A stretch of 33,671 nt of DNA. Source: Mesoaciditoga sp. GTDB lineage: Bacteria; Thermotogota; Thermotogae; Mesoaciditogales; Mesoaciditogaceae. Below are positions 1 to 33,671 of the stretch, piece after piece (positions within the stretch are counted from its first letter, which is position 1; each line of letters starts with the position of its first letter). The DNA lies in the NCBI GenBank assembly GCA_015489955.1, contig WFYR01000078.1, positions 1 through 33,671 of the forward strand, in the 5' to 3' direction. Both the position numbers and the translations under genes were made by a program. Under the pieces are notes generated by a model. The model ran no database searches. It was given only the letters and a program-made list of their open reading frames with translations, and was not told the origin of the DNA.

Positions 1-869
1 CCGGAAGGAAGAACATACCTTTTTGGCTTTCCCAGCCGTCTCCATAGATCATCTGAGGACTTAGAAGGAATAAATGGATCGAAAGCGGCTTTAAAAAAGA
101 GTGTTTTTCTTGGAGGAATTAGATGGGCAAATATTGAAGGATCGTAAGTAAAACAAATTGGCATATTTTTCAAATCCTCTACAGAATGAAAATTTCTTGC
201 AGCCGCATCAAATGCAAGGTGCTTTAAAGCACACTCTTGTGGATTGCACTCTTTGTTCTCTTCGTATGAAACGCGAAGTATCTTGGTTGCAACGCTTTTC
301 CAGGTAATGTATTCGTAATTTCCCCCAGTGACTGCAAAAACTCCTTTTTTTATTCTCTTATCTATTGCCATGGCAATGACGGAAATCATACCTCCAAAGC
401 TAAAGCCCATTATGTCGATCTTTTTGAATCCTTCGTCTTCCAAAAAGTCCACGCACGTTAGTATGTCAGTTACAGCCTGATCAAAGCGTTGCGCAAGTTC
501 AACGTCTGTTCCTTTTATAAAAGCTGTTCCGCTTTTTTTACCTGGAGGAGTTCTCTCAAAATGATAAGGTAGCACTGGCATTAACGTAGGATATCCATTT
601 TTTGAGAAAAATTCTGGGTAGTATTTGAGATGATCGAAATTTCTTTGTCCTGTTCCATGAACGAAGATAATAGCCTCATCATTTTTAGATTTCACATTGA
701 AAAAAAGCGCTTTGGCGTTATCAACAACATCAATTCCTGAACCCTTTGGGCTCTTAAAGTTAAGGATAGAATACGGGTCTCCTTTTTCTAATTTGAATGA
801 CGTTTTCCTTGAAGTCGTGTACATAGAAAAGCCATTATCTTCCGTAATATGACCGTTTTTTATTCCCAT
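1..869 (-). CDS. alpha/beta hydrolase, C-terminus cut by window edge
   Basis: This gene reads leftward out of the window, so its stop codon is not visible; 289 codons are present. The ATG at 869 follows a GAGAGGTG ribosome-binding site. The translation shows an alpha/beta-hydrolase fold: an oxyanion-type HGTG at residues 71-74, a nucleophile elbow GFSFGG with the serine at residue 157, and a probable acid in FDPFIP (Asp264). The catalytic histidine should lie beyond the window edge. There is no obvious signal peptide, so the enzyme is probably cytoplasmic. The substrate cannot be told; the fold covers esterases, acyl hydrolases and dienelactone hydrolase-like enzymes. A TATAAT element 19 bases upstream suggests its own promoter. 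Confidence 0.8.
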   Translation of the reverse strand, partial: MGIKNGHITEDNGFSMYTTSRKTSFKLEKGDPYSILNFKSPKGSGIDVVDNAKALFFNVKSKNDEAIIFVHGTGQRNFDHLKYYPEFFSKNGYPTLMPVLPYHFERTPPGKKSGTAFIKGTDVELAQRFDQAVTDILTCVDFLEDEGFKKIDIMGFSFGGMISVIAMAIDKRIKKGVFAVTGGNYEYITWKSVATKILRVSYEENKECNPQECALKHLAFDAAARNFHSVEDLKNMPICFTYDPSIFAHLIPPRKTLFFKAAFDPFIPSKSSDDLWRRLGKPKRYVLPS

Positions 870-1236
870 TTTCACCTCTCAGTAGGAATTATAAGAAACT
901 CTTGTTGCCCATAAACATTGCGAAGGACAATTTTTTCGAATCCCCGTCAAAACGGATTTTCCCTTTTTTCCGCATTCTTAATTCAAAATACAATGCACAC
1001 TCTGCCACTCGCCTATGAGCATATGAGCGCTTCGCTTTTTCGGTACATTCTGTGCCTCTCAACCTCATATTCGTGTTTGTGAATTTCCAGATGGCTCATT
1101 TTTTCTGACAAGTACTTCGAGGATGAATTCAATCTCTTTTTGAAATACTCCGTAACATCGATACACAGGTTGAATCAGGAAATTATATTCCAGAATCGTT
1201 TTGAAAATCAAATCCTTTTTCTAAATCACTTTTGAA
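870..1236. other. gene-free stretch between divergent genes
   Basis: About 370 bases separate the hydrolase -10 region from the promoter of the HD-GYP gene. I see no RNA gene, repeat or terminator hairpin. A minus-strand open frame of 28 codons at 1013-1099 continues upstream for about 25 more codons without a stop, but it has no ribosome-binding site and resembles no family I know. It could be a decayed gene remnant or non-coding DNA. Confidence 0.4.
888..893 (-). promoter_or_regulatory. -10 element for the alpha/beta hydrolase gene
   Basis: Reading the minus strand there is a perfect TATAAT about 18 bases before the start codon, just ahead of the GAGAGGTG ribosome-binding site. No convincing -35 box sits at the right distance, so only the -10 element is claimed. 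Confidence 0.4.
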
Positions 1237-1265
1237 TTGGTAAAAAGTGATTATAAGGGTATAAT
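1237..1265 (+). promoter_or_regulatory. sigma-A-type promoter for the HD-GYP sensor gene
   Basis: TTGGTA at 1237-1242 and TATAAT at 1260-1265 are separated by 17 bases. The expected transcript start near 1272 lies just ahead of the GGAGG at 1280-1284. This fits translation starting at 1292 and not at the upstream TTG at 1271. Confidence 0.55.
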
Positions 1266-1291
1266 AAGCGTTGTTAAATGGAGGTATGTGC

Positions 1292-3397
1292 ATGAAGAAA
1301 CGGATAACCGTTATCTTTTTTGCGATTCTCATCTCCACTTTTCTGTCAAACATCAGTTTGGCTTTAACATTAAAAGTGGGAACCTACGATGATGAGCCGT
1401 TATCTTTTCAAAGAAACGGCAAAGTCATGGGTATTTATATAGATTTGTTGAATTATATCGCTAAAAAAGAAGGATGGCACGTAATTTACGAGTATGGCAA
1501 TCTTAACGATCTTCTTCAAAAATTGAAAGATGGAAAAATAGATCTCTTAACTTCTGTGGCTTACTCACCTAAAAGGGCAAAGTACGCTTACTTCTCAAAA
1601 GAAACCGTTTATGTGAATTGGGCAAATATCTGTCAAAGAAGCGACGAAAATTTGGAAGGCATATTTTCTTTTAAAGAGAAAAAAATTGGAGTTATGGATG
1701 GAGACATTTATTATGTTGGTCCAAACAACGTCCACGAACTTTTCGAAAAGTTCGAAGTTCCCGTGAAATTCGTGGTATTTCCAGATTATCGATCGATACT
1801 GAAAGCGGTACAAGACAAAAAAATAGACGCCGGTGTGGTAACAAGGCTCTTTGTAAACATATACGCTCGCAAATACAAAGTAAAGGAAACTCCAATTATC
1901 TTTGATCCTGTAAAACTCGTCTTTGCCGCTTCTAAAGAAAACGCTAACCTTTTAGATGTTCTAAATGAAATAGACTCTCAATTAAAAGAGATGAAAAAAA
2001 ACCCAACATCAAGGTATTACCAGATTTTGAACGAATATACCAATTACGGAGAATATCAAGGAATTCCAAAATGGGTGTTTGAAATTCTTATTTACGGTGG
2101 AATAACAGTGGGGACTGTTATTCTTATTTTACTTTACATGAACTATATACTAAGGAAAAAAATAAAAAAGGCCACCCAGGACGTTATTAAAAGGAACAAA
2201 GATCTAGAACGCTTCAATAGAGAGTTAAGAAAAACTCGTGACGAATTGAAAAAGAGTGTGGAAGTTGAAAACACCATAAGAAGAAAATATTCAGAGATGT
2301 TGAACTTGTTTTCCCTGCAAACAGATCAGCTTGAAAGCAAAGAAGACGTCTTCATGCAAAAAATCCTTTCAACCGCAATTCTTGTTTTGGAAGGCGATTA
2401 CGGCAGCGTCAACAAAATAGAAAATGGAAAATGGAAATTCGTTTCAACAATTGGTCACGATAAAAACATTCTTAACGCTTATCCTTTAGACGCAAAATAC
2501 ATATTTCGCGCTCCCGACGTGAAGATCTTGAACATGAAAGAATACAACGAAAGAAATCTCCCTTCCAATGTTAATTCTATTTTAAAGAAAGGGGCAAAGC
2601 CCATAAAACAAACCATCTTCATTCCTTTAATCATCGAAAACATGTGGGATGGGAACATGTGCATCGATTTAGATGAAAAGAATGAAAAAACTTTTTCGAA
2701 AGAATCTTTGGAAGTGGCAAGGGCTTTCAAAGAAGTGACAAAAGTCTTCTTGACCTTGAAATTTAACAACGATATCTTCAAAAGAGCTTACATCGAATTC
2801 GCACGTCGCCTTGCCAATATAGCAGAATCTTACGATCAAACGACGGGGGCTCATATTACGCGCGTGGGAGAAATTTCCGCGTTCTTGGCTTTGAAAATGG
2901 GAATGTCCGCCGATTTTGTGGAAGAGTTGCGCGAATTCGCACCTCTTCACGATATCGGGAAAATTCTGATCGCCAAAGAGATTTTGAAAAAACCCGGAAA
3001 ACTTAGCCCAGCTGAATGGGAAGAAATGAAAAGACACACCCTTTACGCCAAAAAAATATTGAACACGAAATACTTCGAAATGGCTTTAAAGATCGCACTT
3101 TACCATCACGAAAACTACGATGGTAGCGGCTATCCTTATGGTCTAAAGGGAGAACAGATCCCAATTGAAGCGCAAATCGTTCATGTGGTGGACGTTTACG
3201 ACGCTTTACGATCGTCGCGCCCATACAAAAAAGCCTTTTCTCATGAAGAAACGATGAAAATAATGACCTTAGGAGATGGACGTGTTTCACCACATTACTT
3301 CAACCCGCAAATACTGGAAAAGTTTGTAGAAAATGCCGAAGAAATAAATGAAATTTTTGAAAGAATCAACAAAGAAACTAAAGACGATAAAATTTAG
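1292..3397 (+). CDS. membrane sensor with periplasmic SBP_bac_3-like domain and HD-GYP c-di-GMP phosphodiesterase domain
   Basis: Start chosen at ATG 1292 because GGAGG lies 7 bases upstream; an in-frame TTG at 1271 would sit at the transcript start. The 701-residue product has a signal/anchor segment (about 5-25), a domain resembling extracellular solute-binding family 3 (about 26-245; it opens with LKVGTYDDEPLSF and FQRNGKVMGIYIDLLNYI, typical of amino-acid binding proteins), one membrane helix (about 260-287), a coiled coil, a GAF-like region (about 340-490) and a C-terminal HD-GYP domain. The HD pair is His553-Asp554 in LHDIGKI; His605-His606 and the GYP triad 613-615 lie in HHENYDGSGYP, so the metal and substrate residues look intact. 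HD-GYP proteins hydrolyse c-di-GMP to pGpG or GMP. I infer that a periplasmic small molecule, perhaps an amino acid, controls c-di-GMP breakdown in the cytoplasm. The 3' end overlaps the convergent nitrilase gene by 20 bases. Confidence 0.9.
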   Translation: MKKRITVIFFAILISTFLSNISLALTLKVGTYDDEPLSFQRNGKVMGIYIDLLNYIAKKEGWHVIYEYGNLNDLLQKLKDGKIDLLTSVAYSPKRAKYAYFSKETVYVNWANICQRSDENLEGIFSFKEKKIGVMDGDIYYVGPNNVHELFEKFEVPVKFVVFPDYRSILKAVQDKKIDAGVVTRLFVNIYARKYKVKETPIIFDPVKLVFAASKENANLLDVLNEIDSQLKEMKKNPTSRYYQILNEYTNYGEYQGIPKWVFEILIYGGITVGTVILILLYMNYILRKKIKKATQDVIKRNKDLERFNRELRKTRDELKKSVEVENTIRRKYSEMLNLFSLQTDQLESKEDVFMQKILSTAILVLEGDYGSVNKIENGKWKFVSTIGHDKNILNAYPLDAKYIFRAPDVKILNMKEYNERNLPSNVNSILKKGAKPIKQTIFIPLIIENMWDGNMCIDLDEKNEKTFSKESLEVARAFKEVTKVFLTLKFNNDIFKRAYIEFARRLANIAESYDQTTGAHITRVGEISAFLALKMGMSADFVEELREFAPLHDIGKILIAKEILKKPGKLSPAEWEEMKRHTLYAKKILNTKYFEMALKIALYHHENYDGSGYPYGLKGEQIPIEAQIVHVVDVYDALRSSRPYKKAFSHEETMKIMTLGDGRVSPHYFNPQILEKFVENAEEINEIFERINKETKDDKI

Positions 3398-4160
3398 GCT
3401 TTCTGTCTTCAAAGATATCATTAAGATCGTTCAAGTGTTTGTTTCTTGAAAGTTCTGGATGCACATCAACTTCTAGAATGGCATCTTTATCTTTTGGCGC
3501 TTGGACAAGCACTTCTCCCTTTGGAGATGTGATTTGGCTCTTTCCAGTAAATTCCAGTACTTTTTCACCATTTTCATCTTTTCCCCATCTGTTGGCAGTC
3601 GCTATGTACACTTTATTTTGCAAAGAAGCGTATACGTTTGAGGACTGGCAATATGGCATAACCAAATTAGCGCTGTGCGCTATAACATCCGCACCCATTA
3701 AGGCCAGCGTTCTAAAACTTTCAGGAAAGAACCAATCAAAACATATCGCCAACCCTATTTTTATTCCTTTGAATTCTTCAACGAAAAATCCCGTGTTACC
3801 CGCAACAAAAAACTTCTTTTCCTCAAAAAAAAGATGCGTCTTCCTGTAAATCCTTTTCCTTCCATTTGGAAAGACGATCATAGAAGAATTGTAAAGCGTA
3901 TCACCCTCTTTTTCTGGAAAACCAAAGACAATTGCACTGCCTTTCCTTTTTGAAAAATCTTCAATTTCCTTTTCAACTAAATCGTTTAATTTTGCAACCT
4001 CAAAGATCTCGTCTTTTGTTTTAAAAAGGTAACCGCTAAACGCAAGCTCCGGCAAAACAAACAGCTTTGCCGAAGAATCTTCCATCAGTCCTAAGGCCTT
4101 TTTGAGATTATTTTTAACGTCAAAAAGTTCTGGATTGAATTGAACTATCGCTATTTTCAT
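3378..4160 (-). CDS. carbon-nitrogen hydrolase (nitrilase superfamily)
   Basis: The 260-residue protein carries the Glu-Lys-Cys triad of the nitrilase superfamily: Glu38 in LPELAFSGY, Lys107 in RKTHL and Cys140 in AICFDWFFPE. Length and layout are typical of single-domain amidases of this family such as omega-amidase, N-carbamoylputrescine amidase and ureidopropionase-like enzymes. There is no signal peptide, so it is cytoplasmic. The substrate cannot be assigned from sequence alone. It ends inside the 3' end of the convergent HD-GYP gene (20-bp overlap), with no terminator between the two. Confidence 0.85.
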   Translation of the reverse strand: MKIAIVQFNPELFDVKNNLKKALGLMEDSSAKLFVLPELAFSGYLFKTKDEIFEVAKLNDLVEKEIEDFSKRKGSAIVFGFPEKEGDTLYNSSMIVFPNGRKRIYRKTHLFFEEKKFFVAGNTGFFVEEFKGIKIGLAICFDWFFPESFRTLALMGADVIAHSANLVMPYCQSSNVYASLQNKVYIATANRWGKDENGEKVLEFTGKSQITSPKGEVLVQAPKDKDAILEVDVHPELSRNKHLNDLNDIFEDRKPKFYRL

Positions 4161-4273
4161 AATTCAATTCTAACATAAAGTTTTTACAAACCCATGTAAC
4201 TTTTACCTGCTTACCTAAAGAACATTTCAATTGAAGATCATCTTGAACTTGATTTTAGTTCTCCTCAAAACAT

Positions 4274-4297
4274 CATTCCGGCTTACAGGCCGGAATG
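4274..4297. repeat. perfect palindromic hairpin element
   Basis: CATTCCGGC at 4274-4282 and GCCGGAATG at 4289-4297 form a perfect 9-bp stem around a 6-base loop. It sits about 70 bases downstream of the small envelope-protein gene and 114 bases upstream of the nitrilase start. Only short T runs follow on either strand, so it is a weak terminator at best. It looks more like a copy of a dispersed palindromic repeat. Confidence 0.5.
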
Positions 4298-4365
4298 ACT
4301 TTAACAAAAATTTCGTATTTTTTAGTCTTGCACAATTCGAAAGAATCACATAATGCATACGTACG

Positions 4366-4845
4366 CTAAAACCCTATCTGAATTCCACCGGCTATCTCTG
4401 TATCCTGCGAGAGATTAAAAGGAGAGTAATACACCATTTTGACGGCTTCCGCATACAGTCTTATCTTTTGGATGTTCACAGCTAATCCTGCATGTACATA
4501 GCCATCGTACTTTAGATATTCCATTTCGAATTGTCCTTCGTAAAAAGACAAATCCGGGCTAAATCCAGCGTAAATTTCCAAATTGGAAATTGGAATATCC
4601 AGATTCAAATAAGTGAAAAGGTAAAATTGATCGGCGGGATTGAGATCTCCAGAGTCTAAAAGTACTCCCAAATCGAGAGTCAATCCTGAACCCATGGTTA
4701 TCCTTCCTTCCACATAGTCAATTCCAGAAGATGTGAATTCATCACTGCCTATGTACTTACCAACTCCTCCGCCTATGAAGGTGGTTGCATAAGCACCAAT
4801 CGCGAATACCAAAAGAATGGCCACCAACGCAAGCAATTTTTTCAT
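4366..4845 (-). CDS. small secreted beta-rich protein, possible outer-envelope beta-barrel
   Basis: The 159-residue protein begins with a clear signal peptide (MKKLLALVAILLVFAIGAYA, residues 1-20). The rest is glycine-rich with alternating hydrophobic/polar stretches typical of beta strands (TFIGGGVGKYIG, RITMGSGLTLDLGVLL, LNLDIPISNLEIYAGF) and ends in a terminal Phe (GGIQIGF), the usual end of an outer-membrane barrel. About eight strands would fit. A strong AAGGAGGGG precedes the start. I do not recognise a named family. In a Thermotogota cell it would sit in the outer toga or periplasm. No partner gene is evident; the upstream MFS gene is separated by about 155 bases. Confidence 0.65.
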   Translation of the reverse strand: MKKLLALVAILLVFAIGAYATTFIGGGVGKYIGSDEFTSSGIDYVEGRITMGSGLTLDLGVLLDSGDLNPADQFYLFTYLNLDIPISNLEIYAGFSPDLSFYEGQFEMEYLKYDGYVHAGLAVNIQKIRLYAEAVKMVYYSPFNLSQDTEIAGGIQIGF

Positions 4846-5001
4846 TCCTTACCCCTCCTTTTGAATTTTATATTAACGTTAAAATAGTAACATTTTAATT
4901 TTATCATACTTTTTTGAAAATTAAAAACTGGCATTATGAAGTTCCAATCCGATTTATCCTCATTTTTGTATGATCTGAGAAGGTTATTACCAAAAGAAGA
5001 T

Positions 5002-6240
5002 TTACGAATTTTCTTTAACTTTTACAAAATTCCCAAAAGTGAACATGAATATGCCAAAGAAAGCCAAAGCCCAGCCTATTCCCACTTTATCCGCAACTAT
5101 TCCCATAAGCGGTGCAAATATTGCCATGAGGATAGTTGTTATCTGTGATTCCACCGAAAGCCCGGATGCCATTATTTCATGTGAAATTTTATCGCTTACA
5201 AGCGATACGTTCATTGGACGTCTGAAATTCTGTAAGACGTAGAGCACCAAAAGAGAGAGAATGGAAATGACTTGTATTTTGAAGCTCATCGAAAAGCCGG
5301 CTACAATTATCAAAATTGCGCCAATGAAGTAAGTCATATTTACAGCTGTTGGAAGACTTTTGAATTTCTTGCTTATCTTTGCCGAATTTCTTGAAGCATA
5401 ACTTGTTAAAAGGTATATCACAAAATAGATAATCCCAACGGTAAGAGAAGTTCTTTTCACGCTGTCGAAGGTTAAAAAAATTGGTAATGAAAGTGCAAAA
5501 GATTTCAATATAGGCTGAAGGTATTCTTTTGACACTTTAAAAAAAGATGAAAAGGACGAACTGTTAAGCACCACTTTCATAGCGTCAAAATTTTTGAATA
5601 TCATGGCGAAGTCCCTAAGAGTTGTCTTCACTTGTCTTTTCAAAGTGCCTCTCTCGATTTTTTTCAATTCACCATCCAATTCTTTTGGATAGGTTAAAAG
5701 GTTTATAAGATCTAAAACGTACGGAATGACAGAGGCTATGAAGATGTACCTGTAACTTCCAGAATAAAAAACAAGAGCGGCCGCTATTAACGAGCTTATA
5801 GCCGAACCAAGTTGTGAGGCCCCACGAGTGTGACCATAGTAATCGACTTTAACGTCTTCCATATGGTTTATTCTAAGATATTCAAGTATCAATGCTTTAT
5901 GGGTGCCTGAACGAAACGCTTCTCCAAACGCAAAGAATACCATGGCAAGAGAGTAAAAATAGTAATTTGAGAAAAAATAGAATATCAAAAAAGATATTAT
6001 GTAAGAGATGAAAGCCATAATCATTGATTTTCTTCTTCCAAATATATCCGCATATATACCCGTTGGTATTTCTAAAATATTTGTTGAAATGTCCCTTATG
6101 GCGTAAAGCGTTCCTATGGCAAAAAACGAGAATCCCACTTCTCTAAAAAAGAGCACCATGAAAGGATCGAAAAATCTGAGATTTTTCAAGAAACCGTACA
6201 TTGAGAATTTGTAAAACATTCTATCTTTTTTAAAACCCAT
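5002..6240 (-). CDS. MFS transporter
   Basis: The 412-residue polytopic protein has about 11-12 predicted membrane helices with a central cytoplasmic break around residues 190-215 (LKKIERGTLKRQVKTTLRD). The first loop carries the MFS signature GIYADIFGRRKSMIM (about 60-75) after TM2, the G-x-x-x-D-x-x-G-R-R motif of the superfamily. Similar 400-residue permeases are annotated as drug or sugar efflux carriers, but the cargo is not deducible here. The ribosome-binding site is weak (only AAGTGATGAAG before the ATG). It is transcribed divergently from the AI-2E family gene. Confidence 0.8.
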   Translation of the reverse strand: MGFKKDRMFYKFSMYGFLKNLRFFDPFMVLFFREVGFSFFAIGTLYAIRDISTNILEIPTGIYADIFGRRKSMIMAFISYIISFLIFYFFSNYYFYSLAMVFFAFGEAFRSGTHKALILEYLRINHMEDVKVDYYGHTRGASQLGSAISSLIAAALVFYSGSYRYIFIASVIPYVLDLINLLTYPKELDGELKKIERGTLKRQVKTTLRDFAMIFKNFDAMKVVLNSSSFSSFFKVSKEYLQPILKSFALSLPIFLTFDSVKRTSLTVGIIYFVIYLLTSYASRNSAKISKKFKSLPTAVNMTYFIGAILIIVAGFSMSFKIQVISILSLLVLYVLQNFRRPMNVSLVSDKISHEIMASGLSVESQITTILMAIFAPLMGIVADKVGIGWALAFFGIFMFTFGNFVKVKENS

Positions 6241-6303
6241 TCTTCATCACTTTCTAAATTGGGATATGATTAAATTAAGCGTCAGTGGTATTTTACAACA
6301 AAA

Positions 6304-6312
6304 TGATATAAT
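6304..6312 (+). promoter_or_regulatory. extended -10 promoter element for the AI-2E family gene
   Basis: TGATATAAT is a perfect TATAAT preceded by the TGn extension, 35 bases before the start codon. There is no good -35 box, which is normal for extended -10 promoters. Confidence 0.45.
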
Positions 6313-6346
6313 CTTTTATCACCAATACGATGAATAGGGAGGTTTC

Positions 6347-7366
6347 ATGAAACTTTCGTCTGAAAAGAGAGCTTCGCTTTTGCTTTTCATATATATATCG
6401 ATTTTTTTGTTAATCGGAAGATTTATGCCGCGGGTTTTTGATGTTATAGTGGTATCGGTCTTTGTGGCGTTAATGCTGGAACCGGTTTCGAAGTGGTTGT
6501 ACTCTAAAACGCACCATCGCTTCTTTTCGATTACCGTTTCGCTTTTGATTTTTTACGGTTTTCTGGCTTTGATCGTGGGTTTCCTTGTCCCTGTTATTTA
6601 CGAAGAGGGAAGGTATTTCATAGATTTTGTCCAAAAGTTCTTTTCAAATCAAGAATGGAAAGGATTGCCTTATTTAAATAACTACCCAGATCTTAAAAAA
6701 TTCCTAGAAAATTCAACGAATTATTTCTTGCCCTCGTTGAAATCATGGGCTTCGGCAGAGATCACGCACCTGGCTCTATCAATTCCATCCGCCTTAATGG
6801 TAATATTCTTCTCAATACTCGGTTCGATTTACGTGGCTTACGGATTAAAAAATTTCAAAAAAGTGGCCGCCACGGCTTTTTTCCCAATGAGCTCTTACCA
6901 AAAAGTAGACCTCTTTTTACGTCTTTCATACAAACATATGCAAAGTTACATAGTCGGCGTAACGGTTGCAGCTCTTTTTACCGCTTTGTCAATGGGCGTT
7001 TTTTTAGCGATTGCTGGCATAAAGTACAGCTTGCTTCTTGGCACATGGGCATTCATAACGAATTACATTCCTATAGTTGGCGTTTTTCTAGAAATAATTC
7101 CAATCGCACTTTCAACGTTGATGAAAGGCACGACGGTTTTTATATGGTACTGGATAGTGCTTGTAATAGTCCATTCTGCCGCTTTTATAATCTTCGTAAA
7201 AACCGTGCAAAATCAATCTAAACTGAATCCATTCTGGATGATAGTTGCCATTCTGGTATTCACCCAATTGATAGGTCCAATGGGGGCTTTTGTTGCCGTG
7301 CCTCTTATGATAATCTTAAAAGATTACTGGGATATATTCATCGTCCCATATTGGAAAACTTCCTAA
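6347..7366 (+). CDS. AI-2E family transporter (PerM/YdiK-like permease)
   Basis: The 339-residue protein has the AI-2E family layout: two N-terminal hydrophobic helices (about 10-45), a third at about 65-85, a soluble insertion, then a cluster of helices from about residue 145 to the C-terminus. Family-like stretches include FVALMLEPVSKWLY, ITNYIPIVGVFLEIIPIAL and the C-terminal QLIGPMGAFVAVPLMIILK. GGGAGG lies 5-6 bases before the ATG. Characterised relatives include E. coli TqsA (autoinducer-2 export) and Na+/H+ antiporter-like members, so the substrate is open. Its last 29 bases overlap the 3' end of the convergent membrane protein gene. Confidence 0.85.
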   Translation: MKLSSEKRASLLLFIYISIFLLIGRFMPRVFDVIVVSVFVALMLEPVSKWLYSKTHHRFFSITVSLLIFYGFLALIVGFLVPVIYEEGRYFIDFVQKFFSNQEWKGLPYLNNYPDLKKFLENSTNYFLPSLKSWASAEITHLALSIPSALMVIFFSILGSIYVAYGLKNFKKVAATAFFPMSSYQKVDLFLRLSYKHMQSYIVGVTVAALFTALSMGVFLAIAGIKYSLLLGTWAFITNYIPIVGVFLEIIPIALSTLMKGTTVFIWYWIVLVIVHSAAFIIFVKTVQNQSKLNPFWMIVAILVFTQLIGPMGAFVAVPLMIILKDYWDIFIVPYWKTS

Positions 7367-7838
7367 AAAAATTTCTATGCCATCGCACGGCAAATTCGAC
7401 CAATCTTTCGTACATGAAAAGTGAAGCTATCAAGAGCAAAATACTCATGATTTTGAAATAATCCTGCGGAATGTTTATGACCAAATTCATTATTTCGTAT
7501 GCTCCCAATCCCAAAAAAGACAATATTCCCCATCTCAAAAAGACAAAACGAAGAGCCCTTTTTGAAACAAAACCTCTTATCAACGTGTAAGGTCCAAAAA
7601 GAAACGCAAATCCAAGAATACTTTGCCTTAAACCAAAAAAAGCGAACGTTAAAAACAGCGCCGTTAAAAAAGAGAAAAGAGCGGTTTTAAAGCCAAATTC
7701 ATCTTCAATAAAAACTATGGGCAAAGATGCCAGCATCAAAGTAAAGGGATCATCGGCAAGAGAAACGGATATAGAAAGTAAGATAACTGAAAAAGAGGCG
7801 TACATCGCTCCATACGCTATATTTCGTGTTTTAAGCAC
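7338..7838 (-). CDS. small polytopic membrane protein of unknown function
   Basis: The 166-residue protein has about five hydrophobic segments (residues 10-30, 34-50, 54-70, 74-90 and a pair near 100-145) and a basic C-terminus. It begins with GTG directly after the TGA stop of the J-domain gene, with the GGGAGG ribosome-binding site inside the end of that gene, so the two are translationally coupled. I do not recognise the family; the small size and opening YGAMYASFSVILLSISVS are loosely like ECF-transporter S components, but no ligand motif is seen. It is the last gene of the operon and overlaps the convergent AI-2E gene by 29 bases. Confidence 0.65.
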   Translation of the reverse strand: MLKTRNIAYGAMYASFSVILLSISVSLADDPFTLMLASLPIVFIEDEFGFKTALFSFLTALFLTFAFFGLRQSILGFAFLFGPYTLIRGFVSKRALRFVFLRWGILSFLGLGAYEIMNLVINIPQDYFKIMSILLLIASLFMYERLVEFAVRWHRNFFRKFSNMGR

Positions 7839-9283
<1,445 letters not shown>

Positions 9284-9985
9284 TTATTTTTTCACCACAA
9301 AGATGTTGTAAAAACCAAGTTTTTTCATTTCTTGAGCCACTTTCAAAGCATCTTTCCCATTTACTATGTACTTTAAAAATTTATCTCCTTTCGGTACAAC
9401 AACAGTGGAAGTGCTCATGGGATCGTGAATTGATATGTAAGAAGCGCTCTCTTTTGATATTTCCAAAATTGTTGGCGTACCAAGGTAGGAGTTCTTTTTC
9501 TTCGAATATTCCCTAAAATCCACTTTCTTTAAATATTGTTTAGTTGCTATGTATCTGAGTATGGTTGAAAAATTTTTGGCATCCACATATCCAGGAACGT
9601 AAGTTATCGGTTCACCATCAGAAGTGAAAAACACAATTGTGGGTGTTCCCTTTATTCCAAATCCAGCGAAAAGTTCTCTGTATGAATAAGTTTTTCCTTC
9701 AAAAAACGCTTTATCATTCGTGGGATATATTTCTCCTACAATAAAATTGTTTGCGAGTATTTCCTGAACGGTTTTATCGGTCAAAGTTTCTGCCTTGAGC
9801 TTTTTACAATAAAAACATCCAGGATCGGAAAAAATTATTATTGCATCCTTTTGTTCGTATTTAGCCAACGTCATAACAGTGTTAAAATCCTTTAAAAGGA
9901 ATTTATCCAGAGCGTACGAAAACGCGTATGAAAATAGGATAAACATCGTTATGAAAAGCAAAATCACAATCTTTTTTTTCATCAT
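9284..9985 (-). CDS. exported thioredoxin-like protein with possible degenerate rhodanese-like C-terminus
   Basis: Start set at the ATG at 9985, five bases after AAGGAG; a longer open frame to 10147 runs into the divergent promoter region and is not supported. The 233-residue product has a signal peptide or anchor (residues 3-25), then a thioredoxin-like domain with the redox pair Cys57-Cys60 in PGCFYCKK and the cis-proline Pro115 in GTPTIVFF. This resembles SoxW/DsbE-like periplasmic thioredoxins. From about residue 165 a second segment (LGTPTILEISKESASYISI ... YIVNGKDALKVAQEMKKLGF then YNIFVV) follows the secondary-structure rhythm of a rhodanese, but the catalytic loop reads VNGKDA without cysteine. 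It heads the four-gene operon ending at 7338, with its own TGTTATAAT promoter. Confidence 0.75.
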   Translation of the reverse strand: MMKKKIVILLFITMFILFSYAFSYALDKFLLKDFNTVMTLAKYEQKDAIIIFSDPGCFYCKKLKAETLTDKTVQEILANNFIVGEIYPTNDKAFFEGKTYSYRELFAGFGIKGTPTIVFFTSDGEPITYVPGYVDAKNFSTILRYIATKQYLKKVDFREYSKKKNSYLGTPTILEISKESASYISIHDPMSTSTVVVPKGDKFLKYIVNGKDALKVAQEMKKLGFYNIFVVKK

Positions 9986-10027
9986 TTTCACTCCTTTACA
10001 TAGCATGTGTGAGAAATCGTCAAAATG

Positions 10028-10036
10028 ATTATAACA
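10028..10036 (-). promoter_or_regulatory. extended -10 promoter for the thioredoxin/DUF5685/J-domain operon
   Basis: On the minus strand TGTTATAAT (TGn plus perfect TATAAT) lies 43 bases before the chosen ATG. This gives a short leader and supports the start at 9985. Confidence 0.45.
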
Positions 10037-10070
10037 GATTCTGGTGTTCTTTCTTTGAAAAGGCTTGCAA

Positions 10071-10079
10071 TGGTAAAAT
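10071..10079 (+). promoter_or_regulatory. extended -10 promoter for the deoxynucleoside kinase pair
   Basis: TGGTAAAAT (TGn plus TAAAAT) lies 61 bases before the first kinase start; a TTGAAA just upstream is too close to serve as an ideal -35. Transcription would begin near 10086, placing the direct repeat at 10094-10116 in the early leader. Confidence 0.4.
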
Positions 10080-10093
10080 TGAAGAAAATTAAC

Positions 10094-10116
10094 TCTTGTC
10101 AAAATTCTTGTCAAAA
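10094..10116 (+). repeat. tandem 11-bp direct repeat in the kinase leader
   Basis: TCTTGTCAAAA occurs at 10094-10104 and again at 10106-10116, a 12-base period, just downstream of the predicted transcript start and ahead of the GGAGGAG ribosome-binding site. The position suits an operator, but no known regulator site is recognised. Confidence 0.35.
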
Positions 10117-10139
10117 CTTGGAATTTGGAGGAGAAAGAA

Positions 10140-10739
10140 GTGTACATAGGTATTGAAGGTGTGATAGGTGTTGGAAAAACAACTCTGGCACGTATGATAA
10201 GCGATGAATTCGGATTTCTTCATTTTTTAGAAGTTGTAGAAGAGAACCCGTTTTTGGCCAATTTTTATCAAGATAGGGAAAGATGGGCATTTCAAACCCA
10301 GCTTTTCTTCCTTTTAAGCAGATATTCGCAACAAGATGAACTTTCAAAAATGTTAAAGGATGGAAAGAGTGCCGTATCGGATTACATCTTTGACAAAGAC
10401 AGAATATTTGCGAAGATGAATTTAAAAGGAGACCAAATGGATCTGTACGACAAAGTTTTTAACATCTTAGATTCAAAAGTTTTAAAGCCAGATTTGGTTA
10501 TTTATCTCAAAGCTTCTCTGGAAACGCTTATGAAAAGAATAGCAATGCGCGATAGAGTGTTTGAAAGAAATATGGATGAAAATTACATATCCTCGCTTAT
10601 AAAAGCATACGAAGATTTCTTCAAAAATTACAAGGGAAAATTCGTAATTATAAATGCCGATGAAATCGATTTCGTTCAAAGAAAATCGGATCTTAACTTT
10701 GTCCTGTCTAAAATAAAAAAGAGTGGTGTTGCGCTTTGA
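10140..10739 (+). CDS. deoxynucleoside kinase (dGK/dAK/dCK family)
   Basis: Start chosen at GTG 10140, six bases after GGAGGAG; the TTG at 10125 lies ahead of that site. The 199-residue enzyme carries the family features in order: P-loop IEGVIGVGKTT (about 5-15), EENPFLANFYQD, RWAFQTQLFFLLSRY and the lid-type arginines near IAMRDRVFERN. Such kinases phosphorylate deoxynucleosides to monophosphates for the salvage pathway; which base is used cannot be told. Its last codons overlap the start of a second paralogous kinase by 4 bases (TTGA), as in the dAK/dGK or Dgk/Dck pairs of Bacillus and Lactobacillus, where the two subunits form a heterodimer or act side by side. Confidence 0.88.
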   Translation: MYIGIEGVIGVGKTTLARMISDEFGFLHFLEVVEENPFLANFYQDRERWAFQTQLFFLLSRYSQQDELSKMLKDGKSAVSDYIFDKDRIFAKMNLKGDQMDLYDKVFNILDSKVLKPDLVIYLKASLETLMKRIAMRDRVFERNMDENYISSLIKAYEDFFKNYKGKFVIINADEIDFVQRKSDLNFVLSKIKKSGVAL

Positions 10740-11350
10740 TAATAGGCATCTGTGGAAACATTGGAGCTGGTAAATCAACTTTGATAGAAATCTTGAAAAA
10801 AGAAAAAGACTACACCCCAGTCTACGAGATCGTAGAAGAAAATCCATACCTTTCAGATTTTTATTCAAATATGAGAAAGTGGGCGTTCCATTCTCAACTT
10901 TTTTTTCTCATAAAAAGGTTCGATTTTTTAAAAAGGGTAAAGGAAGATGAAGGAATAACACTTGAAGACAGAACAATAGAGGAAGACGTTGAAATATTTG
11001 CAAGGAATCTTTACGAAATGGGATACATTTCTCCAAGGGATTGGGAAACTTACACATCCCTCTTTAAGACTTTTTCAGATCATTTACCACAACCACGGGG
11101 ATTTGTGTACTTAAAGGCATCACTTTCCACTTTATCCAGGCACGTTCAACGACGAGGAAGAAGTTTTGAAAACGGAATATCAAAAGAATATCTGTCCAGA
11201 TTAAATGACTTGTACGAAAGATGGACTAAAACTTTAAATGCTCCACTTCTTGAGATAAACTGTGATGAATACGATTTTGTCGAATTTCCGTCTGATCGAC
11301 AAAGAGTGGTAAAAATGGTGGAGCAATTTGTGGAAAAGACGCTTGGCTGA
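10736..11350 (+). CDS. second deoxynucleoside kinase, paralogue of the upstream kinase
   Basis: The 204-residue protein starts with TTG overlapping the upstream stop (TTGA), so it depends on coupled translation; no good ribosome-binding site is seen. It has the P-loop GICGNIGAGKST (about 4-15), the same EENPYLSDFY and KWAFHSQLFFLIKRF blocks as its neighbour, an EDRTIEEDVEIFARN segment (the DRS-like motif of the family) and a lid RRGRSFENG. Retention of both P-loops and lids suggests that both are active and may differ in base preference (purine versus pyrimidine, or A versus G). The transcript probably runs up to the tRNA-Pro region. Confidence 0.88.
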   Translation: MIIGICGNIGAGKSTLIEILKKEKDYTPVYEIVEENPYLSDFYSNMRKWAFHSQLFFLIKRFDFLKRVKEDEGITLEDRTIEEDVEIFARNLYEMGYISPRDWETYTSLFKTFSDHLPQPRGFVYLKASLSTLSRHVQRRGRSFENGISKEYLSRLNDLYERWTKTLNAPLLEINCDEYDFVEFPSDRQRVVKMVEQFVEKTLG

Positions 11351-11364
11351 TCTCTATACACCAC

Positions 11365-11393
11365 TTGCGAAGCCTTTCCATCTATGATAAAAT
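11365..11393 (+). promoter_or_regulatory. promoter of tRNA-Pro
   Basis: TTGCGA at 11365-11370 and TAAAAT at 11388-11393 are 17 bases apart, ending 10 bases before the tRNA. The -10 is embedded in TATGATAAAAT, a string also present before the tRNA-Gly gene. Confidence 0.55.
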
Positions 11394-11403
11394 ATAAGCG
11401 CTT

Positions 11404-11479
11404 CAGGGCGTAGTTCAGATGGTAGAACGCCAGGTTCGGGACTTGGAGGTCGCTGGTTCAAATCCAGTCGCCCTGACCA
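11404..11479 (+). tRNA. tRNA-Pro (anticodon CGG)
   Basis: A full cloverleaf can be drawn. The acceptor stem is CAGGGCG with CGCCCTG, including the C1-G72 pair typical of bacterial proline tRNA. The anticodon stem CCAGG/CTTGG encloses the loop TTCGGGA, giving anticodon CGG. The T arm is GCTGG-TTCAAAT-CCAGT, followed by discriminator A and an encoded CCA. Confidence 0.95.
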
Positions 11480-11506
11480 AAAGCGGCTTTTCAAAGCCGC
11501 TTTTTC
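11479..11506. terminator. bidirectional rho-independent terminator
   Basis: AAAAGCGGCTTT (11479-11490) and AAAGCCGCTTTT (11493-11504) form a 12-bp stem with T runs on both strands. It ends the tRNA-Pro transcript and, on the minus strand, directly follows the stop codon of the LacI-family gene at 11505. Confidence 0.9.
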
Positions 11507-12524
11507 ATTTTTCAACAAATCCAACTGAATTTCTTTTGATAAGCGAAGCCTTCAGAACTACTTTTTGTGGTTTTCTGACAAGTTCACCTTCAACGGCATC
11601 CAGTAAAAGTGTTGCCGCGGTCATACCTATAACATCTGTTGGCTGAACCATAGTGGTAACTGTTGGAGAACACACCTTCATCCATTCGGCATCATCAAAG
11701 CCCATAACAGACAACTCATCTGGAACGTTTATCTTTAATTCTTTAACCGCTCTCATAACTCCCAGTGTCGTGAAGTTGTTCATGGCTATAATGGCAGTTG
11801 GACGATATTTTTGAGAGAGAATTTCAAGCGCACATTTGTACGATTTTTCTTCGTTGAATTCCCCACCTTTCACCCATTCGTCTTTACATTCCATTTTGAA
11901 ATCTTTTACGGCTTCAAAAAAACCTTTTAGTCTTTCGCTTCCAGTATAACTCTTTTCTATACCGTAAATAGCCCCAATACGCCTGTGACCAAATCTGTTA
12001 AGATACTTAACGGCCTCATATGTTGCCGCTTCATTATCTACAATGACAGAATCCGTTTGAAGATCCCCTATTATTCTGTCAAAGAGCACGACTTTTATAC
12101 CATGACGCACGAGTTTTTTGTAAAGAGGAAGGTTTTTCTCATCGCCAGTCGGCGCCGCTATAATACCATCGACATTTTTTGAAACCAAAAGATTTATGTA
12201 CTTTTTTTCCCTTTCTGGATTTTCTCCCACATTGCAAATCATGAGGTTGTAATTTTTAGCGTAAAGTACCCTTTCCATAGAAGATATAACTTCGCTAAAG
12301 TACGGATTTCTTATATCGGATATTAGTACTCCAACGGTAAAGGTTTTAGAAGTTTTCATTCCTCTTGCAAGGCCATTTGCTATGTAACCAAGCTCTTTCG
12401 CCTTTTCAAATATCTTCTTTCTCAGTTCGTCACTTACACCTTCCTTGCCGTTAAGAGCTCTAGACACAGTTGCAATCGACGTTCCAAGTTCTTTCGCTAT
12501 ATCCTTTATGTTAACTCTTTTCAA
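11505..12524 (-). CDS. LacI-family transcriptional regulator
   Basis: The 339-residue protein begins with a LacI helix-turn-helix (residues 3-23, NIKDIAKELGTSIATVSRAL) and hinge helix (about 50-58, GLARGMK), followed by a type-1 periplasmic-binding-like effector domain from about residue 62 (FTVGVLISDIRNPYFSEVI). This is the usual plan of sugar- or nucleoside-responsive repressors. It starts with TTG 11 bases after AAGGA. No sugar-utilisation genes lie next to it; the closest partners are the GGDEF gene upstream on the same strand and the convergent deoxynucleoside kinases, so its regulon is not visible here. Confidence 0.92.
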   Translation of the reverse strand: MKRVNIKDIAKELGTSIATVSRALNGKEGVSDELRKKIFEKAKELGYIANGLARGMKTSKTFTVGVLISDIRNPYFSEVISSMERVLYAKNYNLMICNVGENPEREKKYINLLVSKNVDGIIAAPTGDEKNLPLYKKLVRHGIKVVLFDRIIGDLQTDSVIVDNEAATYEAVKYLNRFGHRRIGAIYGIEKSYTGSERLKGFFEAVKDFKMECKDEWVKGGEFNEEKSYKCALEILSQKYRPTAIIAMNNFTTLGVMRAVKELKINVPDELSVMGFDDAEWMKVCSPTVTTMVQPTDVIGMTAATLLLDAVEGELVRKPQKVVLKASLIKRNSVGFVEK

Positions 12525-12557
12525 AACAATTCACATCCTTATCTGTACATCGCATAA

Positions 12558-12566
12558 ATTATACCA
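12558..12566 (-). promoter_or_regulatory. extended -10 promoter of the LacI-family gene
   Basis: TGGTATAAT on the minus strand lies 34 bases before the TTG start, in the 72-base gap after the GGDEF gene. It indicates that the regulator is transcribed on its own and not only by read-through. Confidence 0.45.
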
Positions 12567-12596
12567 AAAACGTCCTTTAAAGATTGATAAACTCTA

Positions 12597-14333
12597 TTAC
12601 TCACTTTCGTTCTCTTGACTTTCTTTCAAATTCCTTTCAAGAGTCGAAACGATCTTCAACGCGCTTTCACCATCATTTGGATAAGTTAATACAGCGTGTT
12701 TTACATTCACTTCGTATTTGTAATTCTTAAGCTGGGAGATTATTGAATTCGCCTTTTTGATACAATCTTCTTTCTTCATGGCATAAAAACAAATTACGAA
12801 TTCATCTTCCCCGTAACGTGCAGCTATATCGGTAAGACGAATGTTTTCACTTATAACACGCGCAATGTACTTTAAAAGCACGTCACCGTTGAATTTTCCA
12901 TATTTCTCGTTGAATTCTCTCATCTTCTTTACATCCATCATAAAAAATGATAGATGTTTATTTTCTCGCATGGCTAAAGCCTCTTCCCTAACCATAAGCT
13001 CTTCAAATTCTTGTCTTGTTGACAAACCGGTTAAAGGGTCGTATTTCATGGAATTCTTGCTTCTTTCAAGAAATTCATACATTGAAAGAAATGTGGTAAC
13101 GTGGTAAAGAAGTGTCCTTATCATCTCTTTTGTTCTCTCATTTATGGTAAACTTATCCACATTCACAACGTATTTAACAACCGTAGAATCCGTTTTTAAC
13201 TCCATACTTATCTTTGAACTGCTTGATGAATCGAAATTGAAATTGTTTACAGTTCCAAGATATATCTCCATGTCTTTGTATTTCATCCCTATTCCACTGA
13301 TAGGTTTGGAAAAATCGAGAATCCTTCTAAAAGCCATGCGAAGAGCTTCTTGCAGGCTCTTTCTTTCAGATTTCACTTCGTTGAAAAGCATTGAAAACTC
13401 GATCAAAAGTTTGTTCATTTCGACAAGCTCGGCGTTAGTTTCGCTAATGTTTTTTATGAGCTCTGAGTAGTCTTTATCGAGCTTTTCATGTTTTTCGACC
13501 AATTGATTGTACTTAAAAGAAAGCTCATCCTTGGAACCTTTCTCGTACTTTCTAAAGGTATCCAATCCTTTCAAGAAATTCTCAAAATCCAACACAGGGG
13601 CAACTTTCCTTGATATTCTGTAGTAAGATAAAGTCATTAAAGAAAGAAGAATAAGAAAAATAAGTAGCCAAATGTAAAGAGTCTTTCGTGAAACCTCAAA
13701 AAGCGTTGGCCAAAAAGATCTTTTTATTAACAAAGTGTACCCGCCTATTCCAACGGGTTCTATGAAGAAAAGCTCCCCATTTTTCAAGATAACTCCATTC
13801 TTATTAAGCCCCATGACGGATAAGAAATTCTCACATTTGAAATCACTCATGTTAACACCCAATCCAGTTTTATCCACCAGAAATGTGTTTGGAATTTTGC
13901 TTCGTTTTACACCGACTATGGCCATGGAAACGTGCGTTTTATCTGATGTTTTACATGCCAACACGATAAACGGAATTGTAGAAGGTTTAAAAAATGGAGA
14001 GACGTACTTTCCTTCCAGTGTGGCATATTTGTAAGCGTTTGAATTTCTTGAGAATGAATCGTTTACCGAGTTGTAGCCATAAAGTAGATGACCTTCTAGA
14101 TCAAACAACGCGTATCCTTTTATCGTTGTAACCGTTGCGGAGGGAAATTCAACCATCTTCGTATTTGAAAGAGTTGAAAGCACGTCTTCAAAGTACCAAA
14201 AGGTGTTTGTGGAAGATATCCTGGCTTCGTTAAGCATAAATTCATCGTATCTTCTCATGTCATTTAAAACAGAAAAAATGGCACCAACTGTTGCCACCGC
14301 CACTAATACGATAACAAGCACCTTGAATTTCAT
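12597..14333 (-). CDS. two-pass membrane GGDEF-domain protein with altered GEDEF signature
   Basis: Start taken at ATG 14333, six bases after GGAGG; it overlaps the upstream stop as ATGA. The 578-residue product has an N-terminal membrane helix (about 4-20), an extracytoplasmic domain of about 190 residues, a second helix (about 217-240), a coiled-coil linker (about 270-330), a linker domain and a C-terminal GGDEF domain (about 410-570). The signature reads R-Y-G-E-D-E-F, residues 506-512, with Glu509 replacing the second glycine of GGDEF. The upstream metal-binding region MDVKKMREFNEKYGKFNGD keeps the first Asp. An I-site RxxD (Arg499-Asp502) lies exactly five residues before the signature. 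Diguanylate cyclases make c-di-GMP; this one may be weakened or may act as a c-di-GMP receptor. It is the last gene of the kamDE operon. Confidence 0.88.
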   Translation of the reverse strand: MKFKVLVIVLVAVATVGAIFSVLNDMRRYDEFMLNEARISSTNTFWYFEDVLSTLSNTKMVEFPSATVTTIKGYALFDLEGHLLYGYNSVNDSFSRNSNAYKYATLEGKYVSPFFKPSTIPFIVLACKTSDKTHVSMAIVGVKRSKIPNTFLVDKTGLGVNMSDFKCENFLSVMGLNKNGVILKNGELFFIEPVGIGGYTLLIKRSFWPTLFEVSRKTLYIWLLIFLILLSLMTLSYYRISRKVAPVLDFENFLKGLDTFRKYEKGSKDELSFKYNQLVEKHEKLDKDYSELIKNISETNAELVEMNKLLIEFSMLFNEVKSERKSLQEALRMAFRRILDFSKPISGIGMKYKDMEIYLGTVNNFNFDSSSSSKISMELKTDSTVVKYVVNVDKFTINERTKEMIRTLLYHVTTFLSMYEFLERSKNSMKYDPLTGLSTRQEFEELMVREEALAMRENKHLSFFMMDVKKMREFNEKYGKFNGDVLLKYIARVISENIRLTDIAARYGEDEFVICFYAMKKEDCIKKANSIISQLKNYKYEVNVKHAVLTYPNDGESALKIVSTLERNLKESQENESE

Positions 14334-15367
14334 GATTTTCCTCCAAATTCCCATGCAAGCTTAAAACCAGCCGCAGTTATCCTGTAAAAGTAAATCGGAG
14401 TTGTGGCGTGAATACCGTTAAAAGTAAAGGAATTTCCCACACCAAAAAATGAATGAGAATTCAAATATTGCTTCACTTCTTTGTAACTCACTTTTTCTTT
14501 TGCCAAAACGTACGCAACTTTCAAAGCATTGTATGCTAACACGGCGGCTGGCGTGAGCACCAGATTGTCATGAGAGATTTCTTGATTTAACGTGGATTGA
14601 AGGTAAAATGGATCCACAAAAGCAATTGTTACCATACCTTTAACTACTTGAATATGTTCAAGCAATAGACTATGGAATGTCCAATCACTTCCTAAAAAAG
14701 CCGAATTCGGAAATTTCTCCTTAAGATTTTCAACAGTTTCCACTGCGTGTTCTGGCGACATGATAAGCACAAAGACATCTGGAGAATGAACGATTTTTCC
14801 CGTTTCGCTCAAAAAAATGCTCTTTGCTTTTATCCCACTTAAATCCTTAAGAATTTCACCAGCCAGATAATTCACATACACCAAATTGGTCGTATCTTTT
14901 ACTATCACAACGTCCTTAAAACCCATTTGCTTAAGATATGTGGCTATGGCTTCAGCTTGAACATCATCGGTGGGGGAAAGAGTGAAGGCAAACTTGGCCT
15001 TTTTCAGCATTGTAGGGTTTGTTACGGTCGTCTCAATTAAGATAGAATGGGCTCTTTCAAGAAACCCGTCTATTTTTTCAAGATCAGATGAATACCCATC
15101 CGAAACGAAATATTCTACGCCTTCTTCAACCGCTTTTTTCATAGCGCTAACCAAAGTCGTGGAAGTGTAGTCAACATCTATAAAATGAACATCTTTAGGC
15201 AATTTCTTCATGGCAGTTAAAAAGCCAACTCTGGCATCAAAATGTGCATCAACATCATCGGTGGGTAAAAGTATACCCACCGTTGTTCTTTCTTTGTAAG
15301 GATTGAATAGCATGAACAATATAATGAGCCCTAAAACTACGAAAATAACGATTCCCGCTCTTTTCAT
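14330..15367 (-). CDS. membrane-tethered periplasmic-binding-protein-like (type 1 fold) protein
   Basis: The 345-residue protein has an N-terminal hydrophobic segment (residues 4-22) without a clear cleavage site or lipobox, so it is probably anchored in the membrane. From residue 28 it resembles branched-chain amino-acid binding proteins (type 1 periplasmic-binding fold): TTVGILLPTDDVDAHFDARV, FVSDGYSSDLEKI, FAFTLSPTDDVQAEAIATYL, AFLGSDWTF and LTPAAVLAYNALKVAYVLAK. No permease or ATPase gene is adjacent. Both its start and its stop overlap neighbours by 4 bases (kamE upstream, GGDEF gene downstream). A sensory role delivering a ligand signal to the downstream GGDEF protein is more likely than transport; the ligand is unknown, with lysine-type compounds suggested only by context. 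Confidence 0.8.
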   Translation of the reverse strand: MKRAGIVIFVVLGLIILFMLFNPYKERTTVGILLPTDDVDAHFDARVGFLTAMKKLPKDVHFIDVDYTSTTLVSAMKKAVEEGVEYFVSDGYSSDLEKIDGFLERAHSILIETTVTNPTMLKKAKFAFTLSPTDDVQAEAIATYLKQMGFKDVVIVKDTTNLVYVNYLAGEILKDLSGIKAKSIFLSETGKIVHSPDVFVLIMSPEHAVETVENLKEKFPNSAFLGSDWTFHSLLLEHIQVVKGMVTIAFVDPFYLQSTLNQEISHDNLVLTPAAVLAYNALKVAYVLAKEKVSYKEVKQYLNSHSFFGVGNSFTFNGIHATTPIYFYRITAAGFKLAWEFGGKS

Positions 15368-16116
15368 AACACCCTCTTCGAAATTTCAACCGCTATGTAC
15401 GAAGCGACATCGGAAGGCAAAGTCCCATTTCCAAATCCAGCATCGTAGCCCAATTCAACAGCAAGTTCATGAGTTATACGAGGACCTCCTGCTATCAACA
15501 GAATGGATTTTCTCAATCCTTCCGCTTCCAGTATATCGGCCAGCTCCACCAGATTCTTCACATGTATATTTCTCTGAGTCACAACTTGAGAAACCAAGAC
15601 AACGTCCGCATTCGTTTCCCTGACTTTCTTTGCCACTTCAGCTGGCGGAACCTGGCTTCCCATATTGTAAACTTTGAACATTTTATACCTTTCAAGACCA
15701 GAATCACCATGGTAACCTTTCATATTCAAAATCGAATCAAGCCCCACCGTGTGAGCGTCCGTTCCAATCGTTGCGCCAACTACAACTATTTGCCTTTTGA
15801 CGTGCTCTTGTATGTATTTATCGACTTCTTCCATACTCATTTTTGGCGTTTCAACCTCTAAAACCTTTATTTCATTGTAATCAATTGAGGTATTTAGATG
15901 ACCGTAAACGACAAAAAAAGAAAAATTCTCCTTTAAATCCTCGGAAAATACTATTTGCACATCTGTGAGTCCCATCTTATTCGCAATTTGCCGTGCCGCC
16001 TCGCGGGCTTTAGATCCGTTTGGCACTGGTAATGTAAAAGAAAGCTGAACGGCACCATCATCCATTTGGTCTCCATACGGTTTAAGATGAGACAAATCAA
16101 CTTTTTTTACACTCAT
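15364..16116 (-). CDS. kamE: lysine 5,6-aminomutase, beta (cobalamin-binding) subunit
   Basis: The 250-residue subunit contains the B12-binding motif DAHTVG with the cobalt-ligand histidine at residue 122. A lysine exactly 11 residues later (Lys133 in ILNMKGYHGD) corresponds to the His133/Lys144 spacing of the Clostridium sticklandii enzyme, where that lysine forms the PLP Schiff base. The complex with KamD moves the terminal amino group of D-lysine (or L-beta-lysine) from C6 to C5 using adenosylcobalamin and PLP, a step of lysine fermentation. It overlaps kamD by 4 bases (GGAGG inside the kamD end) and the PBP-like gene by 4 bases. Split subunits of this size argue against ornithine 4,5-aminomutase (OraS about 120 and OraE about 730 residues). 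Confidence 0.93.
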   Translation of the reverse strand: MSVKKVDLSHLKPYGDQMDDGAVQLSFTLPVPNGSKAREAARQIANKMGLTDVQIVFSEDLKENFSFFVVYGHLNTSIDYNEIKVLEVETPKMSMEEVDKYIQEHVKRQIVVVGATIGTDAHTVGLDSILNMKGYHGDSGLERYKMFKVYNMGSQVPPAEVAKKVRETNADVVLVSQVVTQRNIHVKNLVELADILEAEGLRKSILLIAGGPRITHELAVELGYDAGFGNGTLPSDVASYIAVEISKRVL

Positions 16117-17684
16117 AACTCTTCCTCCTCAAGCTCTTCTTCCATCATCTCAAAAATGGGATTGTAATAATCTTCGCCTTTTGTGAAGACCCCGTCCGCA
16201 CCTTTTCCTTCTTCTCTTTTTCTCGCTATGTCTCCAAAAGTTCCTTCTTCTATTGCCGAAATCAAACCAATATCTTTTACGTGTTCCAAAAGCTCAACGG
16301 CGTTCGAAAGCACTTCATTAGCTCTCTTTTGAATAAAACCGTTTTCCTTGAAGATGATCTCATCGCCAATGTTTTTGGCGTTGTTGAAAACGTACTTCGC
16401 GTTCTCTATAGCCAGATATCTGTCCTGCAAAAATGGGGTGTGAATCGCTTCCGTAAGCATTCCTAAAAGTTGTATGGATTGACCTGTCATTATGGAAACA
16501 AGGTTGTACATGGTGTTCATAGCGTATCCTTTAAAGATATCACCTGTCATATGTCTCGTTGGTGGCATGTATTTTGGCGTTGCTTCTGGGAAAAGCTCTC
16601 TGGTCAACAATGCATGTGCTATTTCATAAAGGAATCCATTTTCTATGTCCGGATCTATCTCAAAAGCATGCCCAATTCCCATGTACTTTGGTTTTAAATG
16701 GCTTTTCAAAGCGAATTGTTCATTTATGAGTTGTGAAGTGGTTACCGTATGGGCCCTATCTATTGGATCGGATGTTTTGATGTAATTATCCTCACCTGTG
16801 TTAATTGTAATGTGAGAATAAGCGCATATCAGTCTTGATGTATATTGATCAACAAAGGTTCTCAACATGTTTATATTTCTAAAAAGGATTCCATACATCG
16901 AATCGTTTAAAAGGAAATCCAAACCCTCAATCGCCGCCATTGCGCTTATTTCAGGCATGCAAAGTCCCGAAGCGTAATTCGTTAAACGTATATACCTTCC
17001 AACCTCATTTGCCGCTTCATCCAGCGCTTTTCTCATTATACGGAAATTCTCCTGAGTTGCGTAAGTGCCACCGTATCCTTCTGTTGTCGGGCCGTAAGGA
17101 ACAAAATCAAGCAAAGACTGTGCCGTTGAACGTATAACAGCTATTATATCCGCCCCTTCTTTCACGGCGGCTTTAGCCTGAATAACGTCTTCGTATATGT
17201 TACCGGTGGCAACTATAACGTAAAGGTAAGGTTGAGCCGGATCACCAAGTTCTTCCAACATTTTATCTCTTTCATCTCTAACTTTTCTTAAACGTTCCAG
17301 CGCTTCCTGTGTTAGCTCCTCTATCTTTTCCGCTACCACACTCTCGTTTTGCGGTGGAAAATCCACCAACGAAAATTCTCCTCTTCCAACGCTTTCTGCA
17401 ATTTCTTGAGGAGACATGCTTTTGGCAACGCACGCGTTTACAAGCCAATACGTAATTCCTCTGTCCAAAGCCCCGGATTTTTGAACGTCGTCTACCACCA
17501 CGTTGGGAAGAGGAACTCCTTCATGATTAACACCATCTATTCCGTAAAATCTTGCAACTGTTCTTTCCACAGACGTTGTACTTCTAACATCTATGAATTT
17601 CTGAATCTCATCGGTGATTTCTCTTGCCAACTTTCTGGCTCTTTTTACCATATTTTCGTCTAAATTCAGAACGGGCTTACCCAT
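16113..17684 (-). CDS. kamD: lysine 5,6-aminomutase, alpha subunit
   Basis: The 523-residue protein matches the length of KamD (about 516-520) and opens with family-like text (NLDENMVKRARKLAREITDE, then STTSVERTVARFYGIDGVN). It contains YLYVIVATGNIYEDVIQAKA and SLLDFVPYGPTTEGYGGTYA, typical of the TIM-barrel subunit that holds the AdoCbl/PLP active site with KamE. A strong GGAGGAAGAG lies before the ATG. It begins 28 bases after hisS on the same strand, so it is probably co-transcribed with udg and hisS. The acidic tail EEELEEEEL overlaps the kamE ribosome-binding site. No kamA, kdd, kce or kal partners of the full lysine pathway are in the window. Confidence 0.93.
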   Translation of the reverse strand: MGKPVLNLDENMVKRARKLAREITDEIQKFIDVRSTTSVERTVARFYGIDGVNHEGVPLPNVVVDDVQKSGALDRGITYWLVNACVAKSMSPQEIAESVGRGEFSLVDFPPQNESVVAEKIEELTQEALERLRKVRDERDKMLEELGDPAQPYLYVIVATGNIYEDVIQAKAAVKEGADIIAVIRSTAQSLLDFVPYGPTTEGYGGTYATQENFRIMRKALDEAANEVGRYIRLTNYASGLCMPEISAMAAIEGLDFLLNDSMYGILFRNINMLRTFVDQYTSRLICAYSHITINTGEDNYIKTSDPIDRAHTVTTSQLINEQFALKSHLKPKYMGIGHAFEIDPDIENGFLYEIAHALLTRELFPEATPKYMPPTRHMTGDIFKGYAMNTMYNLVSIMTGQSIQLLGMLTEAIHTPFLQDRYLAIENAKYVFNNAKNIGDEIIFKENGFIQKRANEVLSNAVELLEHVKDIGLISAIEEGTFGDIARKREEGKGADGVFTKGEDYYNPIFEMMEEELEEEEL

Positions 17685-17712
17685 TTCTCTTCCTCCTCTG
17701 CAAAATGATAAA

Positions 17713-18978
17713 TCAATGCCATTGAAGGTTTGAATCGCACTTCTCTTCTTTCAACCTTCTCTTTATTTCCGAAAGCGATAATTTAACTTGTGAACCGTCG
17801 AACATATTTTTCAAAGTGTAAATCTCGCTCTTCATTTCTTCTTCTCCAACGATAATAACGTAATGAGCGCCCAATTTTGAAGCGTTTTTAAATTGAGATT
17901 TCATCTTTCTTCCCATAACATCTGTCTCAACTATGAATTCTTTTGAAAGTTCAAATGCTATGCTCAAAGCACGCGGCCTTTGTTCGTCTTCTACGGCCAC
18001 CACGTAAACCTGCGGGGAAGGTTTATCTGGCAATTTCTTTTCCCTTTCCAAAGCTATCATGACTCTTTCCATTCCCATGGCAAACCCTACGGAAGGCGTT
18101 GTTCTTCCTCCTAACTCCTCTATGAGATGATCGTACCTTCCTCCTCCGGCAAGAGCATCTTGAGCTCCAAGAGAGGTGGAAGTTATCTCAAAAACCGTCC
18201 GCGTGTAGTAATCTAAGCCCCTCACAATAGTTGGATCCACTTCGTAATCCACACCAAGCGTATCCAGAAGCTCTTTAACCCTGTTAAAGTGTTCTTTACA
18301 CTCATCACAAAGGTAATCCAATATTATTGGAGCACTCTTTGCGTATTGGGCATCTTTTTTGCAATCCAATAAGCGTAGTATATTTCTATCGTATCTTATC
18401 TGACAATCGTCGCACAACTTTGGAAGCAAAGGCTTGTAGTACTCTTTAAGTGCTTCCTTGTACTTTGGCCTGCACTTTTCGCATCCCGTAGAATTTATCT
18501 TCAGTTTAAATTCTTTCAATCCAAGAGCTTTTAAAGCTTCCACAGCCAACACGATGATTTCAACGTCCGCTTCTGGACGAGAAGAGCCTATCAACTCTGC
18601 GCCATATTGATGAAATTGTCTTAACCTGCCAGCTTGAGGCTTTTCATATCTAAACATTGGACCTATGTAAAATAATTTCTGCGGGAGACCTCGAGAATCT
18701 AAAGAATGTTCCACAAACGCCCGCATAACTGGAGCCGTTCCTTCTGGCCTTAAAGTGATGGATCTTCCACCTTTGTCTTCAAACGTGTACATTTCTTTCT
18801 GAACTATATCAGTGTCAGTTCCAACACCCCTTTTGAAGAGTTCTGTTGCTTCAAAAATAGGTGTTCTTATCTCAGAAAACCCAAATTTTTTTGAAACGCT
18901 TCTCAGTTTGTCTTCCACCCATTCCCAAACGTATGAGTCTTCAATTATATCGTTGGTTCCTTTTATTCTTCTGATCAC
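17713..18978 (-). CDS. hisS: histidyl-tRNA synthetase
   Basis: The 421-residue protein is a full-length class II HisRS. It begins MIRRIKGTNDI with class II motif 1 near TPIFEATELFKRGVG, motif 2 near FYIGPMFRYEKPQAGRLRQF, the HisRS-specific stretch VRGLDYYTRTVFEI and motif 3 near GGGRYDHLIEELGG ... PSVGFAMGMERVM. The anticodon-binding domain follows (about 325-410). It starts with GTG, five bases after AGGTG, which itself overlaps the end of the uracil-DNA glycosylase gene four bases upstream. It charges tRNA-His in the cytoplasm. Confidence 0.97.
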   Translation of the reverse strand: MIRRIKGTNDIIEDSYVWEWVEDKLRSVSKKFGFSEIRTPIFEATELFKRGVGTDTDIVQKEMYTFEDKGGRSITLRPEGTAPVMRAFVEHSLDSRGLPQKLFYIGPMFRYEKPQAGRLRQFHQYGAELIGSSRPEADVEIIVLAVEALKALGLKEFKLKINSTGCEKCRPKYKEALKEYYKPLLPKLCDDCQIRYDRNILRLLDCKKDAQYAKSAPIILDYLCDECKEHFNRVKELLDTLGVDYEVDPTIVRGLDYYTRTVFEITSTSLGAQDALAGGGRYDHLIEELGGRTTPSVGFAMGMERVMIALEREKKLPDKPSPQVYVVAVEDEQRPRALSIAFELSKEFIVETDVMGRKMKSQFKNASKLGAHYVIIVGEEEMKSEIYTLKNMFDGSQVKLSLSEIKRRLKEEKCDSNLQWH

Positions 18979-18982
18979 GTTT

Positions 18983-19585
18983 TCACCTACTTTTCATTTG
19001 CCTTGTGAAATCATCGTACATTTTCTTCAATTTTTTTATATCTTCCCATGTAAGGTACTTCGGCGAGCCCGGGGCCTTTGAAGCGTTTCTAAGCAGGTAA
19101 CTTGGATGAAACATCGGGAATACCTTTATTTCTCCCTTCCAGCTGTAAAGCTTTCCCCTTGCCGATGTAATGGATTTCACACTGTCTCCAAGAAAGAACT
19201 TCATGGCGGTTGCCCCCAATGGAACTATTACCCTGGGATTTATAACTTCTATTTGAGCCATGAGAAAAGGAGAGCACGCTTCAACTTCATCCGGCATGGG
19301 AACTCTATTCTTTGGTGGGCGGCATTTAACAACATTGGCTATGTACACTTGTTCCCTTTTAAGCCCCACCGATTCTAATATTTTATCAAAAAGTTTTCCA
19401 GCTCTTCCCACAAAAGGGCGTCCCGTTTTGTCTTCTTCTTCACCGGGGCCCTCTCCAACAAACATTACAGGAGAATAAATGTTTCCTTCACCGGGAACGA
19501 CGTTTATTCTAGTTTCTGACAACCTACACGCGTTACACTTATTTATCCTTTCAACTATCTTGCTCATTATTTCTTCTTTATTCAA
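18983..19585 (-). CDS. family 4 uracil-DNA glycosylase
   Basis: Start placed at TTG 19585, eight bases after GGAGG; a further ATG at 19606 would put that site inside the gene. The 200-residue protein has the family-4 (thermophile-type) features: an N-terminal CNACRLS with two iron-sulfur cysteines (Cys17, Cys20), two more in VVKCRPPKNR and EACSPF, the uracil-binding GEGPGEEEDKTGRPFVGRAG and the C-terminal HPSYLLRN. It removes uracil from DNA and carries a 4Fe-4S cluster. Family 4 is frequent in thermophiles, where cytosine deamination is fast, and this supports a thermophilic host. It leads the udg-hisS-kamDE run. Confidence 0.93.
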   Translation of the reverse strand: MNKEEIMSKIVERINKCNACRLSETRINVVPGEGNIYSPVMFVGEGPGEEEDKTGRPFVGRAGKLFDKILESVGLKREQVYIANVVKCRPPKNRVPMPDEVEACSPFLMAQIEVINPRVIVPLGATAMKFFLGDSVKSITSARGKLYSWKGEIKVFPMFHPSYLLRNASKAPGSPKYLTWEDIKKLKKMYDDFTRQMKSR

Positions 19586-19679
19586 AAGAAGCACCTCCAC
19601 AATCATTTATTTTAGCACAATCGCAACACCAACTCCTTGAGAGTTATCATAAAAATCTGTGTTGTCAACCAGCGATTAC

Positions 19680-19708
19680 TTGATCTTCACATTGGCTTAT
19701 GATAAAAT
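19680..19708 (+). promoter_or_regulatory. promoter of tRNA-Gly
   Basis: TTGATC at 19680-19685 and TAAAAT at 19703-19708 are separated by 17 bases and end 10 bases before the tRNA. The layout matches the tRNA-Pro promoter, including the TATGATAAAAT string. Confidence 0.6.
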
Positions 19709-19718
19709 CTAATCGTAT

Positions 19719-19794
19719 GCGGCCATAGCTCAGTTGGTAGAGCATCAGCTTCCCAAGCTGAGGGTCGCGGGTTCGAGTCCCGTTGGCCGCTCCA
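19719..19794 (+). tRNA. tRNA-Gly (anticodon CCC)
   Basis: The acceptor stem GCGGCCA/TGGCCGC, D arm GCTC-AGTTGGTA-GAGC, anticodon stem TCAGC/GCTGA with loop TTCCCAA (anticodon CCC), T arm GCGGG-TTCGAGT-CCCGT, discriminator T and encoded CCA give a complete tRNA. U73 is usual for bacterial glycine tRNA. Confidence 0.96.
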
Positions 19795-19819
19795 AAAATT
19801 TAAATACGAATCACAAAGC

Positions 19820-19847
19820 AAGCAGTCTGAACGGGCTGCTTTTTTTG
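19820..19847 (+). terminator. rho-independent terminator after tRNA-Gly
   Basis: AAGCAGTC (19820-19827) pairs with GGCTGCTT (19834-19841), with one G-U pair and a six-base loop, followed by a run of seven T. Confidence 0.75.
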
Positions 19848-19867
19848 TAAAAGTTCTGAAAGAGGGG

Positions 19868-20722
19868 ATGAGCGAATTGCTGAAAAGCATAAAAGAATGG
19901 GTATCCGTAAAAGAAGGAAGCACAAACGTTGGAATAATAGAAATTGATGGAACGTTGTACGTGATAGATACTGGCTCAAATACCAAATTTGCCAGGGAAC
20001 TTTTTAGCGAACTGGGTGAAGAAAAAAAGATAGTATTGAACACGCATTCGCACGCCGATCATATCCAAGGGAATTCTTTTTTTGAAAAAAATGGTGCCAA
20101 GATATTCAGCGATAAGTTAGAAGCGGTGTTCATAAGAAATCCTGTCCTGGAAAGTTTTTACCTTTACGGCGCAATTCCCCCAAAATCGTTGAGGGCTAGT
20201 TTTTACAGAGCACATTCGTCGCATTCTCTTCCTCTTGAAGAAGCTGACTTGCCAAAATATATAGAACCCATTCCGTTAGTAGGTCATTCTTTTGGAATGA
20301 CAGGTTTTAAAATAGATGGCGTCCTCTTCTGCGGAGATGCTTATTTTGGTCGGGAAGTGCTTGAGAAATACTCTTATCCTTATCTGGTAGATGTAGAAAA
20401 GTTCCTGAATTCTCTTGATTTTTTGGAAAAAACAAATGCGGACGTTTACGTGCCGTCCCACGGAAATATAACAAACGATCCGCATGAAGATATAGAAAAA
20501 ACGCGTTCAACGCTTCACTCATTTATAAACGCCACCTTAGATGTTCTTAAGGAGACAAAATCTGTTGAAGAAATTTCATTTAGTCTTGCTGAAATGATGA
20601 ATATCAGCTTGAACAGTGGGACGTTTTATCTCTTTAGATCATTTGTAAGTGCGATTTTATCGCACCTTGAAAAGCAAAAAAATGTGTCACAAGTGTTGCC
20701 AGGCAGATGGAAGAAGATATAA
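19868..20722 (+). CDS. metallo-beta-lactamase-fold hydrolase
   Basis: The 284-residue protein has the MBL-fold metal site: HSHADH (His60, His62, Asp64, His65), a later histidine in PLVGHSFGMTGF, the bridging aspartate in FCGDAYFG and PSHG. A C-terminal helical extension of about 70 residues follows. The start is uncertain: AGAGGGG directly abuts the ATG at 19868, while the in-frame TTG at 19877 has better spacing (9 bases) and would remove three residues. The substrate is unknown; family members include glyoxalase II-like thioesterases, lactonases and nucleases. It begins 20 bases after the tRNA-Gly terminator without a clear promoter, so it may be expressed by read-through. Confidence 0.85.
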   Translation: MSELLKSIKEWVSVKEGSTNVGIIEIDGTLYVIDTGSNTKFARELFSELGEEKKIVLNTHSHADHIQGNSFFEKNGAKIFSDKLEAVFIRNPVLESFYLYGAIPPKSLRASFYRAHSSHSLPLEEADLPKYIEPIPLVGHSFGMTGFKIDGVLFCGDAYFGREVLEKYSYPYLVDVEKFLNSLDFLEKTNADVYVPSHGNITNDPHEDIEKTRSTLHSFINATLDVLKETKSVEEISFSLAEMMNISLNSGTFYLFRSFVSAILSHLEKQKNVSQVLPGRWKKI

Positions 20723-20851
20723 AACATTTCGGGGAATTAACTCATCATGTAAATCAATGAAACCAACGTTTATGAGTAAACAATGAGACGGAAAATATTC
20801 AAAACCTTTGAATATAGCTTAAATCCTTTGAAATTATTCTTCCCTCCTTTG

Positions 20852-20895
20852 TCGGCTCCGCCGCCACTTCCCCCGTAAACGGGGGCAGACTTATA
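20852..20895. repeat. hairpin repeat unit, copy 1
   Basis: This unit contains CGGCTCCGCCGCCACTT followed by the 6-bp hairpin CCCCCG-TAAA-CGGGGG and CAGACTTATA. Its last 33 bases (20863-20895) match copy 3 at 21045-21077 at 31 of 33 positions, counted by eye. Confidence 0.8.
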
Positions 20896-20901
20896 CGAAA
20901 A

Positions 20902-20940
20902 CGGCTCTGCCGACATTCCCCTCACAAGTGGGCGCAAACT
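20902..20940. repeat. hairpin repeat unit, diverged copy 2
   Basis: CGGCTCTGCCG (CGGC-TCT-GCCG hairpin) is followed by ACATTCCCCTCACAAGTGGG and CGCAAACTT. The order of elements is the same as in copies 1 and 3, but the second stem is eroded (CTCAC/GTGGG). Confidence 0.5.
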
Positions 20941-20967
20941 TTTTAATTTGAAAAACAATCACATTAA

Positions 20968-21009
20968 CTCTCCTCTCAAGCCTGGGAGGAGAGGGCCAAC
21001 AACGTTGGC
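20968..21009. repeat. double-hairpin spacer element within the repeat cluster
   Basis: CTCTCCTC (20968-20975) pairs with GAGGAGAG (20986-20993) over a 10-base loop. It is followed at once by GCCAAC-AAC-GTTGGC (20995-21009). These two adjacent perfect stems separate the second and third repeat copies. Confidence 0.6.
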
Positions 21010-21030
21010 GAGGAGGGTTCATTGCCCCCT

Positions 21031-21077
21031 TCGGCAGCTTTGCTGCCACTTCCCCCGCACACGGGGGCAGACTTATA
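21031..21077. repeat. hairpin repeat unit, copy 3
   Basis: The first stem is perfect (GGCAGC-TTT-GCTGCC, 21033-21047), followed by the 6-bp stem CCCCCG-CACA-CGGGGG and CAGACTTATA. It is nearly identical to copy 1 over the last 33 bases; the loop bases are where the two copies differ. Confidence 0.8.
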
Positions 21078-21189
21078 TAAATTATATAAAAACGACTCCA
21101 TCGATGTCTCGCATTTTATGATGAGAAATCAAATCCAACAGGTTTTTCCCAAACTAAAATTACTACTTTCATGCCCAACATAAGAATTA

Positions 21190-21216
21190 AAAAAGCCTCT
21201 CTTAGAGAGGCTTTTT
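21190..21216 (-). terminator. rho-independent terminator of ahcY
   Basis: GCCTCTC (21195-21201) pairs with GAGAGGC (21205-21211) over the loop TTA, flanked by A5/T5, directly downstream of the ahcY stop codon. It is symmetrical, so it could also stop plus-strand transcripts. Confidence 0.9.
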
Positions 21217-21218
21217 GG

Positions 21219-22427
21219 TTACCAGCTATTCAGGTATTTTTTCTGTTTTTCGGTTAATGTGTCTATTTCTATTCCAAGAAGCTTTAGCTTCGTTGAAGCG
21301 ATTTCGTAATCTATTTCTGGAGGAACGGCGTACGTTTTTGCTTCCATCTTTTCATGATCGCGTGCTATTTTCAAAACGCTTAAAAGCTGAACGGCGAAGG
21401 AAAGATCCATAATTTCTACAGGATGGCCATCTGCCGCCGCAAGATTTACAAGCCTTCCTTCTCCTATTAGATAGAGCCTCTTGCCATTAACAACGTATTC
21501 TGTGATATTTGGCCTCGCTTCACGTGAAGAAGTTGCCACTTTTTTTAAGTCGGAAACAGATACTTCAACATCGAAATGCCCCGCGTTTGTTAGAATAGCT
21601 CCGTCTTTCATCTTTTCAAAATGCTCTGCTCTTATCACATCGGTGTTGCCCGTAACGGTCACGAAGATATCGCCAATTTCCGCCGCTTTTTCCATTGGCA
21701 TGACTTCAAAGCCATCCATGAAGGCTTCTAATGCTTTTACCTCGTCTACTTCTGTTACTATTACACGTGCCCCCAAGCCTTTTGCCCGCATTGCGACGCC
21801 TTTTCCACACCATCCATATCCTGCGACAACCACCCTTTTCTCGGCAACATTCATGTTGGTGTTTCGCATTATTGAATCCCAAGTTGACTGCCCAGTTCCG
21901 TAACGGTTATCGAAAAGATGTTTTGTGGCGGCATCGTTCACCAATATCGCGGGAACCGCGAGTTTGTTGAAGTTTTCAAGTGCCTTTATCCTTTTAACAC
22001 CACTTGTAGTTTCTTCGCACACGCCCCACAAATTTTCAAGCACTTCTCTTCTCTTTTCATGGGCGGTAACGGTTAGATCTGCGCCATCATCAACTATTAC
22101 ATTTGGCTTGAAATCCAGAGTTTTTTGCAAATTGTTTTCATAAACACTCACATCATGTGTGCGTTCAGCATTTACACGAAGGCCTCTTTTTTTCAATTCG
22201 GCCACTATTTCATCCTGAGTGCTCAGAGGGTTTGAACCTGTTACGGTAACATCTGCACCCAGCTTTGCGATGGATAAAGCTAGATATCCAGTTTTTGCCT
22301 CCAAATGTACCGACACGGCAACTTTTACGCCTTTTAAGGGCTGTTCAGCCTCGTATTTTTTTACAAGTGTGTTTATAACTTCCATTCTTTGCGCGACCCA
22401 TTCGAGTTTTGCACTTCCTATGTCCAT
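21219..22427 (-). CDS. ahcY: S-adenosyl-L-homocysteine hydrolase
   Basis: The 402-residue enzyme splits S-adenosylhomocysteine into adenosine and homocysteine. Catalytic positions align by eye with the human enzyme: His41 (H55), Asp114 (D131), Glu139 (E156, in EETTSGV), Lys169 (K186) and Asp173 (D190). The dinucleotide site is GYGWCGKG (203-210). The position of human Cys195 is Thr178, and the protein is about 30 residues shorter than the eukaryotic form; both traits fit the Thermotoga-type enzyme as I recall it. AGGAGG lies 7 bases before the ATG. It is transcribed alone, with its own terminator. Confidence 0.96.
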   Translation of the reverse strand: MDIGSAKLEWVAQRMEVINTLVKKYEAEQPLKGVKVAVSVHLEAKTGYLALSIAKLGADVTVTGSNPLSTQDEIVAELKKRGLRVNAERTHDVSVYENNLQKTLDFKPNVIVDDGADLTVTAHEKRREVLENLWGVCEETTSGVKRIKALENFNKLAVPAILVNDAATKHLFDNRYGTGQSTWDSIMRNTNMNVAEKRVVVAGYGWCGKGVAMRAKGLGARVIVTEVDEVKALEAFMDGFEVMPMEKAAEIGDIFVTVTGNTDVIRAEHFEKMKDGAILTNAGHFDVEVSVSDLKKVATSSREARPNITEYVVNGKRLYLIGEGRLVNLAAADGHPVEIMDLSFAVQLLSVLKIARDHEKMEAKTYAVPPEIDYEIASTKLKLLGIEIDTLTEKQKKYLNSW

Positions 22428-22512
22428 TTACCTTCCTCCTTCGTTCTTCATTCGTTTATTTCCCATCTTAACAAATCATAACATAAAATCGTTTGAAAAG
22501 GAGAAATACATT

Positions 22513-22815
22513 TTATTTTAAGAAAAGAGAAAAAACGGATATCAAAAATCCTCCTATTACTTCGAATCCTTTTAAATTAGAACATTGCTTGAAATAGAAA
22601 TAGGTGTTGATCATCACCAAAAGCCCTAAAATGAAAAGGGCGTATTGCGATAATTTTGGGCTTTTAAAACGTAAAAGGAGAAATGAAATCGAAAGTACTA
22701 AAAGGACAAGCCCTATCCAATTGAAGGGGAAGAAAAATGAAGGGCGGTAGGATATAAGGGAATAGAAAACAAGAAACAATCCCAGAGTGATGAAAGAAAT
22801 GGAAATGTACTTCAT
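22513..22815 (-). CDS. small four-helix membrane protein, unknown
   Basis: Start taken at ATG 22815, which overlaps the upstream stop (ATGA); a longer open frame to 22863 would overlap that gene by 52 bases. The 100-residue product has about four hydrophobic helices (roughly residues 3-23, 31-50, 59-77 and 85-99) and few charges. No family is recognised. It is the second gene of a two-gene unit with the 135-residue protein. Confidence 0.6.
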   Translation of the reverse strand: MKYISISFITLGLFLVFYSLISYRPSFFFPFNWIGLVLLVLSISFLLLRFKSPKLSQYALFILGLLVMINTYFYFKQCSNLKGFEVIGGFLISVFSLFLK

Positions 22816-23219
22816 GAAAGATTTAACCTTAAAAGATTTTTTATCGTTCCAAAAAATGTCCACGCTAATCGAACATGGAATTCTTCATTTTTAGAGACCA
22901 TCTTTCTGACAAATAGAAGATGGGCATCTTTTTCCCAGAGAACAAATTCTAAAAGATTTTTTTCTGGATCTACTCCAAGATATCGTGCGATATTCGAAAC
23001 GGCACTATCTCCTTTTTCAGCGGAATGGCGTACGCTCTTGGGAAATCCTTCCACGTTATTCAAAAGATTCACCTTGTCTTTTTCTATTGAATACACGGCA
23101 AAATTGGTTTCGTCGAAGGCTTCAACCAGATCTAACGTTTTTTTGGGCTTTCTGCCCTTTTCGGTTATTTTATGAAGTATTTGAAGCATTTCTTCAAGCA
23201 GCTTTTCGTTTTGAGTCAT
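22812..23219 (-). CDS. 135-residue soluble protein, unknown
   Basis: AAAGGA lies 6-9 bases before the ATG. The product has an amphipathic N-terminal helix (LLEEMLQILHKITEKGRKPKK), then what looks like a small alpha/beta sensor-type domain (NFAVYSIEKDKVNLLNNVEG ... EFVLWEKDAHLLFVRKMVS). A GAF/roadblock-like fold is possible, but no motif proves it. It is translationally coupled to the membrane protein downstream, which suggests that the pair act together. It lies just downstream of tRNA-Asn on the same strand and may share that strong promoter. Confidence 0.6.
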   Translation of the reverse strand: MTQNEKLLEEMLQILHKITEKGRKPKKTLDLVEAFDETNFAVYSIEKDKVNLLNNVEGFPKSVRHSAEKGDSAVSNIARYLGVDPEKNLLEFVLWEKDAHLLFVRKMVSKNEEFHVRLAWTFFGTIKNLLRLNLS

Positions 23220-23253
23220 GCCAAATCCTTTCAGAATTTAAAATACAAAAAAA

Positions 23254-23329
23254 TGGCTCCACCAGTAGGACTCGAACCTACAACCCTCCGGTTAACAGCC
23301 GGATGCTCTACCGATTGAGCTATGGTGGA
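23254..23329 (-). tRNA. tRNA-Asn (anticodon GTT)
   Basis: On the minus strand the acceptor TCCACCA/TGGTGGA, D arm GCTC-AATCGGTA-GAGC, anticodon stem TCCGG/CCGGA with loop CTGTTAA (anticodon GTT), T arm GTAGG-TTCGAGT-CCTAC, discriminator G and encoded CCA form a complete cloverleaf of 76 bases. Confidence 0.96.
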
Positions 23330-23341
23330 ACGGACAAATGG

Positions 23342-23371
23342 ATTATAATACAAGAGAACTTAATTTGTCAA
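23342..23371 (-). promoter_or_regulatory. strong promoter of tRNA-Asn
   Basis: On the minus strand TTGACA (23366-23371) and TATAAT (23342-23347) are 18 bases apart, ending 12 bases before the tRNA. It is the closest match to the sigma-A consensus in the window. Its -35 box touches the dppA-like ribosome-binding site, and a plus-strand TATAAT (23344-23349) overlaps its -10 box. Confidence 0.75.
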
Positions 23372-23386
23372 GAGGAGGGCAAAAAG

Positions 23387-24238
23387 ATGAAGATATTTGT
23401 TTCTACCGATATGGAGGGATTGCCAGGTATAAATGCTTGGCATCAGGTAAGTGCAAGTGATAAAAGGTATCTTGGAAGATACATGGAAGAAACGATGGAA
23501 TGGGTGCTTGAAGGAATAAAAAGTTCTCCCCAGAATTCCAAGATAGACCAAATTTTGATCTGTGATTCTCATTCCTTGGGCGAAAATATGTCGTACGATT
23601 TTACCGCCCTGGATGACAGGCTTTATCTCGTCAGAGGGGGGTTGCGCGATTATTACATGATGGCAGGAATGGATTCTTCTTTTTCAACGGTGTTTTTTGT
23701 TGGATATCACGCTGGCGTGGGAGCGTTGCACGGAACGATGGATCACACTTACTCCAACACAGCCGTTCATAGTTTGAAGATAAACGGTATAAGAATGAAC
23801 GAAACGACGATAAACGCCGCTTTTGCAGCCGAATTTGGAGCACCAGTCTCAATGGTAATAGGGGACCACGCACTCGTTGAAGAGCTGAAGTCTATCATGC
23901 CGGATACCGTTTTGGTTGAAACCAAGAAAGGATTGAGCAGATTCGCGGCCATAATGAAGCCTAAAAACGTTGTGAAACGCGAAGTTATCGAAGCAACCAA
24001 AAAAGCATTGGAGAAAACCGAAAAAGGCGAAGTGAAACCTTACAAATTGGAAGCGCCTTACACTTTGGAGATAACTTTCAGATCTACCGAGATGGCCGAC
24101 GAAGCTTCTCTTACCCCTGGAGTTGAAAGGATAGATGGATACACGATAAAGTACGTTTCAAATTCTTACAAAGACATCATGCAACTTTTGCTAGCCGTGA
24201 TATACGCTTCAAGGATAGCGACTGAAATGGGTAGATGA
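23387..24238 (+). CDS. M55 D-aminopeptidase (DppA family)
   Basis: Start at ATG 23387, seven bases after GGAGG; the open frame extends upstream through the antisense of tRNA-Asn and is not real there. The 283-residue protein has the DppA signature: Asp8 and Glu10 in STDMEGLPG, His62 in DSHSLGEN, His108 and His115 in GYHAGVGALHGTMDHTYS, and Glu139 in RMNETTINAA. These correspond to the Zn ligands of Bacillus DppA. The family hydrolyses N-terminal D-amino acids from short peptides, often for peptidoglycan-peptide recycling. It overlaps the threonine aldolase gene by 4 bases, so the two enzymes are co-expressed for amino-acid use. Confidence 0.92.
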   Translation: MKIFVSTDMEGLPGINAWHQVSASDKRYLGRYMEETMEWVLEGIKSSPQNSKIDQILICDSHSLGENMSYDFTALDDRLYLVRGGLRDYYMMAGMDSSFSTVFFVGYHAGVGALHGTMDHTYSNTAVHSLKINGIRMNETTINAAFAAEFGAPVSMVIGDHALVEELKSIMPDTVLVETKKGLSRFAAIMKPKNVVKREVIEATKKALEKTEKGEVKPYKLEAPYTLEITFRSTEMADEASLTPGVERIDGYTIKYVSNSYKDIMQLLLAVIYASRIATEMGR

Positions 24239-25269
24239 AGATGCGTTATATAGATATTCGTAGCGATACGGTTACGCTTCCGACTCAAAAAATGAGGGAA
24301 GCGATGTACAAGGCAGAAGTTGGAGACGATGTTTACGAGGACGATCCAACGGTCAGAAAATTGGAAAAGTTGGCCGCTGAGAAAGTAGGAAAAGAAGCCG
24401 CTCTTTTTGTTCCCTCTGGAACGTTCGGCAACGAGCTCGCCTTGTTCACACACACAAAACGTGGCGATGAGGTTATAGTGGATAGAAATTCCCATATAGT
24501 GCTTCATGAAGTGGGAGCAAGCGCCGTAATAGCCGGAGTTCAATTGAGGGAATACATATCTCAAAATGGCATTCCAGATGTTGATGAGATAAATTCCCTG
24601 ATAAGAGATGAAGACATCCACTATCCTCCAACCACTTTGATTTGTCTGGAAAACGCTCATGGAATAGGAACCGTTGTGAACTTAGAGATTATGAAAAAGA
24701 TTGAAGAATTGGCGCATTCAAAGGGTGTGAAAATTCATTTGGACGGTGCCAGAATATTCAATGCCGCCTGCGCTCTAGGTGTTGATGCAAAAGAGATAGC
24801 CTCTCATGTGGACAGCGTCATGTTTTGCCTTTCAAAAGGCTTAGCGGCTCCCGTGGGTTCCATCCTTGCTGGTACCAAAGAGTTTATATCGAAGGCGAGA
24901 AAAGGCCGAAAGCTTATGGGTGGCGGGATGCGCCAGGTTGGATTTTTGGCAGCTGCCGGAATTGTGGCATTGGAAGAAATGGTGGATAGATTATGTGAAG
25001 ACCATGAAAATGCGGATTTTCTTGCAAAATCTTTAGATGAAATTGACGAAATAGAGGTACAAAAAGATCGTCGAGACATAAACATGGTTTTTTTCAGATT
25101 TCTTGTAAAATTTGATGACAAGAAGTTCGCTTCTCATATGCTCGAAAATGGCGTGAAGATCAACCCTCCTGAAGGAGGAGAATATAGATTCGTGACTAAC
25201 AAAGACGTATCGCGGCAGGATTTGGAAAAAGTTGTGGAGATCGTGAGGAAGTTTCTAAAAAAATTCTGA
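24235..25269 (+). CDS. low-specificity L-threonine aldolase
   Basis: The 344-residue PLP enzyme starts with the family opening IDIRSDTVTLPTQKMREAM and GDDVYEDDPTVRKLE. It carries the active-site lysine at residue 201 in FCLSKGLAAPVGS, next to LDGARIFNAA. It cleaves L-threonine or L-allo-threonine to glycine and acetaldehyde. The length and lysine position match the Thermotoga maritima enzyme (Lys199 as I recall). The start overlaps the upstream stop (ATGA). A terminator hairpin follows at 25278. Confidence 0.95.
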   Translation: MKMRYIDIRSDTVTLPTQKMREAMYKAEVGDDVYEDDPTVRKLEKLAAEKVGKEAALFVPSGTFGNELALFTHTKRGDEVIVDRNSHIVLHEVGASAVIAGVQLREYISQNGIPDVDEINSLIRDEDIHYPPTTLICLENAHGIGTVVNLEIMKKIEELAHSKGVKIHLDGARIFNAACALGVDAKEIASHVDSVMFCLSKGLAAPVGSILAGTKEFISKARKGRKLMGGGMRQVGFLAAAGIVALEEMVDRLCEDHENADFLAKSLDEIDEIEVQKDRRDINMVFFRFLVKFDDKKFASHMLENGVKINPPEGGEYRFVTNKDVSRQDLEKVVEIVRKFLKKF

Positions 25270-25277
25270 TAAATTAG

Positions 25278-25306
25278 AAGCGGGAACGATAAAACGTTCC
25301 CGCTTT
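25278..25306 (+). terminator. rho-independent terminator after threonine aldolase
   Basis: AAGCGGGAACG (25278-25288) and CGTTCCCGCTT (25295-25305) form a perfect 11-bp stem with a six-base loop and a short T run. It probably also stops the convergent small gene at 25323. Confidence 0.8.
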
Positions 25307-25322
25307 AGCCCTTAACGATGAA

Positions 25323-25445
25323 TTAAAATCGTGGCATCCCGTATTTTGCAAGTCTTAAAGTATTTTCTATCTTAACCTTTTCAGCGAATTTTTTCATTTT
25401 GATAATTTGAAAAACTTTCTCCGCATCGAAATTCTTTTTTTTCAT
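25323..25445 (-). CDS. 40-residue basic small protein
   Basis: A very good ribosome-binding site (AAGGAGG, 7 bases) precedes ATG 25445; the longer open frame to 25520 has none. The product is lysine-rich and probably one amphipathic helix (NFDAEKVFQIIKMKKFAEKV) with tail RLAKYGMPRF. No family is recognised. A TAAAAT about 50 bases upstream of the start could be its -10 box. It is divergent from the rplU operon and convergent with threonine aldolase. It could be a real small protein, but coding status rests on the ribosome-binding site alone. Confidence 0.45.
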   Translation of the reverse strand: MKKKNFDAEKVFQIIKMKKFAEKVKIENTLRLAKYGMPRF

Positions 25446-25689
25446 ATCGATCCCTCCTTCTGGATTTTCTTTTTTTCTTTGTCTTTCAAATGCTATTTTA
25501 CGCTTCTTATCTTTACGCAAAGTAATGAGTAAGATCAGAATGCGTTTGGAATGTTAACGATTTTAATTAAATTTTTATTACGAGGTCTTCATTGCTTAAC
25601 AGCTTGAAGAAAATTTTCAGCTCGTAATGCGATACACAAAATGTAATGAAATCGAAAATAATCTTTCTTTTTATCATGAAGCTCTTTCG

Positions 25690-25698
25690 TGGTAAAAT
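25690..25698 (+). promoter_or_regulatory. extended -10 promoter of the rplU-rpoD operon
   Basis: TGGTAAAAT (TGn plus TAAAAT) lies 86 bases before the L21 start; TTTATC 17 bases upstream of the TAAAAT is a weak -35. No other promoter is evident before the ribosomal genes. Confidence 0.45.
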
Positions 25699-25704
25699 GT
25701 AATG

Positions 25705-25777
25705 AGCGCGCGATCCGGGTTTTCGAAGATGGTTAAAAACCACACCTTGGATCGGCGGATGTTTTGTGGAAGGAGGT
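25705..25777 (+). promoter_or_regulatory. possible structured leader upstream of rplU
   Basis: CGATCC (25711-25716) pairs perfectly with GGATCG (25749-25754). Inside it TGGTT (25730-25734) pairs with AACCA (25738-25742). The structure lies between the promoter and the AAGGAGG of L21. Autoregulatory leaders exist before L21 in Firmicutes, and this could be a lineage-specific counterpart. No terminator-type T run is seen, so control would be at translation. Confidence 0.4.
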
Positions 25778-25783
25778 ATGATG

Positions 25784-26098
25784 ATGTATGCTATCGTAGA
25801 AGTAGGAGGCAAGCAGTACAGAGTTTCCGAAGGCGATTCTTTCGAAACAGAAAAACTCAAAAACGTAAAAGAAGGGGAAAACGTTACTTTGGAAAAGGTG
25901 CTCGCCGTCAGAAACGAAAAGGACACCAAAATTGGATCGCCATACGTTGAGGGCGCCAAGGTCACTGCTACCCTTGTAAAAAATGGAAGATACAAAAAGG
26001 TTCACACGATCAAATTCAAGGGAAGAAAAGGATACAGGCGTGTGAAAAATCACAGGCAATGGTATTCATTGCTTAAAGTTGAAAAAATTGAGGCGTGA
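25784..26098 (+). CDS. rplU: 50S ribosomal protein L21
   Basis: Three ATG codons in a row follow AAGGAGG; the third (25784) gives the standard 104-residue length and the family opening MYAIVEVGGKQYRV at the best spacing (7 bases). The body contains VTATLVKNGRYKKVHTIKFK and the ending GYRRVKNHRQWYSLLKVEKI typical of L21. It is the first gene of the operon and overlaps prp by 4 bases (GTGA). Confidence 0.97.
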   Translation: MYAIVEVGGKQYRVSEGDSFETEKLKNVKEGENVTLEKVLAVRNEKDTKIGSPYVEGAKVTATLVKNGRYKKVHTIKFKGRKGYRRVKNHRQWYSLLKVEKIEA

Positions 26099-26409
26099 CG
26101 AAGTGTGAATTCCTTTTCCACAACGATCGTTATGTAGGGTTTCGCTTTTACGGTCATGTGGGAATAGACAAGAAGGGAAAAGACATCGTGTGCGCTGCGG
26201 TAAGTGCCGTAACACAAGCAACGATTATAGGATTGAAGGAAGTTTTGGGTGAAACCGTAGAATACGAGATAGAAGAAGCAAGCATAAAATGCAGTTTTGA
26301 TGGAAAAAGTGAGTGTGCCCAGAAGATGGTCGAAACTCTTCACAAAACGACAAAACAACTATCCTATCAGTACCCAAAAAACTTAAGGGTCGTTGAATTG
26401 GAGGTGTAA
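26095..26409 (+). CDS. prp: ribosomal-processing cysteine protease Prp
   Basis: The 104-residue protein has the Prp catalytic pair: His21 in [10 protein letters not shown] and Cys33 in [12 protein letters not shown], at the positions of the Staphylococcus aureus enzyme (His22/Cys34). Prp removes the N-terminal extension of the L27 precursor before ribosome assembly. It sits, as usual, between rplU and rpmA. It starts with GTG overlapping the L21 stop. Confidence 0.93.
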
Positions 26410-26411
26410 TT

Positions 26412-26690
26412 ATGAAACTTGACATACAGATCTTTGCCTCAAAGAGTTCCGTAGGAAAAAATAGCAAAGACAGCAACCCAAAATATTTGGGAACTAAAGT
26501 CGGCGATGGTCAAAGGGTAAAGGCTGGAAGCATTTTGGTAAGACAAAGGGGAACGAAAATATGGCCCGGTAAAAACGTGGGGTTAGGCAAAGATTTCACG
26601 CTTTTCGCTTTGGTAGAAGGTACTGTGAAGTTTGAAAAGCGTAGAAACAGAAAGTACGCAAGTGTTTATCAAAGCGTGGAGGAAAAATAA
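26412..26690 (+). CDS. rpmA: 50S ribosomal protein L27 (precursor)
   Basis: The 92-residue protein has the N-terminal extension MKLDIQIFA followed by SKSSVGK. This fits the Prp recognition pattern L-x-L-Q-x-F-A, with cleavage after FA exposing the conserved end that reaches the peptidyl-transferase centre. The core [20 protein letters not shown] and [20 protein letters not shown] is diagnostic for L27. GGAGG lies eight bases upstream. Its stop overlaps the start of the next gene by one base (TAATG). Confidence 0.97.
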
Positions 26691-27253
26691 TGAACAAAAC
26701 CAAGAATCTGACCATAATAGGTGTATTCGCTGCTTTGGCGACCGTACTCATGCTTATAGAAATTCCAATTCCTCAATTGGCAGGCTTTAAGTACGATCCA
26801 AGCGATATAGCCGCGTTGTTGGTCGGATTCATGCTAGGACCCATTCCTGGCATTTTAACGGTTTTAATAAAAGATTTGCTTTATTTTGCCATAAGGGGAA
26901 CGGATATCGTTGGAATTTTCATGAACGCAGCTGCCGGAACAATGCTTATAGGTTTTTCGGCGTGGTTTTACTCTAAAAACAAAACAAAGACGAGAGCCGT
27001 TTTTTCCTTGATATGGGCAACTTTACTGATGACAGCGGGTATGGACGCTTTGAACATGGCGGTATATCCACCTTACTTGAAAGTTTCGTACATGTTTATA
27101 TTCAAGAATTACCTGTGGATAATAACACTTTTCAACCTTGCAAAAGCAAGCGTTGATGGATTCGTGACATTCTTGATTTATAAGAAAACGTCAAATGCCT
27201 TCAAATTGGAGGCATGGAAAACGAATCGTAAATGGAGGAGTAGCGAAAAATGA
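26690..27253 (+). CDS. ribU: ECF transporter S component, riboflavin type (RibU)
   Basis: The 187-residue membrane protein has about six helices and the RibU-like stretch [19 protein letters not shown] and [16 protein letters not shown], ligand-site regions of riboflavin-binding S components. It would join an ECF energy-coupling module (EcfA, EcfA', EcfT), encoded elsewhere, to import riboflavin. Position between rpmA and rplM matches Thermotoga maritima as I recall, where RibU was studied. It overlaps rpmA by one base and rplM by four. No FMN riboswitch is visible, so expression follows the ribosomal genes. Confidence 0.85.
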
Positions 27254-27684
27254 CTCAAAAAACTTATTTAGCGAAGAAAGAAGAAATTCAAAGGAAATGG
27301 TACGTTGTTGACGCAACGGGAAAACCTCTTGGAAGATTGGCAAGAGAAATTGCCGTAATACTCAGGGGAAAGAACAAACCGACTTACACACCTCATGTAG
27401 ACACGGGTGATTTTGTCGTGGTTGTAAACGCGGAAAAAATCACTTTAACTGGAAACAAGTTGAACGATAAGTTCTACTACCATCACACCGGATACATGGG
27501 AAATTTGAAGTCTATGAGTGCCAAAGACATGCTAAAAAAGCATCCTGAAGATGTTGTGAGGCTTGCCGTGCGCGGTATGATGCCAAAAGGCGTTTTAGGA
27601 AGGCATATGTTGAAGAAGCTGAAGATTTACCGTGGTCCGGAGCATCCTCACGCCGCTCAAAAACCAGAAACGTTGGATATTTAA
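27250..27684 (+). CDS. rplM: 50S ribosomal protein L13
   Basis: The 144-residue protein contains the L13 hallmarks [46 protein letters not shown] and [19 protein letters not shown]. Length is standard. GGAGGAG precedes the ATG, which overlaps the ribU stop (ATGA). It is followed 12 bases later by rpsI, its constant partner in bacteria. Confidence 0.98.
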
Positions 27685-27696
27685 GGAGGGAAATGA

Positions 27697-28101
27697 ATGA
27701 ACGAAAAAGTGGATTACTACGGAACAGGAAGAAGAAAAACCTCCGTCGCCCGCGTACATTTAAGACCTGGAAGCGGTAAGATCGTCATAAATGACAAATC
27801 TTACACCTCATTCAAAGAGTATTTTCAAAGAGATACGCTAGTCATGGAAGCAAATAAACCTTTTGTAGTTACGAACACGATTGGCCAGTTTGACGTTATT
27901 TGCAGGTTAAACGGTGGCGGCCTCTCCGGGCAAGTTGGCGCTTTGAAACTCGGAATAGCGAGAGCCCTACTTGATTTTAACGATAGTTTGAGAAAAGTTT
28001 TACGTGAAAATGGGCTTTTGACAAGAGATCCAAGAATGGTCGAAAGGAAGAAATACGGCAAAAAGAAAGCAAGAAGAAGTCCACAATTCTCCAAGCGTTG
28101 A
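27697..28101 (+). CDS. rpsI: 30S ribosomal protein S9
   Basis: The 134-residue protein opens [20 protein letters not shown] and ends in the strictly conserved QFSKR tail that contacts P-site tRNA. GGAGGG lies 7-8 bases before the ATG. Confidence 0.98.
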
Positions 28102-28113
28102 TCTTGCTTACCT

Positions 28114-29814
28114 GTGAGCAAAGAATTAGAAGATTTTAAATCAAAGTGCGACATAGCCAAGGTTGTGTCGCACTATGTTTCACTTGAAAAAGTTGGATCG
28201 AATTACAGAGGTCTGTGCCCTTTTCATGAGGAAAAGACGCCTTCTTTTTATGTTAACGTGGACAAAGGTTTTTTTCATTGCTTTGGTTGCGGTGCCAGCG
28301 GAGATGTAATAGAATTTGTAAAACGCATTGAGAACATTTCCTTTGTTGAGGCAGTCCAAAAGGTGGCGGAGCTATGTGGCGTGGAACCACCTTTGATGTC
28401 AAAAGACACTTTTTATCTCAAATACGTTTCACTTATGGAATTAATAGCTTCAAATTACGCAAAGGTTCTTTTCAGCGTGCGTGGTGATGAAGCGTTAAAA
28501 TATCTCATCAAAGTGCGCGGTCTTTCTAAAGATGAAATAAAAAAATTTTCACTTGGTTACGCTCCCATAAATTCTGACGTTGTAAGAAAAAGTGCAAAAG
28601 AGTTGAAAATAGATGAAAATACTCTTATAAAGAACGGACTTCTTATTAGGACAAAGAGTGGCAGGTTGATAGAATTCTTCAGAAACAGAGTGATCTTTCC
28701 GGTAAAAAACTCTAGCGGAAGGATAATAGCCTTTGGTGGAAGAAGTATGGGAGATGATGAACCAAAATATTTAAACTCATCTGAGAATAAGTATTTTTCA
28801 AAATCAAAAGTGCTATACCTTTTCAACAAAAAAAAGGTGAGGGATGCAGGTTTTGCAATAATATGTGAAGGTTACATGGACGCTATAGCTTTTCACAAAA
28901 ACGGTTTTGAAAATGCTTGTGCTTTATTGGGAACGGGATTAACCAAGAACCATGTGGACATGCTTAAAAGCGTTACAAACAACTTTCTCTTTGTCCTGGA
29001 CAGTGACAAAGCGGGTGTGAATGCCATGAAAAGGGCAAGCAAGATATTGGCAACGGAAGAAATCAACGTGAAAGTCCTTCTCTTCGATGATGCCAAAGAT
29101 CCAGACGAGTTTTTTTCAAAACATTCAAAGGATGACTTTATAAGGGTGTTAAAAAATGCCACGGATTATTGGGAATTTTACGTTCAGAGATCATTGGGAG
29201 AGATTGGAGATCCGGTTAAAGCGATATTGAGATTAAAGAGCTCCATTTCCTGGGTTACATCCACGGTTTTAAGGCGTCAACTTATCTCAAAGGCTGCACG
29301 AATACTGATGATAGATGAAAAAGACGTCATGTACGAATTGCAGAACTCGGTGAAGGAATCAAAAAAGAAAAAAAAGACGCTCAACAGAGTTGAGGATATA
29401 AAGATGAATCTGGACGATTATATCGTCTATTTACTTTTTTACAGTGAAGATATGAGAGAACGGATCAAAAAGCACTTAGATGATGTATCTGTAATCTCTC
29501 CTTTTGCAAAAAAGGCTATGGATATCGTTAATTCTGGTGTAACTCAAGCGCAAGAAGCCCTGAAAATGATGAGCAGAGAAGATGGAGAAAGATTTTTTCA
29601 AATCTTCACCAAAGGTATACCAGATTCTAATATCGAAAGAGTGTACAAACTCTGCATTTCGAAATTGGAAGAGCGCAAGTTGAAGCACCGTATTGAAAAA
29701 GTGGAAAGGGAGATGGTTTCTACGTCAGATCATGAATTAAAGGCAAAGTTGATTAAAGAAGCTATGGAACTTCGGTCCCTATTGAAGAAAAAGGGAGGTG
29801 CTTCCCGTGGCTGA
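28114..29814 (+). CDS. dnaG: DNA primase
   Basis: The 566-residue protein has an N-terminal CHCC zinc ribbon (Cys35, His38, Cys56, Cys59), a catalytic TOPRIM core with Glu252 in CEGYMDAIA and Asp296/Asp298 in LDSDKAG, and a C-terminal helical domain expected to bind the replicative helicase. It makes RNA primers for lagging-strand synthesis. It starts with GTG and has no recognisable ribosome-binding site, only 12 bases after rpsI; low translation relative to ribosomal proteins is likely. Its stop overlaps the rpoD start by eight bases, keeping the classic dnaG-rpoD order. Confidence 0.97.
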
Positions 29815-30985
29815 AAGCAAAACGGCTCTTCTTGAAAAAAAGATCAAGTCTCTTGTTAGAAAAGGAAAAAAGCAAGGATACGTTACGTACTCTGACATAG
29901 ACAATGCCATTCCACTCAATTATGAGGAATTCGATTCTAATTTGTTGGAAAACATATACGATATTTTGGAAAAAGAAAATATAAAGATAAAAGACGACAC
30001 TTCAGACATAGTGGATGATATTGAAGAATATGACGACGCAGAAGCTTCAGAAGTAAAAAAATATCTTTCATATTTAGATGAACAAAAGCCGGAAATATAC
30101 GATAACGCTAATTTGAAAGATCCTGTCAAGCTTTACTTAAAAGAGATAGGGAGAATTCCGCTTCTTTCCCCAAGCGAAGAAAGAAGGCTCGCCAGAAAGG
30201 CCGCAAATGGTGACGAAAAAGCAAAACAAAAATTGTGCACATCCAACTTAAGGTTGGTCGTTAGCATAGCAAAAAAATACATGGGAAGGGGACTTTCGTT
30301 TCTTGATCTGATCCAGGAAGGAAACATAGGGTTGTTAAAGGCAGTTGAAAAATTTGATTGGAAAAAAGGGTATAAGTTTTCAACTTACGCTACGTGGTGG
30401 ATACGTCAAGCAATTACGAGGGCAATAGCCGATCAGGCAAGGACGATAAGGGTTCCAGTTCATATGGTGGAAACTATAAATAAACTAAACAAAGTAATAA
30501 GAGATTACATGCAAAAAAACGGTTCTTACCCTACCATTGATGATCTTGCAAAGTTAATGGGAAAGCCAAGAGAAAAGATAACTGAAATATTGAAAGCGGC
30601 GCGAGAAACGATTTCTTTAGAATCGACTGTGGGAAATGATGACGAATCTACCATAGGCGATTTTGTTGAAGACGTGAACGTCACTTCACCAGAAGATGCA
30701 GCTTCCCAGATGATGCTTCACGAACAAATAGAAAAAGTCTTAAACACGTTAAGTCCGCGTGAGGCCATGGTTTTGAAAATGAGGTATGGATTGATAGATG
30801 GGAAGGCCAAAACGCTTGAAGAAGTTGGGCAATACTTCAACGTTACCCGAGAAAGAATCAGGCAAATAGAAGTGAAAGCTTTGAGAAAGCTTAGGCATCC
30901 CAGTAGAAGCAAGCACTTAAAAGTTTTTATGGGATTAGCGGAAGAAGACGAGGAAGAAAACAAAGAAGAAAGCGACAACAATTAA
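29807..30985 (+). CDS. rpoD: primary sigma factor (sigma-A/RpoD)
   Basis: Start set at GTG 29807, eight bases after GGGAGG; the frame opens at a GTG (29798) that lies in the ribosome-binding site. The 392-residue factor has a lysine-rich, acidic region 1.1, region 1.2 ([20 protein letters not shown]), region 2 with the -10 reading helix ([20 protein letters not shown]), region 3 and region 4.2 ([20 protein letters not shown]) for the -35 box, and an acidic tail. The TATAAT/TAAAAT and TTGnnn boxes found in this window are its expected targets. It closes the macro-operon and is followed by a terminator. Confidence 0.98.
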
Positions 30986-31013
30986 AAAAACAGGGCATTT
31001 GCCCTGTTTTTTT
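30985..31013 (+). terminator. rho-independent terminator after rpoD
   Basis: AAAAAACAGGGC and GCCCTGTTTTTT form a 12-bp stem with loop ATTT, starting at the last base of the rpoD stop codon. It may also serve the convergent nucleotidyltransferase gene ending at 31032. Confidence 0.92.
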
Positions 31014-31031
31014 AATTGCCATTGATGATCG

Positions 31032-32105
31032 TCAACTTAGCCTTATACTGCTGTAATCACCTACAACAAGATTATGAACCTTTGGCTTGATTTTAATGCT
31101 CGATATAATGGCATTTTTTCCAACTATGCTTGCATCTATACGCACATCCACATCTCTTATTATTGAGTTCTCCATAAAAATGGAATTTTCTACTTCTGAA
31201 TTTTCTATGGTAACGTTTGGACCTATGGACGTGTAAGGACCAATATACGAGTTTACTATTGAAGATCCTTTCGCAATTATCACAGGTCCCCTTACGAGCG
31301 TGTTGGATAGCGTGACTCCCTTCTCTATGATAACAGGTCCCTCTATTTTGTAATTTCCATCGTTTAACGATGTGAGTATTTGAGAAGTTTTTATCTGTGA
31401 AAGAACTCTGCGATTCGCTTCCAGCAGATCAGCCGGTCTACCGGTGTCTTTCCACCAACCGTAGACAATGTGTCCTTGAACCTTACCGCCATTATCTATG
31501 AGATACTGAATCGCATCAGTTATTTCCAATTCTCCCCTCCAGGAAGGTTTTATGTTCTTTACCCCTTCGAATATCTTGGAGCTGAAAATGTAAACGCCTA
31601 TTATCGCCAAATTCGAAGGCGGATCTTTTGGTTTCTCAACCACCTTTTTTACATTTTCACCTTCCATCATGGCTATTCCAAAGCGTGTTGGATCCTGGAC
31701 CGGAGTTAGCAAAATTGAGGCGTCTGACTTTGATTTTTGAAAGCTTTCAACGAACTTGGAAAGATCTTCCTGAATTAAGTTATCTCCCAAATACATCAAA
31801 AAATCATCGCCGTTTATAAAGCTTTCCGCAAGAGAAACGGCATGTGCCAATCCTTTAGGCTCCTTTTGAATTACGTAAGAAAGGTTTACTCCAAAATTTT
31901 CTCCATTCCCCAAAACATCTTTAAAATCCTTTATGTTGTCTGGATTTACTATCATCGCTATTTCTCTAATGCCGGCCCTGTGAATTTTTTCAATGGAATA
32001 CAGTATCACAGGCTTATTTGCGACAGGTATCAGTTGCTTGGCACTTGTAAAAGTCAAGGGTCTTAATCTCGTTCCTTTTCCAGCACAAAGTATTATCGCT
32101 TTCAT
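31032..32105 (-). CDS. glucose-1-phosphate thymidylyltransferase-like nucleotidyltransferase with left-handed beta-helix
   Basis: Start chosen at ATG 32105 (GAGG seven bases upstream). The 357-residue protein begins MKAIILCAGKGTRLRPLT, the nucleotide-binding loop of sugar-phosphate nucleotidyltransferases, followed by KQLIPVANKPVILYSIE, LMYLGDNLI and VEKPKDPPSNLAIIGVYIF. The C-terminal third (about 240-357) is a hexapeptide-repeat left-handed beta-helix (IIEKGVTLSNTLVRGPVII). This is the long RmlA type, making dTDP- or UDP-sugars for cell-surface glycans. It starts two bases after the flavoprotein gene, and no other sugar-pathway genes are adjacent. Confidence 0.88.
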   Translation of the reverse strand: MKAIILCAGKGTRLRPLTFTSAKQLIPVANKPVILYSIEKIHRAGIREIAMIVNPDNIKDFKDVLGNGENFGVNLSYVIQKEPKGLAHAVSLAESFINGDDFLMYLGDNLIQEDLSKFVESFQKSKSDASILLTPVQDPTRFGIAMMEGENVKKVVEKPKDPPSNLAIIGVYIFSSKIFEGVKNIKPSWRGELEITDAIQYLIDNGGKVQGHIVYGWWKDTGRPADLLEANRRVLSQIKTSQILTSLNDGNYKIEGPVIIEKGVTLSNTLVRGPVIIAKGSSIVNSYIGPYTSIGPNVTIENSEVENSIFMENSIIRDVDVRIDASIVGKNAIISSIKIKPKVHNLVVGDYSSIRLS

Positions 32106-32107
32106 AT

Positions 32108-33463
32108 CTATCCCTCTTGGCAAGCATGCATTTTGGAATAAGCATCCAAAGCCGCAGTAACAATTGGGTAAGCAACCGGTGAAGCTGTTAAAAGCGGTTG
32201 GGTTCCTATTTGAAGAGAAACAAGCTCGGTTACACTCATCCTACTTTGAACCGCCACTCCCAACACGTTAGTCATCTCACCAACTGACTTTCCGCCCATT
32301 ATCTGTCCTCCCAGAAGAACGCCACTTTCTTTTGAAAAAACGAGTTTTACTTTAACCTTACTCGCATCCGGTATAGAAGACGGATGTCTGTCCATTGTTG
32401 AAGCGTTGCCACAAATCACTTCAAAGCCACTTTGTATCGCATCCGTTTCCGTTCCTCCAGCCGCTCCAAGTGTTTTTCCAAAGATTGAGGTTGAAAATAT
32501 TCCTATGTTTCCCTTTATTTCTCTTATCAACCTAACGTTAAAAAGATTTGTTCCAGCTACCCTTGCATCAAAAGCAGCTGTGGAGGCGAGCATAAGTCTA
32601 CTTGGCCTTCTGGAAAAGAACTCTTTGTGTTCGGCACAATCTCCTACCGCGAAAACGTCCTTCGCACTGGTTCTCATGTACTCATCGGTCCAAATTCCAC
32701 CTGTCATTCCTATAAACAAACCTGCGTTCTTTGCCAATGCGCTGTTTGGACGGTATCCTATTCCCAGTATAACTCCGTCTACATCTATATGCTCACCAGA
32801 TTCAAATGTGATTCCATCAACGTGTCCGGAACCCGTAATTTCTTTTACTCTTGTCGAAGTAAGGACTCTTATGTGATTCTCTTGCAAAAGCTTTCCAACT
32901 TCCAACGAAAATTCAGGATCAAACGCTATAGGTAAAACTCTTTCTCTCGCTTCTATGACCGTTACTTGTTTTCCCATTTTATGAATTTCATCGCACATTT
33001 CCATACCAATGAAGCCGGCTCCCACAATCGCTATTTTGTTCATTTTCTTTATTGCATCTTTCATCCTGGATATTTGCTGAATGTCTTTTGGCACGGTAAA
33101 CACTCCATCCAGTTCCACTCCCGGCATTTTTGGAACAATTGGCTTTGAACCAGTGGCAAAGACCAATTTATCGTATTCCACCGTTTTTCCCGATTCCGTG
33201 AAAATTTTCTTTGAATTCACGTCAACATCTTTCACTTCATCGATTAAAACTTCTAAACCTCTTTCTTCCATGGCCTTTGTACCCATAACGTCTTTCTCTA
33301 CAGAATCGAGAGTTGAAAAGGTATAAGGAATGCCGCAAGGAATTAAAGTCTGGCTTTCTTTCTTTATCATGGCGATCTTCTTTTTCGGATACGAAGCCAT
33401 TGCCGTTGCCACCGTTGCCATTCCCGCTGGCCCTCCACCAATCACAACTACATCGAATTTCAA
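32108..33463 (-). CDS. FAD-dependent CoA-disulfide reductase / NADH oxidase-like flavoprotein
   Basis: Start placed at TTG 33463, eight bases after GGAGG. The 451-residue protein has an N-terminal FAD site VVVIGGGPAGMAT, a single redox cysteine at Cys43 in IPCGIPYTF (the position used by CoA-disulfide reductase and Nox-type enzymes), the NAD(P)H site IAIVGAGFIGMEMCDEI, the FAD-closing DVFAVGDCAEH and a dimerisation domain with GGQIMGG. Relatives reduce CoA disulfide, polysulfide or oxygen with NAD(P)H. In an anaerobic thermophile, oxygen defence or sulfur reduction is plausible. Confidence 0.9.
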   Translation of the reverse strand: MKFDVVVIGGGPAGMATVATAMASYPKKKIAMIKKESQTLIPCGIPYTFSTLDSVEKDVMGTKAMEERGLEVLIDEVKDVDVNSKKIFTESGKTVEYDKLVFATGSKPIVPKMPGVELDGVFTVPKDIQQISRMKDAIKKMNKIAIVGAGFIGMEMCDEIHKMGKQVTVIEARERVLPIAFDPEFSLEVGKLLQENHIRVLTSTRVKEITGSGHVDGITFESGEHIDVDGVILGIGYRPNSALAKNAGLFIGMTGGIWTDEYMRTSAKDVFAVGDCAEHKEFFSRRPSRLMLASTAAFDARVAGTNLFNVRLIREIKGNIGIFSTSIFGKTLGAAGGTETDAIQSGFEVICGNASTMDRHPSSIPDASKVKVKLVFSKESGVLLGGQIMGGKSVGEMTNVLGVAVQSRMSVTELVSLQIGTQPLLTASPVAYPIVTAALDAYSKMHACQEG

Positions 33464-33523
33464 AATGTCCACCTCCATTTAATTTTAAAATCATCACTAA
33501 AATTCTCACGTTGTGCGTGGATG

Positions 33524-33671
33524 TTAAGGAATTAACCCCACGTCAACAAATCCAGAAAACAAGCCATAATTCAGCATTAAGTACGCCTCTTTTGATTCTT
33601 TGGTCATTGAAATCATGTACGAAATGGCTAAATGAATCAGTTCCTTCATTCCTTCTTCACTTCTTATTGCC
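33524..33671 (-). CDS. 3' end of an unidentified gene cut by the window edge
   Basis: The minus strand is open from the right edge to a TAA at 33524-33526, giving 48 residues: a helix-rich segment (EEGMKELIHLAISYMISMTK) ending LFSGFVDVGLIP. It is too short to name a family. It lies 60 bases upstream of the flavoprotein start on the same strand and may be co-transcribed with it. Confidence 0.5.
   Translation of the reverse strand, partial: AIRSEEGMKELIHLAISYMISMTKESKEAYLMLNYGLFSGFVDVGLIP

Follow-up and report, generated by a model that had tools for sequence, protein, structure and literature searches.

Why should the genes for a lysine fermentation enzyme sit in one operon with those for a membrane-anchored binding protein and a membrane GGDEF protein, and what would such a pair sense? 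The question arises from a contig of Mesoaciditoga sp. (GCA_015489955.1, WFYR01000078.1), whose 33,671 nucleotides constitute the window analysed here.

Organization and conservation of the operon

Four genes lie on the minus strand in the order kamD, kamE, the periplasmic-binding protein (PBP) gene and the GGDEF gene, and each gene overlaps the next by 4 bases (ATGA) at all three junctions. Upstream, hisS and udg are co-directional members of the same operon, with udg as the first gene of the run and gaps of 4 bases between udg and hisS and of 28 bases between hisS and kamD. The features are as follows.

18983..19606, minus strand: udg, family 4 uracil-DNA glycosylase (TIGR00758, 206.6 bits, cut-off 125.3)
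17713..18978, minus strand: hisS, histidyl-tRNA synthetase (TIGR00442, 503.5 bits), conserved order
16113..17684, minus strand: kamD, lysine 5,6-aminomutase alpha subunit, 523 aa (NCBIfam NF052384, 843 bits, cut-off 600)
16113..16116, minus strand: kamD/kamE ATGA overlap, 4 bases, from the sequence
15364..16116, minus strand: kamE, lysine 5,6-aminomutase beta subunit, 250 aa (NF052385, 380 bits, cut-off 280)
15364..15367, minus strand: kamE/PBP ATGA overlap, 4 bases, from the sequence
14330..15367, minus strand: PBP gene, type-1 periplasmic-binding protein of the LivK/ANF-receptor type, 345 aa (PF01094, 7.7e-8)
14330..14333, minus strand: PBP/GGDEF ATGA overlap, 4 bases, from the sequence with the start at 14333 and GGAGG just upstream
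12597..14333, minus strand: GGDEF gene, two-pass membrane protein, 578 aa (PF00990, 1.7e-23)

The third overlap depends on a corrected start for the GGDEF gene: the first in-frame ATG, at 14354, was dropped in favour of the ATG at 14333, which has a GGAGG ribosome-binding site just upstream. Given that start, all three overlaps described in an earlier, sequence-only reading are present in the DNA, and its observation of a KamDE operon with PBP and GGDEF sensor genes is confirmed. The genes do form one overlapping operon, but they are four separate genes, and the earlier term "fused" was loose. That reading had also left hisS (17713-18978) and udg (18983-19606) out of the operon. A scan for operon promoters and terminators gave a signal no greater than that in shuffled sequence.

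Both KamDE subunits pass equivalog-level cut-offs for lysine 5,6-aminomutase, and the beta subunit carries the B12-binding motif DAHTVG (DxHxxG) at residues 120-125 and an NMKGY motif containing Lys133, the likely PLP lysine. These matches and motifs uphold the assignment of KamDE as a B12/PLP lysine aminomutase. The enzyme is the same as that of lysine fermentation clusters (kamA, kamB, kamC, kamD, kamE), and the remaining lysine genes are present in the genome but away from the operon. Whereas kamDE lies beside kamA and its reactivase genes in other Thermotogota families, here it lies beside hisS, udg and the sensor pair.

The PBP and GGDEF genes occur together in 8 of the 10 Mesoaciditogaceae genomes compared, representing four genera. 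The pair lies directly behind kamDE (hisS-kamD-kamE) in seven of these eight, the eighth locus beginning at a contig end, and udg precedes hisS in all f1 loci that extend that far. The 4-base kamD/kamE overlap is kept in 7/7 orthologous loci and the kamE/PBP overlap in 6/7, with a 64-base gap in G003; the PBP and GGDEF genes overlap or abut in all orthologous loci, with GGDEF start codons uncertain in G003, G007 and G009. Thus, the order of kamE followed by PBP and GGDEF genes recurs in four genera, and the proposed co-translation holds up as a conserved translational unit whose overlaps are kept across orthologous loci. Identities to the family orthologs are 31-64% for the PBP, 33-60% for the GGDEF protein and 65 to 92% for KamD and KamE; judging from these values, the two sensor proteins evolve much faster than the enzyme subunits. 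Within the class, close PBP homologs (at least 31% identity, full length) are confined to the kamDE/GGDEF setting, and the pair was seen away from kamDE in none of the 61 genomes searched, except for one contig-edge copy. A genome-wide pattern scan for the PBP returned five loci, all from Mesoaciditogaceae or Thermotogae MAGs of the same group. In G012 (f4), a PBP match (36% over part of the protein) lies behind a cinA gene and stops at the contig edge.

Two sister genomes of G007/G009, G002 and G005, keep kamDE and lack both the PBP and GGDEF genes, with the next gene (VIT1) closed up; no other genomes of the family lack the pair. All of the lysine genes tested are present in these two genomes. 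Their lack of the pair fits a single loss of both genes as a unit, and the clean removal of both beside a retained kamDE suggests that the two sensor proteins work as a pair. The sequence-only reading had held that kamDE loci without the sensor genes in close relatives would point to chance adjacency. Such loci exist, but the adjacency survives, because they are best explained by one loss. The two genomes could be read as a sign that unrelated genes lie side by side with no joint function; however, the same order with near-identical overlaps at seven loci in four genera, at PBP identities down to 31%, and the fact that one clade has lost the two genes together argue against this, and one orthologous locus comes from the complete isolate genome of Athalassotoga saccharophila NAS-01, which argues against MAG misassembly. 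Chance adjacency was rejected on the conservation of order, and we regard it as highly improbable. The arrangement is old and conserved in a heat-loving family of the Thermotogota and therefore probably represents a real nutrient sensor.

The binding protein and its GGDEF partner

By hydropathy, the PBP has a single N-terminal hydrophobic segment (residues 4-22), with the receptor fold starting at about residue 28; no lipobox cysteine was found in the protein. This anchor and the PF01094 match agree with its earlier description as a membrane-anchored type-1 protein. The predicted structure (AF2 pLDDT 83, pTM 0.80) has a two-lobed receptor fold, for which the best match is the Thermotoga maritima LivK protein TM1135 (3td9; E 3.7e-16, TM 0.76), and the PBP has a profile match of 2.9e-5 to the Escherichia coli leucine-specific binding protein. 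Ser93 and Thr116 align with Ser79 and Thr102 of the leucine-specific protein, Asp228 (in a GSD motif) aligns with an Asp of TM1135, and all three positions are invariant across 14 PBPs from two groups. The alignments mark them as predicted alpha-amino/carboxylate-binding positions. The PBP is thus of the LivK/leucine-receptor type with conserved alpha-amino-acid-binding positions. Its best structural relatives are leucine binders, and lysine as its ligand is a guess.

The GGDEF protein has two hydrophobic segments, in line with the two-pass topology proposed earlier. TM1 is followed by a periplasmic domain of about 150 aa, TM2, a coiled coil, a GAF-like domain and a degenerate GGDEF domain; the periplasmic domain is CACHE-like in the AF2 model, which is of moderate confidence (pLDDT 73) with a low pTM of 0.40. 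No EAL or HD-GYP domain was found in the protein. The motif reads GEDEF (residues 508-512), and an I-site, RLTD, is at residues 499-502 (R499, D502). Active sites follow the pattern [GAS]G[DE]E[FY], in which the fourth position is the catalytic base (PMC8835794). The eight orthologs have GEDEF, AEDKF or GEDSF, matching the active pattern in 0/8, with the second Gly replaced by Glu in all eight and the fourth residue by Lys or Ser in three. The C-terminal phosphate-contacting motif ADxALYxAK, which six other GGDEF proteins in this genome clearly carry, is missing in 8/8 orthologs. Of the eleven other GGDEF proteins encoded in the genome, ten keep GG[DE]EF. The c-di-GMP inhibitory site (I-site) RxTD, an RxxD five residues ahead of the motif, is invariant in 8/8. 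Judged by these residues, the domain appears to have lost catalytic activity in each of the eight orthologs, and the Glu substitution together with the lost C-terminal motif indicates that the protein probably serves as a receptor or relay without catalysis. With the active site degenerate and the I-site invariant, a receptor or relay is likelier than a cyclase.

These losses leave the earlier suggestion that the partner makes c-di-GMP unsupported. If it were an active diguanylate cyclase of the NspS-MbaA kind, the ligand-bound PBP would switch c-di-GMP synthesis in response to a lysine-pathway metabolite. The domain is recognisably GGDEF, with the T. maritima enzyme 4urs as its nearest structure; the first metal Asp is retained in 7/8 orthologs, and all eight keep the third motif residue as well as the Asn and Asp presumed to contact guanine. 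However, the replaced second and fourth motif positions and the missing C-terminal motif count against synthesis, as does the canonical motif kept in ten other GGDEF proteins of the same genome. We disfavour an active cyclase on the motif loss in all orthologs and consider it distinctly unlikely.

A proposed sensor and its possible link to lysine

In other Thermotogota, namely six f2 genomes and G059, PBPs belonging to this family (profile E 2.7e-33) adjoin two-pass HD-GYP proteins whose HDxGK, HHEN and GYP motifs are intact. The f2 operon resembles the one described here in its PBP family, its two-pass c-di-GMP-type partner and its overlapping genes. In contrast, its partner is an intact-looking HD-GYP phosphodiesterase, and the pair lies behind degV, an assignment checked against Pfam in one genome, not near lysine genes, with kamDE located elsewhere in most f2 genomes that have the pair. 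That such distant PBPs pair with intact HD-GYP proteins suggests that the c-di-GMP connection is recurrent. The periplasmic parts of the GGDEF and HD-GYP proteins match weakly (prob 79.7, 16% identity), and homology between them is not claimed.

The pair may be a genuine amino-acid sensor whose place behind kamDE is inherited architecture with no tie to lysine, its ligand being a general nutrient cue, for example a branched-chain amino acid. Since hisS and udg share the operon and the rest of the lysine genes are found at other loci, the link to lysine may be incidental. The degV setting of the f2 pair, with kamDE mostly elsewhere, the retention of lysine genes without the sensor in G002 and G005, and the leucine-binding relatives of the PBP are consistent with this account, whereas the kamE junction kept with translational overlap in four genera, and a pair that stays with kamDE in the genomes searched save for the one contig-edge copy, argue against it. 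We hold it to be possible, at well short of an even chance.

The best explanation of the whole, to which we give about an even chance, is that the PBP and GGDEF protein together make up a transmembrane sensor of two parts, translated along with lysine 5,6-aminomutase, that has an amino-acid ligand and a non-catalytic relay. The anchored PBP would bind a small periplasmic ligand, most likely an alpha-amino acid, and its closure would alter how it touches its partner's CACHE-like periplasmic domain. From there, the signal would travel along TM2, the coiled coil and the GAF-like domain and reach a GGDEF domain that has lost c-di-GMP synthesis and that may serve as a c-di-GMP-binding (I-site) or GTP-binding relay, contacting some partner. 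Placement in the operon would tie sensor dosage to KamDE, so that external amino-acid sensing would be matched to the capacity for lysine fermentation. Several observations weigh against this explanation: the PBP and GGDEF protein diverge much faster than KamD and KamE, G002 and G005 carry the lysine genes tested with no sensor, hisS and udg share the operon, and the GGDEF-protein model has a low pTM. In a bolder version, which we think unlikely, the aminomutase, a catabolic B12 enzyme, would come with a dedicated external sensor encoded and translated alongside it; the membrane protein with its anchored amino-acid receptor and non-catalytic, c-di-GMP-binding GGDEF domain would integrate outside lysine (or its product) and internal c-di-GMP and gate lysine fermentation, possibly touching KamDE directly, while related Thermotogota would drive HD-GYP phosphodiesterases via the same receptor family.

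Ligands are known for few receptors of the c-di-GMP type, and the conserved operon tie to one named enzyme yields a short, testable ligand list. One receptor family with either an intact HD-GYP or an apparently dead GGDEF partner would also be a natural experiment in which the output changes and the input is kept.

Comparison with known systems

In the open-licence literature, we found no paper on a lysine aminomutase paired with a diguanylate cyclase and none that joins "Thermotogota" with "lysine fermentation". According to a review, only one family of PBP-clan domains in c-di-GMP networks had been studied (PMC8846402). The PBP has its fold and alpha-amino-acid positions in common with the LivK/LivJ branched-chain amino-acid-binding proteins (TM1135, 3td9); unlike them, it is anchored by an N-terminal segment that looks uncleaved, and its gene has no ABC transporter genes as neighbours.

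The analogy with NspS-MbaA drawn in the sequence-only reading stands for the logic of a periplasmic binding protein coupled to a membrane c-di-GMP protein and fails in the parts. NspS is a PotD-type polyamine-binding PBP of another fold class, whereas the PBP here is of the ANF_receptor/LivK type. MbaA of Vibrio cholerae is an active GGDEF-EAL enzyme with SGDEF and EVL domains (PMC8967002), whereas the partner here has a degenerate GGDEF domain and no EAL domain. No metabolic enzyme is described in the NspS-MbaA operon; here, KamDE is part of the operon.

In Salmonella, the dCACHE GGDEF protein STM1987 requires the arginine-binding protein ArtI for L-arginine sensing (PMC8846402). The likeness lies in a CACHE-type GGDEF protein that depends on an amino-acid periplasmic-binding protein; however, STM1987 is an active cyclase, and the GGDEF domain here is degenerate. 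ArtI is a separate transporter-type SBP_bac_3 protein, unlike the anchored LivK-type PBP encoded beside its partner. The exact GEDEF motif is found in CC3396 (PdeA) of Caulobacter, the GEDEF domain of which is cyclase-dead, binds GTP and regulates (PMC4823724, PMC8835794). Whereas the protein described here has neither an EAL nor an HD-GYP domain, CC3396 carries an EAL domain that is activated by its GTP-bound GEDEF domain.

Putative sensor genes in the lysine aminomutase operon

The genome carrying the window as one of its contigs (G000; 1.77 Mb) belongs to the Thermotogota family Mesoaciditogaceae, which also holds Athalassotoga saccharophila NAS-01 and Mesoaciditoga MAGs. Genes for a type-1 periplasmic-binding protein (PBP) and a 578-aa two-pass membrane GGDEF protein share an operon with those for lysine 5,6-aminomutase (KamDE).

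19606 down to 12597, minus strand: gene run udg, hisS, kamD, kamE, PBP, GGDEF gene
14330-15367, minus strand: PBP gene
12597-14333, minus strand: GGDEF gene

Both KamD and KamE passed equivalog cutoffs, and KamE contains the B12 motif DAHTVG. The GGDEF gene start is best placed at 14333, where an ATG is preceded by GGAGG and shares the bases ATGA with the end of the PBP gene; taking this start, the overlaps that the sequence-only reading had described at three junctions from kamD to the GGDEF gene are all of the ATGA type. A LacI-type regulator gene lies 72 bases beyond the GGDEF gene. Two tandem deoxynucleoside kinase genes with a 4-base overlap (10125-11350) also adjoin the unit in G003.

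KamE, the PBP, and the GGDEF protein were searched for separately across 61 genomes of the class. The PBP was present in 8 of 10 family genomes, and gene maps gave the order hisS-kamD-kamE-PBP-GGDEF in seven (G000, G001, G003, G004, G006, G007, and G009), bearing out conservation of the kamE-PBP-GGDEF order and making chance adjacency to kamDE highly improbable. In G008, a contig opens within the PBP gene, leaving its last part and the GGDEF gene. In G002 and G005, hisS-kamD-kamE is followed directly by a gene matching in length and position the VIT1-family gene that stands after the GGDEF gene in G007 and G009 (Pfam-checked in G007 only), and the KamDE tree places G002/G005 as sister to G007/G009 with support of 100. 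One joint loss of the PBP and GGDEF genes best explains this state; otherwise, insertion at this one junction would have had to happen twice, independently. Such a loss suggests that the two proteins are a functional pair, dispensable to KamDE. Both evolve fast (identity down to 31% for the PBP and 33% for the GGDEF protein) and keep open frames over this wide divergence, indicating that the genes are maintained.

The binding protein and its relatives

The PBP has a single N-terminal hydrophobic stretch and no lipobox was found in it, so it is probably an anchored periplasmic protein. By profile it matched the leucine-specific binding protein of E. coli (2.9e-5), and the nearest fold to its AF2 model (pLDDT 83, pTM 0.80) was T. 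maritima LivK TM1135 (3.7e-16), followed by LivJ and GABA and glutamate receptors. Ser93 and Thr116 align with Ser79 and Thr102 of leucine-binding protein, and Asp228 (GSD motif) aligns with an Asp of TM1135; all three are invariant in 14 of 14 PBPs aligned, and their LIV-BP equivalents grip the amino acid backbone. The LivK-type fold and these conserved positions make an alpha-amino acid the likeliest ligand class.

Distant PBPs (~23-26% identity; profile E 2.7e-33) occur in six genomes of another Thermotogota family (f2) and in G059, each adjoining a two-pass HD-GYP protein with intact HDxGK, HHEN, and GYP motifs. Although their output domain is another one, these neighbors independently support a link of this PBP family to c-di-GMP proteins. 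The f2 pair stands behind a ~290-aa gene (DegV-family in one genome checked), not lysine genes. At these loci (L081-L086 in f2; L087 in G059), the genes for the anchored LivK-type PBP and HD-GYP protein are adjacent or overlapping.

Catalytic state of the GGDEF protein

The AF2 model and hydropathy give the layout TM1, periplasmic domain, TM2, coiled coil, GAF-like domain, and GGDEF; at the model's moderate confidence (pLDDT 73, pTM 0.40), the periplasmic domain appears CACHE-like and the cytoplasmic one GAF-like. An active cyclase motif reads [GAS]G[DE]E[FY], with the fourth residue as catalytic base (PMC8835794). Across eight orthologs it reads GEDEF, AEDKF, or GEDSF: Glu replaces the second Gly in every ortholog, the fourth position holds Lys (G003) or Ser (G007, G009) in three of them, and the C-terminal ADxALYxAK region is missing. 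That the protein makes c-di-GMP, as the sequence-only reading implied, is thus improbable. GG[DE]EF is kept by 10 of the 11 other GGDEF proteins of this genome. Inhibitory-site (I-site) residues R499, T501, and D502 are invariant among the orthologs. With catalysis apparently lost and the I-site kept family-wide, the domain is most simply read as c-di-GMP binding or signal relaying. CC3396, with the same GEDEF motif, is cyclase-dead, GTP-binding, and regulatory (PMC4823724); by analogy, a GTP-binding relay may be considered, but the missing C-terminal phosphate-contacting region probably makes it the weaker option for this protein.

Elsewhere in G000, one open frame (contig C53, 3510-4610; L131, L135) joins a candidate nucleoside-diphosphate-kinase-like N-terminus, recognized by eye only, to a degenerate GGDEF (GTDEF). 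G001, G003, G004, G006, and G008 retain the fusion at full length; its counterpart is two genes with a 4-base overlap in G007 and two close genes in G009.

Lysine, mechanism, and known systems

A check for KamA, KamB, KamC, Kdd, and Kce found KamA and KamB-like genes together on contig C88, Kdd on C59, Kce on C84, and, on C31 after gcvTHPAPB, a KamC-like gene, which makes lysine fermentation plausible in the source genome. These genes are dispersed, and none adjoins the sensor genes. On C31 (L101, 5610-11533), gcvT-gcvH-gcvPA-gcvPB is followed by the overlapping KamC-like MutS-family gene, which scores just below the KamC cutoff (297.6 versus 300); order and gene lengths recur in G001 and G006. 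Neighbors of kamDE vary among Thermotogota families (L051-L068). In the one f7 cluster checked they are kamA and the reactivase genes; f9 and f10 have genes of similar size at this place, and in f2 and f3 the neighbors are unrelated.

The best reading as a whole, to which we give an even chance, is that ligand-bound PBP would contact the GGDEF protein in the periplasm, that the signal would then pass through the membrane to a GGDEF domain that binds nucleotide but does not catalyze, and that the sensor would work in step with KamDE. The main rival keeps this sensor but severs it from lysine; it is possible though less probable. A PBP ligand from the lysine pathway is rather doubtful: the conserved kamE junction and the amino-acid-type PBP speak for it, but hisS and udg share the operon, G002 and G005 do without the sensor, and the structural relatives of the PBP are leucine-type.

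No sensor pair with an aminomutase operon was found in the open-licence papers searched. The logic of the PBP-GGDEF pair resembles that of STM1987-ArtI (PMC8846402) and NspS-MbaA (PMC8967002). The likeness to NspS-MbaA drawn in the sequence-only reading holds for this logic but not for PBP class or enzyme domains, on both of which the pair falls outside the NspS-MbaA type.

Follow-up and report, generated by a model that had tools for sequence, protein, structure and literature searches.

Triplex repeats of the BoxC/PIT/TM type have been reported in more than 260 genomes. The available text of that report (Holder et al., PMC4666352) describes many dispersed copies in many phyla, with pairs in opposite orientation, each combining a C-rich and a G-rich arm with a third tract, the mirror image of the arm. 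The loops are given as 1-6 nt, with a second loop of about 3 nt, and around the TM sites of E. coli its authors found no genes for mobility. Two other relevant systems, the GTAG REPs with their RAYT transposases and the CGTC REPs, are treated in PMC3733652. In its available text, the CGTC REPs, reported in Thermotogae too, are said to lack a dedicated transposase, and in-frame REPs are known for both families. The DUF559/YcjD/VsrA nucleases and I-Bth0305I (PMC1189080, PMC12907096; structures 3hrl and 3r3p) share their domain and fold with a gene described below, and no repeat-dispersing role is described for them in the available parts of those papers. No paper linking DUF559 to repeats was found in the PMC literature searched.

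The locus analysed here lies in a 33,671-nucleotide stretch (the window), which is contig C78 of a Mesoaciditoga genome assembly (G000; 1.77 Mb, 120 contigs, 88% complete). A cluster of GC-rich hairpins is present between two convergent genes, a metallo-hydrolase-like gene and the gene for adenosylhomocysteinase (ahcY). As the preliminary description had noted, its composition departs from the surroundings, with a GC content of 55.8% across the reported interval and 38.9% window-wide. The repeats follow a common order of C-rich tract, hairpin 1, CA, hairpin 2 and A. Unit 1 (20842..20889, plus strand) has the tract CCCTCCTTTG and a hairpin 2 of CTTCCCCC-GTAAAC-GGGGGCAG. Unit 2 (21024..21071, plus strand) has the tract GCCCCCTTC, a hairpin 1 of GGCAGC-TTT-GCTGCC and a hairpin 2 of CTTCCCCC-GCACAC-GGGGGCAG, so that the loops of hairpin 2 vary and its stems are unchanged, as first described. 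A decayed forward unit occupies 20903..20940 (plus strand), and yet another such unit has probably left a remnant at 21090..21110 (plus strand), recognised by eye from its likeness to decayed units in other copies. Between these, an inverted unit of another arm type is present at 20969..21017, with the tract CCCTCCTC, hairpin 1 and an arm containing CTCCTCCC on the minus strand; the mirror relation of its tract and arm was read from the sequence. The inner ends of the inverted unit and unit 2 meet head to head at 21010..21032 with no gene between them.

The cluster is thus real, although its parts differ somewhat from those first proposed. Two near-identical copies and one diverged copy had been claimed. 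The repeats are present, with a decayed forward copy at 20903-20940, but the direct repeat 20840-20895/21022-21077 extends over 56 nt at 82% identity, and its copies are therefore similar rather than near-identical. The element taken for a double-hairpin spacer is the inverted unit, that is, the same kind of unit reversed with another arm sequence. Folded as single-stranded DNA, 20840-21078 reached -51.6 kcal/mol, compared with a shuffle mean of -31.8 (z of -5.8), and none of the 200 shuffles folded as well.

The third tract of unit 2 mirrors the arm at 8/8 positions. The tract of unit 1 is decayed and is an exception to the mirror rule, with a mirror match of 6/8 and a direct match of 7/8. 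While the C-rich arm, G-rich arm, mirroring tract, dispersal and opposite pairs resemble the BoxC/PIT/TM repeats as described in the available text of PMC4666352, the 1-6 nt loop rule does not hold, as the second loop contains a hairpin of free sequence (hairpin 1) and is about 17 nt long. From its sequence, the unit can thus be classed as a hairpin-bearing variant of these known triplex repeats and not as a plain member. With the GTAG REP/RAYT system (PMC3733652, available text), it shares short palindromic repeats in opposite orientations that flank a nuclease gene and also occur in frame in genes, but the GTAG tag is missing from the window's tracts (CCCTCCTTTG and CCCCCTTCG); tract variants with CCCCCTACG, which contain GTAG on the other strand, occur outside the window. 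A hairpin followed by CCA recalls the CGTC REPs. In the same source, however, these have a hairpin of 8-9 bp with a 4-5 nt loop, while the stem of hairpin 1 in the present unit is 6 bp long and its loop 3 nt, and the mirror tract and hairpin 2 fall outside their description. Nor is CGTC constant in the present units; unit 1 carries TGTC and CCA, and unit 2 carries no tag of this kind (CGTC, TGTC or CCTC).

Copies of the unit are dispersed in the genome and its lineage. The 226-nt block gave 21 blastn matches in its own genome, itself included, and no match in the plasmid and phage collections queried. The exact core pattern was found 11 times in the genome, twice in the window, and the reversed pattern was not found. 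A 61-nt unit consensus gave 25 matches in this genome (two in the window), 24 in a congener that is 99% complete (G001), six in G003 and three in G008; it gave none in the other 37 of the 41 genomes searched. The stems of hairpin 1 covary among copies of this lineage, with 341 of 420 cells paired compared with a mean of 291 and a maximum of 306 in 1000 shuffles, in a set of 70 regex-picked rows of which a few are chance rows. Other copies, conserved stems and covariation between copies, which the preliminary description had named among the checks on its reading, are all in place. A second, unrelated short repeat (20795-20832) abuts the left end of the cluster and has matches in the same genome (contigs C10 and C15) and in G001. 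In G003 (L033/L097), a palindrome, GGGCAATTCATGAATTGCCC, lies between two units and ends in CCCCTAC; by eye, it resembles a GTAG-type REP.

A scan of one genome per species, using a pattern that fixed hairpin 2 only, returned at least 109 stretches from many phyla. The matches listed include Mesoaciditogaceae, Anaerolineae, Pasteurellaceae, Alphaproteobacteria such as Maricaulis, Muribaculaceae, Gastranaerophilales, Riflebacteria and Elusimicrobium, among others, and in nearly all of them hairpin 2 is preceded by a C-rich tract and a hairpin whose sequence varies. Among the 108 distinct upstream sequences of the matches listed, the mirror of the arm, CCCCCTTC, was matched at 7 or 8 of 8 positions in 102, and the direct copy, CTTCCCCC, equally well in 12; perfect matches numbered 67 for the mirror and three for the direct copy. 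Within the window's lineage, a mirror tract of at least 7/8 was present for 56/67 units with the arm CTTCCCCC, 6/6 with CTCCTCCC and 4/5 with CCCCTCCC, and a direct copy of the same quality for 13, 2 and 4, respectively. At 8/8, the mirror was found in 24, 5 and 4 of these units, versus 1, 0 and 0 for the direct copy. As the 5' arm of hairpin 2 mirrors the tract, the purine strand can probably fold back as an intrastrand triplex. Mirror symmetry is the sequence rule of such a structure, in which hairpin 1 would form the second loop.

In the congener G001, a DUF559 (PF04480) gene is enclosed by oppositely oriented units. Its last codons run into one unit and its start adjoins another, opposite unit, and the inner ends that meet at 21010..21032 in the window are like those that face the gene in G001. 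This element thus has the same kinds of ends together with a gene, as would the parent of a MITE-like repeat. It also differs from the TM sites of E. coli, near which the authors of PMC4666352 found none. A second piece of DUF559 in G001, where a contig ends, likewise has a unit next to it, and a third match lies inside a 650-codon frame on contig C1 (E of 6.8e-6). In Maricaulis (L121), the two units that enclose DUF559 are inverted relative to each other, and their 28-nt hairpin-2 ends are identical. DUF559 was not detected in five unit-bearing genomes, namely the window's genome, G003 and G008, whose assemblies are 87-88% complete, and G068 and G073. The G001 gene (L236) is nearest to that of G004 (L237; 67% identity over 101 columns), whose flanking hairpins are of another sequence type; the gene may have stayed in place as its flanks changed.

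The association extends to the level of genomes. Of 39 genomes that have the full unit, 37 gave a DUF559 match, as against none of three where the unit match had no upstream half. Full and half units were sorted by eye ahead of the DUF559 search with one locus per unit-bearing genome. This count omits G003 and G008, both without DUF559 (37/41 if they are included), and covers genomes that are phylogenetically non-independent and were mostly picked for having the unit. In a sample of Gammaproteobacteria drawn around G044, itself picked for the unit, DUF559 was present in 24 of 94, 17 of them with E < 1e-15. At that threshold, the comparison is 36/39 unit genomes versus 16/93 Gammaproteobacteria (Fisher p of 2e-16).

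To compare the two sides of each gene independently of any motif, the reverse-complemented left flank was aligned to the right flank and a cut of 30 applied. The score reached the cut at 54 of 73 DUF559 loci and in none of the 135 shifted windows from the same loci. There were 77 loci to begin with, 70 from unit-bearing genomes; four had flanks shorter than 250 nt, which left 73 to be scored, and one passing locus, L260, passes via a non-hairpin match. Random left/right pairs from different loci reached 30 in 108 of 1500 cases because the repeats, while differing in sequence between loci, share one common grammar. In the Gammaproteobacteria sample, inverted repeats enclose the DUF559 gene at 16 of 19 loci, with 0/36 for shifted windows; 20 strong loci were entered and one had too short a flank, and nine weak-hit loci, L284 (scored in the 73-locus test) and two strong locus-less rows of G114 were left out. 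The loci of G001 (23), G004 (19), E. coli (20) and Neisseria (20) fell below the cut, in G001 owing to the unlike arm types of the two units, and GC-rich hairpins are visible by eye near all four genes. Mirror matching was better than direct copying in 76 of 157 DUF559-flanking units and worse in 15, with 66 ties. Similar repeats flanking DUF559 in many bacteria point to an enzyme that may spread them.

The unit type also tracks the nuclease tree. The spacing between tract and arm required 12 changes, compared with at least 19 in 300 shuffles, and the arm type 26 changes, compared with at least 30 in 300 shuffles, on a poorly resolved tree of the loci whose unit could be recognised (72 of 97), in which host kinship is a confounder. 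In E. coli, ycjD is annotated as DUF559, and the nearby repeat is taken for BoxC after the description in the available text of PMC4666352. Gammaproteobacteria with at least five copies of a BoxC-like pattern carried DUF559 in 9 of 15 cases, versus 15 of 79 for the others (p of 0.002), a cut that was chosen after the counts were seen; G091, G103, G163 and G164 are rich in a reversed control pattern too. No empty site was obtained for ycjD, as the three strains examined without it carry an efflux operon after sapF.

Some DUF559 elements sit in frame in conserved genes (murD and an hsdM-like gene). At L068 (4673-6724), MurD aligns to the solved MurD structure 3lk7 as residues 2-232 and 489-679, and only 12 residues of 3lk7 stand opposite the 256 query residues that hold DUF559 and translated units. 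A frame read as hsdM (L361, 1-2088) contains DUF559 and, separate from it, a short stretch read as a translated unit, and at L090, located at a contig end, DUF559 is followed in one frame by the C-terminal part of an aminotransferase. DUF559 domains were also seen in long open frames of 484 to 1504 codons at L313, L314, L316, L319, L322 and L328.

The G001 DUF559 sequence matches PDB 3hrl (2.7e-20) and, weakly, 3r3p (0.26). When the Maricaulis L074 protein was modelled with AlphaFold2 (mean pLDDT of 82, four aligned sequences), the best matches of the model were 3hrl (6e-7), I-Bth0305I (3r3p; 2.5e-5) and Vsr (1vsr; 3e-3), and residues E22, D51, E62, D64, H68 and D75 are invariant in nine of nine aligned DUF559 proteins. 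By predicted fold and by these acidic and histidine residues, the partner is a Vsr-fold or homing-type endonuclease. As Vsr makes a single-strand nick at mismatches (PMC12907096, available text), a DUF559 nick at a folded unit is, by analogy, a reasonable but unproven first step of movement.

Alternatively, DUF559 could be a homing-type nuclease gene that travels as a passenger. It would insert into repeats that were already there, perhaps through an ability to cut folded DNA, and the repeats would increase in number by slippage, template switching or recombination. The genomes with repeats and no DUF559, the resemblance of the fold to homing endonucleases and the report of triplex repeats as sites of instability (PMC4666352, available text) would all fit. 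Inverted repeats on both sides of the gene at 54/73 and 16/19 loci, the tracking of the nuclease tree, confounded as it is by kinship, and complete elements in frame inside host genes speak against it, and we consider this explanation unlikely.

The preliminary description had proposed a REP- or MITE-type mobile repeat under selection on structure, with a RAYT-like transposase as its possible partner. The first part is supported by the dispersed copies, the occurrence of both orientations, the covarying stems and the near absence of the spacer from other genera. The second is not supported, as the gene between units is DUF559 and PF01797 (Y1_Tnp) had no match in the 88%-complete genome of the window or in the 99%-complete G001, a difference from the GTAG REP/RAYT system in the available text of PMC3733652. 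Dispersal by a RAYT/Y1 tyrosine transposase would fit the anatomy, which is similar in that short palindromic units face opposite ways, and Y1_Tnp is present in 21 of the 39 unit-bearing genomes; given its lack of a match here and the missing GTAG tag, it is very improbable.

The history of the spacer between the hydrolase-like gene and ahcY (20723..21218) was compared in the window, G001, G003, G004 and G006. The protein ends are 503 bp apart in the window and 904 bp apart in G001, and the same gene pair is separated by 32 bp (G003), 7 bp (G004) and 7 bp (G006) in relatives of other genera. Units are present in both long spacers, differently arranged, with further repeats in G001. The spacer has been enlarged through repeat accretion and turnover. 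Elsewhere in the window, 14745-19621 is 77% identical over 4.9 kb to 109000-113874 of G001 contig C64; as the 93% orthologue of this block lies at about 87-91 kb of C64, the 77% match is an old duplication or paralogous block.

A functional RNA structure of the neighbouring genes, such as a terminator, mRNA end protector or regulator, might be suggested by the strong fold, the stem covariation and the position between convergent genes. A spacer of just 7-32 bp in G003, G004 and G006 makes this highly doubtful. Furthermore, the one terminator-like site in the spacer is a separate hairpin at 21190-21216, and earlier studies in E. coli, as related in PMC4666352, detected neither promoter nor terminator activity from motifs of this type. 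At gathering score, Rfam showed no family at the cluster and three tRNAs in the window; six sub-threshold matches (E up to 1) within 20700-21230 were unconvincing.

Comparison of G000 with G001 yielded no base-precise empty site or target duplication for the window's unit, and the flanks of the G001 DUF559 locus map to two different G000 contigs. A MITE that depends on a classical DDE transposase and has nothing to do with DUF559 would agree with the opposite terminal units and the other MITE-like elements of the lineage, but is scarcely credible when a target duplication is not seen and the gene found between units is DUF559. One such other element, unrelated to the unit, may be a 360-nt insertion in G001 (L196:7368-7729) that is absent opposite about 22510-22516 of the window. 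Its ends look partly inverted (CTTATGTTGTGCG ... GCACAATGTGAG), no long inverted repeat was found in it, and a likely 7-bp target duplication (ATTTTAT) suggests another MITE-like family of the genus.

Our preferred explanation, to which we assign a probability of about 0.6, is that the cluster is a mosaic of small, REP-like, non-autonomous mobile elements dispersed by a DUF559 nuclease. Each unit consists of a C-rich tract, a free-sequence hairpin and a C-rich hairpin whose 5' arm mirrors the tract, and would form a triplex-hairpin. The autonomous form would be a DUF559 gene enclosed by two opposite units, with the C-rich inner ends toward the gene and the CAGA ends outward. When a unit becomes single-stranded at a fork or in repair, the nuclease would recognise the fold and nick the element ends or a target, and repair would then copy the unit, or the unit pair, into a new place. 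Gene-less copies would be mobilised in trans, accumulate in spacers, swap parts with one another and decay. Unit-bearing genomes without DUF559, its absence from 6 of the 15 Gammaproteobacteria with at least five BoxC-like copies, and the description of a DUF559 protein of Caulobacter, VsrA, as a repair endonuclease resembling Vsr (PMC12907096, available text) count against DUF559 as the mover, but the enzyme is likely to be the mover of the hairpin-bearing triplex units.

More tentatively, and with the odds slightly against it, DUF559 and triplex-ended repeats, E. coli ycjD and BoxC among them, might together constitute a class of mobile element spread throughout the bacteria, in which a Vsr-fold nuclease replaces the tyrosine transposase. 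Recognition would be of a mirror-symmetric, triplex-folded end and not of a sequence, so that sequences could drift while the arm and the third tract covary, and copies could settle even in frame in conserved genes.

Two published questions meet here, that of BoxC/TM repeats without a known mobility gene in E. coli and that of a nuclease labelled DUF559. The presence of DUF559 between inverted repeats that obey the mirror rule provides a concrete candidate partner for triplex repeats, and E. coli K-12, which carries both ycjD and BoxC, is a ready laboratory model. Should the proposal prove true, a very common kind of bacterial repeat would owe its movement to an enzyme supposed to act in repair, and there would be a biological reader of folded triplex DNA.
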